Positions 1-64,000 of a DNA stretch of 64,000 nt are shown piece by piece. The notes beneath the pieces were generated by a model. That model saw only the letters and a list, made by a program, of their open reading frames with translations. It searched no databases and was not told where the DNA came from. This stretch comes from Arenibacter antarcticus (GTDB lineage Bacteria > Bacteroidota > Bacteroidia > Flavobacteriales > Flavobacteriaceae): positions 1,240,001 to 1,304,000 of the forward strand of contig NZ_CP166679.1 of the NCBI RefSeq assembly GCF_041320605.1, written 5' to 3'. The position numbers were made by a program, and so were the translations under genes. The number at the start of each line of letters is the position of its first letter. Within the stretch, counting starts at the first letter, position 1.

Positions 1-41
1 GTCATCATAATTTTATCGTATTTAGTATTAATAGCCTCCAC

Positions 42-3000
42 TTAGAAACTTACATTAAGTTTAAACCCTACTGGTATGGCCCATGGGCTAACATTAAAGC
101 GTTCTATACCCTGCTTAAATTGGATACCACTCTTACCTTGTTCAGAAGATTCTTGTTGAAAAGCCATTTCCGGATCTACACCAATATCGGCTTTAGTCCA
201 TAAGATGATATTACGGCTAAAAAGCGAAATGGCTACATTCTGTAATCCTATTTGGCGAATTGCCTTACTAGGAACACTATACGTAAGGGATATTTCCCTC
301 AGTTTAAGAAAATCGGCATCAAAAGCAGATGTTCTGGCAAAATCCCAACCATAATGATCTTGATATCTGGTGTATACCGTACCTGGCCCGCCTAGGTTTT
401 CGGTAGTGGCTACAAAGTTTCCATTACCGTCATAATCCCCTTGTACACCTGGCATAAACACTCCGTCGTTTAAGGTGATACCACCTTCGCTTACTGGATA
501 ACCACCAGTGTTTGCGGTAGCTCCTCCTACTAAAACATAAAACTCACCATTTTCGGATAGGTATTTGCCTTCATTATTTTTCAAATAGGTAGGTAAATCC
601 CCTACATCGCTAAAATTGTGCATCTTATCCAACCAACGTTGAGTATGCATATCTGATTCTCCATATCGGTGGGTTTGCGAAATAAATTGTCCGCCTTTTC
701 TCCAATCAAAATTCATGGAAATGGACCAATTTTTATAGGAGGCCGAAGTGGTCATCCCCAGGGTGAAATCTGGATTAAAGTTGCCTATAACCGGGGCAAC
801 CCTTTTTCCATCTGCGTCCTCTAAAGTTCTATCACTATCCTCAAAACCAGAATCATCTATAATAGGCCAGCCATGGTAAGGGGAATTGGGATCGTCTACT
901 CTCACCAATGCCCTATCTATAATATTCCCAATTTCTTCACCCAACCAAGTGATGGCTCCTCCTTTGGCATCTTCCCAAAAGGTTACTGAATTCATTCCAT
1001 CGGCTAATTCCATTACTTTGGTACGGTTACGCCCAAAGACAAAGCCCATATCCCAATTCCAATCGCCATTGCTTATTAGAGTACCACTTAGACCAGCTTC
1101 TACGCCGCTACTTGTAATTAAACCTGCATTAATAAATCTATCCGGATATCCCGATGCTACATCAGCTTTAACCGGGAATATTTGATTCTTATTCTCACTT
1201 TCATAATAGGTGAAATCCATACGCAATCTGTTCTGGAAGAAAGCTAGATCGGTCCCTATTTCCCAAGAATCTTGAGATTCTGGTTTTAAATCTGGATTTA
1301 ACAACGTTCCAGGAACGGAAAGTCGGGATGCATTACCCCAAGAGCTACCGCTATTAAGTATAGGCTCTAAATTATAGGGATGGGTATCATTACCTACCTC
1401 GGCATAACCTGCTCTTAGTTTTATTAAAGAAACATTTCCCCCTAAATTTAGGGCTCTATTTATCAATAAACTTGTAGATATGGACGGGTAGAAATAGGAA
1501 TTATTATCATCTGGAAGTGTACTGGACCAGTCGTTCCTACCGGTTGCATCTATATAAAACATTTCCTTAAATCCAACACTTACCAAACCATACAAACTAT
1601 TCACTTGACGTTCGCTTTTATAAGACCTATAAACCAGGTTATCTGGAGCAATATTACCTAGGGTAAATAGTCCCGGAGTCAATATACCCGACCCTCTATC
1701 TATGGTTGAGTTCCTTACGGAAGAAGAACTGGTGGTTCGTTTATTACCACCGGCAGAGGCTGAAAAATCCCAGTCGTTAAATTTCTTCGCATAGGTAAGC
1801 AGGAAGTCAATATTTATTTCATTGTTTAGGATATCTTGAATACCATAGGCTCCGTTAATGTCGCCAGTATAGCCCTTGGACATTTTGGTTTCCCTTACCT
1901 CATTTATCTCATCAAAATTATAACGTACCATGGCCGAGAACTCATCTGTAATCTGCCAATCACCTGTTACGTTACCATAGAACCTATTTCTTTCAAAACC
2001 ATTATTTACCTCATGTGCCAAGAAATAAGGGTTGTTCCATTCGGTATCGGTTGGGTCGTCTCCAAAGGCAAAAGGCGAATTCTGACGAATTCCTTCGTAT
2101 CCAGGCAACCAATAATCCTTCATATCAAGCACATTAATATGAGGAGCAATCTCATACAATGCCTGCATAGGGTTTGCACCTCGGTTGGTTGCAGGTCTGT
2201 TGTCTGCACCTGATTTAGTATAATTAATGCTAGAACTAACCGTTATTTTTTCGTTTAATTTTAGGCCAGAATTTAGGTTGATACTGTGCTTACTAAGATC
2301 TGAATTTGGAATAAATCCTTCATGCTTCATATTCGAATAGGACAACCTATAATTCATTTTTTCAGAATTGTCCTGAATAGAAACATTATTGGAGGAGGTA
2401 ATAGCGGTGTTAAAGAAGTTTTTTGCATTGTCATATGACTTTAGCTCCCTTGCAACCGGTATACCACTTGCAATCTCTTGCGCGGTATAGGGCCAATGAA
2501 TTGCTTTAATGCCCTGATCTAAAGCTGGTCCTGCCCAAGCAGAACTTGTTTCTCCTATTATAATGGCTCCATAGGAATTAGCAGGATAATTGTCTTCAGT
2601 GTACGGCCTAGATCCAGCGGCAAATTTTCTATGGGTATCCAAATAGCGATACGGAATATCAAAGACAGTGCTCGAATTTACAGTTACTCCCAATCCTTTT
2701 TTTGCTTTCCCAGATTTGGTAGTAATCAACACAACACCATTACCGGCCCTAGAACCATATAATGCTGCTGCACTAGCCCCCTTAAGAACTGTCATGCTCT
2801 CTATGTCATCGGTATTGATATCGGAAATGGCATTTCCGTAATCAACTTTATTATCTCTACCAACTCCTCCTATATTATTGGGGGAATTAATTACTGGCGT
2901 TCCATCTATTACAAAAAGTGGTTGGTTGTCACTTGATAAGGAAGAGGCCCCCCTTATGTTAATATTGACAGTAGATCCAGGTCCCCCAGTAGAGTTGATG

Positions 3001-3455
3001 GCAACACCGGATACTTTCCCGGAAAGTGCATTCATCGCGTTCTCTTGAGGTACATTGTCTAGGGCATCGCCACTAACTTCACTTACCGCATATCCCAAGG
3101 ATTTCTTTTCCCTAGAAATACCGAGAGCGGTTACTACCACCTCATCCAATTCTTCAGAGGAGGTTTCCAGTACTACATTAATAGTAGTTTGGCTGCCTAC
3201 AGTTACTTCTTTGTTCTTCATTCCTAGGTACGAAAATGCGAGTACCGCATTCCCACTGGGCACAGAAATACTGTAATTTCCATCAAAATCGGACGTCACC
3301 CCTGTAGTGGTTCCCTTTACTACAACGGAAACCCCTGGAAGCAACTCTCCCGCATCACTAGTGATGACTCCTCTTACTTCTTGCTGCCCAAACATGATGG
3401 TAGTCATCATGCCGAACAGAAGGAGCATTAATATTTTTAAATTTTGGTTTTTCAT
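42..3455 (-). CDS. SusC/RagA-type TonB-dependent outer-membrane receptor
   Basis: Imports oligosaccharides across the outer membrane using TonB energy. The 1137-residue protein starts with a signal peptide (about residues 1-24, ending MFGQ). A CarboxypepD_reg-like Ig fold follows (about 26-105, with the PGVSVVVKGT and DFDGNYSI signatures), then a TonB-box-like DEVVV segment, a plug domain (about 115-250, with IRGASSL and VIDGTPV), and a beta-barrel that ends in the aromatic residue typical of barrels (NVSF). Length is normal for SusC. No SusD follows inside the window because the gene ends 41 bp from the left edge; the partner is expected just outside. A 337-bp gap separates it from the upstream HAD gene, so it may have its own promoter. 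Family certain; ligand unknown. Confidence 0.95.
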   Translation of the reverse strand: MKNQNLKILMLLLFGMMTTIMFGQQEVRGVITSDAGELLPGVSVVVKGTTTGVTSDFDGNYSISVPSGNAVLAFSYLGMKNKEVTVGSQTTINVVLETSSEELDEVVVTALGISREKKSLGYAVSEVSGDALDNVPQENAMNALSGKVSGVAINSTGGPGSTVNINIRGASSLSSDNQPLFVIDGTPVINSPNNIGGVGRDNKVDYGNAISDINTDDIESMTVLKGASAAALYGSRAGNGVVLITTKSGKAKKGLGVTVNSSTVFDIPYRYLDTHRKFAAGSRPYTEDNYPANSYGAIIIGETSSAWAGPALDQGIKAIHWPYTAQEIASGIPVARELKSYDNAKNFFNTAITSSNNVSIQDNSEKMNYRLSYSNMKHEGFIPNSDLSKHSINLNSGLKLNEKITVSSSINYTKSGADNRPATNRGANPMQALYEIAPHINVLDMKDYWLPGYEGIRQNSPFAFGDDPTDTEWNNPYFLAHEVNNGFERNRFYGNVTGDWQITDEFSAMVRYNFDEINEVRETKMSKGYTGDINGAYGIQDILNNEINIDFLLTYAKKFNDWDFSASAGGNKRTTSSSSVRNSTIDRGSGILTPGLFTLGNIAPDNLVYRSYKSERQVNSLYGLVSVGFKEMFYIDATGRNDWSSTLPDDNNSYFYPSISTSLLINRALNLGGNVSLIKLRAGYAEVGNDTHPYNLEPILNSGSSWGNASRLSVPGTLLNPDLKPESQDSWEIGTDLAFFQNRLRMDFTYYESENKNQIFPVKADVASGYPDRFINAGLITSSGVEAGLSGTLISNGDWNWDMGFVFGRNRTKVMELADGMNSVTFWEDAKGGAITWLGEEIGNIIDRALVRVDDPNSPYHGWPIIDDSGFEDSDRTLEDADGKRVAPVIGNFNPDFTLGMTTSASYKNWSISMNFDWRKGGQFISQTHRYGESDMHTQRWLDKMHNFSDVGDLPTYLKNNEGKYLSENGEFYVLVGGATANTGGYPVSEGGITLNDGVFMPGVQGDYDGNGNFVATTENLGGPGTVYTRYQDHYGWDFARTSAFDADFLKLREISLTYSVPSKAIRQIGLQNVAISLFSRNIILWTKADIGVDPEMAFQQESSEQGKSGIQFKQGIERFNVSPWAIPVGFKLNVSF

Positions 3456-3792
3456 GTTCTTGAGTTTTGTTTAAACGGTTTGATTATTTAATTACCTAAC
3501 AAATCTATCCTATTATTCGCACTATACTACATTACATATTATTAATTATACAGCATATCTTAACCCATATTGAGATAATATTAATTAAATGGAAATTAAT
3601 TGTTAATTTAATATTAGCATCTAAAAACCTCCCCTAATACACAATTGGAAAAATTTCGGCAAGGGGAATCTAATATGAAAGCTGCAGTACGCTTTTTGGG
3701 CATAGCAATACATGTAAAATTCCAGGTTATCTCAGCCCTTAGACCAGCACGAATTTTAATTTTTTAAAAAAAGGAAGAAGTTCCACACTATT
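3456..3792. other. AT-rich intergenic region upstream of SusC
   Basis: No gene is visible in this 337-bp gap. On the minus strand, 3507-3500 reads TAGATTTG, which fits the Bacteroidota -7 consensus TAnnTTTG and lies about 45 bp from the SusC start codon. No clear -33 TTG sits at the right distance, so this is only a weak promoter candidate. An AT-rich stretch at about 3575-3620 contains two copies of the self-complementary TAATATTA. Confidence 0.3.
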
Positions 3793-4437
3793 TTATAACA
3801 TCTGTTCTAAATCTCCTATTTGTGTAATGGCATAATGAATATCAGGAACCTGTCCGAAGCCGTAATCGGCAAAGACAAATGGAAGCTTATTGTCTTCTGC
3901 TGCCAAATAGTCCCCTAGTGTGTCTCCTACGTAAATTGAATTTCTTAAAGTATTTCTTTTTATCAGCATCCCGATATTTATAGCCTTAGACATAGCTGTG
4001 TTTCCTGAACATTCAAAATCTTTGAAATAGGCACCCAAACCATGATATTCATAAAAAGCTTCGATATAACCAGCCTGACAATTACTGACTATGAATAGAT
4101 CGTACTTTTTTCCTAAGGTCTCCAAAACAGCTTCCAATCCGGGGTACAAAACACCTCCAGCTTGCTTAATATCTTGCACCTCCTGCATATAACAACTGTT
4201 TATAACCTCGTCTTGCTGCTCTTTAGAGAGGTAGGGAAACAATTTCTCGCCCACCAGATTATGTTGCATTCCCATAATGCCCTGTATATCTTCTTGGGAA
4301 ATAGGATTTTCAATACAATCGAACCTATTTAATGCTGTATGCCAAGCCTTTATGCTCATGGGCATGGGGTCCCAAAGGGTACCATCCAGATCAAAAATGA
4401 TATTTTCAATGTTTTCCTTTAATACGCTCAGAATCAT
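3793..4437 (-). CDS. HAD-superfamily hydrolase (phosphoglycolate-phosphatase-like)
   Basis: Probable cytoplasmic phosphatase of the haloacid dehalogenase superfamily. The 214 residues carry motif I (FDLDGT; nucleophile D16 and acid/base D18), a helical cap (about 25-95), motif II (IVSNC) and the acidic motif IV (YVGDTLGDYLAAE), the arrangement of the Gph/beta-phosphoglucomutase subgroup. There is no signal peptide. It is the last gene of the run that starts at the symporter, 27 bp after the Gfo/Idh gene, so it may dephosphorylate a sugar-phosphate in that catabolic route. The exact substrate cannot be read from sequence. Confidence 0.85.
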   Translation of the reverse strand: MILSVLKENIENIIFDLDGTLWDPMPMSIKAWHTALNRFDCIENPISQEDIQGIMGMQHNLVGEKLFPYLSKEQQDEVINSCYMQEVQDIKQAGGVLYPGLEAVLETLGKKYDLFIVSNCQAGYIEAFYEYHGLGAYFKDFECSGNTAMSKAINIGMLIKRNTLRNSIYVGDTLGDYLAAEDNKLPFVFADYGFGQVPDIHYAITQIGDLEQML

Positions 4438-4464
4438 AATTCAAGGTTTAGTAGCGACTGGGTC

Positions 4465-5472
4465 CTATATTAAATTAACGACCTCGCCTGTTTTGGCGGA
4501 TGAATAGGCCGCATCCACAATGTCCAACACCATTTGTCCTTCCAGAAGTCCTGGAACGGGTTGCTGTCTGGTTTTGATACAGTTTACAAAATACTCCATT
4601 TGACGGGTATAGATTATTTGATCGCAATGATCCTCCCTTTTTGGAAGCTCAGGTACTGTTGTCACCGTGCCTTCCCCCTCTTTCATTTTTAAAAATGTGG
4701 GAAACAGATTGGCATATCCCTTAGTCCCAAACAGACTAGTACTAGCTTCAGGTCCGTCCATATGAGGATGCCACCATCCGCTTTCTATAATACTTTCCGT
4801 GCCATTGTCCCAAGTAATAATTATAATCCCTGTATCGTCCACATCATAGTCACCAAATTCCGTAGAAATTCTGGCATATACCTTAGCAGGTTTTGGATCT
4901 CCCAAAATATACCTCACGGCATCAATGGCATGAACCCCCATGTCTGCCAAGGCTCCACCACCTGCCAGTTCCTTTTTTGTAAACCAGCCTGATGGGCCCC
5001 AATTTTCGTGTATTCCGTAGCCTTTGGTTTTAAATACTTTTCCAAGCATTCCGGAAGCTACGGTATCCTTGATATAACGAGTATCAGCATCAAAACGCCA
5101 CATATGCCCTACCATCACCAATTGGTTATGCTTTTTAGCCACCTCCGCTATTTGTCTACCTTCATCACCACTCATTCCCATGGGTTTCTCAAGAAAAACA
5201 TCCTTGCCGTTTTCTAAAAATGCGATTGCATAAGGAGCGTGAAATTGATTGGGAGTACTAATAATTACAGCATCCAAATCATCTCTTGCGACGAGCGTTG
5301 AAATATCGTTAAGCGCTTCCTCGATGTTATACTTAAGGGCAAATTTTTTGGCATTATCAATATTTTTGGAAACAACGGCAACAATTTCCACATTGGCAAG
5401 CGTTTGAAGGCCATGAACGTGATAATCCGATATAAATCCTGCACCAATAAGGGCTATTTTAATTTTTTCCAT
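4465..5472 (-). CDS. Gfo/Idh/MocA-family oxidoreductase
   Basis: NAD(P)-dependent sugar or cyclitol dehydrogenase. The N-terminal Rossmann fold shows the dinucleotide motif IALIGAGFISDYH, and the conserved EKPMG motif of the family carries the active-site lysine region (about residue 97). A long C-terminal alpha/beta domain contains GGGALADMGVHAIDAVRYILG, with the conserved D and H of the family. I start it at the ATG of MEKIKIAL (335 residues). An in-frame upstream ATG at 5526 would add 18 residues lacking family character and overlap the upstream GDPD gene. With this start the gap is 13 bp. It probably oxidises a ring hydroxyl of the glycone released by the upstream GH2 enzyme; substrate is inferred only. 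Confidence 0.9.
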   Translation of the reverse strand: MEKIKIALIGAGFISDYHVHGLQTLANVEIVAVVSKNIDNAKKFALKYNIEEALNDISTLVARDDLDAVIISTPNQFHAPYAIAFLENGKDVFLEKPMGMSGDEGRQIAEVAKKHNQLVMVGHMWRFDADTRYIKDTVASGMLGKVFKTKGYGIHENWGPSGWFTKKELAGGGALADMGVHAIDAVRYILGDPKPAKVYARISTEFGDYDVDDTGIIIITWDNGTESIIESGWWHPHMDGPEASTSLFGTKGYANLFPTFLKMKEGEGTVTTVPELPKREDHCDQIIYTRQMEYFVNCIKTRQQPVPGLLEGQMVLDIVDAAYSSAKTGEVVNLI

Positions 5473-5485
5473 TGAATTATTTATA

Positions 5486-6328
5486 TTATTTTGGGTCCAC
5501 AGATGGAGCTGAATTGAGTGTATCAAAGGCTTGAAGCATTTTGGACAAACGATCTGTTAAAATAAAATTGACCCCTGCATCCATTAATTCCTTCACTTGA
5601 CCTTCATCTTCAGAGTGAAAATAATTAATCTGAATCCCATTTTCTTTTAGCCTTTTTAAATCTTCCGTCATATGTTCATCGTCGCGACTACTTCTTAATT
5701 GGAGAAATGAAAAGCCATTCTCTATGGTTGCTTTTATATATTCTGCCCTACTGGATAATCGCTCCATGTTGCACATCATAATATTGGGGTTTACCCGCCT
5801 TACCCCTTTTGCCGCCTCATTTTCACAGGCAATAACAGCCTGATGCATTCTATTGTTAGCAATCACGGCTTTTGCCGTTGCGGCTCCCAAACGTTCATCT
5901 CCTTTTAAATGGATATTGAGCCATATATTCCTGGGCATTAAATTAAGTGCCTCCGTTAAGGTGGGAACCCTTTCGCCCTTAAACCTTTTGGATTTCCATT
6001 TCCCCGCATCCAGTTTTTTTATTTCTCCTAGCGTAAGCTCCCCAACCAGTCCACGGCCATTAGTGGTCCTATTTACCGTTTCATCGTGCATAATCACCAA
6101 TTGCTTATCCTTGGTCATTTGCACATCAAACTCGATCATCTGCGCTCCCAAACGAATAGCCTCAGCAAATGCTGCCAAAGTATTCTCAGGATAGGTTTCG
6201 TTGGCACCCCTATGGGCACAAATACCCACTTGTGGTAAACCGTAATTATCTGGCACAACCAAGGAGTCTTGAGATAGAACAAGGTTAGACCATGTGAAAA
6301 TAAATAGAAGACCAATCAGTAATTTCAT
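5486..6328 (-). CDS. Secreted glycerophosphodiester phosphodiesterase family protein
   Basis: Member of the GDPD TIM-barrel family, which hydrolyses glycerophosphodiesters or related phosphodiesters. A signal peptide covers about residues 1-19 (ending VLSQ), so it acts in the periplasm or outside. The active-site signatures are present: H39-R40 in AHRGANE, E66 and D68 in IEFDVQ (metal ligands), and H81 in MHDETVNRTTNG. The 280-residue length is normal. It sits between DegT (55 bp) and Gfo/Idh (13 bp). A periplasmic GDPD inside a sugar-catabolic operon suggests a phosphodiester-linked substituent on the substrate. A second GDPD lies at 51716-52675. Confidence 0.88.
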   Translation of the reverse strand: MKLLIGLLFIFTWSNLVLSQDSLVVPDNYGLPQVGICAHRGANETYPENTLAAFAEAIRLGAQMIEFDVQMTKDKQLVIMHDETVNRTTNGRGLVGELTLGEIKKLDAGKWKSKRFKGERVPTLTEALNLMPRNIWLNIHLKGDERLGAATAKAVIANNRMHQAVIACENEAAKGVRRVNPNIMMCNMERLSSRAEYIKATIENGFSFLQLRSSRDDEHMTEDLKRLKENGIQINYFHSEDEGQVKELMDAGVNFILTDRLSKMLQAFDTLNSAPSVDPK

Positions 6329-6383
6329 CCGTTTAATTTAGTGCTTCCTAAAAGTTGGCCTACCTACTGGCAGGTTTACTTCT

Positions 6384-7670
6384 TTAATCCATCAATTCTT
6401 CGGCATGGGTATAAATCTTTTCTATAGCTAAGGCTACCAAATCCATATCTGCCTTGGTTCCCATCAACAATTTATGGTGCATGCAAACCGATTCTTCCTG
6501 AAATATCCGTTCGCAAACAGGCAGTGAAAATCGCTTCGGATCAATGGCCTTCCAATAAGCATCGTTTAATTTATGTCTGGAAGGTTTTGTGTGCGGTACG
6601 TATAAAGAACAATTGTTCAGGGGCTCGTAACTGGCATCTACTACAATTCCCAATTCCGCCTCCAAGGCACTTCTGAATTTTTCTATGGACAATCCCTTAA
6701 AATCATTTTTATGGTACCTAAACGCAAAATTAAAGTAGGCTTTTTTAGTTTCCCTTTTGTCCCTTGCAATAGCGGATACTCCAGGAATTTCTGAAAGCAG
6801 AGCATTTAAATACTCCCCATTTGCATCTCTATTTGCATTTTGAGCAGGCAAGCGCTTTAGACCTTCAATTAAGATAGCTGCCTGGAATTCGGTAATCCGT
6901 AGATTCCCTGACTGAATAAAATTACCATCGTCATCTCCATAATCCCCAGCACCCTTATCCACTCCTTCCAAAGTGGCAGCTTCAGGTCTCCTACCGCAGT
7001 TTCTAAGTGCATCCAATTTATCTGCCAATTCTGAATTATTGGTAGTTACAGATCCACCTTCCCCAGCGGTCAGATGTTTGGACAATTGATAGCTAAAACT
7101 ACCAATATCCCCAATACTGCCCGCTTTTTTACCATTCCATTCCCCACCGTGTTTGTGGGCACAGTCCTCAATAACATAAAGATTATGTTTCTTGGCTATG
7201 GCCATTACAGCATCCATATCTGCAAAAGCCCCATACAAATGCACGGGAATAATAGCTTTTGTTTTTGGAGTTATGGCTTTTTCAATTTCTTTTGGATCAA
7301 TACACCAGGTATCTTCACTTACATCGACCAATATAGGAGTGGCATTTACGTCGATTACAGTAGCCGCAGTGGCCTGCCAGGTTAAGCCCGGGACAATAAC
7401 CTCATCTCCAACCCCTATCCCTAAGGCTTCAAGCGCAATTTGCAAAGTTATGGTACCATTTACCGTGCAAATGGCATGCTTAACTCCAGTATATTCTGCA
7501 AAAAGTCTATTAAATTCAGTTTCCTTGGGACCGTTATAGGACCATACTCCACTATGGAGAACCTCAATCAGAGCAACTTCCTCTTCTTGCCCCCATACTG
7601 GCCATTTAGGCCAGGGATTCTTGGTAGTATCTCTACAGGGGGCTCCCCCATATATTGCTAATTTTTTCAT
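6384..7670 (-). CDS. DegT/DnrJ/EryC1/StrS-family PLP-dependent aminotransferase
   Basis: PLP enzyme that aminates a keto-sugar or keto-cyclitol, or runs in reverse to deaminate. The 428 residues have the family features: the cofactor-loop VNGTITLQIALEALG (about 70-84), PGLTWQAT, the aspartate that binds the pyridine nitrogen in VIEDCAH (about D169), and the Schiff-base lysine K198 in SFSYQLSKHLTAGEGG. The segments around residues 70-104 remind me most of the scyllo-inosose/2-deoxy-scyllo-inosose aminotransferase branch (StsC/BtrR); that is recollection, not a search. It lies 36 bp after GH2 and is followed by GDPD and Gfo/Idh. No biosynthetic cluster is nearby, so a catabolic role on an amino sugar or aminocyclitol is plausible. 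Confidence 0.88.
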   Translation of the reverse strand: MKKLAIYGGAPCRDTTKNPWPKWPVWGQEEEVALIEVLHSGVWSYNGPKETEFNRLFAEYTGVKHAICTVNGTITLQIALEALGIGVGDEVIVPGLTWQATAATVIDVNATPILVDVSEDTWCIDPKEIEKAITPKTKAIIPVHLYGAFADMDAVMAIAKKHNLYVIEDCAHKHGGEWNGKKAGSIGDIGSFSYQLSKHLTAGEGGSVTTNNSELADKLDALRNCGRRPEAATLEGVDKGAGDYGDDDGNFIQSGNLRITEFQAAILIEGLKRLPAQNANRDANGEYLNALLSEIPGVSAIARDKRETKKAYFNFAFRYHKNDFKGLSIEKFRSALEAELGIVVDASYEPLNNCSLYVPHTKPSRHKLNDAYWKAIDPKRFSLPVCERIFQEESVCMHHKLLMGTKADMDLVALAIEKIYTHAEELMD

Positions 7671-7706
7671 TTTTTATAAATTGATGTTATTACTGCATAC
7701 TTGAAA

Positions 7707-10280
7707 CTATAATAAATTCCACCCCTCTACCTTTAATTGCGCCTCCCCTTTGAAGGAGTAGGTTGCAGAAATAGTCCGCTCTTCCCCAGGAAGTAAGGTT
7801 AAAAAATTATCCTCCCAAAAAATAGGGAGTATTAAATTATCAGTGACCTTATCTACTAGCTTAAGATTGATTAAAAAGGCAATATAATTGTTATTATTTT
7901 TTAGTTGAACTTCAATTTTCTGAGTTTCTCCTTCCTGTTCAAAATGATGTGTCTCTTCTAGGTGGACTTTAGGCAAGTGGTTCAATTCCGTAAGGTCTGC
8001 GTATTCTTTACTGGGGGTATGAAAGGCAAAATCGCCCAAATCTGCTCCATAATCCAATACTTCCTCTTTTGTGGAGAGCCAATAAAAATTATTGTTGATT
8101 TCAACTCCATCCTTATTAATCAATCGTAGATCTATAAAATAGGTGGTTGTTAGCCCTTTCAATTCCTTCAGTGCCAGGATAGATTTAGATGAATCCGGTT
8201 CTAAGTTAATGGCAACCTTTTCATCCAATAGTATTTCTGAGTTTATGGAAAACACCCTGATCTGGGCTTCTAGGTTTTCTACCCGATACGTATGGTCATT
8301 AACGGCATAAATGTGTTTATCCCCATAATTGTATATCAGGCTTAAAGGCTTACATGCCTTTTGCGTAGCGTAAAATGCAGCTGTCGGATTTAAGTAATAG
8401 TCGTACAATTGCCAATACATTTTGGGCCAGGCCGCATTCAACATCCATTGGATGACACCTGTTGATCTCTTTTTGTACACCTGAAAAGCTTCGAACATGG
8501 GGCGCATAAGCTCATAGTTCATAGCCTGAGCCTTTTTATCGAACTCCTCCAAAGAACTTGGGGTTCCATATCGTTCCTCAATAGCCTTGGTAAATCTACT
8601 TAAATCCGCAAATTCATACCGGCCGCAATGATAGTTCCATGCTTCTCCAATAGGCCATAACTGCTCCTTCGGAATCATCCTTTTTAAACTTTCCAATTGG
8701 GGAACTTGTGCTCCGGGACCTGTTTCGGTATTAAATCCGTAGGCTCCACCCAATTTGGTGTCTGTAAACCAGTATACCGGCGCGGTATAGGCATAGGGAC
8801 CTAACATTTTTACTCCGGAAGATCCACTAATCTCACTAATGACATCCTCGCTGCCTATAACATGCTGATCACTACCCACACCCCCGGTGGAATTTAAATA
8901 TGGCCTTGTGGGGTCATATTTGGCAAAGGTGTCTATATATTTTTGTTCCAATTCCGTAATAGGGACTTTGTCACTTGCTACCGTCCAAACGAAGATACTT
9001 GGGTGATTGCGCAACCATATTACTTGATCTTCCCAAGCTTGGGCTATATGGGCTATATCCTTAGGTTTGTATACCCCTCCAAAACGCTCGTTTACGGGCA
9101 CCCCCATATGGATTTCATGTTCCCAATGACAGCTCCATCCTACCATTAACAAAATCCCATGTTGGTCACATAAGTCGTAGAGTTTATGATCTTTCCCCCA
9201 AAAACCTTCCAAACGAATACAATTTAGATTCATTTGTTTTACGTACTTCACCTGTGCTTCAATACTTTCATCGGTATCCATTAAAAGCATATCATCTGTC
9301 CATCCGCCACCTTTAATCAAGACCTTTTTTCCGTTAACTTTATATCCTCGGTGAATATCATCTAACCAATAATCCTCTATTTCGCGAATTCCAAATCTTA
9401 GCTGGGTCTCATCTAAAACCTCATCACTGGCCACAAATTTTAAATCCAGATCATACAGATCGGGATTACCCAAATGAATTGGCCACCACAGTTTTGGTTC
9501 TTTAAAATGAAGTTCAGAAAACGCTGTACTTGTAAAGATGACTAGCTCCTTATCCTTAGGGGCAAGGCTAATCTTTTTCTTAAATAATATAGTCCCTATG
9601 GTTCCAATTAAATCTCCTGAAATGACAGTGTCAGAATAGTTTATTAACTCCGTTGAAACGGTTAAGTGGGCTTCTTTTAGGGTTTCTAGGTTTACTTTGG
9701 TCTGTACAAAGGGTTTTTCAATGTGTACCCCACCGTGGAGATGCAAGGTTACAGGTCTAAAAACACCCATGTTCCCATCTGGGGGTGCAGGATTCCAATC
9801 TACAAAGCCAGTACTGAAATCGCCTGGTTTGGGAGGAATTACCTCAATGGCCAATACGTTTGTACCCCTAATGAGGTAGTCACTTACATTAAAAGCAGTT
9901 ATACGAAATGCCCCATCAATAGCCTTGGTATTCGCAATAAGATGACCATTTAACCATACATTGGCCTTGTAATTAATGCCGTCAAAATTTAGCCTTGCAA
10001 AATTATTCGCTTGTTCCTGGGTAAGTTCAAAATTAGTGGCATACCACCATGGCACTTTAAAAAGCTCGGTTGGAATTGACTTTAGATTTTCCCCAAAATA
10101 GGGATTTTCGTAAACCTTATTGGCTACTAAAGTGCTCAAAACTGTAGAGGGAACTTTAGCGGTTAGCCAATTATTTGAAATTGAGGACTCGGTAGAAATT
10201 TCACCCCCTTTTTCCGAAACTTTATTTGAACTCTGGATTCTCCAATTATCCGATAACGCAATTTTTACGGAATTATGCAT
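7707..10280 (-). CDS. Glycoside hydrolase family 2 enzyme (exo-glucosaminidase/mannosidase-like)
   Basis: Retaining exo-glycosidase of 857 residues with the GH2 layout: N-terminal jelly roll (about 10-185, ending NPAPPDGNMGVFRPV), Ig-like domain (about 190-290), TIM barrel (about 300-640) and C-terminal beta-sandwiches. The acid/base region reads TVASDKVP, with an Asp at D437 rather than the usual NE pair, and the nucleophile is E519 in FNTETGPG. The SD plus NxET pattern is what I recall from exo-beta-D-glucosaminidases of the CsxA type; beta-mannosidase-like activity is the alternative. No signal peptide is visible, so it should act in the cytoplasm on a small glycoside brought in by the symporter two small genes upstream. 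It begins 26 bp after the 76-residue membrane protein. Confidence 0.9.
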   Translation of the reverse strand: MHNSVKIALSDNWRIQSSNKVSEKGGEISTESSISNNWLTAKVPSTVLSTLVANKVYENPYFGENLKSIPTELFKVPWWYATNFELTQEQANNFARLNFDGINYKANVWLNGHLIANTKAIDGAFRITAFNVSDYLIRGTNVLAIEVIPPKPGDFSTGFVDWNPAPPDGNMGVFRPVTLHLHGGVHIEKPFVQTKVNLETLKEAHLTVSTELINYSDTVISGDLIGTIGTILFKKKISLAPKDKELVIFTSTAFSELHFKEPKLWWPIHLGNPDLYDLDLKFVASDEVLDETQLRFGIREIEDYWLDDIHRGYKVNGKKVLIKGGGWTDDMLLMDTDESIEAQVKYVKQMNLNCIRLEGFWGKDHKLYDLCDQHGILLMVGWSCHWEHEIHMGVPVNERFGGVYKPKDIAHIAQAWEDQVIWLRNHPSIFVWTVASDKVPITELEQKYIDTFAKYDPTRPYLNSTGGVGSDQHVIGSEDVISEISGSSGVKMLGPYAYTAPVYWFTDTKLGGAYGFNTETGPGAQVPQLESLKRMIPKEQLWPIGEAWNYHCGRYEFADLSRFTKAIEERYGTPSSLEEFDKKAQAMNYELMRPMFEAFQVYKKRSTGVIQWMLNAAWPKMYWQLYDYYLNPTAAFYATQKACKPLSLIYNYGDKHIYAVNDHTYRVENLEAQIRVFSINSEILLDEKVAINLEPDSSKSILALKELKGLTTTYFIDLRLINKDGVEINNNFYWLSTKEEVLDYGADLGDFAFHTPSKEYADLTELNHLPKVHLEETHHFEQEGETQKIEVQLKNNNNYIAFLINLKLVDKVTDNLILPIFWEDNFLTLLPGEERTISATYSFKGEAQLKVEGWNLL

Positions 10281-10306
10281 TGTCTATATCTTATTATTCT
10301 TTCTTA

Positions 10307-10537
10307 TTATTCCTTCTTGGCTCTTAATTTCTTCAAGGTGCTTTTCGCTTTCCATATCATGCCTCCTCCAATTGATATTAGTAGCAAGCCAGCAACCATA
10401 TCGGTCATATGTTCTACAAAGGTTTCAGTATAGATCATTGCAAAAAGCACAATAACCCCAAAAGCCAAAATAAAAACCCCAAGGGCGTTGTTAATTTGGG
10501 CGGCCTTTATTCCTGCATTTATTTCATTTGTTTCCAT
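10307..10537 (-). CDS. Small two-TM membrane protein (76 aa)
   Basis: Unrecognised protein with two predicted membrane segments (about residues 17-37 and 46-62), a short acidic linker (TETFVEHMTD) and a basic C-terminus (KSTLKKLRAKKE), suggesting both ends are cytoplasmic. It lies 20 bp after the 71-residue membrane protein and 26 bp before GH2 on the same strand, so it is part of the symporter operon. Its size and position suggest an accessory subunit of the transporter; no homologous function is known to me. Confidence 0.75.
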   Translation of the reverse strand: METNEINAGIKAAQINNALGVFILAFGVIVLFAMIYTETFVEHMTDMVAGLLLISIGGGMIWKAKSTLKKLRAKKE

Positions 10538-10557
10538 ATTATTTTTGGATTTAGGGG

Positions 10558-10773
10558 TTAAAAATGATAATAGATCGATGCCAATATGGCCAGTACACTA
10601 ATAGACCAAAGTTTTAAATTGTTCCACCAATGGCGATCTTCCTTTGCTATACCCTCGTAAACATACTCTGTAGGTAACAAGAGCACCAAAATTCCTATAA
10701 CTCCATACAAAGAAAGAAATATCATTTTTGCAGTTTCTTGCGAAACACCGGAAAGCCAGTCAAAATTGAACAT
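10558..10773 (-). CDS. Small two-TM membrane protein (71 aa)
   Basis: Short protein with two hydrophobic helices (about residues 14-34 and 50-68) separated by a charged segment (YEGIAKEDRHWWNN). Only 1 bp separates its start codon from the stop codon of the sodium/solute symporter, which indicates translational coupling. It may stabilise or modulate that carrier, like small partner subunits known for some solute:sodium symporters, but it shows no recognisable family motif. Confidence 0.75.
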   Translation of the reverse strand: MFNFDWLSGVSQETAKMIFLSLYGVIGILVLLLPTEYVYEGIAKEDRHWWNNLKLWSISVLAILASIYYHF

Positions 10774-10774
10774 A

Positions 10775-12283
10775 TTACAGTTTTTTATTTTTTACCAAAA
10801 TTTTGGAACTAAACACCAAACCTTCCAATTGCTCCTCTGTATGTTTCTTAGTTAGCAAGCTAACCGTAACATTTATGATAAAGCCAAGCAAGAAGGACCA
10901 CCAAGAGATATAAAGAAAAGGATCTTCTATAGTAAAGAATCGCTCTTTAAATACATTTAAGAAAATGGCAAATCCAATTCCTATGACCAATGCGGAAAGT
11001 CCTCCCCATTCTGTAGTTCTCTTCCAAAATATACCCAAAAGGAGAATCGCAAATATGGGCCCTTGGAAATAGGACATAAACGTTTGAATGGCCACATAAA
11101 TGCCCGGGAAATCACTGCTAATAGGTGAAGTAGCCACACCAATCACCAATAAAACCAAGGTTGTGATTTGTCCTACTTTTAAATAATGGTTGTCATCTGC
11201 CCCTTTTCTAATAAAAGGTTCGTAGATATCTTTAGTAAATAGGGTTGCCGTAGAGTTTAACAAGGAATCTACACTAGACATAAGTCCAGCAAAAAATGCG
11301 GCAAACATAAGTCCAACCAAGCCTGGAGGCAAGATAGATTTAATCATCATTGGCAATGCTTGGTCACCGTCTGCCAATCCGGGATGAACCACGACAGCCA
11401 TAAGACCTGGGAACAATACTAATATAGGAATAAACATTTTAAGAGCAGAACCAAAAATCATACTTGCTTTTGCGTGCCATTCGTTTTTGGCGGTAAGGCA
11501 TCGCTGTACAATAGATTGATTACCAATCATATATGCGTTGGCCATAACAAAGGTTAGACCGAATAATATTCCTGTCCACGGGAAGGGAGATTTCGTATCC
11601 TGCGGTTGAATAATGTCGAAATGGTTTCGATACTCAGGTCCCATAGTGCTGATTTTTTCTACCATATTATCCCAACCTCCAACTTCGTAAAGGCTCAGAA
11701 AAACAAGGGCGAAACCACCAATGAACATAATAATAAATTGCACTACATCGGTCATTATTACTGCAGTAATCCCACCAAAATAAGTATATAGGCCAACTAC
11801 CCCGGCAGTAGAAATAATAGAAATCCATATAGGCCAACCCATAAGTACGTTTAATAGTACCGCACTGGCCCAAAAAAGCACCCCCAAATCTAGGGCAAAA
11901 AATAGAATCCATGTTACCGAGGCAATGGTTCTTACCTTCTGGTTATACCTTCTTCCTAGATACTCGGGTATGGTGTACATACCCCCACGCCAGAAATAGG
12001 GTATAAAAATAAAAGCTGCCAACAACATGGCCGGAACTGAACCTACCCAATCAAAATTGCCAACAGAAATACCATATCTATAGGCCTGTCCAGAAACCCC
12101 CACAAAATCCAAGGCCCCAATATCCGAAACCACAATGGACATCCCAATCGCCCAAAAGGGTAGGCTTTTACCACCAAGAAAATAATCTTCTGAACTATTG
12201 ACGAATTTCTTAAAATAGAGCCCTAGTAATAACATTCCTATTATATAGGCTATTACTATAAAATAATCTATCCCTGTTAACAT
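10775..12283 (-). CDS. Sodium/solute symporter (SSS family)
   Basis: Inner-membrane Na+-coupled carrier of 502 residues with about 13-14 hydrophobic helices. SSS landmarks are the N-terminal YFLGGKSLPFWAIGMSI (helix 1, substrate and Na+ site region), the GxxYxFGG-type segment YTYFGGITAVIMTD, and the FAGLMSSVDSLLNSTATLFTKDIY segment that carries the conserved Ser of the second Na+ site. SGLT-like members of this branch carry sugars or polyols. It is the first gene of the 3793-12283 operon and would feed the cytoplasmic GH2, DegT and Gfo/Idh enzymes. The divergent Gfo/Idh gene begins 267 bp upstream, and that gap should hold promoters for both directions. Confidence 0.92.
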   Translation of the reverse strand: MLTGIDYFIVIAYIIGMLLLGLYFKKFVNSSEDYFLGGKSLPFWAIGMSIVVSDIGALDFVGVSGQAYRYGISVGNFDWVGSVPAMLLAAFIFIPYFWRGGMYTIPEYLGRRYNQKVRTIASVTWILFFALDLGVLFWASAVLLNVLMGWPIWISIISTAGVVGLYTYFGGITAVIMTDVVQFIIMFIGGFALVFLSLYEVGGWDNMVEKISTMGPEYRNHFDIIQPQDTKSPFPWTGILFGLTFVMANAYMIGNQSIVQRCLTAKNEWHAKASMIFGSALKMFIPILVLFPGLMAVVVHPGLADGDQALPMMIKSILPPGLVGLMFAAFFAGLMSSVDSLLNSTATLFTKDIYEPFIRKGADDNHYLKVGQITTLVLLVIGVATSPISSDFPGIYVAIQTFMSYFQGPIFAILLLGIFWKRTTEWGGLSALVIGIGFAIFLNVFKERFFTIEDPFLYISWWSFLLGFIINVTVSLLTKKHTEEQLEGLVFSSKILVKNKKL

Positions 12284-12550
12284 ATACTTCTATTTTAGTA
12301 TTGAAGTTTCCATAACCTCTGATCGCGTTAAACCCTGATATTTAGACAATTTCAAATCGACCCTAAACTTAATCCTGCCTCAAATCCTAACAAAGAAAAT
12401 AATATAAAACAGGAACCAATTAGCATATATTACTCAATACACATTAGATATTGTCCCAATCCTATATTGAATTGGTTTATTCGAATAAAATGAGTTAATA
12501 TTATTGCATGACATAAAAATGAACATAGAAATCATTTAAAATGGTGAAGT

Positions 12551-13543
12551 ATGGAGAAAAAAATTAGGTGGGGTATTTTAGGCGCGGCAACCATTGCAGT
12601 GGAGCAATTTATCCCTGCCATACAAGAGAGCAATTACGGAGAGCTAAGCGCTATTGCCTCCAGAAATATATCCAGGGCTAAAAAAATTGCAGCTTATTAT
12701 TTAGGGATAAAATCTTATGGAGATTATCAAGAATTGTTGAACGACCCCGGTATTGATGCCGTTTACATTCCCTTGCCCAATCATCTACACGTATTTTGGG
12801 CCATAAAAGCTCTTGAAGCGGGCAAACATGTTTTAGTGGAAAAACCAATCGGCACCTCCAAAAAAGATGGGGAATTGTTACAAAAAACTTCCCAGGAATA
12901 TCCACATATGAAGGTAATGGAAGCCTTTATGTACCGATTTCATCCCCAATGGATCAAAGCCAAGGAATTAATTGCAGAAAACACTATTGGAAAGGTGGGT
13001 AGAATTAGTTCTTCCTTTTCTTTTTTTGACGATGATCCAAAAAGCATCGTCAACAACAAGGAGTTTGGTGGTGGAAGTCTAAGGGATATTGGGTGTTATT
13101 CCCTCTCCCTTTCCCGATATATTTTTGAGTCCGAACCCATTGCGGTTTCGGGCGTACTGGAATTGGATGCAGAAACCAAAGTAGACCTGTCCGCTTCCGG
13201 AATTTTGGAATTTAAGGAGGGAATTTCTACCTTCTTTAGTTCGATCCGACTTGCAGATCATCAAAAAACACAGCTTTATGGGACCAAGGGAAGTATAGAA
13301 TTTGAATATCCCTTTAATCCACCTACAGACAGACCATCAAAAATCTGGGTCCATAAAGAGAATGGCACGGAAACCATCAGTTGTGATCCCTGCAACCAAT
13401 ATACCTTACAACTAGACGCCTTTTCCTTATCTATCCTAAGCAACTCAGCAGCACCTACCCCTTTGCAAGATGGCATTAACAATATGTTGGTTCTAGAAAA
13501 ATTGGAAGAAAGCCATGAGAAAGGGCGGAGGATTCTACTTTAA
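12551..13543 (+). CDS. Gfo/Idh/MocA-family oxidoreductase (divergent)
   Basis: Second oxidoreductase of this family, 330 residues. It has an N-terminal dinucleotide-binding motif (RWGILGAATIAVEQFIPAI), the EKPIGTS motif with the conserved lysine, MEAFMYRFHPQW (a sequence typical of the glucose-fructose oxidoreductase/trans-dihydrodiol dehydrogenase branch), and GGGSLRDIGCYSLSL. It is divergently transcribed from the symporter operon. It is not a recent copy of the 4465-5472 enzyme: the two share only family motifs. Likely a cytoplasmic NAD(P)-dependent sugar dehydrogenase working in the same pathway; substrate unknown. Confidence 0.88.
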   Translation: MEKKIRWGILGAATIAVEQFIPAIQESNYGELSAIASRNISRAKKIAAYYLGIKSYGDYQELLNDPGIDAVYIPLPNHLHVFWAIKALEAGKHVLVEKPIGTSKKDGELLQKTSQEYPHMKVMEAFMYRFHPQWIKAKELIAENTIGKVGRISSSFSFFDDDPKSIVNNKEFGGGSLRDIGCYSLSLSRYIFESEPIAVSGVLELDAETKVDLSASGILEFKEGISTFFSSIRLADHQKTQLYGTKGSIEFEYPFNPPTDRPSKIWVHKENGTETISCDPCNQYTLQLDAFSLSILSNSAAPTPLQDGINNMLVLEKLEESHEKGRRILL

Positions 13544-13595
13544 TTAAAGAATTATGCTATTTGAATTGAGCCCTACAAAGCTGGCAAAACCTAGC

Positions 13596-13663
13596 GGGGC
13601 TTTTGAGTTGGGCTAAAGCCCCAAACGTGTAATCTATTATATACCCCCAGATAAATCTGGGGG
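13596..13663. repeat. Two adjacent hairpins, REP-like
   Basis: The first inverted repeat pairs GGGGCTTT (13596-13603) with AAAGCCCC (13615-13622). The second is a perfect hairpin pairing CCCCCAGA (13644-13651) with TCTGGGGG (13656-13663) around TAAA. Neither is followed by a T-run, so an ordinary terminator is less likely. GC-rich paired palindromes in an AT-rich intergenic region resemble REP/BIME units mobilised by RAYT transposases in Bacteroidota, although no RAYT gene is in this window. They could still end transcription of the Gfo/Idh gene that stops at 13543. Confidence 0.55.
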
Positions 13664-13749
13664 CTATTCAGAAATGTTATTGCACCATCATAAATTCTTT
13701 TCTACAATCCCTGCAATCATCTCCTAATCCCTATGATTACCGCTCTCTC

Positions 13750-14278
13750 TTAAACTGTAAAAAGAACATCGCTTTTTTTAGAAATACCATTTTCATTAAA
13801 TGCCTCCACCTGATAATAATAGCTCGTATCTGTATTTAAGGCACGTAATTCATAATTTGGGGTATCGTACATTAAGGCCGAAAGATTGAGTTTGTCTTTT
13901 GAAATGCCCCGCGCCCCGAAGGGTCTCCATACACCAAAATCTTTCCATCTTTCACCACGGCTGCCGGAGCATTAGTCCCATTGAAATACCAACTTTGAGG
14001 TTTAATAAATTTTCAGTTGCTCATATGGTCCGAAGCCCAATAGCCATGGGAACGGGTGACAAACATGTAAAACATGCCGTTAAAATTTACAATGGCCGGG
14101 TCTGCTCCAGAGCGGTAAGACACATTGTTTCTTGCCCGATAATGGGACATATAGGAATAGTCTATATCTATTGGGTTGCAATAGGTCAGAAAATCTTTCT
14201 GAGCTGATTCCCCTGGTCCATTTCAGGTTTGGGCGACTTTTCTTTACTAGATTGGAAAGAAATTAAACCGACAATCAT
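13750..14278 (-). pseudogene. Decayed GH43-like glycosidase gene
   Basis: Remnant of a paralogue of the intact GH43 gene at 18368-20173. Minus-strand translation gives an N-terminal block (CNPIDIDYSYM, then SYRSGADPAIVNFNG, then YMFVTRSHGYW, then FIKPQSWYFNGTNAP) that aligns with about residues 30-95 of the intact protein. It jumps directly to the extreme C-terminus (YYYQVEAFNENGISKKSD). The catalytic blade set between them is gone. There is also an in-frame stop (MSN-stop before KFIKPQ) and a frame change between a signal-peptide-like start (ATG at 14278) and the conserved block. It sits directly behind the sulfatase, so it was probably the last gene of the PUL operon. Confidence 0.85.
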
Positions 14279-14345
14279 TAGTAATTCGAAGTGTTTTATT
14301 GATTGCCTGGAACCAGTTTTTATAAAGATGTTTTATATATTGATC

Positions 14346-16013
14346 CTAATGCTGATAAGCCTTCATGGGTTGCCCTCTTAAACGCTCAAAAACATTATAA
14401 GCCCGCTGGATAGCCTCGGGCTTTGTCCGCTCAAATTCCTTTGGCGTCACTTGATATTGCTGTTGCAATTGAGCCAATCGTTTTCTTAAAAGCTGTTCCA
14501 CTTCATTATACATATCATCATGGATTACATTATTGATTTCTGAAGGATCTTCTTTTAAATCGTATAGTTCCCATTCATTAATGTCATCATACACATGAAT
14601 CAACTTATAACGATCGGTTCTAATACCGTACATTTTCTTAACCATATGAAAAGCAGGGAAATCATAATAATGATAGTAGATAGCATCCCTAAAATCTTCA
14701 TCCCTTACGGAATTGGTCAACAGTGGCTTTAATGATTTTCCTTGCATATCCTTAGGAATATCTACTTGTGCAAAATCTAAAAACGTTTCTGCAAAATCTA
14801 GGTTTTGGGTCAATGCCGTAATTTCTGTTCCTGGTTTTATTAGCGCGGGATATTTCATAAGCATGGGCATTCCTAGAGATTCCTCATACATAAAACGTTT
14901 GTCAAACCATCCTTTTTCGCCCAAATAAAACCCTTGATCGGTTGTATATACCACAATAGTGTTTTCCGCCAGATCATTGGCTTCCAAATAATCCAAAATC
15001 TTGCCAACACCCTCGTCAACTGCCGCGATCGTAGTTAAATAATCTTGTAAATAGCGTTGGAGTTTCCAAAGATCCAGGTCCTTCCCAGATAAATTAGCAT
15101 CGTGAAAGGCATCATTTTTTGGTTGATATGCTTTATCCCAAGCTGCACGTTGTTCTGGGGTCATGCGTTCAAAATCTGTTTTCCATGGGTTGTGCGCCAA
15201 TTCCGGACTGCCCTTTTTCTTAGTCATTTTTAAATCATGACCCTCATACATATCTCGGTAAATGGTTTGATACTGTTCTTTGGAAGCCGTGGAACCTTCG
15301 TTGTCCATAAAATAGGTGTCCGGTACCGGAAACTGTATGGAATCATATAAATTTAAATGGCGTAGCGCAGGCATCCAGTTCCTATGTGGGGCTTTGTGCT
15401 GCACCATAAGCATAAAAGGTTGGCTATCGTCTTTAATTTTATCTAAATAACGGATGGCATCATCGGTAACAATATCTGTTGCATAGCCGTGAACCATAGT
15501 AGTATCCACTTTTTTTGTTTCTGGATTTACAGAAATAAAATTAGGGTTGTAGTAATTGCCTTGGTCCTGTAGAATGTTCCAATGATCAAAACCTTCTGGC
15601 TCCCCGTGCAAATGCCATTTCCCAAACATGGCGGTTTTATAACCTGCTTTTTGCAACAGCTTTGGATACGTTTGCTGACCCCCATCAAAGCGGTCTCCGT
15701 TCATCCTAAATCCATTGATATGGCTATGCTTACCGGTTAGAATTACCGCTCTACTTGGCCCACAGATGGAATTGGTGCAAAAATTATTTCTAAAAATTGC
15801 ACCTTCAACCCCAATTCTATCGATGTTTGGTGTTGGCGCCAATTGACTGATAGGATGCCCATAAGCGCTAATAGCTTGGGCGGCATGGTCATCGGCCATT
15901 ATAAAAAGAATATTGGGCCTTTTATTTTCAACGGTTTTTTTTGGTTGCTCCCGTTTGCACGAAAAGCTAAATACTACAAAAATTAAAAGCAATAATTTAT
16001 TAAAGTAATACAT
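14346..16013 (-). CDS. Secreted S1-family sulfatase lipoprotein
   Basis: Removes sulfate esters from glycans. I start at the ATG at 16013 (MYYFNK), because the longer reading uses TTG. The 555-residue protein has a lipoprotein signal (FSFSC, C19), the metal-binding start of the alkaline-phosphatase fold (D41-D42 in MADDH), and the sulfatase signature CGPSR with C84, which needs conversion to formylglycine. A second conserved block is GKWHLHG (about residue 128 on). The Cys-type signature means a formylglycine-generating enzyme must exist elsewhere. It lies 49 bp after GH3 in the PUL operon. A close architectural relative is encoded at 52949-54583. The sulfated sugar is unknown. Confidence 0.92.
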   Translation of the reverse strand: MYYFNKLLLLIFVVFSFSCKREQPKKTVENKRPNILFIMADDHAAQAISAYGHPISQLAPTPNIDRIGVEGAIFRNNFCTNSICGPSRAVILTGKHSHINGFRMNGDRFDGGQQTYPKLLQKAGYKTAMFGKWHLHGEPEGFDHWNILQDQGNYYNPNFISVNPETKKVDTTMVHGYATDIVTDDAIRYLDKIKDDSQPFMLMVQHKAPHRNWMPALRHLNLYDSIQFPVPDTYFMDNEGSTASKEQYQTIYRDMYEGHDLKMTKKKGSPELAHNPWKTDFERMTPEQRAAWDKAYQPKNDAFHDANLSGKDLDLWKLQRYLQDYLTTIAAVDEGVGKILDYLEANDLAENTIVVYTTDQGFYLGEKGWFDKRFMYEESLGMPMLMKYPALIKPGTEITALTQNLDFAETFLDFAQVDIPKDMQGKSLKPLLTNSVRDEDFRDAIYYHYYDFPAFHMVKKMYGIRTDRYKLIHVYDDINEWELYDLKEDPSEINNVIHDDMYNEVEQLLRKRLAQLQQQYQVTPKEFERTKPEAIQRAYNVFERLRGQPMKAYQH

Positions 16014-16062
16014 GATCAATTCTTTTGGGCCAAACCGTATTCCTTGACCTAGTAGATTTATT

Positions 16063-18330
16063 TTAATTTAAGATAAAGCTCACTTTCTCCGTAGCATTGG
16101 AATCCGTGCCGATGTACACCTCAAATTCTCCAGGTTCCGAAACAAAATCCAGTTGGCTGTTATAAAATTTCAAATCATCTGGGGCAAGGGTAATGCTGAC
16201 CGACTTGCTTTCTCCTTGCTTAAGAAATACTTTTTTAAATCCTTTTAGTTCCCGCATTGGGGGTGTAATGCTTCTCACTACATCCCTAAGATAGAGTTGC
16301 ACCACTTCCTCCCCGTCATAGTTGCCGGTATTCTTAAGGCTAACCGTAATAGTCACAGATTCTCCTTGCCCTATTCCCGCTTTATCGATGCTAAGATCAG
16401 AATACTCAAATTGCGTATAGCTAAGTCCGTAGCCAAACGGCAATAATGGGGCATTAGGGGCATCTAGATAATTGGATTGAAATTTCTGAAAACTTTCGGT
16501 AGTTGCTGGCCTACCGGTATTTTTCATACTGTAATATATGGGGATCTGTCCAACGTTTACCGGCCAGGTGGCGGTTAGTTTTCCTGCCGGGTTATAGTCC
16601 CCAAATAGTACATCTGCAACGGCATTCCCAGCCTCTACCCCAGGATGCCAAACTTGTAGGATACTTACTGGAAGGGCCAATTCCTCAGGTATTGTTAGAG
16701 GACGGCCGCTCATAAGTACCAAAGCAACAGGCTTGCCAGTGGCTACTAGGGCACGAATCAATTTTTTCTGACTTTCAGGAATAGAAAGATCGGTTCTACT
16801 AGCCGCTTCCCCACTCATTTCAGTGGCTTCTCCCACTACAGCGACCACAACATCGGAATCGTTGGCCAGATCTAGGGCTTCTTTGAGCATTTCCTCTGGG
16901 GAACGCTCATCTATTTCTATTCTGGGGCCAAATACATTTACTTTTTTCGCCAGCTCGGAATCATTCGAAATATTGGCTCCCTTGGCGTACTTAATAGTAG
17001 CCTTGGGGGCTACCGACTTTAATCCGTCCAGAATAGGAACCGATAAGTCCGGATTTCCCGTTGGTGCCCAAGTGCCCAACATGTTGTTCTTGTTATTTGA
17101 CAAAGGACCTACTAAGGCTATTTTTAAATTCTTTTTTAAAGGAAGAATGTTATTGTGGTTTTTTAAAAGCACAAAAGAACGCGCCGCAGCTTCCCTCGCT
17201 ACATTTCTATGTTCGTCATTTAGAATATCCTTAGCAGGTCTACTAGCATCAATGTAACGGTAAGGATCATTAAAAAGGCCTAACTTATGCTTTGCTTCTA
17301 AAATTCTACGACAGGCTTGGGTTATTTGATCTTCAGTGACCTTCCCTTCTTCCAGTGACTTTTTTAAAGTGGTCAGAAATCCTTCCCCCACCATATCCAT
17401 ATCCAGTCCGGCATTAAGGGCCAAGGCAGATACGGCTTGCAAATCCCCAAGTCCATGGGCAATCATTTCATTTACCGAGGTATAGTCTGATACTACAAAC
17501 CCGTCAAAACCCCATTGCTCTCTCAGCAGATCGGTTAGGAGCCATTTATTTCCTGAAGCGGGAACACCATCTATATCGTTAAAAGAGGTCATTATACTTG
17601 CGACCCCGGCATCTACTGCAGCCTTATAGGGCGGTAAATATTCATTGTACATTTTCACCTTGCTCATATCTACGGAATTATAATCGCGCCCTCCTTCAGA
17701 GGCTCCATAGAGTGCAATATGTTTAACTGTTGCCAACATGGTGTTGGCCAAGGTAAGATCAGTCCCTTGATAGCCTTTTACCATTGCCTGGGCAATAGCG
17801 GAACCCAGATATGGATCTTCCCCCGCCCCTTCGGCGATACGGCCCCATCTTGGATCACGAGCGATATCTACCATAGGGGAAAAGTTCCAGTTTATTCCAT
17901 CGGCAGTCGCTTCAATAGCAGCAATCCGGGCCGTTTTTTCCATCAGAGCCATATCCCAGCTCGCCGCAAGTCCCAAGGGAATGGGAAATGTTGTTTTATA
18001 TCCGTGGATTACATCGGAACCGAATAACAATGGAATTTTTAATCGGGTATCATTTACAGCGAAATCCTGAGCTACCTTCATTTTTTCTGGACTCGCTACG
18101 CCAAAGAGTCCGCCTACCTGGCCCGCTTTGATCTTGGCTTCCACATTTTGGCTCACCACCGCACCTGTGGCTACACCACCACCGGGAGTAAGTAGGTTTA
18201 GTTGTCCTATTTTTTCTTCAAGGGTCATTTTTGCCAAAAGTTCTTCAACTTGCGGGATCCTTTCTTGGGCTTGTAGACTTGAAAGCCCTGTAAAAAACAG
18301 AACAGCGACAAACAGATTAAATTTTCTCAT
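16063..18330 (-). CDS. Glycoside hydrolase family 3 beta-glucosidase
   Basis: Exo-acting beta-glucosidase of 755 residues with a signal peptide (about 1-21, ending LQAQ). The (beta/alpha)8 domain covers about 30-370 and carries the nucleophile Asp in GFVVSDYTSVNEM (near residue 282). The alpha/beta sandwich domain (about 390-610) holds KNHNNILPLKK and the GEATEMSGEAASRTDLSIP region, where the acid/base is usually found, and a C-terminal fibronectin III-like domain (about 655-745) completes the BglX-type layout. Secretion suggests a periplasmic role: finishing oligosaccharides made by the GH144-type enzymes of the same operon. Characterised Bacteroidota GH3 enzymes include ones active on beta-1,2-gluco-oligosaccharides, which would fit. 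Confidence 0.93.
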   Translation of the reverse strand: MRKFNLFVAVLFFTGLSSLQAQERIPQVEELLAKMTLEEKIGQLNLLTPGGGVATGAVVSQNVEAKIKAGQVGGLFGVASPEKMKVAQDFAVNDTRLKIPLLFGSDVIHGYKTTFPIPLGLAASWDMALMEKTARIAAIEATADGINWNFSPMVDIARDPRWGRIAEGAGEDPYLGSAIAQAMVKGYQGTDLTLANTMLATVKHIALYGASEGGRDYNSVDMSKVKMYNEYLPPYKAAVDAGVASIMTSFNDIDGVPASGNKWLLTDLLREQWGFDGFVVSDYTSVNEMIAHGLGDLQAVSALALNAGLDMDMVGEGFLTTLKKSLEEGKVTEDQITQACRRILEAKHKLGLFNDPYRYIDASRPAKDILNDEHRNVAREAAARSFVLLKNHNNILPLKKNLKIALVGPLSNNKNNMLGTWAPTGNPDLSVPILDGLKSVAPKATIKYAKGANISNDSELAKKVNVFGPRIEIDERSPEEMLKEALDLANDSDVVVAVVGEATEMSGEAASRTDLSIPESQKKLIRALVATGKPVALVLMSGRPLTIPEELALPVSILQVWHPGVEAGNAVADVLFGDYNPAGKLTATWPVNVGQIPIYYSMKNTGRPATTESFQKFQSNYLDAPNAPLLPFGYGLSYTQFEYSDLSIDKAGIGQGESVTITVSLKNTGNYDGEEVVQLYLRDVVRSITPPMRELKGFKKVFLKQGESKSVSITLAPDDLKFYNSQLDFVSEPGEFEVYIGTDSNATEKVSFILN

Positions 18331-18367
18331 CTTAGTTATAATGTAAAAAATTGATAATTTCTTTTCT

Positions 18368-20173
18368 TTATTTCACTTCCTGTACCTCAGTTTTATCTGA
18401 AATCCCATTTTCATTAAATGCTTCTATACTAAAATAATATCGCGTATCGCGATCGAGGTTGCGCATAAAATGTTCATTTACATCATAAATCAACCAGGAG
18501 TGGTATAATTTATCTGGTGCGATACCCCAGCGGATATTGTAACCCTGTGCTCCTTTCACCGCGTTCCAGATAAAAGAGGCATCTCTTCTGTCTTCCTCCC
18601 GGGATATTTCAAATCCCTTCACCTTTTCCGGTTTCTTTCCTAAACCTTTTCCAAATACCCTTATTTCTGATAATGCCAGGTTATTTCCCGGAACCTCCAC
18701 ATTATTGTAGCGTACGTATTTTCCTCGTATAGGTTGATTAAGGGGGATGTAGGCATTTGGCGCATCTTTATAACTCCCACTTCTGTCTACAACAGTTTCC
18801 CAGTTTTTTCCCTCCTCTGAAACCTCCAGTGTGAATCGATGTCGTAGGCCTTCGGTACGGGTATAAATGCCCGACTCCTGATCATGAAAATTCAATTGAA
18901 AAGCATAAATATTTCCAGGTGAAGGCATTTCGATCTTAACCCATTGCTCATCATTATTGGATTCAGCAACCCAAAAGGATTTTGGGCTTTCATCGGTTAA
19001 CAGCTTAGAAATAATTTCACTTTCACTATTCTTTTCAAGTGGCATTTCGGTGATGTCATAATCATCATAGGTAGAAGTACTTTTTTTCACCTGCATTTGT
19101 GAAGATGAAACCGTTGTTTTTCCTTTGTAAGAAAGCAACATCCAGCCACTATGCTGTCCTGCTTTTGTTGGATGATTTGGCCCGAATAAAGGGTAATCGC
19201 CATAGCTGGTGTTGGAATACATTAATCCTTCATCATCAAAATAAGTGGGGAACATGGATAGACGACGTTCCCAATGAGAATTTGAAGCCAATGCCATGGT
19301 AGCAAAATGCCAGTATTGGCCATTGGTTTGTTTCACGGTAATACCATGGCCTGCCCCATTAGCAAAACCGCCCGGCTTGAAACTCATGGGATTATTCTTC
19401 ATGTAAGTAAAAGGACCAAGTGGGGTTTCACCAATATAAGCAGCATCGGCATACACATTAAATTGCGTCCCGGGCGCAGCATACTGTAAATAGTATTTCC
19501 CGTCGTGTTTGGTCATCGAGGCACCTTCCATGTATCCCTCCTTTAAGGTTGGATGGTAATTATTTTCGCCAAAACGTTCCCAACCATGTTCTTCTTCAAC
19601 CAAATTGAAAAGTTCTTTCTCAACTCCGGTTTCAAGAAAACGATCGTCTTTATTCAGCATTTTCACACGAAGGGGATGTTTGTTTGACGAGCCCCAATAC
19701 AGATAGGTTTTCCCGTCGTCATCAATAAACAACTCCGAATCTTGGAGGTTTTTGGTAATTGAAGCGGTAGGTGTCCACTCCCCTTTTTTTGGGTCATCGG
19801 TATAAAGAATACTTCCGTAACCTGCGGGATCACCTGCAAAATATACCAGCGAATCTTTATAATTGAATGCGGTTGGGGCATTGGAACCCTCGAAAAACCA
19901 TTGTTTAGGTTTAATAAATTCCCAGTTAATCAAATCGGTGGAATGCCAATAACCAAAAGACCGAGTGACAAACATGTAGTATTCACCACGAAATTCGATT
20001 ACTGCGGGATCTGCACCGGAACGGTAGGAAATATTCTTACTCGAATTATAAACCATATAGGTATAATCAATATCCAGAGGATTGATATAAGTTTCCGGAA
20101 CCACTTCCTGTGCATATATTATTACACTTACTAGTAAAACCGCTGTTGTAATTATTTTTTTAAAATTTTTCAT
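18368..20173 (-). CDS. GH43-like glycosidase with discoidin-type and FN3 domains
   Basis: Secreted five-bladed beta-propeller glycosidase, 601 residues, signal peptide about 1-22 (ending IYAQ). The GH43 catalytic pattern is visible: D55 in RSGADPAV (base), an Asp in QDSELFIDDDG (pKa modulator) and the Glu in YMEGASM (acid). After the propeller (to about residue 330) comes an F5/8 C-like beta-sandwich (about 370-500, with LRHRFTLEVS and GKYVRYNN) and a C-terminal fibronectin III domain (about 510-598). It probably acts on a side chain (arabinosyl, xylosyl or galactosyl). A degraded second copy lies at 13750-14278. Spacing to neighbours is 50 bp and 37 bp. Confidence 0.88.
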   Translation of the reverse strand: MKNFKKIITTAVLLVSVIIYAQEVVPETYINPLDIDYTYMVYNSSKNISYRSGADPAVIEFRGEYYMFVTRSFGYWHSTDLINWEFIKPKQWFFEGSNAPTAFNYKDSLVYFAGDPAGYGSILYTDDPKKGEWTPTASITKNLQDSELFIDDDGKTYLYWGSSNKHPLRVKMLNKDDRFLETGVEKELFNLVEEEHGWERFGENNYHPTLKEGYMEGASMTKHDGKYYLQYAAPGTQFNVYADAAYIGETPLGPFTYMKNNPMSFKPGGFANGAGHGITVKQTNGQYWHFATMALASNSHWERRLSMFPTYFDDEGLMYSNTSYGDYPLFGPNHPTKAGQHSGWMLLSYKGKTTVSSSQMQVKKSTSTYDDYDITEMPLEKNSESEIISKLLTDESPKSFWVAESNNDEQWVKIEMPSPGNIYAFQLNFHDQESGIYTRTEGLRHRFTLEVSEEGKNWETVVDRSGSYKDAPNAYIPLNQPIRGKYVRYNNVEVPGNNLALSEIRVFGKGLGKKPEKVKGFEISREEDRRDASFIWNAVKGAQGYNIRWGIAPDKLYHSWLIYDVNEHFMRNLDRDTRYYFSIEAFNENGISDKTEVQEVK

Positions 20174-20223
20174 CTGGTTCCGTTTTACACAATTTTATGA
20201 TTGCAAAATTCTTTGGTCGTTCT

Positions 20224-21012
20224 CTATTCAGATCGTTTTAGTGAAAACAACCAGGGCAATAAATCAGGCTCAGCAAAAACCGAATCCCAACTGTTATGAT
20301 TGGCATCACTATAAAGGGTGAGATTTGGATACCCACCATATTCCATAATTTTTGCAGCTATATCCAATGACAATCGTGGGTCTACTACATTATCCCGTGC
20401 CCCATGAAAAATCCACAAGGGAACTTTATCTGCATATGCTTCCGATGCTTTTAAATCTCCCCCACCACAAATGGGTATTGCAGCGGCAAACATATCTGGC
20501 TTTCTATACAGCATCTCAAAAGTACCCATACCTCCCATAGACAATCCCATTACGTAGATTTGATCCGTTTTTACATACGGTTTCTTTACGATAGAATCCA
20601 TCAACGCCATAGTCAGATCTAATGCCTTTGTGGGCCCCTCACTATATAGAAAGGTTAATTCCAGGGGTTGCTTATTGCGATTTACTTTTACGCTGGACCA
20701 ATAATCCTCTTGCGGACATTGTGGAAAAATGATAATAGCAGGGTATTTTTCCCTATTAGCATCTTCTAAAAACAAAGAACTCCCGTGAGTCAATTGCTTG
20801 GTATTATCACTACCCCTTTCTCCTGCCCCATGTAAAAACAGCACCACAGGATACTGCTCAGAGTCCGAAAAATCTTTAGGATATAAAATTCGATATTTTA
20901 AAGAATCTGCCCCTTTCTTAAAAGTTGCCGCTTGGTAAAGATCCTTTTGTGCGTAGGTAGCAACGTTACCCAGACAAAACATGAATAATAATAGTCTTAT
21001 TTTAGTTCCCAT
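20224..21012 (-). CDS. Secreted alpha/beta-hydrolase (phospholipase/carboxylesterase-like)
   Basis: Serine hydrolase of 262 residues, signal peptide about 1-21 (ending TYAQ). The catalytic triad can be assigned: nucleophile S158 in GLSMGG, acid D207 or D211 in HGARDNVVDP, and H239 in DANHNSWD; the oxyanion region is FLHGAGERG. This is the poly(3-hydroxybutyrate)/feruloyl-esterase-like group often found in PULs as acetyl or feruloyl esterases. It overlaps the end of the upstream GH144 gene by 11 bp, so the two are translationally coupled, and its likely job is removing ester decorations from the glycan. Confidence 0.88.
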   Translation of the reverse strand: MGTKIRLLLFMFCLGNVATYAQKDLYQAATFKKGADSLKYRILYPKDFSDSEQYPVVLFLHGAGERGSDNTKQLTHGSSLFLEDANREKYPAIIIFPQCPQEDYWSSVKVNRNKQPLELTFLYSEGPTKALDLTMALMDSIVKKPYVKTDQIYVMGLSMGGMGTFEMLYRKPDMFAAAIPICGGGDLKASEAYADKVPLWIFHGARDNVVDPRLSLDIAAKIMEYGGYPNLTLYSDANHNSWDSVFAEPDLLPWLFSLKRSE

Positions 21013-22384
21013 ATGTAAATCCTAATTTTGTTAAACCTGCTTTAACCTCTTTGTTCTGCATAAACAGTTTCCACAGCAGTCCCGTTCTGTAATTCTCAAT
21101 CATGATGATCTGTGGTCCTTGGTCTATTGCCAGATATGCTTCTGCCACCCAAAAATTATACTGCGGACTAAAGGCGTCGTAAAATCCCGCCGGTCCCAAC
21201 AGTTTATCTTTATGTTGATAAAAATAGTGCATGGCCTTTAGCGATTCTGTTGGGGTGTAGGGTATAGAGCTTATGGCCGCCGTGGGGGAAATTACACCCA
21301 CATCATTAGCGGGGGAATGGGCGCTATACCCCAGACTGCCATCTGAATTTCTTGAATAACTAGCGGATAAACCCCAACAATCTGGACCGTACCCTATAAA
21401 TTGCTTGGGATTCTCTACAGCATACCGATAATTGATGCTGGCATGATTGATACTTACTTCCCCATAATCCACAAACTCATCTTTTAACCCTATTGGGTTT
21501 AATCCCAAAAACGAGTAGTGCGAAAAAAACAAAGGTCCTCCATAGGTCTCCGAGCCCGGATGTTTCACCAGCAATGGGTAATTATAAGTGGTTTTATCCG
21601 ATTTTATATCCCCATTAGTTGCCCAGCCATTCGTATATACTTCCTTGGAAATAGAATAATCCGGTGAGGCCGCTGCCAAAACGTACGCAATTAAGGTTTC
21701 GTTATAGCCTTTAAGCTGTAGGTTGATGTCAAAATTATGATCAGGGCTCCAATGCCAATAGAGTACATTTTGGTTTTGAGTGTACCAATCCCATTCCACC
21801 CCTTTCCACAAGTCATCGGCCTTAGTAGCCAGTTCCTTTTCCGCTGGGGAACCCTCCTTAAAATATTCTTTTATGGTAATCAGGCCTTGGACCAAAAAAG
21901 CGGTTTCCACCAAATCGCCACCGTTGTCCATTGTGCTAAAAGGCTTTACTTTCCCGGTGTTTCCATCCAGCCAGTGGGGCCAGGCTCCATGGAATCGGTC
22001 CGCATTCTCTAGAAAATCCAGCATCTTTTGCAACCTTGCAACTGCCTGTTCCCTAGGGATATAATTACGCTCTATGCCTACCAAAAGAGCCATAAGACCA
22101 AAACCGGTTCCCCCAGTGGTTACCGTACTGGCATCATTCGCCGGATTATCTGGATGATAGCGCTCCCTAGCACAGCCCGAGTTGACCTCCGCATAATCCC
22201 AGAAATATTTAAAAGTTTCCCTTTGGGTAAGGTCCATCAATTCCTCATCCGATATCACCTCAACTATTGGAGGTTCCTCTTTGGGCGGATCGGGCAATTG
22301 TGATTCCCCGGTAGGCCCTTGGGAGCCATCCCCAGAGCAGGAAAAGAATAAGGCAAGCGAAAAGAATATAAAAATAGCTCTCAT
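21002..22384 (-). CDS. GH144-type (PF10091) glucanase lipoprotein, copy A
   Basis: An (alpha/alpha)6-barrel glycosidase of the glucoamylase-like PF10091 family; the characterised member in GH144 is an endo-beta-1,2-glucanase from Chitinophaga. The 460 residues begin with a lipoprotein signal (LALFFSC, C16). Family blocks are TQRETFKYFWDYAEVNSGCARER, GGTGFGLMALLVGIER, DRFHGAWPHWLDG, MDNGGDLVETAFLVQGL, and IDQGPQIIMIENYRTGLLW near the C-terminus (each shown in part). Lipidation suggests placement at the outer membrane. It is followed by copy B's homologous sequence on its upstream side (58-bp gap) and overlaps the esterase gene downstream by 11 bp. Confidence 0.88.
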   Translation of the reverse strand: MRAIFIFFSLALFFSCSGDGSQGPTGESQLPDPPKEEPPIVEVISDEELMDLTQRETFKYFWDYAEVNSGCARERYHPDNPANDASTVTTGGTGFGLMALLVGIERNYIPREQAVARLQKMLDFLENADRFHGAWPHWLDGNTGKVKPFSTMDNGGDLVETAFLVQGLITIKEYFKEGSPAEKELATKADDLWKGVEWDWYTQNQNVLYWHWSPDHNFDINLQLKGYNETLIAYVLAAASPDYSISKEVYTNGWATNGDIKSDKTTYNYPLLVKHPGSETYGGPLFFSHYSFLGLNPIGLKDEFVDYGEVSINHASINYRYAVENPKQFIGYGPDCWGLSASYSRNSDGSLGYSAHSPANDVGVISPTAAISSIPYTPTESLKAMHYFYQHKDKLLGPAGFYDAFSPQYNFWVAEAYLAIDQGPQIIMIENYRTGLLWKLFMQNKEVKAGLTKLGFTYGN

Positions 22385-22442
22385 TTACATATTTATGGGA
22401 TAGCGAAATTTGGTTTCTGAAGGTTCAGGGAATCTGTAGATG

Positions 22443-23819
22443 TTATTCTGCAGCGCTACTTGTGAACCCTAGTTTTTTTAATCCTTTTTGAACATCTTTA
22501 TTGCTCATAAACAGCTCCCATAACATTCCGGATCTATAATTTTCGATCATTACAGGAATAGGGCCTTGGTCAATAGCCAAGTACCGTGGAACGCTCCAAT
22601 TATGCTCAAAACTAAAGGCATCATAAGGTCCATATTTCCCGATCAGGGAATCTTGTTCCTGATACATATAGCGCAAAAATCGAATACTCTCTTCTGGAGT
22701 ATAGGGCATAGACGATAGAGCAGCTGTAGGTGTAATTACGCCTAAATCTTTATCTGGCCGGTGGGCCGAATATCCTTCCATGGAGTAGCTTGATGAATGT
22801 CCCCATAAATTCTCCCCGTATCCCTTATAATTATTAGGATTGGCTACTGCATGTTCGTAATGGATAAGAGCATGATTCCGATTTAGCTTCCAATAATCAC
22901 CATATTGATCTGTTAATCCTTTTGGATTTAATCCCAAATAGGAATAGTGGGCCCAGAACAAAGGACCAACTGGTGATTTATCGTGCTCGTAATGGTTTAA
23001 TTCGGTTTCAAGGCCATAATAGACAGTGTCTTTAGCAATTTCACCATTTAACGCCCATCCCTTATCGTAAACTTCTCTATCTATTGGGTGCGTAGGAGAG
23101 GCTGCGGCAAGAACATACATCACCAAAGCTTCATTATAACCCCCAACAGGGAAGTTCATATCCCATCCATAATTAGGAGACCAATGCCAATACATCACTT
23201 TTTCCCCTCCTTTGGTATACCAGTCCCATTCTACTTCCTCCCATAATTTTTGGATTCTACTGCTAATGGATTTCTCTGCCTCGGTAGTACCTCGTCTATC
23301 AAAAAATTCCTTTACGGTAAGTAGGCCCTGCACTAAAAAAGCAGACTCTACAAGATCTCCACCATCATCCATTTTACTAAAGGGAGTTGTGGTTCCATCG
23401 GGTTTTAACCAGTGTGGCCATACGCCGTGAAAACGATCTGCTTTCTCCAGAAAATCCAGTATCCGCAAGTAACGTTCTGCCGCCTGTTCTTGGGTAATGA
23501 ATCCACGCTCCACACCAACCAAAATAGCCATTAGTCCAAATCCGGACCCTCCAATGGTAATTATATCCTTATCGTGACTGGGATAAATATTGTCCATATG
23601 TATCCGTTCTCTTGCCAAGCCTGAAATAGGTTCGGCCCCTTCCCAAAAATAATCGAAGGTCTGCCTTTGAACTTTGTCCAGCAATTCAGCGTCTGTGCCG
23701 TTTTCTATTATGGAGTTGTTAGCAATAGCCTGATTTTTTGCATTGGACTTTTTTTGGCCGTTACAACTTGTTAAAAAAAGTGCAACGACCATTGTTAATG
23801 TAACTATAGATAATCTCAT
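22443..23819 (-). CDS. GH144-type (PF10091) glucanase lipoprotein, copy B
   Basis: Paralogue of the neighbouring copy A, 458 residues, lipobox LFLTSC (C19). It keeps the same conserved blocks: QRQTFDYFWEGAEPISGLARER, GGSGFGLMAILVGVERG, DRFHGVWPHWLKPDG, MDDGGDLVESAFLVQG and DQGPIPVMIENYRSGMLW (each shown in part). The two copies have diverged through the linker and the middle of the barrel, so this is an old duplication that likely split roles, for example polymer versus oligosaccharide or endo versus exo. It lies 10 bp after the LamG surface protein. Activity on beta-1,2-glucan is inferred from the family only. Confidence 0.88.
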   Translation of the reverse strand: MRLSIVTLTMVVALFLTSCNGQKKSNAKNQAIANNSIIENGTDAELLDKVQRQTFDYFWEGAEPISGLARERIHMDNIYPSHDKDIITIGGSGFGLMAILVGVERGFITQEQAAERYLRILDFLEKADRFHGVWPHWLKPDGTTTPFSKMDDGGDLVESAFLVQGLLTVKEFFDRRGTTEAEKSISSRIQKLWEEVEWDWYTKGGEKVMYWHWSPNYGWDMNFPVGGYNEALVMYVLAAASPTHPIDREVYDKGWALNGEIAKDTVYYGLETELNHYEHDKSPVGPLFWAHYSYLGLNPKGLTDQYGDYWKLNRNHALIHYEHAVANPNNYKGYGENLWGHSSSYSMEGYSAHRPDKDLGVITPTAALSSMPYTPEESIRFLRYMYQEQDSLIGKYGPYDAFSFEHNWSVPRYLAIDQGPIPVMIENYRSGMLWELFMSNKDVQKGLKKLGFTSSAAE

Positions 23820-23829
23820 ATTCTAAATC

Positions 23830-25584
23830 CTATAAATCGGTATTTCTTATGTTTTGTATTTCTTCTTGTGACAAGGCTTTGTTGAACAACCTCAGTTCAT
23901 CTATAAAGCTGGCATCGTATGAATGCCCCCATTCGGTAAACCTAGGTGCCCCAGACCCTACGGATAGCAGGTCGCAACCAGTCCAATCCACACCTGAAAA
24001 ATCTGATTCTTTAACAATTTCTCCATCAAAATACACGATAGCCTTACCGTTTGCAATTGTAAATGCCATATGCACCCATCCGGTTGTGGTAGGATCCAAT
24101 GATGCAGCAGCACCGCCATCTACCCAAGTATCTGCAGTACCATTGCCAACATTTAATTTAAATGTCTGATTAGTGGCATTACCTTCCCTAAAAAATCTGA
24201 ATCCGTTAGTCCGTAAATTTTGTACGGTTGGAAATTCTGGCCTTTCCAAATCCTCTGGTCCCATAACCAAAATCCCTGCTCTATCTGGAGCGGCATTTAG
24301 GTTGTACCAGAAGGTAGCGCTAAACTCGGGTGTGGTCAATCCGGTTGTAGGATAGGTTAAATAGGAATCTGCCGCTCCTGCATAGGCATCTGTACCCCTA
24401 ACGCTTTCCCCAGCGAAACCAGGCGCACCTATAATTGTAGCGGCTGCATTCGTGAATTTATTCTTGGTATCCCCGTCAAAAGCTAGGTAAAACATTTCCC
24501 CGTCAAATTCCCCGGTATAGGGATTGGTAATATTGATCATGTTCTGGATATCGGCCTCGGTCAATGCTGTGTTGAACAAGCGGAGTTCATCCATAGCGCT
24601 GTTATCGGATTTATGGTCCCAATAGCTAAATGTCTCCCCTCCGGATCCAATGGTCATTTTATCGCACCCTGTCCAATCTACAGGCGCACCTAGTGTAGCA
24701 GTTCTAACTGGCACGCCATTAAAAAAGATCGTGCTTTCTGTTGCGGAGATAGATAGAGCAATATGTACCCATTCCCCAGCGGTTACATCGAGCACCCCGC
24801 CATCGTTCCAGCTTTCTCCGGTGCCAATACCTACATTGGCTTTTATAGTCTGATTAGTAGCACTGCCTTCCCTAAACAACCGAATCCCTTGATTGCGATC
24901 ATCGGCATCGTCCCCGATAACAAGAATACCTGCCCGATCTGGGCTGGCATCTACCTTATACCAAAAGGCCGCGGTGAATTCGGTCCCCAGTAGGCCATCG
25001 GTTGGATATGTTAGATAGGCGTCCGTTGCTCCTTGGTATGCGTTGGTCCCGATTAAGCCCAGACCGGCAAATCCGGGAGTTCCCACTTTGTCTGCCTTTT
25101 TAAGACCAACTAGATCAAAATAATCCCCATCAAACGGCATATAGAAAGTCTCCCCAGCAAAAAGTGGAGTATAGGCGGGCTCTTTTTCAAAATTTACTGT
25201 AGCCACTGTAGTCTTCCCTTCCGTATCTGTCGCGGAAATGGAAAGCTCATGGGAACCATCGGTCAATTTATCATAGACCAGGTCTTTTTCCATAAATCGA
25301 CGGTAATCTTTAAAACTGCTGTAGGTTCCAATCTTTCCCCCGTCCAACATCACGTCTATCTTGGCAATCTCTATATCATCGGTCACCTCAAAATCGATTG
25401 TAATGGAGGTTACCACATCCAACACTTTTATTTTCACCCCTTCCGTAGGGTAATTGATCTTTATCTGTGGCGCGGTGGCATCGGTCCCTGGATCAACTTG
25501 TGTTATAGCATCTATTCCCTGATCACAACCGTAGAAAAAAAACACGGCGATCAAGCTGGCACATATTAGTTTAAGATTTTTCAT
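23830..25584 (-). CDS. Surface glycan-binding lipoprotein with two LamG domains
   Basis: Occupies the SusE/SusF position of the PUL and probably binds the polysaccharide at the cell surface. I start at the ATG at 25584 (MKNLKL); the longer reading adds 17 residues lacking signal-peptide character. The 584 residues comprise a lipobox (FFYGC, C20), an Ig-like domain (about 30-125, DGSHELSISATDTEG) and two concanavalin A-like LamG/Laminin_G_3 domains (about 140-345 and 355-583). The two share FYMPFDGDYF/FYLAFDGDTK openings, TAFWYKVDASPDRAGILV/ATFWYNLNAAPDRAGILV cores and DELRLFNTALTEADIQN/DELRLFNKALSQEEIQN endings, so they are an internal duplication. It is 16 bp after SusD and 10 bp before GH144 copy B. 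Confidence 0.88.
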   Translation of the reverse strand: MKNLKLICASLIAVFFFYGCDQGIDAITQVDPGTDATAPQIKINYPTEGVKIKVLDVVTSITIDFEVTDDIEIAKIDVMLDGGKIGTYSSFKDYRRFMEKDLVYDKLTDGSHELSISATDTEGKTTVATVNFEKEPAYTPLFAGETFYMPFDGDYFDLVGLKKADKVGTPGFAGLGLIGTNAYQGATDAYLTYPTDGLLGTEFTAAFWYKVDASPDRAGILVIGDDADDRNQGIRLFREGSATNQTIKANVGIGTGESWNDGGVLDVTAGEWVHIALSISATESTIFFNGVPVRTATLGAPVDWTGCDKMTIGSGGETFSYWDHKSDNSAMDELRLFNTALTEADIQNMINITNPYTGEFDGEMFYLAFDGDTKNKFTNAAATIIGAPGFAGESVRGTDAYAGAADSYLTYPTTGLTTPEFSATFWYNLNAAPDRAGILVMGPEDLERPEFPTVQNLRTNGFRFFREGNATNQTFKLNVGNGTADTWVDGGAAASLDPTTTGWVHMAFTIANGKAIVYFDGEIVKESDFSGVDWTGCDLLSVGSGAPRFTEWGHSYDASFIDELRLFNKALSQEEIQNIRNTDL

Positions 25585-25600
25585 TTTTCTATGTTGTTTG

Positions 25601-27151
25601 TTATTTATTGATTTCCCCCAATATTGGGAATTCATCTATCTGATCCTGATGATAGGTTACAAAGGCTTTATCTTTAGTAAAAGTTCTTCCTTCATAACTC
25701 AACTCTCCATATCTTTCCAACCTAACCATATCAAAAAACCGCTTGCCCCATTCCATTGCCAGTTCAGCATATTTTTCATCCACCAATTGATCTAAAGTCA
25801 CCCCATTTATTGGTGTAAGCCCTGCTCTTCCCCTTACCAAATTAACAGCTTGATCTGCCGTCATGGCAGAATTGGAAGCGCCTTGTACTAAAGATTCTGC
25901 GTACATCAATAGTGTTTCGGCATAACGGTAAACAATGTAATTTTTATTGCTGCCGTAAGAAGTACGCCCAGGAATCAATTGATTAGTTGGCAAATAATGT
26001 TTCCCACTACAAAATATGGCTCTTGCATTATCACTTAACATATCCCCATCCCTAGTGGTAGGAGAAACAAAGGACGGTAATGTTCCTGCCGTATAATTGG
26101 TAGTTGCAATGATACTGTCAATACCATTTTGAGTAAACAACACGGTAGTCTCTAAACGCTTATTTTCTCCTCTATCCAACATAAACGTAACATATTTCAT
26201 GCTAGGCTCAAAAAATCCCCATCCAGCACCGGCACCAGCAACAGCTGGTGTCCAACCGTTAGGACCATAAGGTGAATATTGATGGCTTACCCTATCACCT
26301 GTGCCAACACCAAAATCGGAATATTGAAATTCGAACAGACTTTCATTGCTTAACTTCCCAGGTGTTTTAAACAATTCATAATAATCGTCCATTAAGCTGA
26401 ATTTCCCGGAACTTATAATTTGTCCAGCAGCATCTGCTACCGCTTGGTAATTCTTAAGTTCTTGGTTGGCCAAAGCCTTAATATGCAAAGCGGTATATCT
26501 AGTTACACCTCCAGGTAAATCCGTCCGTTCGTTTGGTCGCATGTTCAACAAAAACGGGAGAGCTTCATCCATCTGATCGGAAAGATGTTGCATCACCTCA
26601 TCCTTTGAAGGAACTGAAGTAACGTTGGCAAAATCATCAAGATCGGAAGATTCGGGAATAAAAACTGCGCCATAAACCTGTGAAAGTTGAAAAAGCAATA
26701 TTGCTCTTAGCACTTTAGCTTCCGCGATGTACTGGTTTCCTTTGGCAATACCATCAGCATCAGCGAACTCCATATATCTTTCAATTTGCTCCATTCCGGT
26801 ATGGGCACGGATAATATCACCATAATAGGTTTCCCATAAGGTTCTGGAACCAAAAAAGGAGTTGTCATATACGTAACGATCTTGATTTTTAAGGCCCTGC
26901 TGGTCCCCTGCCGCATTTACATCATCTCCCCTGGTAGAGACCACCAAGGGTTGTTCCCAACCCCTGTTAGTAACAGTTTGGTAGACCCCGATCAGTGAAA
27001 AAATCATATCGTCGGTTTTCGAAAAGTCGGTACCCCCGGCAAAATTGTTATTGAGTTCCGGTTGATTCAATTCGTTTGAACAGCCAATAAGAAGTACACT
27101 TATCAATGCTAAAATCACCGGAAATCTGTTTGTCTTTATATATAGTTTCAT
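25601..27151 (-). CDS. SusD/RagB-family outer-membrane lipoprotein
   Basis: Lid protein that sits on the SusC barrel and binds glycan. The 516-residue protein has a lipobox (LLIGC, C24), an N-terminal SusD-like TPR region (about 35-200, with LEQIERYMEFADADG-type helices and AEAKVLRAILLFQLSQVYG) and a C-terminal SusD domain ending with the family blocks YRYAETLLMYAESL, AVNLVRGRAGL and EWGKRFFDMVRLERYG. It lies 10 bp after its SusC gene, the standard pair arrangement. No unusual feature is visible. Confidence 0.95.
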   Translation of the reverse strand: MKLYIKTNRFPVILALISVLLIGCSNELNQPELNNNFAGGTDFSKTDDMIFSLIGVYQTVTNRGWEQPLVVSTRGDDVNAAGDQQGLKNQDRYVYDNSFFGSRTLWETYYGDIIRAHTGMEQIERYMEFADADGIAKGNQYIAEAKVLRAILLFQLSQVYGAVFIPESSDLDDFANVTSVPSKDEVMQHLSDQMDEALPFLLNMRPNERTDLPGGVTRYTALHIKALANQELKNYQAVADAAGQIISSGKFSLMDDYYELFKTPGKLSNESLFEFQYSDFGVGTGDRVSHQYSPYGPNGWTPAVAGAGAGWGFFEPSMKYVTFMLDRGENKRLETTVLFTQNGIDSIIATTNYTAGTLPSFVSPTTRDGDMLSDNARAIFCSGKHYLPTNQLIPGRTSYGSNKNYIVYRYAETLLMYAESLVQGASNSAMTADQAVNLVRGRAGLTPINGVTLDQLVDEKYAELAMEWGKRFFDMVRLERYGELSYEGRTFTKDKAFVTYHQDQIDEFPILGEINK

Positions 27152-27161
27152 AGCTGTTTTT

Positions 27162-30100
27162 TTATATTTTGATGTTTACACCCATGGTATACACTCCAGG
27201 AATAGGATAAGTCTGATTGTCCCTGCCGTCTGAAACTTCAGGAGTAAAGCCATTGTAGTCGAACAAGGTCAATGGCCTCTCTGCGGTCAGGTAGAATCTG
27301 ATATTAGGATTGAATTTTCCTTTTAACTGCGGCAATGTGTAGCCTACCGTTACATTTTGCAACCTCACAAAATCGCCCTTTTCTACAAAAAAGCTATTGA
27401 GAAATTGATTGCTCCATGGGTTTCTTATCCCCCTTGCAGAAGGATAAGTATCTGATGTACCTGGACCATGCCAACGGTTAACGGCAAAATCCCTATCGAT
27501 ATTGGGGTCGGGTGTTTGCCTGATGGCGAAACGTTTAATGTTTGCTATCACATTTCCTCCTTGACCGATAACGTTTAATGAAAAATCCCAAGCCTTGTAG
27601 TTAAGCCCTAAATTAAAACCAAAGTTGTATGTGGGTAAATAAGAACCTAGATCTACTCTATCCTGAGCATCAATAAAAGTGTCTCCGTTATGATCCACAA
27701 ATCTAAAATCTCCAGGTTGCACAGCTGGTACATTGGGATTTCCATCTGCAATAGCCTTTTGCGCAGCAGGATCTGCTTGAATCTCCTCTAGGGTTTGGTA
27801 CACCCCTGCTACTTCAAGCCCGTAAAAAGAATTTATAGCCCCTCCTACAACGGATCGTTGTGCCACATCACCACCGGTGGTTAAATTGGGTTGTCCTGCT
27901 AAATCCAGTATTTCATTTTCTAAGGTTGAAAAATTTGCTCCAATACTATAGCTGAATTTATCAGATACTTGTTTTTTCCAATCCAAAGCTATTTCAAATC
28001 CCGAGTTCTTTATGATCCCTAGGTTTTGTCTGGTTTCTCCTGGCACTAGAAGTCTTGAAACGGGGATGATGGCATCTCTTGTTTCCCTAGTAAAGTAGTC
28101 GGACTCAATAGATAACTGATTATTGAATAGCCTTGCAGTAATCCCTACGTTTGTTTCCGCAGTAACCTCCCATTTTAAGGCTTCAAAATCACTACTTGTA
28201 ACCAATCCTGAATATCGGATATCACCAAAGGCAGAAGTAACCTCCGTAGAAGTTATACCTCCGGTACTGGCATTTACATTGGCATTCCCTAATTCACCCC
28301 AGCTTGCCCTTATTTTCAGGAAATCGAAAACACCCTGGTTTTCCATAAAGGTTTCTTCAGAAATTACCCAACCAGCACCCACGGTAGGGAAATAGCCCCA
28401 TTTTTCTTGGTACTTACTGGTCCCATCTGCACGAAACGTCCCATATAATAAATACTTATTGTCATAATTATAAGCGACACGTCCAAAGTAAGAGAAGAAA
28501 TATTGTCTCACCCCATGATCACCAACCCCATCCAGGTCAATGCTCTTCGCTAAATCTAAAAAATAAGATTCATCACCAATTCCAGGACCGTTCGGGAAGT
28601 TTAACCCTTTCACTTCTAGCTGCTCAAAAGATCTATCCCTAAAAGATGTACCTGCCAATACAGTTAAATTGTGCTTTCCAAAATCATCGTTGTAGGTTAA
28701 TGTGTTATCCCAAGTTTGCTCAGAAAACGTTTCGTTTCTTTTAATCAGCTCTGCATTTTCCCTAAATGCATCATCAATTCCATAAAAAAATGGAAGCCTC
28801 ACGTCTCTAGTTTCTAGGGTTTCAAAATTATGGGAATATGCCGTTTTAAAAGTCAATTTATCTGGAATGACCTGATACTGTAAATCAAAATTGATTAAGG
28901 TATTTCGAATTTTATTCCTGTTTTCGGTGTTTTCCATTAAAGGAAACGGGTTTTGAGGCCTTCTATATTCTAAATCAGACGCATTTGCATAAGGCTTAGG
29001 AAAGGCATCGGTTTTAGAGGGATCAAGAACGGGCATTATGGGCACCGCAAAATAGGCCGAACTAAACGCTCCGTCTTCAGGACGGTATCTGGTTGCATTA
29101 CTTAATAGAGCAGAAACCCCTACTTGTAAGCGGTCGCTTATGTCCACATTTAATTTCGTTCTAATATTAAAACGTTCATAGTCATTTTTCATCTTAAGAA
29201 TACCTTCTTGTTCAAATTGACTTAATCCTAATGAATAGGTAACACTTTCTGTTCCGCCTGTAACCCCCAAACTGTGATTTTGTATTAGGGCATGGCGCAA
29301 GATCAAATCATACCAATCAGTATTTACATTGGGTATGTTAGGGTTAATCCTACTACGGCCATAGCGTTGCATCGCATTGTCTATAAAACTCGCTTCTGCT
29401 ACAGATCCAGATTCTCTGGCCAATGTGGAAAATTGTTCTGAATTGGATAGTTTTACTATGTTTTGAGCAACCTGTACACCTTGATAACCACTATAAGTTA
29501 TTTGAGGTTTTTGATTTGCTTTTCCAGATTTAGTTTGAATGAGCACCACACCGTTAGCAGCTCTTACGCCATAAATAGCAGATGCCGAAGCATCTTTAAG
29601 CACCGAAATAGTTTCAATATCTTCGCTGTTCAAAAAGTTAATATCATCGTAAAAAGTGCCATCTACAACATAGAGTGGGTTAGATGCCCCTCCACCTGTA
29701 TAAGACCCAAGACCACGTACCCTAATAGTAGGCGAGGTACCCGGGGCACCACTACTTATCACTTGCAAACCTGCCACCTTACCTTGTAATGACTGCATTG
29801 CAGCACCCGAAGGCGTTCTGGTAATATCTTCAGATTTAATAGTAGTAATAGATCCTGTAAGATCTGCTTTCCTTTGCGAACCATAACCCACAACTACCAC
29901 CTCATCCAGCGCCTGGGTGTCTTCCTGAAGTTGGATGTTGTGAAGGGTTTGACCGTTAACGGGGATTTCCAAAGAGGTAAATCCCAAATAACTAAAAACC
30001 AAGGTTCCATTTGCCGAAACATTGTCCAGCACAAAATTTCCATCAAAATCGGTCTGTGTTCCTGTGGTTGTTCCCTTAACAATAACAGACGCCCCTGGTA

Positions 30101-30215
30101 AGGGCTGATTACTGTTATCCGTTACCATACCGCGGACAGTAATATTATCCTGGGCAAAAGCAAACCACTGGAACAACAAGAACGAAATTAACAATAAAAC
30201 GTTTTTAATTTTCAT
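27162..30215 (-). CDS. SusC/RagA-type TonB-dependent receptor of the beta-glucan PUL
   Basis: Outer-membrane importer, 1017 residues. Signal peptide about 1-21 (FQWFAFAQ), CarboxypepD_reg-like domain about 25-105 (PGASVIVKGTTTGT, DFDGNFVL), TonB-box-like DEVVVVGYG, plug about 115-225 (LQGKVAGLQV, IRVRGLGS, LYVVDGTFY, ISVLKDASASAIYGVRAANGV in part) and a 22-strand barrel with a canonical C-terminus (YTMGVNIKI). It is the first structural gene of the 13750-30215 operon and lies 242 bp downstream of the regulator gene, leaving space for an inducible promoter. It would import oligosaccharides cut by the surface GH144 enzymes. Confidence 0.96.
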   Translation of the reverse strand: MKIKNVLLLISFLLFQWFAFAQDNITVRGMVTDNSNQPLPGASVIVKGTTTGTQTDFDGNFVLDNVSANGTLVFSYLGFTSLEIPVNGQTLHNIQLQEDTQALDEVVVVGYGSQRKADLTGSITTIKSEDITRTPSGAAMQSLQGKVAGLQVISSGAPGTSPTIRVRGLGSYTGGGASNPLYVVDGTFYDDINFLNSEDIETISVLKDASASAIYGVRAANGVVLIQTKSGKANQKPQITYSGYQGVQVAQNIVKLSNSEQFSTLARESGSVAEASFIDNAMQRYGRSRINPNIPNVNTDWYDLILRHALIQNHSLGVTGGTESVTYSLGLSQFEQEGILKMKNDYERFNIRTKLNVDISDRLQVGVSALLSNATRYRPEDGAFSSAYFAVPIMPVLDPSKTDAFPKPYANASDLEYRRPQNPFPLMENTENRNKIRNTLINFDLQYQVIPDKLTFKTAYSHNFETLETRDVRLPFFYGIDDAFRENAELIKRNETFSEQTWDNTLTYNDDFGKHNLTVLAGTSFRDRSFEQLEVKGLNFPNGPGIGDESYFLDLAKSIDLDGVGDHGVRQYFFSYFGRVAYNYDNKYLLYGTFRADGTSKYQEKWGYFPTVGAGWVISEETFMENQGVFDFLKIRASWGELGNANVNASTGGITSTEVTSAFGDIRYSGLVTSSDFEALKWEVTAETNVGITARLFNNQLSIESDYFTRETRDAIIPVSRLLVPGETRQNLGIIKNSGFEIALDWKKQVSDKFSYSIGANFSTLENEILDLAGQPNLTTGGDVAQRSVVGGAINSFYGLEVAGVYQTLEEIQADPAAQKAIADGNPNVPAVQPGDFRFVDHNGDTFIDAQDRVDLGSYLPTYNFGFNLGLNYKAWDFSLNVIGQGGNVIANIKRFAIRQTPDPNIDRDFAVNRWHGPGTSDTYPSARGIRNPWSNQFLNSFFVEKGDFVRLQNVTVGYTLPQLKGKFNPNIRFYLTAERPLTLFDYNGFTPEVSDGRDNQTYPIPGVYTMGVNIKI

Positions 30216-30456
30216 AATTGTGTAATGATTGAGTTAGATACTTACTAAATTAATAAATCATTAACCCAATAAAGGGACGAGGAGTACATAAAAACTACAT
30301 CAGAAAAGAAATTGGCCCCATAAGCCCCATTTAGCAAGTGCTTGCAGTAGTAATGAATAGGTTTTATTAAGAATTTTTAACAGGTTGATGTAGTATTGAT
30401 GTAGTGGAAACCTGCTTTAAACAATAGGAATATCTCACCCTAAATCCTTCATCTAC

Positions 30457-33222
30457 TCACTTAAGCGTAATAAGGAAGTTAGAAATGTTCTGTTCGCTGT
30501 CCAATTCCAGTTTTTTACGAAGTCGGTAACGATGTATCTCCACTCCCCTGGTGCTAATCCCCATGAGAGGTGCAATTTCTTTAGAGGCAAGATTCATTTT
30601 AAGGTAAGCGCATAATTTTAGATCCTTTGGCGTAAGGGTAGGAAAGCGTTGCAAAAGTGTGTCAAAGAAATCGTTGTGCAATTCTTTAAAATTCACTTCA
30701 AAATGTCTCCAATCCTCATCATCGCTAATAGCACTGTTCAGTTTTTTCATAAAGGAACGATAGCGCTGTTGATTACTAAATTTAGATTTGTTCATCAGCA
30801 AAAGGTTCTTCAGCTCAAGGATAAGTTCGTTTTTCCTGGCCATACTCATAGTGGTACTGGCCAATTCCTTCTGTTTCATTCGTATTTCCTTGGCCAGTTT
30901 ATCCTTTTCCAACTGTGCCAATTTCTCCTCTTGTTGACGCTCTAACTTTTCCCTTAGTAAAGTATGCTTACGATCTAACTTTCGTCTATTGTATCCTCGG
31001 ACCATAAAGATTACCAAAATGCCCATCAATGCGTAGACCACAAAACTCACCGTAGATAAATACCAGGGCGGCTTAATCTGAAACTCCATTTGCTGGGGAA
31101 GGGAACGTTCGTTATTTATCCCTATGGTATAGACGTTCAGTCTGTAATCCCCATAAGGCAGGTTGTAAAAGGAAAATGACCCCTTTTCATGATGACCAGA
31201 TTGTTCCAAGGGACCGCTTAACTCATAGTAATATCTAGGCATCACTAGATCAGGGGCCGCCATTTCCAGCGAAATTCGTTGAGACCATTTATAGGGGATG
31301 ACCAAGGGAGCATCACCTAAGGAATAGATTTTATTCTCGTCCTTAAAGCTGACTAATTTGGGGGTAGTAAGCTCAAATTTTTGAAGGTGGCGGCGAAGTT
31401 TGGTAAGGTTCAATTTACTAAAACCATCACTTAGGGTAAAAAAGTAAATACTGTCATTAAGCTTAATAATGTTCTCGGCCTCCGGAACTAACCGCCTACT
31501 TAACTGCTCATCCTCCAAGGCAAAATAGTCACCCTTAAGATTGGTTACCAGCAACTCCTTGGTTCCTTCATTGTTAATAAACCAATAGTAATCATTATCA
31601 AAATGCACCAAATCCTTATTATTATAGTCTTGAAACTCCTCAAAGACGATTATTTTTCCGACAATCGGGTCATATTTATACCAAATGCCCTCACTATAAA
31701 AAACAATTTGATTTTTGATATTAAAGAGTTTTATATTATAGTTATTCTGAATGGCCTCCGGTCCAAATTCCTGTTTCTGAACTACCTTATTATAATCCTC
31801 ATTCAGGGTTATCCGATATAATCCCTTATAAGGATGTGCTACCCATAGCGTTGAAGGGTTTTCAAAACACAAATATTTAACTGGAAAAGTAATTCCTTGG
31901 ATTGCCTCAACGTCCCATTTTTCATCACTGTTCTTCATATACCTTGCGATTCCGGTATAGGTTCCTTGAAGATAAAGGGAACCCTCTCTGGGTACTTTTA
32001 CCATTTGGTACCCTCCTGATATATCAGATATCTTATTTAGGCGTCCATTTTCGAGGATAAACGTACCCGTATTATGGCCACAGAATAACTCTCCCTCCAC
32101 TACCTCCAGATCCCAAATGTGGCCTTGGGAGCCCTCTACAAATTTTAGAATATTCCCATCAAAGTAATGAATTCCCGTATTGGTTCCTAAATATAGAATT
32201 CCGTGATGCAGGGCAACGTCATATACCGTACCAACAGCCCCAGTATAATCCGTATAATAGGTAAGAGGATTATCTAATTGCAACCTGTCGATACCATTGT
32301 CCAATCCAATCCAAAGCTGCTCTCTGTACTGTTCCAATGCCAATACGGTATTGTTCTGTAATCCAACTTCCCTATTTAGGCATTGGTAGGTATTCGATTC
32401 CCAGTCATAGAAATAAATACCGTTCTTAATAGTACCAAAAGCTAGTTTACCGTTTGCCAAAGGCAAGATCTGGTTTAATTGGTGCTTTTTCAACTCCATA
32501 TTGATCTTATCTGGTAAAGGCTGTAATCTGCCTTCAGAAAGCACAAAGGCCCCGTGCAACTTGGTGCCAATAATTAGTCCGTTAGGGACAGGCTCCATAT
32601 CTACGACAATCTTATCATTTAGGATTGTAGTATCCTTAACGGGAACAAGGTCCCTATCTACTATATAGCTTAAACCATTTTGTCCTCCTGCAACAAAAAT
32701 ATTACCCTCCCAGACTACCATATGGTTCACCACGAAATGGGGTTCCACAATAGAAATATGATTGTCCTTATAAACATATATTCCAGAAAAAGATCGGAAT
32801 ACAATGGAGTCCCCAAAAGGCAATATTTGCCAGAATTCCTCACTCGTAAATTCATGATCCTGAATTAAATGGGTAAGAGAGGTATATTCCAACCCACCAA
32901 CAACGTTCTTTTCCCAAAAGCCAAACTCTTCATAGGAGCCTGTATAAATCCTTTCCTTGATCCATGCCACGGAACGTATGGTGGTTTTATTGGGAAGTTG
33001 GTTCAAGGTCCATTGCTCCCCGTTGTAATGGAGCAATCCCTTATTATTAGCCACATAAAGTTCCCCTTCAGGGTCCACGGAAAGGTCCCAGTTTTTACTT
33101 GCGGCCTGATATTCAAAAATGCGATAGTTCTGAATGGGAGGAAGTAAGACCTGTCCCATAAGGGAATATGAAAAGGCACAAAGCAAGAAACCAAGTAGTA
33201 TAAAAGTTCTCCTATTTCCCAT
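30457..33222 (-). CDS. Membrane-bound Y_Y_Y/LuxR-type PUL regulator
   Basis: Sensor and transcription factor in one chain. I start at the ATG at 33222 (MGNRRT), because the longer reading begins with TTG. The 921 residues have a signal or anchor segment (about 1-24), a periplasmic beta-propeller sensor (about 30-640, repeated VDPEGELYVANNKG-like blades), a Y_Y_Y domain (about 670-740), one transmembrane helix (about 750-770), a cytoplasmic coiled coil (about 775-850) and a C-terminal LuxR-type helix-turn-helix (about 860-921, LTPKDLKLCAYLKMNLASKE and STRGVEIHRYRLRKKL). It has neither histidine-kinase nor receiver domains. It lies upstream of SusC on the same strand and probably induces the PUL when oligosaccharide reaches the periplasm. 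Confidence 0.88.
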   Translation of the reverse strand: MGNRRTFILLGFLLCAFSYSLMGQVLLPPIQNYRIFEYQAASKNWDLSVDPEGELYVANNKGLLHYNGEQWTLNQLPNKTTIRSVAWIKERIYTGSYEEFGFWEKNVVGGLEYTSLTHLIQDHEFTSEEFWQILPFGDSIVFRSFSGIYVYKDNHISIVEPHFVVNHMVVWEGNIFVAGGQNGLSYIVDRDLVPVKDTTILNDKIVVDMEPVPNGLIIGTKLHGAFVLSEGRLQPLPDKINMELKKHQLNQILPLANGKLAFGTIKNGIYFYDWESNTYQCLNREVGLQNNTVLALEQYREQLWIGLDNGIDRLQLDNPLTYYTDYTGAVGTVYDVALHHGILYLGTNTGIHYFDGNILKFVEGSQGHIWDLEVVEGELFCGHNTGTFILENGRLNKISDISGGYQMVKVPREGSLYLQGTYTGIARYMKNSDEKWDVEAIQGITFPVKYLCFENPSTLWVAHPYKGLYRITLNEDYNKVVQKQEFGPEAIQNNYNIKLFNIKNQIVFYSEGIWYKYDPIVGKIIVFEEFQDYNNKDLVHFDNDYYWFINNEGTKELLVTNLKGDYFALEDEQLSRRLVPEAENIIKLNDSIYFFTLSDGFSKLNLTKLRRHLQKFELTTPKLVSFKDENKIYSLGDAPLVIPYKWSQRISLEMAAPDLVMPRYYYELSGPLEQSGHHEKGSFSFYNLPYGDYRLNVYTIGINNERSLPQQMEFQIKPPWYLSTVSFVVYALMGILVIFMVRGYNRRKLDRKHTLLREKLERQQEEKLAQLEKDKLAKEIRMKQKELASTTMSMARKNELILELKNLLLMNKSKFSNQQRYRSFMKKLNSAISDDEDWRHFEVNFKELHNDFFDTLLQRFPTLTPKDLKLCAYLKMNLASKEIAPLMGISTRGVEIHRYRLRKKLELDSEQNISNFLITLK

Positions 33223-33553
33223 AAGTAAAGCTACAATATTGCTTGTTTGCAATAAACTCGGAAGTTACGAAAACTAAGGAAAAGATAGAGGACAGTTTAC
33301 CCAATGCCATAGAATGTTTTATAACATAATAGCAGATCCTAAGACTCGCCCTTCCAATCAAAATAGTGAGGACTAGTAGTAAAAAGTGTTATATGCTTTA
33401 ATCCAAAAAAAAGACGCTTGCAAATAGAAAGGAAATAGATAGATTCACTAAAAATTTATATTCATGTAAATAATAACCCCTCTATAGGTGTAAAATTTCC
33501 AGTCAAATTAAATTGTGTAGCTGTTGTAAAAACCTCAGTCTGGAGGACCATAT

Positions 33554-33874
33554 ATGGAGGCTGCGCTCAAATTCATAACCAAAAGCGGACTATATGGGGG
33601 AAATTATGGCACCAGAATATACCGCTAAGGAACTTGCCCATGGCAATTTAGACCTGCTATTGCAGCAAGTAAACAGCAAGAGGTGTTCAATTTTGATTAT
33701 GTGCCCACAAACAAGGATATGCTGGAAATCCGTATTTGCATCAATAAGGAAAAAAAGGAATATTTAAAGTACTGCTTTTATTATGAAAATGGCTGGACAG
33801 ACATTCAACCAAATATGGAGATACAACCCAAAACAGTAAAAAAGCAAGGTAACATTAAAAATGTACTGGAATAA
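33554..33874 (+). pseudogene. Remnant of an unidentified protein C-terminus
   Basis: One plus-strand frame stays open for about 107 codons apart from a single TAA after IYR. It reads with protein-like composition: ALKFITKSGLYGGNYGTR, then VFNFDYVPTNKDMLEIRI, then KYCFYYENGWTDIQPNME. The C-terminal part looks like a beta-sandwich of the type appended to GH43 enzymes (DUF1349-like), but I cannot confirm that. The rest of 33223-33961 holds nothing I recognise. Probably a broken glycosidase gene at the PUL border. Confidence 0.4.
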
Positions 33875-33961
33875 GCTTACATCATAACTGCCTAAGCTTT
33901 GTGCTGTTATTTATGTTGAAAGTGGAAAAATTGAAAACTATCCGTTATAACATAGCCCCTT

Positions 33962-35134
33962 TTAAGTCCCTACCTGTTTCGTCAATTTATTCACCACCAA
34001 GGCAATGGCTCCGTCTCCGGTAACATTGCATGCAGTACCAAAACTATCCATTGCAATATATAGGGCAATCATAAGTCCTTGCATTTCCTCATTAAAACCC
34101 AGCATGGAATGTAAGATCCCAATAGCGGCCATAATTGCACCTCCGGGAACCCCAGGTGCAGCCACCATAGCTATGCCAAGCATAAATATAAAGCCTGCAA
34201 AAAGCGTAAAGCTAAATGGCATACCTTGCAAAATCATTAAGGCCATGGCGCAGGCGGTAATTTTCATAATACTACCGGACAGGTGAATAGTAGCACATAA
34301 GGGCACCACAAAGCCTGCAATTTTTTCGGAAACGCCATTCTTTAAAGTTTGTTCTAAGGTCACGGGAATTGTCGCCGCAGAAGATTGCGTACCTAAGGCG
34401 GTAAAATAGGCTGGCAACATGGTAACCAGTAATTTCACAGGGTTCCTTTTGGTAAGAATCCCAGCAATAACATATTGAATCATCAATAAGAGAATATGCA
34501 GTGCAAAAATGACTCCTATAATGGTAACAAATACGGAGAGTACGGAATACACCTTTCCGTTAAAGGCCATTCCAGCAAAGATTCCCATAATGTACAGTGG
34601 CAAAAGGGGAACGATCACCTTTTCTATCAATTGCATAATAATAACCTGAAAATCCTTGACCATTGCCCCCAAGGTAGATTTTTCCTGATAGGACAGTCCC
34701 AACCCAATTACAAAAGCGAATACCAAAGCTGTCATTACATCCAAAGCTGGGGGAATGGTAATACTAAAATAAGGCAGGAGCTCCTTTCCCGTTTGGGTAA
34801 TACTGGCAGCATCGGCGACGTGCGATTCTAATAGAGAAGGAAATATGCTTGAAGTCGCAAAATAAGTCATAAACCCTGAAAAAAGGGTCGATCCATAGGC
34901 AATTGCAGCTGTCAGCAATAGTAATTTACCCGCTCCTCGACCTAGATCAGATATAGCCGGCATAATAAGCCCCATGATAATAAGGGGAATGGAAAAATTT
35001 AAAAATTGACCAAAGAATGCATTAAAGGTTGCAAAAATTCTGCTTATAGATTCGGGTAAGAACAGCCCAAAAACAATCCCTAAAACTATGGCCAAAAAGA
35101 CTTTGAAAAGTAGATTGGAAAAAAGTCGCTTCAT
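33962..35134 (-). CDS. Dicarboxylate/amino acid:cation symporter (DAACS, PF00375)
   Basis: Inner-membrane Na+- or H+-coupled carrier for dicarboxylates or small amino acids, 390 residues. It has about eight helices plus two re-entrant loops. The first re-entrant loop carries the serine-rich GTQSSAATIPVT, and the second region reads MDSFGTACNVTGDGAIALVV, corresponding to the NMDGT and substrate-binding motifs of the GltP/SstT family. The length is closest to the shorter SstT-like members (serine/threonine), but specificity cannot be assigned. It is a single gene with no operon partner. The 373 bp upstream (35135-35507) shows no further gene. Confidence 0.88.
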   Translation of the reverse strand: MKRLFSNLLFKVFLAIVLGIVFGLFLPESISRIFATFNAFFGQFLNFSIPLIIMGLIMPAISDLGRGAGKLLLLTAAIAYGSTLFSGFMTYFATSSIFPSLLESHVADAASITQTGKELLPYFSITIPPALDVMTALVFAFVIGLGLSYQEKSTLGAMVKDFQVIIMQLIEKVIVPLLPLYIMGIFAGMAFNGKVYSVLSVFVTIIGVIFALHILLLMIQYVIAGILTKRNPVKLLVTMLPAYFTALGTQSSAATIPVTLEQTLKNGVSEKIAGFVVPLCATIHLSGSIMKITACAMALMILQGMPFSFTLFAGFIFMLGIAMVAAPGVPGGAIMAAIGILHSMLGFNEEMQGLMIALYIAMDSFGTACNVTGDGAIALVVNKLTKQVGT

Positions 35135-35507
35135 ATTTAAAATTTCTTACGATATAAAAGACCCACTGAATGTAACTTAAAAGTTGATCTAAATAATCAA
35201 TTTGCCCATGGTCCACCTATTCTTTCAGAGCCCTATTGTTTAGTAATTTCGCTAATATACAACCTAGGTTAAATAATCGATTCATAACATTAACAAAACT
35301 TTACCTCATTTAGTTCGCTTAGTTACGAACTAAACAGTATTTTAATACTATTAGAAGATAGTAACTGTCTCCCAAAGATTTAAAACAGCTTACTTAAAAA
35401 TTATGAATTCTTATTTTAATCTCCCTATAGCAGGGTATTTTAGTATAGAAAAAGGCACTGTAAAAGCACTATTTTTAAACCATTAAATCCATCTAAATTA
35501 GCACATT
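35135..35507. other. Intergenic region between divergent symporter and HdeD genes
   Basis: AT-rich stretch of 373 bp between two divergently transcribed genes. I see no coding frame with protein-like composition, no clear inverted repeat and no good TTTG/TAnnTTTG promoter pair. It must contain promoters for both neighbours. Confidence 0.4.
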
Positions 35508-36149
35508 ATGCAAACATTATTTCTGAAATCGATTAAAAAGGCTATTAGACATTGGTACATTCCCCTTCTTGTAGGAATATTTTTTGTAATCGTCAGTATT
35601 GTCGCCTTTACCGCGCCACTAAGTTCACTTATCACTTTGGCAATTTTGTTTGCCATGTCTTTCTTGTTTGGAGGAATATCTGAAATAATTTTCTCCTTGG
35701 TCAATAGAGATCAATTGGAGAACTGGGGATGGACATTAGCCTTTGGAATCATCACTTTCATCGTTGGGATTCTGTTACTGCTAAATCCCGCCCTATCCAT
35801 TACTACCCTAGCATTTTATGTTGGGTTTGTGATCCTGTTCCGCTCCATTGCGGCGATCAGCATGGCTATAGACATCAAGAAATATGGCAGTAAAAATTGG
35901 GGCAGTCTTATGGCTCTAGGAATCCTAGGTGCTCTATTTTCTTTCATTCTACTGTGGAATCCGTTATTTGCGGGAATGAGTGTTGTGGTTTTGATAAGTC
36001 TGAGTTTTCTTTTTGCCGGATTGTTCAGTATTTATTTCTCCCTGCAATTAAGAAGGTTGCATAAATATTCTAAAACCCTTTCATCAGATTTAAATCAACG
36101 TTACGAACAATTAGCTGAAGACATCCGCAGGGAGTGGGATAATCAGTAA
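35508..36149 (+). CDS. HdeD family membrane protein (DUF308)
   Basis: Six-helix inner-membrane protein of 213 residues in the HdeD/DUF308 family, whose E. coli member is linked to acid resistance at high cell density. Three helix pairs are visible at about 18-62, 72-120 and 128-175, with the repeated small-residue pattern GxxLLLNPALS/GILLLLNP and SLSFLFAGLFSIYFSL typical of the family. The C-terminal 40 residues are charged and helical (QRYEQLAEDIRREWDNQ). It is monocistronic. The exact role in Bacteroidota is not established. Confidence 0.85.
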   Translation: MQTLFLKSIKKAIRHWYIPLLVGIFFVIVSIVAFTAPLSSLITLAILFAMSFLFGGISEIIFSLVNRDQLENWGWTLAFGIITFIVGILLLLNPALSITTLAFYVGFVILFRSIAAISMAIDIKKYGSKNWGSLMALGILGALFSFILLWNPLFAGMSVVVLISLSFLFAGLFSIYFSLQLRRLHKYSKTLSSDLNQRYEQLAEDIRREWDNQ

Positions 36150-36275
36150 AAAATTGAAATAAGTTACCAATGACACAGGTTCTCTACTCTCCTATTCAAA
36201 TGGGAAGAGCATAATTAACGGTGAGCATATAAAGACCACTCTAAATCAATCCTAGATACCCTGATTAAGCTATAT

Positions 36276-38366
36276 TTAGCTTTTTCGAAATTTAGGATTG
36301 ATATAGAGTTCTCCTTGCTTCAGTTTTTTCCAATACACCTTCATGTCAGCATTTATCTCGGGCGACAGAATATATAGTCCTATAATATTGGGGAATGACA
36401 TTGCCAAGATCATCATATCTGCAAAACTCAATACTGCCCCAAGACTCACGGAAGCCCCTAATACTACAAATAGGCAATACAATAATTTATACACCATTTC
36501 CAGTTTTTTACTCCTACCGAACAAATAGGTCCACGAACGCATTCCGTAATAAGACCAAGACACCATAGTAGAAAATGCGAACAACAAGACCGCCACAGCT
36601 AATACCTTTGGAAACCAGGACACCACGCTGCCAAAGGCTTCGGAGGTGAGCTCTACACCACCTAGGCCATCTACATTGTTCATTCCGGTAAATATCAATA
36701 CCAATGCAGTCATGCTACACACCAACATAGTATCTATAAATGGCTCCACCAATGAGGTAAACCCGTCAGCAATGGGATGGTTGGTTTTTGAGGCGCTATG
36801 GGCAATTGCTGCGGAACCAACCCCTGCCTCACTTGAAAAAGCAGCTCGTTGAAGTCCAATGATCAACACCCCAATAAAACCACCTTTTAAAGCAGCAGCT
36901 GAAAAGGCTCCATCTATAATTGCGCGAAACGCCCATCCAATATTTTCTATATGAGTTCCTATTACCACCAAACAGCCCAACACATATAGTATTGCCATAA
37001 AAGGAACCACTTTTTCGGTAACCTTGGCAATACTCTTAATCCCACCAATAATAACCGCACCTACAAGGATGGCAAACACAACTCCAAACCAAAACCCCTG
37101 TCCTTGTAAAAAGGGAAGCTGTTCGGAAACTATCTTGAATGCCTGATTGGATTGCAGCATATTTCCACCGCCAAAAGAAGCTCCAATCCCCAGAATAGCA
37201 AATAGAGCTGCGAGGAATTTTCCTAGCTTTTTTAGATTCCGCTTTTCCAATCCATAGCGCAAATAATTCATCGGTCCACCAAAAATCCGTCCCTCTTCAT
37301 CAATAAATCGATATTTTACGCCCAAAGTACATTCTGCGAACTTTAATGACATCGCAAAGAATCCGGCCGTAAACATCCAAAATGTGGCTCCAGCCCCTCC
37401 TAGTGAGATCGCAACGGCGACTCCTGCAATATTACCTAGGCCTACAGTAGCCGATGTGGCGGTTGCCATAGCTTGAAAATGAGTTATCGTACCAGGGGCG
37501 GTGGGGTCATCATATTTACCTCTTGCCAAATCTATGGAGTGTAGAAACCCTCTTATATTGACAAACTTTAGTCGGAATGTAAAAAATATACTCCCCAGAA
37601 TTAACCAAATGACGATAAAAGGAATCGTACTAGTTCTTATATCCCCATTGGGATACAATAATGGCCGTGGATATTCATATTGAATTTCGGCTAAATTAAT
37701 ATCGCTCGAAGAAGGTCCATTCCCTGATTGAGAAAAAAGGGCCCCTTCCTTTACCACCTGCTTTAAAATTCCATCTGCTGTAGCATAAACAGATATTTCT
37801 TTGGCATTATCACTTATAAGAAGCGCAACTTTCTGCCCTTTTTCAACTTTCTGCCCCGTAGACACAAACCAACTTCCCAGCTTATAATTTTGATCCATTA
37901 CATCCTCTAAAGGAACAACTATGGTGCTTTGATCACTATATACCACTGGGTCATAAACTCCTAATGCAGCAAAGGGATCCCAAAACAAGATGGCTCCCAA
38001 ATAGTCCACTGCCGGCTGTACATTGCTATTAAATATCTCTATTATGGATTCTGCCCGAATTTTAAACCTTTTCGAAACCGTATTCCCATCCGCATCGGTG
38101 ACACTAACCGAATGCTCCATCCCTTCTATCAACCCAATAGCTCTATTTTGGTCCAATGCAGTCTTGGGATTGCTCCATTTGTACTTATAAGGTGCTTTAC
38201 CCCCTATGACGTGTACTTCCGCTATTCCGTTGTTTATTTCCTTGGATGGATTGATCAGCTCTATATCCACCGTCATTTTGCCATCCAGCCCAACTCGGTC
38301 TTTTGCATTTGTTATTGAAGTAATTAGTAAAAGTAATAAGGTGGGGAAAAGCCTTGTTTTTAGCAT
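36276..38366 (-). CDS. AGCS-type sodium:alanine symporter with a periplasmic N-terminal extension
   Basis: Na+-coupled amino-acid carrier. I start at the ATG at 38366 (MLKTRLF); the codon before it is TTG. The C-terminal part (about 245-696) is a complete AGCS transporter, with GTITHFQAMATATSATVGLGNIAGVAVAI (in part), FAECTLGVKYR and the AAFSSEAGVGSAAIAHSASKT region. Ahead of it are a signal peptide (1-22, SITNA), an SprB-repeat-like Ig segment (about 25-105, GGKAPYKYKWSNP) and a lipoyl/biotinyl-like beta-barrel (about 150-210, GSWFVSTGQKVEKGQKVALL). The extension adds some 200 residues to the usual 450-500 and should lie in the periplasm, where it might bind or present substrate. Single-gene unit. 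Confidence 0.88.
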   Translation of the reverse strand: MLKTRLFPTLLLLLITSITNAKDRVGLDGKMTVDIELINPSKEINNGIAEVHVIGGKAPYKYKWSNPKTALDQNRAIGLIEGMEHSVSVTDADGNTVSKRFKIRAESIIEIFNSNVQPAVDYLGAILFWDPFAALGVYDPVVYSDQSTIVVPLEDVMDQNYKLGSWFVSTGQKVEKGQKVALLISDNAKEISVYATADGILKQVVKEGALFSQSGNGPSSSDINLAEIQYEYPRPLLYPNGDIRTSTIPFIVIWLILGSIFFTFRLKFVNIRGFLHSIDLARGKYDDPTAPGTITHFQAMATATSATVGLGNIAGVAVAISLGGAGATFWMFTAGFFAMSLKFAECTLGVKYRFIDEEGRIFGGPMNYLRYGLEKRNLKKLGKFLAALFAILGIGASFGGGNMLQSNQAFKIVSEQLPFLQGQGFWFGVVFAILVGAVIIGGIKSIAKVTEKVVPFMAILYVLGCLVVIGTHIENIGWAFRAIIDGAFSAAALKGGFIGVLIIGLQRAAFSSEAGVGSAAIAHSASKTNHPIADGFTSLVEPFIDTMLVCSMTALVLIFTGMNNVDGLGGVELTSEAFGSVVSWFPKVLAVAVLLFAFSTMVSWSYYGMRSWTYLFGRSKKLEMVYKLLYCLFVVLGASVSLGAVLSFADMMILAMSFPNIIGLYILSPEINADMKVYWKKLKQGELYINPKFRKS

Positions 38367-38931
38367 CAATTATATGTTTACTTTTTCAGTTAAAATTTCA
38401 AAACTTACAATTTAGCAATAACAAAAAGGCCTCCCAAGGTATTTGGCATATTTCTACGGGAATTTTTAAGAAAAAAGGGGGTTATAAGCAGGTTATACAC
38501 GCTCCAATTTTTAGTTAACACATCTGTAAACACCAAGTTAAGTGCCTAAGAAACAGCTAGTCTAACAATAATACGAGAAAAAATATAACTACCTACAACT
38601 AGAAATACCTTCAATAATAAAATAAGTAACTCCCATAAAGATTTACCACTAAATTCTTTCTGTACCTTTGGAACCCGTACTTTAATAATTTATCATGAAT
38701 ACGGATCAAGGGGCGATAACTTAATTGATTATCACTGCTCTTAGAATTTTAAAAGCCTAAATTTTTTGAAGTGTGCTATTTAACACATTGATTTTTTATA
38801 GCTTTTAGAATCCAGCAATTGATGTGAATAATTAGAGGTTTATAGATTATTTTTGGCAACGATCTTCGTGAAACTTTTAAGCATAGTCCAGCTCTCGTTC
38901 CACCTAGAACGATGAAAATACCTAAATAAAA
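38367..38931. other. Intergenic region with a promoter-like TACCTTTG
   Basis: A 565-bp gap between divergent genes. TACCTTTG at 38663-38670 matches the Bacteroidota -7 element TAnnTTTG, but no good -33 element lies in front. Shortly after comes a nine-codon frame (ATG at 38696, ending TAA) that would be a leader peptide if translated. I see no structured RNA that I recognise and no larger gene. Confidence 0.35.
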
Positions 38932-41325
38932 ATGTATATAAATACGCTCCATATAACAAGTAAATTATTTAAAAGTATCCCTCTGGGGTTTATTTTAACC
39001 ACACTTCACAAGCACTGTTTATTCCTTACCCTGTTGTTCATTTGGGCTATACCACAAACCAGTGCATCCCAAGAGAAAAAACCTAAAGTGGCCCTAGTAC
39101 TAAGTGGGGGGGGCGCAAAAGGCTTAGCACATATACCCACCTTACAGATGTTAGACTCTCTAGGTATTGTGCCAGACCTAGTTGTAGGAAATAGTATGGG
39201 AAGCATTGTGGGCGCCCTTTACGCTATGGGGTATTCTGGAGATAGCATAGCTACCATTGCCAAACAGGCAAGATGGGACGACTTAATTGGGGGTGGTGTT
39301 TCTTTGGGGGATGTAAGTGCTGAAGAAAAATTTGAGTTTAAACGTTACTTGGTAGAATTTAATTGGGCAGATGGCAACTTAAAATTGGGTAATTTTTTGT
39401 TGAACGATCAAAACCTAAGGGATTTTATCTCTTCCCTTACCTATCCTGTTTACAATATGAACAACTTTGATAACTTGGCGATTCCTTTCCGGGCCGTGGC
39501 TACAGACATCGTAAATGGAAAAGAAGTAATACTGGATAAGGGTTCTTTGGGTTTTGCCATGCGCGCCAGTATGTCTATTCCAGGAGTTTTTTCCCCTGTG
39601 CGCTATAACGGGACCCTATTGGTAGATGGAGGTCTCATGAACAATTTCCCAGTAGATATAGCGAAGGATATGGGAGCCGACATCATCATAGGTAGTGATG
39701 TGGGGGGAGGAATGGCCACAAAAGAAAAGCTCAATAGTTTTACCTCACTGATGTTTCAAGCAGGGATGATGACCAGCAATCTGAAAAATCCGCAAAACAG
39801 GGCACTTTGTGATATCTTAATTGACCATACCCCGAACCTAACTTTTTCCACAGCTGACTTTTTAAGAAGCAATGTTATCTACGAAGAAGGAAAAATAGCC
39901 GTACAACAGAACCTGAAAAGCTTAACGGCTCTTTCCGAACGTTTAAAAAATTACGAACAAAGGCCCCATCAACTTCCAGTTGTGGAGAAACAATTAAGCT
40001 TAGACACCATTATTTACCATGGAATAAGCGAGAACAACTTGGCCCTAGTTAGGGCCAGGACCAATATAAAAGCACATACTCCCTATCGTATCACAGATAT
40101 AATGGAAGGGGTTAACAGGGCAATGGGAACTACTATTTTCAGTCAGATAACTTATAATCCCGTCATAATTGGGGACACCTTACAATTGCATTTAAATGGA
40201 ATTGAAAGATCCCAGCATCAGGTAAAGGGGTCTTTACACTATGACGGAGACAATGGTGTTGGCCTAATTTTAAACTATACCGGCAGGAATATTATTGGCA
40301 ATGCTTCCCGCTCATTACTAACCATTGATATCGCCGATCAGCCCAAATTTCGTGTTCAACATCAGAAAAATTTTGGTCGCGATCGTGATTGGTGGTGGCG
40401 TACGGAAGCCTTTGGCCAGAAACTGAAACAGAAGGTGTTCATTAGCGGAGAATATGCCGATGATATCCGTTACCGTTACTTTGCTTTCGACAATCAGTTA
40501 AACCGTAATTTAAGTTCATTACGGAGCTATATTGGCGTTGGGCTGAAATTCCATAACACCAGCCTAAAGCCCACGATCGACCCGCAAATTAAAGAGAACG
40601 TATTCCTGATCAATAAGTATAAAAATAGTGACACGGAAGTATATACCCATTATCGCTACAACAGCATGAATGAGGTTTTTTTTGCAACCCAAGGCGCTAT
40701 TTTTAAAGGCTTTTTAGGCAGATCATTACAAAACAAATTAAAAATAACCTACACGGATATAATGACCCCTACCGTAGATGGAGCCACCAATGACTATACT
40801 AGGATAGGTGTCGATTATGAAAAAAGATTCCCTTTATCGTCAGGATCCACAGCTATCATAGGAGCATCTGGGCATTTTATTTTTGAAGATGCACTAAAGA
40901 ATACCGACCACTCTTTCTCCGATTTAGGACTAAATTCCAAATACTTCCTGGGCGGAATTAGTAACAATCCCAAAAACGGCAACTTTATTTTCCCCGGTTT
41001 GCACCAAGGGGAGCTGAGTGTATCGCAATTTACTAAACTGAAACTTGGGCTGCAGTTGAATGCAATAAACAAACTCTACATAACACCCCATCTAGATATT
41101 GCCTCAGTGGGATTCGGCAGGTTTAACGAGTATCTAGAAGATGCCTTTATCTCTAAGGGAAACTGGCCCGACTCCACCCAACCCAGTATTTTAATGTCGG
41201 CCGGAACCACCTTCTCATACAACTCCATTTTAGGGCCAATCAACTTTGATGTATCCTGGGTCAATAGTACGGATAAGGTTCGTTTTTTTATTGGGATCGG
41301 ATATCAATTTAATGCCTCGGATTAA
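38932..41325 (+). CDS. Patatin-like phospholipase with C-terminal outer-membrane beta-barrel
   Basis: Lipid acyl hydrolase fused to a surface-antigen barrel (PlpD-like), 797 residues. After a hydrophobic N-terminus (signal peptide ending near TSAS, about 46) comes the patatin domain. It shows the glycine-rich oxyanion loop SGGGAKGLAHI (about 58-68), nucleophile S88 in GNSMGS and the catalytic Asp in LLVDGGLMNNFPVD (about 232). A POTRA-like linker (about 350-430) leads into a Bac_surface_Ag/Omp85-type barrel (about 440-797) ending in aromatic FIGIGYQF. Such proteins are secreted through their own barrel. It stands alone between two intergenic regions. Confidence 0.9.
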   Translation: MYINTLHITSKLFKSIPLGFILTTLHKHCLFLTLLFIWAIPQTSASQEKKPKVALVLSGGGAKGLAHIPTLQMLDSLGIVPDLVVGNSMGSIVGALYAMGYSGDSIATIAKQARWDDLIGGGVSLGDVSAEEKFEFKRYLVEFNWADGNLKLGNFLLNDQNLRDFISSLTYPVYNMNNFDNLAIPFRAVATDIVNGKEVILDKGSLGFAMRASMSIPGVFSPVRYNGTLLVDGGLMNNFPVDIAKDMGADIIIGSDVGGGMATKEKLNSFTSLMFQAGMMTSNLKNPQNRALCDILIDHTPNLTFSTADFLRSNVIYEEGKIAVQQNLKSLTALSERLKNYEQRPHQLPVVEKQLSLDTIIYHGISENNLALVRARTNIKAHTPYRITDIMEGVNRAMGTTIFSQITYNPVIIGDTLQLHLNGIERSQHQVKGSLHYDGDNGVGLILNYTGRNIIGNASRSLLTIDIADQPKFRVQHQKNFGRDRDWWWRTEAFGQKLKQKVFISGEYADDIRYRYFAFDNQLNRNLSSLRSYIGVGLKFHNTSLKPTIDPQIKENVFLINKYKNSDTEVYTHYRYNSMNEVFFATQGAIFKGFLGRSLQNKLKITYTDIMTPTVDGATNDYTRIGVDYEKRFPLSSGSTAIIGASGHFIFEDALKNTDHSFSDLGLNSKYFLGGISNNPKNGNFIFPGLHQGELSVSQFTKLKLGLQLNAINKLYITPHLDIASVGFGRFNEYLEDAFISKGNWPDSTQPSILMSAGTTFSYNSILGPINFDVSWVNSTDKVRFFIGIGYQFNASD

Positions 41326-41501
41326 GCTGCGACGTTTTACATTTTCACTAGCTCCTACACATTTATTATATACCGTTAAAGAGTTCTGTGAAAATTATTC
41401 AGAATACTAGTATTACCGTAACTTGTTCCGCTAAAACCAACCACAACGTTCCAATTAAACCAATTGTTACGGTCAAATGGAGAGAAATATAATAATTGAC
41501 C

Positions 41502-41939
41502 ATGAAAAACTACCTTTATTTACCTACTTTTCTGATTCTTATTTTCTTTACTAGTTGCAGCAATCCCTTCACAACTACCATTTCTGAAACTATTAAAATT
41601 GATTGTACATTAAAAAATCTCGACTCCAATTATGACAAGATTCGCCCCATCATTCGCGCTATTGACACAAATGAAATCGATAATGAAATCATTAAAAGAT
41701 TCCCGAAATTAAAGAAAGCAAGCTATGAGATCGTTACTTTAGGTACCTCAAAAATCCATAAAAGTTATACAAGGAAAATTAGCTCAATAAGTACCACATC
41801 AACTGACTCTTACTATGTACAAGTTAAGATAAGTATTACTCATAATAAAACAGGTACTGAGCAAGCAACTCAAGCCATGGAAATCTACAAGGAATATATT
41901 AAGAACGAGCTTCTAAAAAATAATATTGACGTTGGGTAA
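41502..41939 (+). CDS. Hypothetical lipoprotein (145 aa)
   Basis: Unrecognised. I start at the ATG at 41502, because the longer reading begins with TTG. It has a lipoprotein signal (IFFTSC, C19) followed by an alpha/beta region rich in Lys, Ile and Thr, with RPIIRAIDTNEIDNEIIKRF as its most distinctive stretch. The base composition matches its surroundings. Monocistronic, no visible operon partner. Confidence 0.65.
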   Translation: MKNYLYLPTFLILIFFTSCSNPFTTTISETIKIDCTLKNLDSNYDKIRPIIRAIDTNEIDNEIIKRFPKLKKASYEIVTLGTSKIHKSYTRKISSISTTSTDSYYVQVKISITHNKTGTEQATQAMEIYKEYIKNELLKNNIDVG

Positions 41940-42024
41940 ACTAGAACTATCCCAAAGAAAAATAGGCGCTTGAAGATTCCTTGCCTATAAGCCTCCAAAT
42001 TAGACCAAAGGTCGCATCCCCTAC

Positions 42025-43758
42025 TTACTTATAGGCTATCACAATATTGTTCACATAATATATTCCTTCTTTACGTATAATAGCAGCATCAGCTGGGATC
42101 TCAACAATGAGGCGAGAGGCCGTTCTGGGTATTTCTATTTTTGAGGATTTATGTACATTCTTGGCTATTAGTTGATGGGAAATTGCATCGTAAAGATCTA
42201 CTTTCTCCACTGTTTCACAATGGTAGGTAATCATTTTACCTTCAGAATGTGGATTATATATCAAAAAAGTAGGATAAGCCTTCTCACGATAAAAATCGGT
42301 CGCCAGACAATCTAACTTTAAAATTTCACGTACATCCGTTTTCTCGATTATGGCACCTGCGATACCTACATGCCCGCTACCATACACGCTAAATTGCGAA
42401 ACATCGGGGTTACCATCTATCCAATGCGGACCATCGCCAATAGCTACAGGCGCTTTTATATGCTGGTATTCCTCAAAGTGGGCCTCTTTTATCAAACCCT
42501 CATAGGCAATAACCCCTTTGGTATGTGCTTTTAGCTCCGGTAGGGTCTGATGGTCGTTGGGCATTTCATAGGGGTAGAAAAACTTAAGGGCATTACTTGC
42601 ATTGAGCATCCATTTACCAACTGCGTTAGCATAACGTTGGTCATATCGCACCATGGGTACCAGTGGCCACATGGTGTCATACGTATTCATTAAGAAGGCG
42701 AACCCGCCATGGTCCAAAGTACTACCTACCAGACCCGAAACATCATACCCGTTCCAATTGTCGACCAAAACGCCCCAACCTTCACGACAAACAGATGTAC
42801 CATCAAAAGTCCATTCCATTATTTTTTTATACTCATAATCAGTGCCTTGCTCCGCATTTAAACGTGCGGCCACATAGGCGCCAAAGGGCATCAATATTTC
42901 ATAGAATCTATTTTCTTGCTGGCTCAGAAGCGCTTCGATAGCAGATTTGGCTCCCTTTAAATATTTTGGATCCCCAAACTTTTTATAAGCGGAATAGAGC
43001 ACATAGGCATGACCTGCAGCTACATCTTCTTGGGCGCAAATCCAGCTCTCCTTAGGTTCCATGGTCGAGTAATCAAAATAGGAATAGGTATAATTACCGG
43101 CCAGTATTGAATCGGCCGCATAAAACTTATCGGCAATGGAGCGTTGTAGCCCTTCATAATCTGGTTCATTGGGATAAAGGTTGGCTACTCCATAAAACAA
43201 GACATTCGGATATACATCATACCACCAGTCCCTGGCATAACCGCCGCCCAACATGGCAACTTCGGGGCTGGTGTTGTTCATCATGATGTTCCAATCTGTT
43301 TCGCTGTTGAAATAGTTCTTCAACATACCTACATAATTTTCTCCACCTTGTTCCGATTTGTCGATACCTACCAAACTGGCACCAAGAACGGTACCCATGG
43401 TCGACAGGGACTCGTGAAAAATACCTTTATAATGATTTTTACCCTGTCTGATATCGCCCATTGCGGTATACATTCCGAAAGTTTTTTGATCATAATTCTT
43501 TCTAGAGTCGTCTTCCCAAACCAAGGGCCAATATTCGCCCGTCTGCGATTTGTCAAAGGCAAGGGAGTCGAAATGTTTGGCCAAAGCCTTAAAGTCCATT
43601 ATTTTGTATGGCTTAGGCAAATTTGGCATTGCCTCAATGCGGTCCAATCGAATTTGCACTACAGGTTCGGCATTTACAAAAATTTCTTTATTATCCGATT
43701 TACAAGAACCCAATAGTAGCGCCAAATTCAATATTGCCCAAAAACAAAATCTATTCAT
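42025..43758 (-). CDS. Large lipoprotein of unknown function, probably an (alpha/alpha)-barrel
   Basis: 577-residue lipoprotein (lipobox LLLGSC, C19). It is rich in aromatic and helical segments (ARDWWYDVYPNVLFYG, EDVAAGHAYVLYSAYKKFG, REGWGVLVDNWNGYDVSG), followed by a C-terminal beta-sandwich-like part (about 490-577, PTFLIYNPHSEGK, RLIVEIPADA). This layout resembles six-hairpin glycosidases or D-glucuronyl/heparinase-like enzymes, but I recognise no catalytic motif and do not assign a function. Its start codon overlaps by 8 bp the end of a short membrane-protein fragment (43751-43969). Confidence 0.75.
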   Translation of the reverse strand: MNRFCFWAILNLALLLGSCKSDNKEIFVNAEPVVQIRLDRIEAMPNLPKPYKIMDFKALAKHFDSLAFDKSQTGEYWPLVWEDDSRKNYDQKTFGMYTAMGDIRQGKNHYKGIFHESLSTMGTVLGASLVGIDKSEQGGENYVGMLKNYFNSETDWNIMMNNTSPEVAMLGGGYARDWWYDVYPNVLFYGVANLYPNEPDYEGLQRSIADKFYAADSILAGNYTYSYFDYSTMEPKESWICAQEDVAAGHAYVLYSAYKKFGDPKYLKGAKSAIEALLSQQENRFYEILMPFGAYVAARLNAEQGTDYEYKKIMEWTFDGTSVCREGWGVLVDNWNGYDVSGLVGSTLDHGGFAFLMNTYDTMWPLVPMVRYDQRYANAVGKWMLNASNALKFFYPYEMPNDHQTLPELKAHTKGVIAYEGLIKEAHFEEYQHIKAPVAIGDGPHWIDGNPDVSQFSVYGSGHVGIAGAIIEKTDVREILKLDCLATDFYREKAYPTFLIYNPHSEGKMITYHCETVEKVDLYDAISHQLIAKNVHKSSKIEIPRTASRLIVEIPADAAIIRKEGIYYVNNIVIAYK

Positions 43759-43969
43759 TTTTTTTAAATTTATCTTGTTGTCTTAAAATTTGGTTTGCAA
43801 TTTTAATCGAAAGTAATTGTAGCCTCCCAAAAATGAGGAAGGCATTGTGCAGGATGGCAAAAAGAAGTAGGAACATAAAGATACTCACCCCAATGGAATT
43901 GAACAACAAACCCTTAAAAAAGAATTCAGGAAAAGCAGGGTTCATCGGCAGCACGATACAGACTAACAA
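43751..43969 (-). pseudogene. C-terminal fragment of a polytopic membrane protein
   Basis: Short open frame with two hydrophobic helices (LFNSIGVSIFMFLLLFAIL as the clearest) and a basic tail (QDKFKKNE). It has no good start: the frame is closed by TAA about 30 bp further upstream and opens with TTG, though an ATG lies at 43945. It overlaps the start of the next gene by 8 bp, as a translationally coupled upstream partner would. Best read as the surviving C-terminus of a transporter-like gene whose front is lost, or as a genuine small membrane protein. Confidence 0.35.
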
Positions 43970-44139
43970 GAGCCACAGTTTAGTGGTACTTTATAATAAT
44001 TAAATTCCTTACATTTAATAACTGGGTTTGATTTCTTGGATGAGAAAAGCTGGCCATTCAAATTTTCTGCCCAGAAATCATAGCATTAATGTGTTCTATA
44101 AGTTGAAGTGCCAATTAAGACTTAAATCCCGACGAAAGA

Positions 44140-44493
44140 ATGAACGAAAAAATTGTTTTAAAGAACAAACCGAAGCTGGAAATTACTATTCAAAAAGATG
44201 GATTTGAAATAATGGACCATAGAACTCCAAAGAACAATGGAATCTATACGTACGGCAGTTTAAAATCGGTTGAAATAAACAAAAGCTGCTTGGCAGCTAT
44301 ACTTAAGTACATACCCTTTTTCTGGACTGCCCCATTCGAACCAGGATTTAAAAACAAAACCAATCTAAAGATTAAACTAGACCACAAAACACTAATGCTT
44401 TGGTTAATTGATTCGGATTTGAATTCAGCGGCAACTGTAATGAGAAAATTAAATGATAAAAAACTGCAGACTACACAGTGTATAAAACCATAA
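44140..44493 (+). CDS. Small hypothetical protein, PH-like fold possible (117 aa)
   Basis: No recognised family. The sequence alternates beta-strand-like stretches (LEITIQKDGFEIMDH, SLKSVEINKSC, LKIKLDHKTLMLWL) and ends in a helix (AATVMRKLND). That pattern resembles PH-like or YcxB-type domains, without diagnostic residues. The alpha/beta-hydrolase gene begins 9 bp downstream on the same strand, so the two are probably co-transcribed. Confidence 0.6.
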   Translation: MNEKIVLKNKPKLEITIQKDGFEIMDHRTPKNNGIYTYGSLKSVEINKSCLAAILKYIPFFWTAPFEPGFKNKTNLKIKLDHKTLMLWLIDSDLNSAATVMRKLNDKKLQTTQCIKP

Positions 44494-44502
44494 CCAACCG
44501 AT

Positions 44503-45339
44503 ATGCTAAAAGCACTAGTTATTTCCGTAACACTTTTATTTACGACCCAATTAATTGGGCAAAATAAAACTGCGTTTAAAGAGGTATTGAACGTATCCTA
44601 TTATGCCGATGCAACAGAAGATGCGTATATTAAATCACGCTGCAAATTAGATATCCGATACCCAGAAAAGGTAAAAGATTTCAGTACTGTTGTTTGGTTT
44701 CATGGTGGTGGATTAAATTCTTACGACAAGTATTTTCCCGATCCCCTTTTGAACCAAGATCTATGTATTGTTAGTGTTAATTATCGTTTATCCCCAAAAG
44801 TAACATCACCAACTTATATTGAGGATGCAGCAGCAGCTGTAGCTTGGGTATTTAAAAATATAGAATCTTATGGAGGGAATCCAGATAAAATATTTGTAGC
44901 TGGACATTCCGCAGGGGGATATCTTGCAAAAATGATTGGATTGGATAAGCAATGGCTAAATAATTTTGATATAGATGCGGATCACATTGCAGGCCTGATT
45001 TCCTTAAGCGGACAAACAATTACTCATTCAACGGTAAGAAAAGAAAGGGGAATACCTTCGTCAAAGGTAATTGTTGACGAATACGCACCTCTTTACCACG
45101 CTAGGGAATATGCACCACCTTTATTACTTATTACGGGGGATAGAGATTTAGATATGGCAGGTAGATATGAGGAAAATCTATATTTAAAACGATTAATGGA
45201 AACGGCTGGACACACCGAAACGCGCTTAATTGAAATTCAAGGGTTTGGACATATTGAAATGCACAATCCTGGGATACTACTTTTGATAAAAGAAGTTGGT
45301 AGAATTAGTGGAAAGACGGACAAAAAGTCCAAAGATTAA
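44503..45339 (+). CDS. Secreted alpha/beta-hydrolase, hormone-sensitive-lipase-like esterase
   Basis: Esterase of 278 residues with a signal peptide (about 1-20, TTQLIGQ). Triad: S136 in AGHSAGG, D215 in TGDRDLDMAG and H250 in GFGHIEMH, with the HGGG oxyanion motif at 67-70. The DAAAAVAWVFKNIESYGGNP segment preceding the nucleophile is typical of the HSL/BD-FAE carboxylesterase group. The length fits the family. It follows the 117-residue hypothetical protein by 9 bp. Substrate unknown. Confidence 0.85.
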   Translation: MLKALVISVTLLFTTQLIGQNKTAFKEVLNVSYYADATEDAYIKSRCKLDIRYPEKVKDFSTVVWFHGGGLNSYDKYFPDPLLNQDLCIVSVNYRLSPKVTSPTYIEDAAAAVAWVFKNIESYGGNPDKIFVAGHSAGGYLAKMIGLDKQWLNNFDIDADHIAGLISLSGQTITHSTVRKERGIPSSKVIVDEYAPLYHAREYAPPLLLITGDRDLDMAGRYEENLYLKRLMETAGHTETRLIEIQGFGHIEMHNPGILLLIKEVGRISGKTDKKSKD

Positions 45340-45360
45340 AAAAATATTATTGCTAATTGT

Positions 45361-45507
45361 TTAAGCGGCGCCTTCCTTAATTAAGAACGGAATGCCCCTT
45401 TTATATATTTCAGGATTAACGAAATCCCAATTCCAAACCATACCTATCAACCACTGCTTTATATTCCTAAAAACGTTGATTAACCAACGATTACGAAAAA
45501 ACCTCAT
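45361..45507 (-). CDS. Possible small ORF (48 aa), Trp-rich and basic
   Basis: An ATG-started frame of 48 codons with unusual content (MRFFRNRWLIN, then WLIGMVWNWDFVNPE). It lies inside an otherwise empty 371-bp gap (45340-45710), converging with the esterase gene. No homologue comes to mind and no ribosome-binding evidence is visible; it may also be the tail of a lost gene. The remaining gap sequence holds nothing recognisable. Confidence 0.3.
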   Translation of the reverse strand: MRFFRNRWLINVFRNIKQWLIGMVWNWDFVNPEIYKRGIPFLIKEGAA

Positions 45508-45710
45508 CGTATTGAAGCCTTCTCATTTTATATCATTTTTGACTGATGGAACATTAAAACTACTCAATTAAAATAGCTCTATCGTCGAATTCTAGCTCAT
45601 ATCAGTCAAATTCTCATTAGTAAGCGCCAAATTCTATGTAGGTCTTGTGTAGGAAAACACACCTCCTATTTTTGTCATGGATTTTTTAGCTAAAAAAAAA
45701 TAAATTCGAT

Positions 45711-46424
45711 ATGAAAAACCTACAAATTACATTTAATTCTTTTCTCTTTTTACTATTAATTGGCTTGGCCTTTACCAGTTGTAGCAGTGATGATGACAAT
45801 GCAGCAGTAAACCAAGCTCCCAATAGCTTTAACCTATTAGAAGTTGCCGATGGTCTGGATGTACAACCACAATTAACCTGGGAAAGCGCAACAGATCCCG
45901 ATGGAGACAGTGTTACCTATCAGGTTTATTTGGATACTCAAAATCCACCACAAACTTCCATTGCAAACAACCTTGGAGTAAACACCTTAAGCGTTCAAGA
46001 TGAGTTACAACCCGAAACCAACTTCTATTGGATGGTGACTGCGAAGGACAGCCATGGAAATACAACCCAAAGTAATATAGATTCTTTTATGAGTAGAGAT
46101 ATGACTACCGCAGAAACTTTGGTAGGAAAATGGATGCTTTATAGTAAAGAAGGAGAACCGCCATTTTCAGACTGTTATAAAACTGGCTTTTTTCGATTTA
46201 CGGACGATTTATCCATTGAAATAAAAGAATACGATATAAACCCTAACGGAGATTGTATTGTACTAGACCAAGCAGCTGCATCCTATAAGGTTATCGAGAA
46301 CAACCAAATTGAAATTACAGTAGCAAATTCTGAAAATATTATTTGGGAAATACAATCCCTAACAAAAACAGAGCTTGTTTTAAACATGCAAAATAATAAT
46401 ATATTAACTTTTAAAAAAGAGTAA
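45711..46424 (+). CDS. Lipoprotein with FN3-like and lipocalin-like domains
   Basis: 237-residue lipoprotein (lipobox AFTSC, C24, followed by an acidic SSDDDN tether typical of surface lipoproteins of this phylum). A fibronectin III-like domain covers about 35-135 (PQLTWESATDPDGDSVTYQVYLD and NFYWMVTAKDSHGNTTQ, shown in part). A lipocalin-like domain covers about 140-237, beginning LVGKWMLYSKEG. Function unknown; such proteins are usually surface-exposed and binding-type. The shared terminator at 46551-46580 lies 126 bp downstream. Confidence 0.7.
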   Translation: MKNLQITFNSFLFLLLIGLAFTSCSSDDDNAAVNQAPNSFNLLEVADGLDVQPQLTWESATDPDGDSVTYQVYLDTQNPPQTSIANNLGVNTLSVQDELQPETNFYWMVTAKDSHGNTTQSNIDSFMSRDMTTAETLVGKWMLYSKEGEPPFSDCYKTGFFRFTDDLSIEIKEYDINPNGDCIVLDQAAASYKVIENNQIEITVANSENIIWEIQSLTKTELVLNMQNNNILTFKKE

Positions 46425-46550
46425 ATCCTATTTTCTAATAAAATTAATGTAGCCTATAAATCATATTAGATAAACGCTATTAGTAGATAAAAAATGGAAG
46501 ACCTTAACTGATTGCCTCAAAGTTGGGAGTCTTTGCGGAGCGGTTCAAAA

Positions 46551-46580
46551 AAAAGCCATCTGAATATTCAGATGGCTTTT
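46551..46580. terminator. Bidirectional rho-independent terminator
   Basis: Perfect inverted repeat: AAAAGCCATCTGAA pairs with TTCAGATGGCTTTT around TA, with A and T runs on both sides so it works on either strand. It lies between the convergent genes ending at 46424 (plus) and 46602 (minus). Confidence 0.92.
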
Positions 46581-46601
46581 GCTTATAATCACACGGACAT
46601 T

Positions 46602-47690
46602 TTATTGCACTTTAGTTACCGCATTTGCGTCAAGTATGACTGCCGTTTGCGCCAGTGCACGTCCATTTATTGATGCACCCGTTTGAAAGGTGATTCCGGT
46701 CATGGAAAGTATATTTCCCTCAAAGTGGGAATTTGCTCCAAAAGTGGCCTCACCAGCCACCTGCCAGAAAATGTTCTTGGCCTGCGCCCCTCCATTTAAA
46801 ATAATATTTATTGCACTACTTTGGGTCAAGTCACCCGAAATTTGAAAGATCCAAATAGCATCGGCATCTCCTGTGAGTGTAACATCGGTAGGAATCGTCA
46901 AAGTAGTTGTCCACTTATAAAGTCCAGATGTCAGTGTCATTCCTCCAATGTTCCCCGACCCTAGTTCAAGAAAGTCCGGAATTGGTCTACCTGCCGCATC
47001 GTTGTACGCTGTAATCATATCGCCAACCGCAGTAGTTAAGTTAATGGGTGTGGGTACTGCCATATCAGCGGCATATACATTTCCGGTAATTTGGGCTGAA
47101 GTAGCATACCCTGTAGCATCGGTCAGGGATAGGCCTGTGATATATGAGGTGGCAGCAGGGCTCAATCCCATATCGCCTACAATTGCAGAGGTTGAGCTAT
47201 TATTAATAGCTGTTTTTGCAAGAATAACATAATTACTTGCTCCCCCCAGTTCCACTACTCCTAATGTGGATGAAGTTCCGCTTGTTGTAAAACTCCAGCT
47301 AGTGTCTTTAACCAATCCGTTTCCGAATAAATCCTTAGCTTCCTTTGAAATCATTGCTGTATATGTAATATTTGATTCAAGGCTTGCAGCAGGTGTAAAT
47401 GTAGCAGTACTATCTGCATACGTTACATCACCTTCAACCACAGAGGTTCCTTCCATCACGGTAAATGTTGTGGCATTTATGGTAGCAGGTTCCATTAATT
47501 CACTGAAAATGATAGATATTGGTTTATTTCGTGCGACTCCAGTTGCATTGCTCAAAGGATTTGTAGAACCGATTATTGGAGCCGTGTCATCTACAACAAC
47601 CAAATTGCCTTCATCGTCATTGGTGCATCCTACAAAGATCATGATCGGGAGTAGCATTGCATAAAAGAAGGGTGCTTTTTTTATCTTCAT
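46602..47690 (-). CDS. Ice-binding protein (DUF3494) with Ig-like domain
   Basis: Secreted antifreeze-type protein of 362 residues. A lipobox (IMIFVGC, C22) is followed by an Ig-like Big_5 domain (about 35-135, PIIGSTNPLSNATGVARNKP and TYTAMISKEAKDLFGNGL, shown in part) and the DUF3494 beta-solenoid (about 140-360). Family blocks are VVELGGASNYVILAKTAI, SAIVGDMGLSPAATSYITG, GGMTLTSGLYKW and NIFWQVAGEATFGANSHFEG. Known members inhibit ice recrystallisation or bind ice at the cell surface, which suggests a cold or sea-ice habitat. It stands alone and is often horizontally transferred. Confidence 0.92.
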   Translation of the reverse strand: MKIKKAPFFYAMLLPIMIFVGCTNDDEGNLVVVDDTAPIIGSTNPLSNATGVARNKPISIIFSELMEPATINATTFTVMEGTSVVEGDVTYADSTATFTPAASLESNITYTAMISKEAKDLFGNGLVKDTSWSFTTSGTSSTLGVVELGGASNYVILAKTAINNSSTSAIVGDMGLSPAATSYITGLSLTDATGYATSAQITGNVYAADMAVPTPINLTTAVGDMITAYNDAAGRPIPDFLELGSGNIGGMTLTSGLYKWTTTLTIPTDVTLTGDADAIWIFQISGDLTQSSAINIILNGGAQAKNIFWQVAGEATFGANSHFEGNILSMTGITFQTGASINGRALAQTAVILDANAVTKVQ

Positions 47691-48033
47691 ATAATTTTGT
47701 TTAAATGTGAAAATATTATTTCATGGCGAAGGTAAGCCCATAAAATCCGCAGGAGTTACATAATAAAATCTAATAGTTACATAACTTCACTACTGTTATT
47801 TTGAAGTGATACTAAGCGTAAAAAACAACAAACTCCGCTAATCATCATAACTCTATGTAGTCCAGTGTAATACGATATTCGCCAAGAGATTCCAACCAGA
47901 ATTTACAGCTTAGTGGAATGTTCATGAGACATTATCCCTTTTTATATCAGGATATTCCTCACAGATGACAATCAACACTCACCAAGTCTGTTCCTGTTAA
48001 TTATACTTCTCGCTTATATCTGCAGAAACTTAA

Positions 48034-48258
48034 GATCTAGGTGTTATCCCTACCACATCAAAAACGGGAACAACTCATTGCAGTGGGTATCGTTATGACA
48101 CCCATATTCCTTTAATTTTTTATGGACATGGAATAAAAACAGGAAGTACTACTGAGCATACAAACATTGTAGATATCGCTCCAACCATAGCAGCTCTTTT
48201 GGGGATATCTAATCCGAATGGAATTTCGGGAAGACCACTGCATCAATTGCTCGATTAG
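48034..48258 (+). pseudogene. C-terminal remnant of an alkaline-phosphatase-superfamily enzyme
   Basis: The plus-strand frame ending at TAG (48258) gives the typical C-terminus of a secreted PafA-like or nucleotide-pyrophosphatase-like enzyme: GYRYDTHIPLIFYGHGI, then VDIAPTIAALLGISNPNG and SGRPLHQLLD. The metal-binding TTHGSGY motif appears as TTHCSGY. The other 450 or so residues are missing upstream, where 47691-48033 holds no gene. Confidence 0.8.
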
Positions 48259-48282
48259 CATTCAGGTAGGTATTTGAAGCTA

Positions 48283-48468
48283 TCACTCCCCAACCTGAAT
48301 GCCAATTTTATCTGAAATACCCAAGATCGTATAGGTTAACAAGTAACGCCCGTCAGCAGTGGGGGTGACACTTAGTTCATTTGAGACAACGTTGGCAAGT
48401 GCACTGACCCTATTTTTATCCGTATTCCAAGTTCTGCCGTCCCAGAAAGTCCATAAACCCCTTTTTTA
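48283..48468 (-). pseudogene. C-terminal fragment of a beta-propeller-like secreted protein
   Basis: The minus-strand frame ending at TGA (48283) reads WTFWDGRTWNTDKNRV, then VVSNELSVTPTADGRYLLTYTILGISDK (shown in part) and ends IQVGE. The VSNELSVTP...DGRYLLTY pattern is that of propeller proteins of the GH43/DUF4185 kind. The frame is closed by a TAA just upstream of the fragment, so only the last 60 or so residues survive. It lies between the phosphatase remnant and the kinase gene. Confidence 0.6.
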
Positions 48469-48480
48469 AAGCATCCACAT

Positions 48481-49668
48481 TTACAGTGGCAATGATGAGG
48501 GAATATAAATATCAAAAGTAGCTCCTTTATTAACTTCGCTAGTTGCTGTAATTATACCCTTGTGATTTTCTGCGATTTTTTTAGCGATTGCAAGCCCAAT
48601 ACCTGTGCCAGATATTTGTTCTTTGTTGTGTAGGCGCTTAAATAATTCAAAAATGTAATCGTTGTATTCGGGTTCAAAACCAATACCATTATCTGTAATT
48701 GTAATGTGACAATAGCTTTCAGCAGATAATTGTTTTTCGCTGTTTACCTCGCTGCTTTTTACAAGTTCACTCTTTACTATTATAAGAGGGGGTAAATTTG
48801 GTTTAGAAAATTTAAGGGCGTTGCCAATGATGTTTTGTATTAGTTGGTGAAATTGAAAGGGGATGACTTGGACATCGCAGTCGCCTTCTACTTTAATGAT
48901 GGCGTTATTTTTAACAATGGTTTCTGTAAAATCGTTTTTTACTGATTCTATTACTGTATTGAGACTGGTGGTTATAAATTTCCTTTCCGAAGTTGTTGTG
49001 CGGGAATATGCAAGTAAATCGCGAATCAAGGTTTGCATACGGGTAGATGCATCACGCATTCCCATAATATAACTTTTACCTTTTTCGGATAAGTTTTGTG
49101 ATTCATCGTCAATTAAGCGGCCTGAAAAGATTTGTATTTTTCGTAACGGTTCCTGTAAATCGTGGCTAGAGATGTACGTAAATGATTCTAGTTCCTTATT
49201 GGCAATGATTAATTCCGTTGCCCGCTTTTCCTTTTCTTCGTTTTCAAAAACAAGTTCCTTGTTGGCAATCACTAATTCCGCAGCACGCTTCTCCTTCTCT
49301 TCGTTTTGAAAAGCAAGTTCCTTGTTAGCGATGACCAATTCCGCGGCCCGTTTCTCCTTCTCTTGGTTTTGAAAAGCAAGTTCCTTATTAGCAATAGTCA
49401 ATTCCGCCGCTCGCTTCTCTTTCTCTTCATTCTGAAATACAAGTTCCTTATTGGCAACTGTCAATTCAGCTGCCCGCTTCTCCTTCTCCTGGTTCTGAAA
49501 AACAAGTTCTTTATTCGCAATCACCAATTCCGCAGCACGCTTTTCCTTTTCTTCGTTTTGAAAAGCCAGTTCCTTGTTAGCAATGACCAATTCCGCGGCC
49601 CGCTTTTTTTTCTCAGTAGTATGAAAAGCAATCGCTTTAAGGGCATTTAGCAATTTATTTTCTATCAT
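48481..49668 (-). CDS. Cytoplasmic histidine kinase with seven 21-residue coiled-coil repeats
   Basis: Two-component sensor kinase of 395 residues without a membrane segment or PAS/GAF sensor domain. Residues 20-160 are seven tandem copies of a 21-residue unit (consensus KEKRAAELVIANKELAFQNE plus one residue), exactly three heptads, forming a long parallel coiled coil. The HisKA box follows with H169 in SSHDLQEPLRK. HATPase_c has N-box NIIGNALKFSKP, G1 ITDNGIGFEPEY, the F-box region and G2 GTGIGLAIAKK. It begins 1 bp after the stop of the response regulator upstream, so the pair is coupled. The input may come from a partner protein bound to the coil. Confidence 0.9.
   Translation of the reverse strand: MIENKLLNALKAIAFHTTEKKKRAAELVIANKELAFQNEEKEKRAAELVIANKELVFQNQEKEKRAAELTVANKELVFQNEEKEKRAAELTIANKELAFQNQEKEKRAAELVIANKELAFQNEEKEKRAAELVIANKELVFENEEKEKRATELIIANKELESFTYISSHDLQEPLRKIQIFSGRLIDDESQNLSEKGKSYIMGMRDASTRMQTLIRDLLAYSRTTTSERKFITTSLNTVIESVKNDFTETIVKNNAIIKVEGDCDVQVIPFQFHQLIQNIIGNALKFSKPNLPPLIIVKSELVKSSEVNSEKQLSAESYCHITITDNGIGFEPEYNDYIFELFKRLHNKEQISGTGIGLAIAKKIAENHKGIITATSEVNKGATFDIYIPSSLPL
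49191..49611 (-). repeat. 63-bp tandem repeat array inside the kinase gene
   Basis: Six full and one partial copies of a 63-bp unit encode the 21-residue coiled-coil repeat. Copies differ mostly at synonymous positions and at a few alternating residues (E/Q in QNEE/QNQE, V/A before FQN), so the array is not a very recent amplification but could still change copy number by slippage or recombination without breaking the frame. Confidence 0.93.
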
Positions 49669-49669
49669 A

Positions 49670-50107
49670 TCAGGAAATTGACAAAATATAATTTTCTTTT
49701 GGTGTTCGTGGTGATGGCCACATTTCGAGGACTAAAACTTTTTCAATTGATTTTATTAAAAGCTGAAACGAAGCAGGTTTACGGATATAGTAATTTGCGC
49801 CCTGCTCATATGTTTTATTGACCGAAATATCGTTGTCTGAAGTTGAAAATATAACCACTGGAATGTTCTTTAGCTTCGGTGTATTTCTAATTTCATGCAA
49901 GCATTGAAAGCCGTCCTTTAAAGGCATGTTCAGGTCGAGGAAAATAACATGAGGTGGAGGATGTTGCGTTAAAACTTCAAGATTTTCCATCAACTCCAAA
50001 CCATTGTTTGCAAGCGTTAGATCAGTAGGGATAGCTACTTTCTTAAGCGCATCAATAAAAAATTCGCGGTCATCAGCATCGTCATCAGCGAGAAAGATAT
50101 TTTTCAT
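49670..50107 (-). CDS. Single-domain response regulator (Rcp1-like)
   Basis: Receiver-only protein of 145 residues: acidic pocket DDDADD (8-13), phospho-acceptor D58 in FLDLNMP, T/S in FSTSDND and conserved lysine in RKPAS. There is no output domain, as in the phytochrome-partner Rcp1 group, where the regulator acts by protein contact. It is 1 bp upstream of the repeat-bearing kinase and encoded on the same strand. Together they form a compact signalling pair. Confidence 0.9.
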   Translation of the reverse strand: MKNIFLADDDADDREFFIDALKKVAIPTDLTLANNGLELMENLEVLTQHPPPHVIFLDLNMPLKDGFQCLHEIRNTPKLKNIPVVIFSTSDNDISVNKTYEQGANYYIRKPASFQLLIKSIEKVLVLEMWPSPRTPKENYILSIS

Positions 50108-50117
50108 TTGTGTGTAT

Positions 50118-50555
50118 TTAAATTTTTAAAGCGTAAGAATTGCTCTCGTGGAGATGATTATAAACGATAGCAACAATGGCCATTGGGGCAGTTGTAATAG
50201 TATATACCACCCTACAAAATATAGGGGTATCCGGGGCTCTAAATCCTTGTGCACCAAGAATCATTTCGGGTTTAACAGAAAAAAGGATCGTTAATAAATG
50301 CCTGGCATTTATGAGTGCTTTACCAAAAGATACGTTTGACATCAATAAATTGCTATTTGTCTCGCTCCCTTCAGATCGCGTCATACAGATTACAAGATGA
50401 GACTGCGTTAAAGACGTTAATAGCAAGTTGTACATGGCAATTTGGTTTAGCGATGTGTTAGGTCGATCTTCCAATAGGCGTAACCAAGCCTTGGCAGCAA
50501 TATAGGTCGGCTTCAGAAATTTTTTCAACAAGTAAATATAGTAAATATTAGCCAA
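50118..50555 (-). CDS. Doubtful ORF upstream of the response regulator
   Basis: An open frame of 145 codons lies 10 bp before the response regulator. Its content (KPTYIAAKAWLRLLEDRPN, then MILGAQGFRAPDTPIF) looks partly protein-like, but I recognise no family. A plus-strand frame of similar quality overlaps it at 50176-50400. It may be a degenerate gene or a real member of the signalling operon. Confidence 0.35.
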   Translation of the reverse strand: MANIYYIYLLKKFLKPTYIAAKAWLRLLEDRPNTSLNQIAMYNLLLTSLTQSHLVICMTRSEGSETNSNLLMSNVSFGKALINARHLLTILFSVKPEMILGAQGFRAPDTPIFCRVVYTITTAPMAIVAIVYNHLHESNSYALKI

Positions 50556-51201
50556 CCTTGAAATAGTTGATTTTCGTCTAAATCCAGCTTATACAAGCCA
50601 TAGCCACTACCATTGATATCCCATAAAATGGCTATTTTATGAACCTTCAATAAGATCAAAAGACTTCCCGGATTCAGAGAAAACTGCCAATACGTCCTCT
50701 TCTATCTGAAGTATAAACTCACGCCTTTCCGTAATATTCATAACCTGAAGAATTTAGAGTTTAATTAAACTGAATGTATTTTCAAAAGCAGTCAATAATC
50801 AAGTATTATACAGTATTTTTAGGGACGAAATGTTTAATTAATAATCCATATTGGTTTAAACGAATTAAACTTATTTTATTAAATAGACTTTAATTTTATT
50901 TATGTGTTCAGAATAGGGATCGAATAGCCAAAACCTTAAAAAAGTAATAATTAAATGCCATTTTCTTCTTCACAGACTTAAACCCATATATGTTTTATTG
51001 TTGTTTTATTTCATTTTGTCCTATGATTATTAATGCTCGGATAAGTGAGATTTCATAGAATCAGGTAACAAATAATGCAAATGACGATCCTCTTTCGTGG
51101 GTTATTATTGTGGTTAAGGATGCGTCTTAAGGGATTGCTACTTACTTTGATGGTAATCAGGAGTAGAAAATTTTATAAATAGTAACACCCTAATAAATTT
51201 C
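50556..51201. other. Intergenic region with small ORF debris
   Basis: AT-rich, 646 bp. A 34-codon minus-strand frame (50637-50741) begins MNITERREFILQIEEDVLAV and looks like the start of a lost protein. On the plus strand at about 51080-51165, a frame with stops reads NNANDDPLSWVIIVVKD, then GIATYFDGNQE, perhaps the end of another lost gene. No intact gene or RNA is visible. Confidence 0.35.
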
Positions 51202-51681
51202 ATGAAAAATTATTTACTAATTGGATTAGTAGGACTACTAACTTTATTTTTCGCATGTAGTCATGAGGATGATAATCTTAATAAAGTCACTAAAGATGAA
51301 GTAATCGTTTTGTATGATTTTACCCTGAACGTTAATAGTCCACTTGGGAATTCGGTGGAAGGTGCAAAAGATTCATTTTTTTATATCGTCGGAACGTCTA
51401 AAGTTATATCTAGATATGGTTCCTGTGGAAAAAGTACAGATATAAGTAGCGCTAATTGGACACGAACAATTGACTATAAAACTGATGGAGGAGATGGTTT
51501 AGGAGGTGCCATTGGAGGGTTGCTAGACAATGTTGACAAGGATGATAGCAATACACCTGACGGGGTGGCTTATTTGAAGGACTACCGCGGAATAGTTCAG
51601 GAGAACTCATCAATAACACTGTTTTCGATTGATGAAAATGGAGATTTCAGCTTAAAACTTTTTAACAGTCGTGGGGTATAA
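51202..51681 (+). CDS. Hypothetical lipoprotein (159 aa)
   Basis: Unrecognised lipoprotein (lipobox LFFAC, C19, then SHEDDN). The mature part is beta-rich, with a glycine-rich stretch (DGGDGLGGAIGGLL) and an acidic segment (DNVDKDDSNTPDG) that could bind calcium. It lies 34 bp before the GDPD gene on the same strand and is probably co-transcribed with it. Confidence 0.65.
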   Translation: MKNYLLIGLVGLLTLFFACSHEDDNLNKVTKDEVIVLYDFTLNVNSPLGNSVEGAKDSFFYIVGTSKVISRYGSCGKSTDISSANWTRTIDYKTDGGDGLGGAIGGLLDNVDKDDSNTPDGVAYLKDYRGIVQENSSITLFSIDENGDFSLKLFNSRGV

Positions 51682-51715
51682 ACTTTAGATGTATAATAAT
51701 TAATTAATAGTGAAA

Positions 51716-52675
51716 ATGATAAATAAAAATATAATTTGGTCAATATCCCTTGTAGTATTCCTCAGTACATTCTCTTGTAAAGAAATTGTGAAAAACACCG
51801 AAACATTACAGGTGATCAAGGTAGGCAATGCCAAGGATTTACGTGATTTTTTTAATTACACAGGTAATGATATTCCAATAATTAGCGGTCATAGAGGGCA
51901 AAAGACCATTGGGTATGCAGAAAATAGTATCGAGGCTCTAGAAGATGTTCTTAAACATACCCCTGCCTTTTTTGAAATTGATCCAAGGCTTACCAAAGAC
52001 AGTGTTATCGTTTTAATGCACGATGCCACTTTAGAACGGACGACTAATGGAACGGGTAAGGTGTCCGATTACACGCTACAAGAATTAAAAAAATTAAGAT
52101 TAAAGGACGCTCATGGAAATATTCTAGATCATCAGATTCCAACGTTACAAGAGGCTATTCAATGGAGTAAAGGGAAGACAATATTGAATTTAGATAAAAA
52201 AGATGTACCTATCTCCTTGATGGCCGAAGTACTTGAGGAATTAGATAAAGAAACTACCGTAATGGTTACTGTTCACAATGCTGAGCAAGCGATGTTCTAT
52301 CATGAAAAAAATAAGGATAGAATGTTTTCTGCGTTTGTTAAAACAGAAGCAGATTTTGAAAAATTCGATAATTCTGGAGTTCCTTGGTCACAAATGATAG
52401 CTTATATCGGTCCCAAAATTAAAGGGGAGGATAATAAGATATATAATTTATTGAACTCCAAAGGAGTTATGTGCATGATTTCAGCGGCATCGAGTTATGA
52501 TAAGTTGGAGGTGATGTCTGAACGCCATAAAGCCTACGTTGATATCATTAAAGATGGGGCTAGTATTATTGAATCAGATTACCCTATTGAATTTTATAAG
52601 GCAATTAAATCGGTGATCCCTAAAAACAGCCCCAAGAATAAATACTTTCAGGAGATTAAAAAGAGCCACTATTAA
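51716..52675 (+). CDS. GDPD-family phosphodiesterase lipoprotein
   Basis: Glycerophosphodiester-phosphodiesterase-like TIM barrel. I start at the ATG at 51716; a GTG two codons earlier (51710) is the alternative. The 319-residue protein has a lipobox (STFSC, C21) and the family residues H59-R60 in SGHRGQK, E87 and D89 in FEIDPRL, and H102 in MHDATLERTTNGTG. The metal-binding E-x-D and both His are intact, so it should be active, unlike decayed homologues. It probably sits in the outer membrane and cuts phosphodiesters of lipid or teichoic-type glycans. Confidence 0.88.
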   Translation: MINKNIIWSISLVVFLSTFSCKEIVKNTETLQVIKVGNAKDLRDFFNYTGNDIPIISGHRGQKTIGYAENSIEALEDVLKHTPAFFEIDPRLTKDSVIVLMHDATLERTTNGTGKVSDYTLQELKKLRLKDAHGNILDHQIPTLQEAIQWSKGKTILNLDKKDVPISLMAEVLEELDKETTVMVTVHNAEQAMFYHEKNKDRMFSAFVKTEADFEKFDNSGVPWSQMIAYIGPKIKGEDNKIYNLLNSKGVMCMISAASSYDKLEVMSERHKAYVDIIKDGASIIESDYPIEFYKAIKSVIPKNSPKNKYFQEIKKSHY

Positions 52676-52689
52676 TATGTTTGCCAGTC

Positions 52690-52860
52690 TTAAAGGTTTT
52701 CATCGTACTGGAAATTCAGATCTTTAGTACTGGCTCTAAAAAACACACCCCTACAATTGGAGGAAATTTGTCCATGAGATATTGGGCGAGAAATCATTTT
52801 GGATTTGGTTAATGCCTGTTTGGCAATAGGTTCTCCGCTGAAGTTTTGCGCTAAAATCAA
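52690..52860 (-). pseudogene. Possible coding remnant between convergent genes
   Basis: A minus-strand frame of about 57 codons ends at TAA (52690) and reads with protein-like composition (AQNFSGEPIAKQALTKSK, then NCRGVFFRASTKDLNFQYD). It has no start and no recognised family. It may be the tail of a gene lost from the end of the sulfatase-SusCD locus, or chance. Confidence 0.3.
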
Positions 52861-52869
52861 GAAATAAAT

Positions 52870-52903
52870 AAAGCGGGAAATCCATAAAGGAAATCCCGCT
52901 TTT
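52870..52903. terminator. Rho-independent terminator
   Basis: AAAGCGGGA (52870-52878) pairs with TCCCGCTTT (52894-52902), followed by T/A-rich sequence. It lies between the convergent GDPD (plus) and sulfatase (minus) genes and can serve both. Confidence 0.85.
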
Positions 52904-52948
52904 AAAAATGCTTATCAGATACTTATGATCGTTTACAAGTATATTTGA

Positions 52949-54583
52949 CTAATCCTCTAAATTGTTGTGAGTTTTATCGTTATACAATTGGATATAGTGA
53001 TTGTCCAATTTTTCAGAATCCTTGTATTTCTCGCGGACTTCTTGCAACTTTTGTTTCATTTCAGCAACCACCTCTGCATATTTTGGATCGTTAAATACAT
53101 TATTCATCTCTTGTGGATCATTGATACGATCGTATAGCTCCCATTCATCCACATCGTAATAGAAGCGAATAATCTTGTATTCTTTGGTGGCAATACCATA
53201 ATGCCTTTTTACCGCATGTTCTGCAGGATATTCGTAATAGTGATAGTATACCGCATCCCTATCCCAAAGTTCTTTTTTACCCGTCAGTATTGGCACCAAG
53301 CTTTCCCCTTGCATATCTTCTGGTGCTTTTACACCTGCCATCTCTAGAAATGTCTGAGCAAAATCGAGGTTTTGGACCATTTCATCTTCGGTGGTTCCAG
53401 GGGTTATTTTGTTGGGCCATTTTATAAGTAATGGTGTTTTAAAGGATTCGTCGTACATAAACCGCTTGTCAAACCACCCGTGTTCTCCCAAATAGAAACC
53501 TTGATCTGAAGTATAGATTACTACGGTATTCTCAGACAGCTTGTTGTCATCCAAATACGTCAACAATCGTCCTACATTATCATCAACGGAGGCTATAGTC
53601 CCTAAGTAATCCTGAAGATAACGCTGATATTTCCATTCCATCAGCTCCTTATCATCCATAGTGGGGTAACGTTTTTCAAAATCTTCAGAAATAGGCTGGT
53701 ACACTTTATCCCAACTACTTCGTTGCTCCGGAGTCATCCGGTTATATTCGTATCTACTTCCACCATCTGTAATGTTCAATCGCTTTAAGACATCCTCTTC
53801 TACCTTATTGTCATAGGACAATCTCATATGCTTTAATATATTCATCTCGGCGGTCTGCGCAGCTACCCTACCCTCATAATCGTCAAAAAGAGTTTCAGGA
53901 AGTGGGAAGGTTTTTTGCGTAAATTCTTTATAATGTTTCTCGTCAGGATACCAAGCCCTGTGAGGTGCCTTATGCAAATACATCAATAAAAATGGTTTTT
54001 CTGGAATCCTTCGATGCTCCATCCAATCTAACGCAAGATCAGTAGTAATATCAGTAACATATCCATTTATGACGGTATCTCCCTTCTGCGTAATAAATGT
54101 CGGATTGTAGTAATCACCTTGTCCTGGCAAAATCTTAAACTCGTCGAACCCTTTTGGGTTATTGCCAAAATGAAGTTTCCCAAACATTGCTGTTTGATAA
54201 CCGGCGCTTTGTAGAATTTGAGGGAAAGTTACATTGGTAGTATCAAACTTACTGAGATTGTCTATTTTTCCATTAAGGTGACTGTGTTTTCCCGTTAGAA
54301 TCACCGCTCTAGAAGGTGCACAAATAGAATTAGTGACGCTGGCATTGGTGAAGAGCATGCCTTCATTTGCAATCCGATCTATGTTAGGCGTTTGGATCAG
54401 CTTATCGCTATAGGCGCTAATGGCCTGATAGGCGTGATCATCCGACATAATAAAAATGATGTTTGGCTGACTTTGAGCATTTTCATCTTCTAGGACTTCT
54501 TGTTTGTCTTTACAAGATACTGCCATAAAAAAGAAAACCGAAGTCAACAATATAATGTTCTTCAATTTTAAAATAATTTTCAT
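52949..54583 (-). CDS. S1-family sulfatase lipoprotein of the sigma-controlled SusCD locus
   Basis: Sulfatase of 544 residues: lipobox (AVSC, C24), metal site D48-D49 in IMSDDHAYQAISAYS, signature CAPSR with C88 (formylglycine precursor), and GKLHFGNNPKGFDEF as the second block. It shares the full layout and many stretches with the sulfatase at 14346-16013 (for example NSICxPSRAVILTGKHSH and YTSDQGFYLGEHGWFDKRF in part), so the two are paralogues in separate loci. It follows SusD by 228 bp. The two loci probably handle different sulfated glycans. Confidence 0.92.
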   Translation of the reverse strand: MKIILKLKNIILLTSVFFFMAVSCKDKQEVLEDENAQSQPNIIFIMSDDHAYQAISAYSDKLIQTPNIDRIANEGMLFTNASVTNSICAPSRAVILTGKHSHLNGKIDNLSKFDTTNVTFPQILQSAGYQTAMFGKLHFGNNPKGFDEFKILPGQGDYYNPTFITQKGDTVINGYVTDITTDLALDWMEHRRIPEKPFLLMYLHKAPHRAWYPDEKHYKEFTQKTFPLPETLFDDYEGRVAAQTAEMNILKHMRLSYDNKVEEDVLKRLNITDGGSRYEYNRMTPEQRSSWDKVYQPISEDFEKRYPTMDDKELMEWKYQRYLQDYLGTIASVDDNVGRLLTYLDDNKLSENTVVIYTSDQGFYLGEHGWFDKRFMYDESFKTPLLIKWPNKITPGTTEDEMVQNLDFAQTFLEMAGVKAPEDMQGESLVPILTGKKELWDRDAVYYHYYEYPAEHAVKRHYGIATKEYKIIRFYYDVDEWELYDRINDPQEMNNVFNDPKYAEVVAEMKQKLQEVREKYKDSEKLDNHYIQLYNDKTHNNLED

Positions 54584-54811
54584 AATTTAAACCATTAGGT
54601 TCTTGTTTAATACTGTCTTACTATTTTCGATCCTTCCTAATACTCAAAAGCTTTAGGGAGTCAACACTCCACTTATTCAAAAATTTCTAATTGAGTTTGA
54701 ATAAATTAATTGAATTTTTGGGTCTTTCGTGCCCGGATAATAATAACCGAGAAAAGACCCAAAATTCAAATTTATCACTAGGATGACTTTTTTAACAAGT
54801 GGCAACTATGA

Positions 54812-56269
54812 TTACCATTCGTCATTTTGGATTAAATTACTATTCGCATCCAATTCTTCTTGTGGAATGGGAAAGTAGTTGAATTTTTCCATGTAATCTG
54901 GTCTTTCCAAGTTATTGCTGAAGACATCATTTCCAATTCCCCACCTTACAATATCGTACCATCTTTCTCCTTCCAAGTGAAATTCCAGAGCACGTTGGTG
55001 CCTGATTTCCTCTAAGATTTCATTTTGAGTCATACTCCCCTCCTGGATACTAGACAACTTCGCTCTATTCCTGATTTCATTTATTGCTTGTATAGATGGA
55101 GAAAGATTTCCGAGTTCAGCTTGTGCCTCGGCATACATCAATAAAACATGGCTGTACCTCATTATCCTTTCATTGATCTCCGACCTGTGAAGCGAAGCTT
55201 CGGCAATAGATTTATCCCAAAGTTGAAATTTCTTCCATGCTATATAATCTGGGTTATCCGAAAAGAATTCCGTAAAAGGTACTTGATAAATCTCGGCACC
55301 TGGATAGTTCCATATAAATGTGGCATACATTCTCGCATCGAAATCACCATCTACGGTTTTTTCCTTTTGAAATTCCTCGAAAATCCAGTCGCTAGGACTT
55401 AATACATAGTACCCTCCGATCGCTGCCGGTGCGAAATGAATTTCTCTCTGGTTAATTTGGTTACTTGCCGTGGAGAACATATATTGGATTTCAAATATAG
55501 ATTCCTCGTTGTTTTCATTTTCAGAATTCCAATTATCGTAAACATCTGGCATTAAAGAAAATTGGCCACTATCAATAATTCCTTGGAGTTCATCTACAGC
55601 AAGCTGCCATTTCCCCCTATATAGGTAAGATTTGGCGAGAAAAGCCTTGGCCGCCCATTTTGTAGCATGCCCTGTCATATCACTAGAATAATTTTCGGGC
55701 AATTGCGAAACTTCCATAAAATCCTTTTCGATTTGAGTCCATAATTCCGCTTCAGATGCTTTTTCTGGGAATCTTGTTTCAGGATCGGACGAAAGGATCA
55801 GCGGAGCCTGTTGAAAATTTTGAGCCAAAACAAAATATGCAAGGCTTCTTAAAAATTTTGCTTCAAGGACAATTTCCTGTTTCCTTTGATCATTCATTTC
55901 GATGTTCTGCGAATTGTCTATCACCTGGTTTGCCCTAAAAATCAGGATATAGGCATTTTTCCACATATCCCTAGCGAAAGTATTAGAAGGGTCGTTTAAA
56001 AATAAATCTGGTTGATAAATATGGGGATTTTGGATCCGGGCCACAATATCATCACCACGGGAATTCATGTTCTTAAAACCTTGACTATTCCATAAATAGG
56101 TCTGCTTTAAGGCACTATAAGTTGCCGTCAATCCTTGTTCCAGTTCATCCGCATTTCCCCAAAAAGTGGCATTTGTAATCTGCGACGGATCTTGTTCATC
56201 CAAGAAATCGTCACAACTAAACAATCCGATCAATACAGAAAAAACACTAATTATTTTGAATATTCTCAT
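54812..56269 (-). CDS. SusD/RagB-family lipoprotein
   Basis: Glycan-binding partner of the SusC gene 16 bp upstream. 485 residues, lipobox GLFSC (C19). The N-terminal SusD-like part contains AEFLRSLAYFVLAQNF-type helices (EAKFLRSLAYFVLAQNFQQ), and the C-terminal family blocks are YSHVLLMYAEAQAELG, AINEIRNRAKL and RALEFHLEGERWYDIVRWG. Standard in length and layout. Confidence 0.95.
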   Translation of the reverse strand: MRIFKIISVFSVLIGLFSCDDFLDEQDPSQITNATFWGNADELEQGLTATYSALKQTYLWNSQGFKNMNSRGDDIVARIQNPHIYQPDLFLNDPSNTFARDMWKNAYILIFRANQVIDNSQNIEMNDQRKQEIVLEAKFLRSLAYFVLAQNFQQAPLILSSDPETRFPEKASEAELWTQIEKDFMEVSQLPENYSSDMTGHATKWAAKAFLAKSYLYRGKWQLAVDELQGIIDSGQFSLMPDVYDNWNSENENNEESIFEIQYMFSTASNQINQREIHFAPAAIGGYYVLSPSDWIFEEFQKEKTVDGDFDARMYATFIWNYPGAEIYQVPFTEFFSDNPDYIAWKKFQLWDKSIAEASLHRSEINERIMRYSHVLLMYAEAQAELGNLSPSIQAINEIRNRAKLSSIQEGSMTQNEILEEIRHQRALEFHLEGERWYDIVRWGIGNDVFSNNLERPDYMEKFNYFPIPQEELDANSNLIQNDEW

Positions 56270-56285
56270 TATCGTAAATTTTTAT

Positions 56286-59200
56286 TTATAAAGAAATTTG
56301 TACACCTAACATAAAGGTTTTTGAATAAGGATAGATACCCGTATCTACCCCACGATTCAATAAGCCCGAGCTAGAATAAATATCAGGGTTGTACCCAGAG
56401 TAATTTGTTATTGTAAAGAGGTTTTGGGCAGAGACATAGATACGTAAGTGATCTATTCCTGTATTGGTATCATCATTTTTATTTGTGGAAACCGTATAAC
56501 CAAGCTGCAATTCCTTTAACCTTAAATACGAACCATCTTCCAAAAATCGATCACTAGAACTTCTATTATTACCATTGGGATCTAATCTTGATACCCTTGG
56601 CACGTTAGATAAGTTATCTGGCGTCCAGGCGTCCAATAATTTAGTACCCATATTAGTGAAGTTTGGCAATCCTTCAATAGCATAGGCGGTACCGTTAAAT
56701 ATCTTATTGCCATGGGAACCATTAAAGAAACCGTATAAATCAAATTTTCGCCAATCTAATTGAAAATTAAAACCGTAGGTGAAATCTGGCATTGCAGAAC
56801 CTGCATAGACACGATCACCCGACGTTATAGACCCATCATTATTAGCATCTTTAAAGCGAATATCTCCAGGCACAGCATTGGGTTGAATTAAAGAGGTTAT
56901 ACCACTTTCATCTATATGGGTATAGTTATTTATTTCTTCCTGACTCTGAAAAACACCATCCGTTTTAATAAGAAAAAATTCACCCACTTCTCCACCTTGT
57001 TTGGTCAACGTAGTATTTTCTGCAAGGTGATAAGGTGAACCAGCCATAATAATCTGGTCTCCAGTACCCAATTTAATCACTTTGTTATTTACAGTGGTTA
57101 AGTTGGTAGATAGGTTCATTCTTAAATCTCCAATTTCTTTGTTCCAATTTACTGCAAATTCAAAACCCCTATTTCTAATCTTACCAATATTTTGGTAAGG
57201 AAATTGAGCAGAACCATTTGACATAGGGATAGGTACTCTTAACAAAAGATCATTTGAATTACTCTCATAATAATCCGCTGTAACCGAAAGTGTATTCCTT
57301 AACATACTAATATCCAACCCTATATCCTTACTGATATTAGACTCCCACTTTAAATTAGGAGAAGCCAAATTTAACTGAGTAGCGCCAAAATCTAGGCTTT
57401 GGTCCATTCCAAAAGGATAGTGTTGGGAAGAATTAATTAGGGCAGAGTAGGCGTAATTCCCAATTTCCTGATTTCCCAATTCTCCATAACTAGCTCTTAA
57501 TTTAAAATCGTTGATCACACTACTCTCTGAAAAGAACGACTCATTAGATATTCTCCACGCCATTGCCAGAGAAGGAAAAACGGCCCATTTGTTTTTCTCC
57601 GCGAAACGAGAAGAACCATCTCTCCTAACAGTAGCCGAAAGAAGATAACGCTCGTCATAGTTATAATGAATACGACCAAATTGGGAAGCCAAAGTATGGT
57701 TCCATTCAGTACCGGAAACCGACATATCCTGGGTACTAGCACCTAAAACAAATATTCCATCAGGCAATCCACTACCGGATCCAGAAGTATTTCGATACGA
57801 TTCTTTTTGCGATGAAACCCCTAGAAGGAAATTGAAAGTCTGTTTTTCAATTTTCCACTCATAATCCGCCGTACCTTCAACTATCCAAGAAATATTCCGA
57901 CTTCGATTTTCGCTTATACTGTTCAATGGACTCTTCAAAGTTCCTACATCATATCTTTGTGCATGATTAAAGTTATATCCATTGTTCAGGGTACCACCAG
58001 TGTTAAGTTTAATGTTCAGCTTTTCTATAGCCTCATAATTAACGGTGAAATTTGCCCTTATAAAATCGTTCTTTGTGTTATTCGTAAATAGATTTTGGGC
58101 AGCTATAGGGCTAAAAATATCAAACATATCCCCATAAGTCCCTCCATATCCGCCTAAATTATTTTCATTATAAACTGGAACTGTTGTAGGCATCTCCAAT
58201 GTTCGTTTTACCGAACTTTGACTTTCGTTGTTGGTTTGACTTAAATAAGCACTTAAATTTTCGTTAAATGTGAATTTTCCTTTCGTAAATTCAGAATTTA
58301 TTCGCGCTGATAACCTTTCGAATCCTGTATTTAGGGCAATTCCATCTTGATTAAAATAATCTATAGAAGAGTTAACCTTGGCGTTTTTAGAGCCACCAGA
58401 GTAATTAAGATTGAGGTTCGCCATCGGAGCAACAGAATAAAATTCCTCCGACCAATTCGTACCCACACCATAAGATTCTGGGGAGTTTTCGTAAAAGGGT
58501 TGAAGACCATCATTTATGTAGGCTTGATTCATGGTCCTAACATGTTGCTCAGCATTCATGACCGAGATGTTCTTCCCAATGGATCCCAAACCATAATAAC
58601 CATTTACATCAAGTCTAAATTTGCCTTCCCTAGCACGCTTTGTAGTTATCAACACAACGCCATTAGCAGCCCTAGAACCGTATATCGCAGCAGAAGCACC
58701 ATCTTTCAGAACCTCTATAGATTCCACGTCATTAGGAGAGATATTGTTGATATTACTCGGGATTCCATCAATTATGTACAGCGGATCATTACTCCCCAAG
58801 GAAGACGTTCCCCTAATTTTCACATCTACTCCTTCCCCTGGCTTACCAGAATTCGAAGTAACTTGCACTCCAGCCATTTGACCTTGGATGGCGCTGCCGA
58901 CATTACCACTCGCAACCTTTTCAATTTTATCCTGCTTTATGGAAGAAACGGCTCCTGTAAGATCACTCCTCTTTACAGTACCATATCCTACTACCACAAT
59001 CTCATCCAATGCCGAGGCACTTTCAGCTAAGGTAATAGTGATATTTATCTGCCCATTAACCGCTACTTCTTTGGTAGCAAAACCAATATAGGAAACCACC
59101 AATATGGCATTCTCATCGGCCACATCAATCACGAAGTTCCCATCAAAATCGACGGTTACCCCATTTGCAGTACCTTTTTCCACAATATTAGCACCAGGTA

Positions 59201-59651
59201 GCATTTCGCCATCCATATCCGTCACCTTTCCTGATACCTGAAATTGGAGTGCTTCAATGCTCTGCAAACTATTGGTTATCTGTTTTTCCATAACCACAAT
59301 AGTACCCTTATCCGTAAACTCATAAGTAAAGTTTATGGGAGTAAGACATTTGTCGAGTAATTCATAGGCCTTAATTACTCCTTTTTCCAAATGGATGTCT
59401 GGAGCAGACTTAATTAGGTCATGGCGGTAAATAAACTTATAATCGGTTTGTTTATTGATCAGCTGAAAGACTTGCTTAATTGACAAAGTCTTGTTTGTAT
59501 TGATGACAACATCTGCATTCTGAGCCACTCCTTTGCTTGTCCCCATCGCAAAAGCTACTGAACAACATAAAAAAATAAATACCCTCATAATCGTTGTAAT
59601 AAGGATCCCTCTTTTACAAGAAAGGAATCCCTGCTTGAATTTAATTTTCAT
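56286..59651 (-). CDS. SusC-type TonB-dependent transducer with N-terminal STN domain
   Basis: Outer-membrane importer and signal transducer of 1121 residues. Beyond the usual SusC parts it has an STN/secretin-like domain (about 45-120, with NKTLSIKQVFQLINKQTDYKF and EKGVIKAYELLDKCLTPINF in part), which contacts FecR in the periplasm. Then come CarboxypepD_reg (about 140-220), TonB-box-like DEIVVVGYG, plug (about 230-340) and barrel ending MLGVQISL. It lies 92 bp after the FecR gene. The STN domain links ligand uptake to the ECF sigma factor, unlike the other two SusC genes here, which lack it. Confidence 0.95.
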   Translation of the reverse strand: MKIKFKQGFLSCKRGILITTIMRVFIFLCCSVAFAMGTSKGVAQNADVVINTNKTLSIKQVFQLINKQTDYKFIYRHDLIKSAPDIHLEKGVIKAYELLDKCLTPINFTYEFTDKGTIVVMEKQITNSLQSIEALQFQVSGKVTDMDGEMLPGANIVEKGTANGVTVDFDGNFVIDVADENAILVVSYIGFATKEVAVNGQINITITLAESASALDEIVVVGYGTVKRSDLTGAVSSIKQDKIEKVASGNVGSAIQGQMAGVQVTSNSGKPGEGVDVKIRGTSSLGSNDPLYIIDGIPSNINNISPNDVESIEVLKDGASAAIYGSRAANGVVLITTKRAREGKFRLDVNGYYGLGSIGKNISVMNAEQHVRTMNQAYINDGLQPFYENSPESYGVGTNWSEEFYSVAPMANLNLNYSGGSKNAKVNSSIDYFNQDGIALNTGFERLSARINSEFTKGKFTFNENLSAYLSQTNNESQSSVKRTLEMPTTVPVYNENNLGGYGGTYGDMFDIFSPIAAQNLFTNNTKNDFIRANFTVNYEAIEKLNIKLNTGGTLNNGYNFNHAQRYDVGTLKSPLNSISENRSRNISWIVEGTADYEWKIEKQTFNFLLGVSSQKESYRNTSGSGSGLPDGIFVLGASTQDMSVSGTEWNHTLASQFGRIHYNYDERYLLSATVRRDGSSRFAEKNKWAVFPSLAMAWRISNESFFSESSVINDFKLRASYGELGNQEIGNYAYSALINSSQHYPFGMDQSLDFGATQLNLASPNLKWESNISKDIGLDISMLRNTLSVTADYYESNSNDLLLRVPIPMSNGSAQFPYQNIGKIRNRGFEFAVNWNKEIGDLRMNLSTNLTTVNNKVIKLGTGDQIIMAGSPYHLAENTTLTKQGGEVGEFFLIKTDGVFQSQEEINNYTHIDESGITSLIQPNAVPGDIRFKDANNDGSITSGDRVYAGSAMPDFTYGFNFQLDWRKFDLYGFFNGSHGNKIFNGTAYAIEGLPNFTNMGTKLLDAWTPDNLSNVPRVSRLDPNGNNRSSSDRFLEDGSYLRLKELQLGYTVSTNKNDDTNTGIDHLRIYVSAQNLFTITNYSGYNPDIYSSSGLLNRGVDTGIYPYSKTFMLGVQISL

Positions 59652-59743
59652 AAATTTGTTTTGGTTTAATTAAACATTGTTTTAATTGATCTACTTACTG
59701 GAAAAAGGCTATTGCTTTGGAACGTACTAGCCTTTTCCTTTTT

Positions 59744-60892
59744 TTATTTAATAATTATAGTATTATCCTTAACTTCAAATTTCACTTGGTCTGCACTGGT
59801 CCCTTCTATTAGATCTAGTATAGCGCCGATTGTTTGGTCCCTTTCAACGATACCAGTAAAAACAAAACTCCTTTGTGCCGAGGATTCAAAAACTACCTCT
59901 ACATCATACCATCGGGACAGTTCTATCATGATGTCTTCCAATGATTCCTCATTAAAGGCAAACAATCCTTGAACCCATGATATTTCTTGAGAAACATCGA
60001 TATCCTCAATATAGATTCCTTCCTCATCAGACCGGATTTTGGATTGTTGGTTTGGTTTTAAAATTTGGCTGATAACACCTTTTCGAATCTGCACCGTACC
60101 TTCGATCAAAGTGGTGGACACCTCATCAGTTTCTTTATAGGCCCTAACATTAAATTCAGTTCCTAGAACATTAACCTCCTGAAATTTTGTGCGCACAAGA
60201 AAGGTGGATCCGTTGTGATTTGTACTGGGCGACACCTTAAAATAGGCTTCTCCATAAACAAGTTCAACCTTCCTAGTTTTGTTGTTTTCAAATTTTACGG
60301 GATACTTTAATTTGGACTCTGAATTAAGCCAGACTTGTGTCCCGTCCGATAACAGAAGGGAAAATTGCCCGCCCCTTGGAATTGTAAGGAAATTGAATTT
60401 AGGTTCTTCAGTATCCTTTACCTTATCATCTACAATATACACAAGCTCTTCCCCATTACCCTTTGCCATTCCTGCTCGAAAATCCTTCCCTTTTTCCAGG
60501 GCCACCTCGTCACCGTTATCAAGAGTTAGTATAGCCTTTCCAAAACCTCCATTAACAGACACGGGGGTCTTATCCACTACCTCTATTGGTTGGTTCCTTT
60601 CGTACTGCGTAAATAAGGTAATACCAAAAACCAAAACAATACTAGCGGCAATAGCTATTCTTCTGTATTTGACAAACCTTTTTCTTCGCACCTCTTTTTT
60701 TAGCCTTAGACCTATGGCCTTTTTCGCCTTATCTACATCATATTCTAACATTCCAACAGTAATTAAAAAGTCGGTTTTAACAAAATGGTTGAAAACTGAC
60801 CTGTTGTCCTTATTCGTCAACCACTCGTCCAATAAGTCCAATTCATGAATATTTGCCTCCTTATTTAGGAATTTAGCAATAATTCTATCCAT
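59744..60892 (-). CDS. FecR-family anti-sigma factor
   Basis: Inner-membrane regulator that holds the ECF sigma factor and releases it when SusC is loaded. I start at the ATG at 60892 (MDRIIAKF; 382 residues); the longer reading begins with GTG. The cytoplasmic N-terminal domain (about 1-75) is followed by a transmembrane helix (about 78-97), a FecR beta-domain (about 130-240, with IPRGGQFSLLLSDGTQVWLN and VYGEAYFKV) and a C-terminal DUF4974/STN-like domain (about 305-382) that meets the STN domain of SusC. Divergent from the sigma gene across 73 bp. Confidence 0.92.
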   Translation of the reverse strand: MDRIIAKFLNKEANIHELDLLDEWLTNKDNRSVFNHFVKTDFLITVGMLEYDVDKAKKAIGLRLKKEVRRKRFVKYRRIAIAASIVLVFGITLFTQYERNQPIEVVDKTPVSVNGGFGKAILTLDNGDEVALEKGKDFRAGMAKGNGEELVYIVDDKVKDTEEPKFNFLTIPRGGQFSLLLSDGTQVWLNSESKLKYPVKFENNKTRKVELVYGEAYFKVSPSTNHNGSTFLVRTKFQEVNVLGTEFNVRAYKETDEVSTTLIEGTVQIRKGVISQILKPNQQSKIRSDEEGIYIEDIDVSQEISWVQGLFAFNEESLEDIMIELSRWYDVEVVFESSAQRSFVFTGIVERDQTIGAILDLIEGTSADQVKFEVKDNTIIIK

Positions 60893-60965
60893 CTTTGATT
60901 TGCACACTTTTTTTCAATTCTACCATAGTTACGTTCAAAAACAGAGACCCCCTCTATATTAATAA

Positions 60966-61598
60966 ATGTTTATTTTTACATTTACTAAAATATTTGATTT
61001 GGACCAACAGTTTAAGGATGGCACACATCTGGCGCAACAATTGAAATTAGGAAACTCAAAGGCCTATGATTTTCTTATGGATTCCCTCTATCAGAAGTTA
61101 TGCACCTACGCATACTCACTGACCAAAGACCATGGGAATGCGGAAGATATCGTACAGAATGTTTTTGTAGAAGTCTGGATCAACCGAATGAACATTAATC
61201 CAGACCATTCGATTTTCAATTATTTTTATCGATCAGTTTACAATTGCTTTATAGATCAATATAGAAAGAACAAACCGGTAATATATTTAGAAAAAAAATA
61301 TTTGGAGGCCATTGACTTAGTTGTCCAAGACGAACACGAAAATCTGGATGAATTGATAAAATTGGTCCATTTAGAAATCGACAAGCTTCCTTCCAAATGC
61401 AAGGAAATATTTCTGTTGAACAAAAGAGACGGGCTTACACACACAGAAATATCTGAATACCTCAACATCTCCTCAAAAACCGTTGAGGGTCATATGACAA
61501 GAGCCTTCAAGAAATTAGGCGAGAAATTGGGGGATAAGGTCCAGCCCATATTTTTTATATTGTTCGACTTCAGAAATCAAGTAATTACAGGCATATAA
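60966..61598 (+). CDS. ECF-type RNA polymerase sigma factor (FecI/SigK-like, Bacteroidota type)
   Basis: Alternative sigma factor of 210 residues: region 2 (about 35-105, with EDIVQNVFVEVW and YRSVYNCFIDQYRK, the -10 recognition part) and region 4 (about 140-195, with CKEIFLLNKRDGLTHTEISEYL and SSKTVEGHMTRAFKKL, the HTH), joined by a short linker. It should be sequestered by the FecR protein and activate the SusCD-sulfatase genes. The divergent orientation relative to FecR differs from the usual co-directional sigma-FecR-SusC order. Confidence 0.92.
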   Translation: MFIFTFTKIFDLDQQFKDGTHLAQQLKLGNSKAYDFLMDSLYQKLCTYAYSLTKDHGNAEDIVQNVFVEVWINRMNINPDHSIFNYFYRSVYNCFIDQYRKNKPVIYLEKKYLEAIDLVVQDEHENLDELIKLVHLEIDKLPSKCKEIFLLNKRDGLTHTEISEYLNISSKTVEGHMTRAFKKLGEKLGDKVQPIFFILFDFRNQVITGI

Positions 61599-61677
61599 AA
61601 TCTAAACAGATTTACTTATTTGGGCTAACCATGGGCATTCTCGTCGAAGACACTGTAGAATCTGCCCTAAACAAAAA

Positions 61678-61707
61678 AAATCCAACCTATTTTCATAAGT
61701 TGGATTT
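61678..61707. terminator. Terminator matching a tRNA gene on the minus strand
   Basis: AAATCCAAC (61678-61686) pairs with GTTGGATTT (61699-61707). Read on the minus strand it is followed by a run of eight Ts, as expected of a tRNA terminator downstream of the tRNA fragment at 61716-61758. It may also end the sigma gene on the plus strand. Confidence 0.85.
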
Positions 61708-61715
61708 CTATTTTT

Positions 61716-61758
61716 GCTCCCCCTCTTGGGCTCGAACCAAGGACCCTCTGATTAACAG
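61716..61758 (-). other. 3' fragment of tRNA-Asn (GTT): probable attachment site
   Basis: On the minus strand the sequence reads anticodon loop CTGTTAA, stem half TCAGA, variable loop, T-arm CTTGG-TTCGAGC-CCAAG and acceptor AGGGGGA plus discriminator G. The 5' half is absent: the required stem partner TCTGA is replaced by unrelated bases (TGAGG). This is the signature left when an element integrates into the 3' end of a tRNA gene. The intact tRNA should be at the other end of the element, to the right of this window. Confidence 0.85.
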
Positions 61759-61874
61759 CCTCAAAAGTGGTGGTTTCATGCAGCTTCATTTATCTTCTTA
61801 TAGTCTGATTATCAATATTTTATGAAAAATTGTTTTGTATTTGGTTATATAATTTTTACATTTAATAGCCCATT

Positions 61875-61962
61875 TGTTTGACCTATGTTTGACCTAATTC
61901 CAAGAAATAAGTTTCAGGTATTAAGCATGTTATGGATCATTAGTACTAAAATGTTTGACCTA
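61875..61962 (+). repeat. Three 11-bp direct repeats before the integrase (arm-site-like)
   Basis: TGTTTGACCTA occurs at 61875-61885, immediately again at 61886-61896, and at 61952-61962, just before the integrase start at 61974. Iterated short sites near attL are typical arm-type binding sites for tyrosine integrases with an N-terminal arm-binding domain. Confidence 0.8.
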
Positions 61963-61973
61963 AAATACTAAAC

Positions 61974-63194
61974 ATGGCTAATTTAAAAATTGTTGTAAAG
62001 AAAAAAAAATCAGATGTGAATGGGCATCCTGTTTATTTACGTGTAACCAAAAATAGGCAATGTAAATATTATAAGACTCCTTATACGGCAACAGCGGACG
62101 AATGGGTAGCTGTTAGTGAAAAATTTAATAAACGTAATTCCAATTATGTACAAAATAATCGACTGCTCATAAAATTTAAAGAAAGAGCATACAAAATTGT
62201 TACCGAATTGGAAATTGAAAATCCTGACTATACATTACAAGATTTTGATAATCGATACAGAATTACCTTCAATCCTGTCAGTAACGATGTATTTGCCTTT
62301 TTTGATGAGATTATTCAAGAAATGACCTTTGCCGGCCGTATAGGAAACGCTAAATCCTATAAAGACACAAAAACTTCAATTCAAATATTTTATAAAATAA
62401 AGAAGCTCAAATTTAGGGATGTAAACCATACTTTTTTAAGTAAATATGATGCATTCCTTCGATCTAGAGGTGGCACGGATGGTGGTGTTGGTGTAAAAAT
62501 GCGTGCCATAAGGGCATTGTTTAATAAAGCTATAGCACGTGGTGTAATCAAGGAAGGGCTATATCCATTTAAGACCTATAAGATATCCAGATTAAGAGGC
62601 AAAGGTTTTAAACGTGCATTGGATTTTGAAGAGATTATGCGTATCATCAAATTAGATTTGTCTGACAATCCCCATTTAATCAATACCAGAAATTACTTTG
62701 TTTTTAGCTTCTATACCAGAGGCATGAACTTTGCCGATATGATGTGCTTGGAATGGAGAGATGTTGAAGCTAGTGTCATCTATTACACTAGAGCGAAGAC
62801 CAAAGGAAACTTCTCCATCGCCATTATGCCTCCAGTTCAAAAAATACTTGCCTATTACCGAGAACATGGTTATGGCAACAAATATGTATTTCCCTTGCTA
62901 TTTCGTGAAGACTATACCCCCACCCAACTTGCCGATCGAAAACATAAAATGCTGGGCATATACAATATAGAGCTTAAGGAAGTGGCCAAACTATGCAATA
63001 TCACCAAAAATGTAAGCAGTTATGTTGCTCGCCATAGTTTTGCCAATTGCCTCAAACAAAAAGGTGTGGCTACAGATGTGATCAGTGAATCCCTGGGCCA
63101 CCAAAATCTGGGTGTTACCCAAGCATACTTGAAAGAATTAGATACGGAGATTGTGGATAAGGCGCTTGAAGTGCTATTACAACCACCAAGGTAA
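61974..63194 (+). CDS. Tyrosine recombinase/integrase
   Basis: Site-specific integrase of 406 residues that would insert the element into tRNA-Asn. An N-terminal arm DNA-binding domain (about 1-95, GHPVYLRVTKNRQCKYYKTP) precedes the SAM-like core-binding domain (about 105-205) and the catalytic domain. Active-site residues: R249 in FYTRGMNFADM, R353 in YVARHSFANCL (where the usual His of HxxR is Tyr, as commonly seen in Bacteroidota integrases), H376 in SLGHQ and nucleophile Y385 in QAYLKELD. All catalytic residues are present, so it should be active. It is oriented into the element. Confidence 0.93.
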   Translation: MANLKIVVKKKKSDVNGHPVYLRVTKNRQCKYYKTPYTATADEWVAVSEKFNKRNSNYVQNNRLLIKFKERAYKIVTELEIENPDYTLQDFDNRYRITFNPVSNDVFAFFDEIIQEMTFAGRIGNAKSYKDTKTSIQIFYKIKKLKFRDVNHTFLSKYDAFLRSRGGTDGGVGVKMRAIRALFNKAIARGVIKEGLYPFKTYKISRLRGKGFKRALDFEEIMRIIKLDLSDNPHLINTRNYFVFSFYTRGMNFADMMCLEWRDVEASVIYYTRAKTKGNFSIAIMPPVQKILAYYREHGYGNKYVFPLLFREDYTPTQLADRKHKMLGIYNIELKEVAKLCNITKNVSSYVARHSFANCLKQKGVATDVISESLGHQNLGVTQAYLKELDTEIVDKALEVLLQPPR

Positions 63195-63198
63195 ATAA

Positions 63199-63330
63199 TC
63201 AGAATAAGTCTTCAGCAAATATTTTTTTCAGCTTATTTGATATAACATTAATTTGTTGTGCTACATTTCGTAGACCTTTTTCCCAAATTAAATCGTAAAG
63301 TATTTTTCTAGTAATTGCTTTTGTCTCCAT
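63199..63330 (-). CDS. Small HTH-like ORF (43 aa)
   Basis: Starts METKAITRKILYDLIWEKGL and continues NVAQQINVISNKLKKIFAED. It resembles the N-terminal helix-turn-helix of proteins that read TRxxLYxLVWxxPxxxIAKxxGISxxxLxKICxxx, but stops after that unit, so it is either a truncated copy or a minimal DNA-binding regulator. It converges on the integrase gene with 4 bp between the stop codons. Confidence 0.5.
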   Translation of the reverse strand: METKAITRKILYDLIWEKGLRNVAQQINVISNKLKKIFAEDLF

Positions 63331-63745
63331 ATTCTATTCTTATTTTCAATTAATTAGATTTTTCATGTAACATGAAATTAGTTCAAAAATGAAAACGGGG
63401 TTAGTCAGGGAACAATGAGAGAGCAAATTTATTCTCGTAATTGTACAATGTGAATGCACAGTCTCAACTAACAAAAAAAATGCCATACAACGGTTATTTT
63501 CGATCTTTATCGATTAAGCACATACCAAATCTAATATTTGCTACCTTAGAAGGTTTATAACAAACTCTTGGTTGTAGTATTCCCCCCTCTATACATCCTC
63601 ATAAATATTATTTAATTAATAAGATTTATAGTACACTAAAATGTATACAAGTAGGTCCAGGTAAAATGGAAATATATGTGCCGGTACATATATCCGTACG
63701 TTACCTGCAAGGCTGAATAAACATTCGAACTAAAAACAAAATTTA
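63331..63745. other. Element-internal regulatory gap with a palindrome
   Basis: A 415-bp stretch with lower coding potential than its neighbours. ATATATGT (63672-63679) and ACATATAT (63686-63693) form a perfect inverted repeat around GCCGGT, 52 bp ahead of the next start codon, suited to an operator. I see no intact gene in the remainder. Confidence 0.5.
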
Positions 63746-64000
63746 ATGCAGAAAGATTACCAACAATTAATATCAAGTGTAAGAGGAAGAATTAACCCTG
63801 AAAATTTCGCATTAAAAAAAGCCTTTTCTGATGAATTATCAACGATTTCTTATAGCCAAGTTTTGATATATATTAGACTTGCAATGAAAGGTGTAGAACC
63901 AGAATATACTCAAAGAAGTAAAGATGCTGGAGAAAGAGTTAAAGAGCATTTAAGTAAAGAACTTGAGAACGTTACATTTAGATATCAAGGTTCTGTAATG
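63746..64000 (+). CDS. N-terminus of a probable cGAS/DncV-like nucleotidyltransferase (CD-NTase), cut by the window end
   Basis: 85 codons are visible from the ATG at 63746. They include FSDELSTISYSQVLIYIRLA, then MKGVEPEYTQRSKDAGERVK and, at the window edge, NVTFRYQGSVM. The last motif is the start of the nucleotidyltransferase GS loop, which in CD-NTases is followed by TxTxI and the SDIDLL metal motif; these would lie just outside. The long helical N-terminus fits CD-NTases of CBASS anti-phage systems, which make cyclic nucleotide signals for an effector. It is in an integrase-bearing element, a common setting for such defence genes. The call rests on recall of the family pattern, not on a search. 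Confidence 0.65.
   Translation, partial: MQKDYQQLISSVRGRINPENFALKKAFSDELSTISYSQVLIYIRLAMKGVEPEYTQRSKDAGERVKEHLSKELENVTFRYQGSVM

Follow-up and report, generated by a model that had tools for sequence, protein, structure and literature searches.

A two-gene STING CBASS as a probable integron-like cassette in Arenibacter antarcticus

The CBASS operon and its tRNA-Asn element

The analysed DNA (64,000 nt, here called the window; G000:C1:1240001-1304000) belongs to a host genome consisting of one contig of 4.69 Mb and ends within the gene cdnE (Table 1). Beyond the window, the host contig was followed as L003, where the window coordinate equals the L003 coordinate plus 58000. A sequence-only reading of the window had taken the truncated gene at its right edge for a CD-NTase, with the GS motif just beginning. 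In agreement with this, the frame closes beyond the window at 351 aa, and its product matches the PADLOC cyclase model over its full length (4.1e-154). The best solved chains are 6wt9 (1.7e-104) and 6wt8 (8.7e-65), that is, the STING-associated CdnE c-di-GMP synthase. The active-site residues of CD-NTases are present (GS...SDIDLL...VD, with G82-S83, D95, D97 and D189 as the third acidic residue), among them the SDID-type metal residues whose absence had been set beforehand as speaking against the assignment. Instead of a kanamycin-type or ParB-linked family, which had been named as the alternative, the best matches are CdnE-type cyclases adjoining STING.

The effector gene expected to the right of cdnE was found as a TIR-STING gene overlapping it, while the search for Cap2 and Cap3, suggested together with that for an effector, gave no match among the neighbour genes searched. 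The TIR-STING protein matches the PADLOC effector model (4.7e-121) and comprises a TIR domain at residues 5-123 (Pfam CAP12-PCTIR_TIR, 1.5e-26) and a STING domain at residues 154-290 (Pfam prok_STING, 2.2e-40). It aligns over its full length with solved Cap12 chains and scores below the curated 450-bit cut-off of the NCBIfam Cap12 equivalogs (NF050172, 308.9 bits; NF050171, 180.3 bits). Its best solved relative is 9lmq (7e-74), which we take to be ElSTING. The NADase pocket described for SfSTING of Sphingobacterium faecium in PMC9402430 maps to F7, S11, W34, L50, R81, N83, E87 and D113, with W40 at the position of SfSTING F37 (inferred numbering offset). Residues L203, D260, E264 and L280, which PMC12421889 links to the spiral and bundle forms of ElSTING under calcium control, are retained as L200, D256, E260 and L276, as counted by hand on the alignment; D256 and E260 would make up a predicted Ca2+ site. 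The lid motif of class I bacterial STING, RX(Y/F) according to PMC8748872, reads R-K-H here and in a 71%-identical relative. Relatives of the protein are rare, with 5 of 397 family genomes containing one at E 1e-20, the own genome counted.

By their sequences, cdnE and the TIR-STING gene make up a complete two-gene CBASS with a predicted STING-type suicide effector, and we predict that the latter is a c-di-GMP-triggered, ElSTING-like NADase. Upon phage infection CdnE would, by homology, make 3'3'-c-di-GMP; as suggested by the solved relatives, this would lead to TIR-STING filaments, whose TIR domains would destroy NAD+ and stop the cell. The operon probably serves phage defence. With respect to the systems described in PMC9402430 and PMC12421889, it resembles the CdnE/TIR-STING CBASS of SfSTING and of ElCdnE-ElSTING from Epilithonimonas lactis in that a cyclase gene is followed by a TIR-STING gene in a two-gene operon; the cyclase is related to the solved STING-associated CdnE and the NADase residues are retained. 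It differs from them in the lid, where R-K-H replaces RX(Y/F) or RXR, and in being carried, as argued below, as a cassette.

Table 1. Coordinates of the genes, sites and repeats discussed in the text
Feature	Location	Strand	Description
Left end of tRNA-Asn element	window 61716-61758	.	43-nt direct repeat of tRNA-Asn 3' part, exact
Right copy of 43-nt repeat	L004:12800-12842		inside intact tRNA-Asn, L004:12800-12874
25-nt direct repeat near left end	window 61872-61896; second copy L004:12726-12750	.	exact match
Tyrosine integrase of tRNA-Asn element	window 61974-63194	+	406 aa; Pfam Phage_int_SAM_5, Phage_integrase (9.5e-13), Arm-DNA-bind_5
Leader and attI-like element	window 63458-63702	+	dyad at 3' end; ends G^TT
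Strongly conserved leader core	about window 63528-63590		AATATTTGCTAnCTTAGAAGG...TTGGTTGTAGTACTCCC
Palindrome (dyad) of attI-like site	window 63658-63707	.	arms of 25 nt each with 72% complementarity; followed by crossover word GTT, 63700-63702
Putative CBASS cassette	window 63701-64000, on to L003:7871	+	2,171 bp; begins TTACCTGC
cdnE, CD-NTase of CBASS	window 63746-64000, on to L003:6801 (L003:5746-6801)	+	window holds 85 of 351 codons and ends RYQGSVM
TIR-STING gene	L003:6798-7727		3' of cdnE, 4-nt overlap; 309 aa
Cassette 2 gene	L003:7872-9203		443 aa; weak Mrr-type nuclease match, below Pfam cut-off; no NCBIfam match at 1e-10
Cassette 3 genes	L003:11803-15599		metallophosphoesterase gene overlapping HSP90-like ATPase gene; no strong PADLOC match
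Own 375-aa recombinase P0004	L156:13937-15061	minus	near 1.636 Mb on the host chromosome

The integrase gene in front of cdnE had been recognised correctly, as had the tRNA-Asn integrative element around it. ARAGORN finds no tRNA within the window; the attribution to tRNA-Asn holds because the 3' part of an intact tRNA-Asn recurs in the window as an exact 43-nt repeat. As the right copy of this repeat lies within that tRNA gene, the element measures 29,084 bp and extends beyond the window. The 25-nt repeats are possible arm-type sites of its integrase. The element also contains genes for an Mrr-like protein and a metallophosphoesterase/HSP90-like ATPase pair, an IS91-like element and McrBC (Pfam), followed further to the right, by eye, by an AAA/HNH-like pair and type I restriction-modification-like genes. 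Elsewhere its cargo includes an AriA-like gene (genome G212) and, in genome G403, a CBASS whose TIR-STING is 71% and whose cyclase is 29% identical to the present ones, so that two tRNA-Asn elements of the genus hold mosaic CBASS operons (L102:5468-7433 and L003:5746-7727). A two-gene CBASS within a 29-kb tRNA-Asn integrative element is by itself ordinary.

A dispersed leader with an attI-like end

The palindrome in front of cdnE had been proposed as an operator. The palindrome is real, but the operator role was not supported, and the attI-like end of a dispersed element fits better. A plain operator was rejected in view of the dyad and GTT behind a recombinase gene, the break of homology at the GTT of the element and the change of cargo described below. 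The exact palindrome word is not widespread: in a pattern search tolerating 2 mismatches at most, 4 of 299 family genomes contained it, the own and one of the same genus included. The palindrome is retained in one relative.

The element of ~245 bp has relatives at 70 places in 13 of the 18 genomes of the genus. With nhmmer, 83 copies were detected on the fetched stretches, 80 of them at 40 bits or more. An ORF of at least 90 aa follows 75 copies, on the same strand in 69 of these 75, and in 41 of the 69 same-strand copies the conserved core is separated from the start codon by 140-210 nt. Over the 80 copies this core is the most conserved part of the element, above the attI-like dyad. A search of L003:3600-12000 against Rfam gave no match at E up to 1, and the leader therefore matches no listed RNA family. 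It may act as a promoter, as an RNA leader or as a protein site; we infer promoter activity for it.

Nine non-self HSPs extend past query position 240. Seven of them stop at positions 243-244, which correspond to the GTT at L003:5700-5702, and two at position 252. Homology with the tRNA-Asn element of G212 stops with the final base of the GTT, L003:5702; that with the tRNA-Asn element of G403, where the ~245-bp element has a 3' end unlike the dyad, stops earlier, at L003:5618. We also considered whether the ~245-bp element might be the attC belonging to a cassette upstream of it. This was rejected as the upstream gene at the own locus is the tRNA-Asn integrase and, on inspection, its 5' box shows partial conservation and is not cassette-specific. 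In one genome, a 40-kb array (L141-L143, G399:C4:617500-657500) consists of mostly same-strand, mostly single-gene units, and in front of the majority lies a truncated element copy without the first ~70 positions.

The DNA behind the element changes between loci. Among anchored copies with an upstream match of at least 400 nt, from which three with a doubtful poly-T GTT were dropped, the first 1.2 kb downstream are unrelated in 15 of 19 upstream-matched locus pairs (blastn; the pairs are not independent, as several share loci). At megablast sensitivity, with the three doubtful copies included, no downstream match was obtained for 22 of 28 upstream-matched pairs. One locus, with 96% identical upstream DNA, carries three cargoes in G212, G400 and G402, namely an uncharacterised gene (306 aa), a CBASS and a caspase-like gene. 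Conversely, the CBASS units of G400 and G373 share 90% identity over 2,018 bp in an alignment that starts exactly at the GTT, while the DNA upstream of them differs and the element copies preceding them are only about 71-77% alike.

Of the first genes behind the element, 64 non-redundant ones out of 70 were compared with PADLOC at 1e-10. At least 10 of the 64 gave a match, versus 1 of 64 controls, which were genes taken from these loci as well; the matches include three cyclases, HamA, SoFic, dGTPase, PDC-S06, PDC-S60, Avs2 and AriA. Other first genes encode acetyltransferases, SnoaL and DUF1697 proteins, as in ordinary cassettes, and hence the site is not defence-specific.

Cassette-like units and the 375-aa recombinase

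An integron cassette starts (R', G^TTRRRY) with the complement of the R'' box in its own attC, located behind the gene. For the CBASS, GTTACCTGC at L003:5700 has its exact 9-nt complement, GCAGGTAAC, at L003:7743-7751, 15 nt behind the stop codon of the TIR-STING gene, and both words occur once in 118 kb. The pair of cassette 3 fits exactly as well, with GTTAGCTGC at L003:11739 and GCAGCTAAC at 15614, again with one occurrence each in 118 kb, although the end of its attC-like site is not sharply defined. Cassette 2 starts at the junction GTT at L003:7871, and its R'' box is split by the IS91-like element (TTGCC / AAC). The 8-nt R'' word of this cassette is fairly common, being present 4 times in 118 kb, and its site folds weakly when the flanks of the insertion are joined (-8.7). 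The excised form of the CBASS attC folds with -16.3 for the top strand (2 of 200 shuffles were as good) and -13.0 for the bottom strand (11 of 200); the integrated form folds no better than shuffles. The junction of the excised CBASS circle is predicted to read ...CCGTTACCTGC.

The IS91-like element, which encodes an HUH transposase and a XerA-like recombinase, is present in three copies, at L003:9221-11619 and, on the minus strand of L156, at 1530-3932 and 7152-9550. All three lie at attC-like R'' boxes, between a variable part (TTGCC, GCTGCT or GCAGCT) and AACAA; the element thus seems to target attC sites.

The relation between start word and R'' box was then evaluated for the other copies of the element, 58 of 80 of which could be anchored; 22 were left out as they have no GTT at the respective column. 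A 9-nt complement within 6 kb was found downstream in 14 of 56 copies and upstream in 0 of 57, leaving 42 of the 56 without an exact pair. Permuted tags gave 1.5 pairs on average and 5 at most (200 permutations), compared to the 14 observed. After removal of redundant cargo, the counts are 13 of 51 versus 0. Behind the recombinase gene described below, pairs were seen at 7 of 10 testable loci (of 13 in total), versus 1 of 10 upstream. A further count covered 32 of 80 loci, chosen as being judged Bacteroidota and having DNA behind the gene; they include Winogradskyella, Seonamhaeicola, Aequorivita, Aquiflexum, Algoriphagus, Cyclobacterium and others. Here pairs were present at 15 of 32 loci, versus 13 of 192 control windows, which lie mostly inside the recombinase gene. 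In their excised form, 23 attC candidates fold with a mean of -19.4 kcal/mol, whereas 300 controls constructed in the same manner reach -14.0 kcal/mol (p 9e-6). Eleven of the 23 are 135-137 nt long, and some of the others look like chance pairs.

At the CBASS array itself, no integrase of the 375-aa type adjoins the attI-like site. The same chromosome encodes one such protein, P0004, which scores 232.1 bits with the XerA profile NF040815 (cut-off 220) and 198.4 bits with the integron-integrase model TIGR02249 (cut-off 265). Residues R235, H324, R327, H350 and Y359, presumably the catalytic ones, with Y359 by alignment as the catalytic tyrosine, are invariant in all 15 aligned sequences, and the first ~105 residues of P0004 have no match in Pfam. 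In the IntI-specific region P0004 has 26 residues where IntI4 (2a3v) has 69; judged from this alignment, the IntI-specific insertion is missing. PMC9668308 calls this region defining, integrons being characterised there by IntI with its additional domain. Across the genus, TIGR02249 has matches in 18 of 18 genomes, above its cut-off in none, and it also matches in 4 of 14 control genomes.

By reading, the 375-aa recombinase type was found in 12 of the 18 genomes, once as a fragment at a contig end. A dyad with GTT follows the recombinase stop codon at all 13 loci viewed, several of the dyads being imperfect; 6 of these 13 sites are detected by nhmmer with the element model, and the remaining loci rest on alignment. 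Likewise by reading, the element is present without the recombinase in G397, G402, G406 and G411, and the recombinase without the element in G398, G404 and G405. Recombinases of 355 aa were rejected as the integrase, as no dyad-GTT lies behind L171 and L173, the two 3' flanks inspected. Most of the viewed loci contain a small cysteine-rich gene, zinc-ribbon-like by eye, divergent to the 375-aa gene (L157:12637-13023, L156:15155-15535). The first cassette behind P0004 (L156:13153-13854) encodes 233 aa, FRG-domain-like by eye and without an NCBIfam match at 1e-10.

Competing readings and relation to known integrons

Judged from the junction words, the attC-like site, the change of cargo and the homology that sets in at the GTT, an integron-like gene cassette is the most likely nature of the CBASS. 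With a probability of roughly 0.83, a CdnE-type two-gene STING CBASS moves here as such a cassette, the 375-aa XerA-like recombinase most likely acting in trans. The operon would be flanked by the attI-like site (dyad and G^TT) on one side and, on the other, by an attC-like site of its own with an R'' exactly complementary to the start word. Three cassette-like units would follow a single attI-like site on the tRNA-Asn element: first the CBASS, then the Mrr-like protein, and last the metallophosphoesterase and HSP90-like ATPase. Capture and exchange would be performed in trans by the 375-aa recombinase encoded at about 1.636 Mb, which itself has a site of the same kind and a cassette of its own behind its stop codon. 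It is by this adjacent site and the cassettes that we assign it as the putative acting recombinase; that cassettes are exchanged at the attI-like site is indicated by the comparison of genomes.

An ordinary CBASS in an ordinary defence island, with genes gathered by homologous or illegitimate recombination and complementary words arising by coincidence, would agree with the several restriction and defence-like genes on the tRNA-Asn element and with the lack of an exact 9-nt pair in 42 of 56 element copies. It is very improbable given the distribution of these pairs (14 of 56 downstream versus 0 of 57 upstream), homology that starts exactly at the GTT amid unrelated surroundings, and cargo changed in 15 of 19 upstream-matched pairs, and it is further weakened by the folding of the attC candidates (-19.4 versus -14.0 kcal/mol). 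The ~245-bp element could also be a regulatory leader or promoter, or the end of a small transposon, with differences in cargo brought about by homologous recombination between its copies. That conservation peaks in the central core instead of the dyad, and that core and start codon lie a constrained distance apart (140-210 nt in 41 of 69), speaks for a leader; yet homology stops at the GTT rather than at the core (7 of 9 long HSPs), the recombinase gene is followed by dyad and GTT but not by the core, and R'/R'' pairs exist, which makes this an unlikely account of the exchange. A promoter leader and a recombination site can both be true of the same element.

Equally doubtful is a canonical integron in which a true IntI acted earlier or elsewhere and the 375-aa recombinase is a bystander. 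The attC-like sites do look canonical, with R''/R' and L''/L' stems and 135-137 nt in 11 of 23, IntI1 recombines foreign attC sites (PMC9668308), and the Bacteroidetes/Chlorobi group is reported to contain intI genes (PMC2426708). Against this stands that TIGR02249 scores above its cut-off in 0 of the 18 genus genomes, and that the attI-like site and first cassette directly follow the 375-aa gene, likewise in the named Bacteroidota.

The system shares several properties with integrons built from IntI, attI and attC, as described in PMC9668308 and PMC9024848: a same-strand cassette array, an attI-like site adjoining the gene of a tyrosine recombinase, attC-like sites that have a folded form and whose R' and R'' are complementary, and the crossover word GTT. 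Unlike in those integrons, the recombinase has no IntI-specific insertion and instead an extra N-terminal part of ~100 aa (no Pfam match), its gene points towards the cassettes, the attI-like site is a dyad, and integrase-free copies of leader and attI-like site are scattered over the genome. The absence of an integrase in cis recalls CALIN, clusters of attC lacking integrase (PMC9668308); unlike in CALIN, an attI-like site with a conserved leader, both recurring genome-wide, heads the array. In PMC9024848, IntegronFinder 2.0 is described to have found one complete integron in Bacteroidetes, in Salinibacter.

It appears likely that Bacteroidota have an integron lineage of their own, with a XerA-like recombinase and a dyad attI behind its gene. 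Scattered integrase-free copies of leader and attI, on the chromosome and on tRNA-Asn elements, would then be landing pads that exchange whole defence operons including STING CBASS. As this recombinase has no IntI-specific domain, such a lineage would have been missed by IntI-based surveys. In 2025, phage-defence genes were reportedly described as integron cassettes in Vibrio and mobile integrons, using IntI; unlike there, the present case involves a XerA-like recombinase, Bacteroidota and a tRNA-Asn element. In the open-access literature (most subscription papers and bioRxiv were outside the scope), we found no account of Bacteroidota integrons that lack the IntI domain. If true, a working integron without the IntI-specific domain would question the need for this domain and add a capture system to a major phylum. 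The cassette reading further offers a specific and testable path for the spread of CBASS operons between genomes, and the DNA between these sites would be a hunting ground for new defence systems. The gene pair of cassette 3 is a candidate two-gene defence system.
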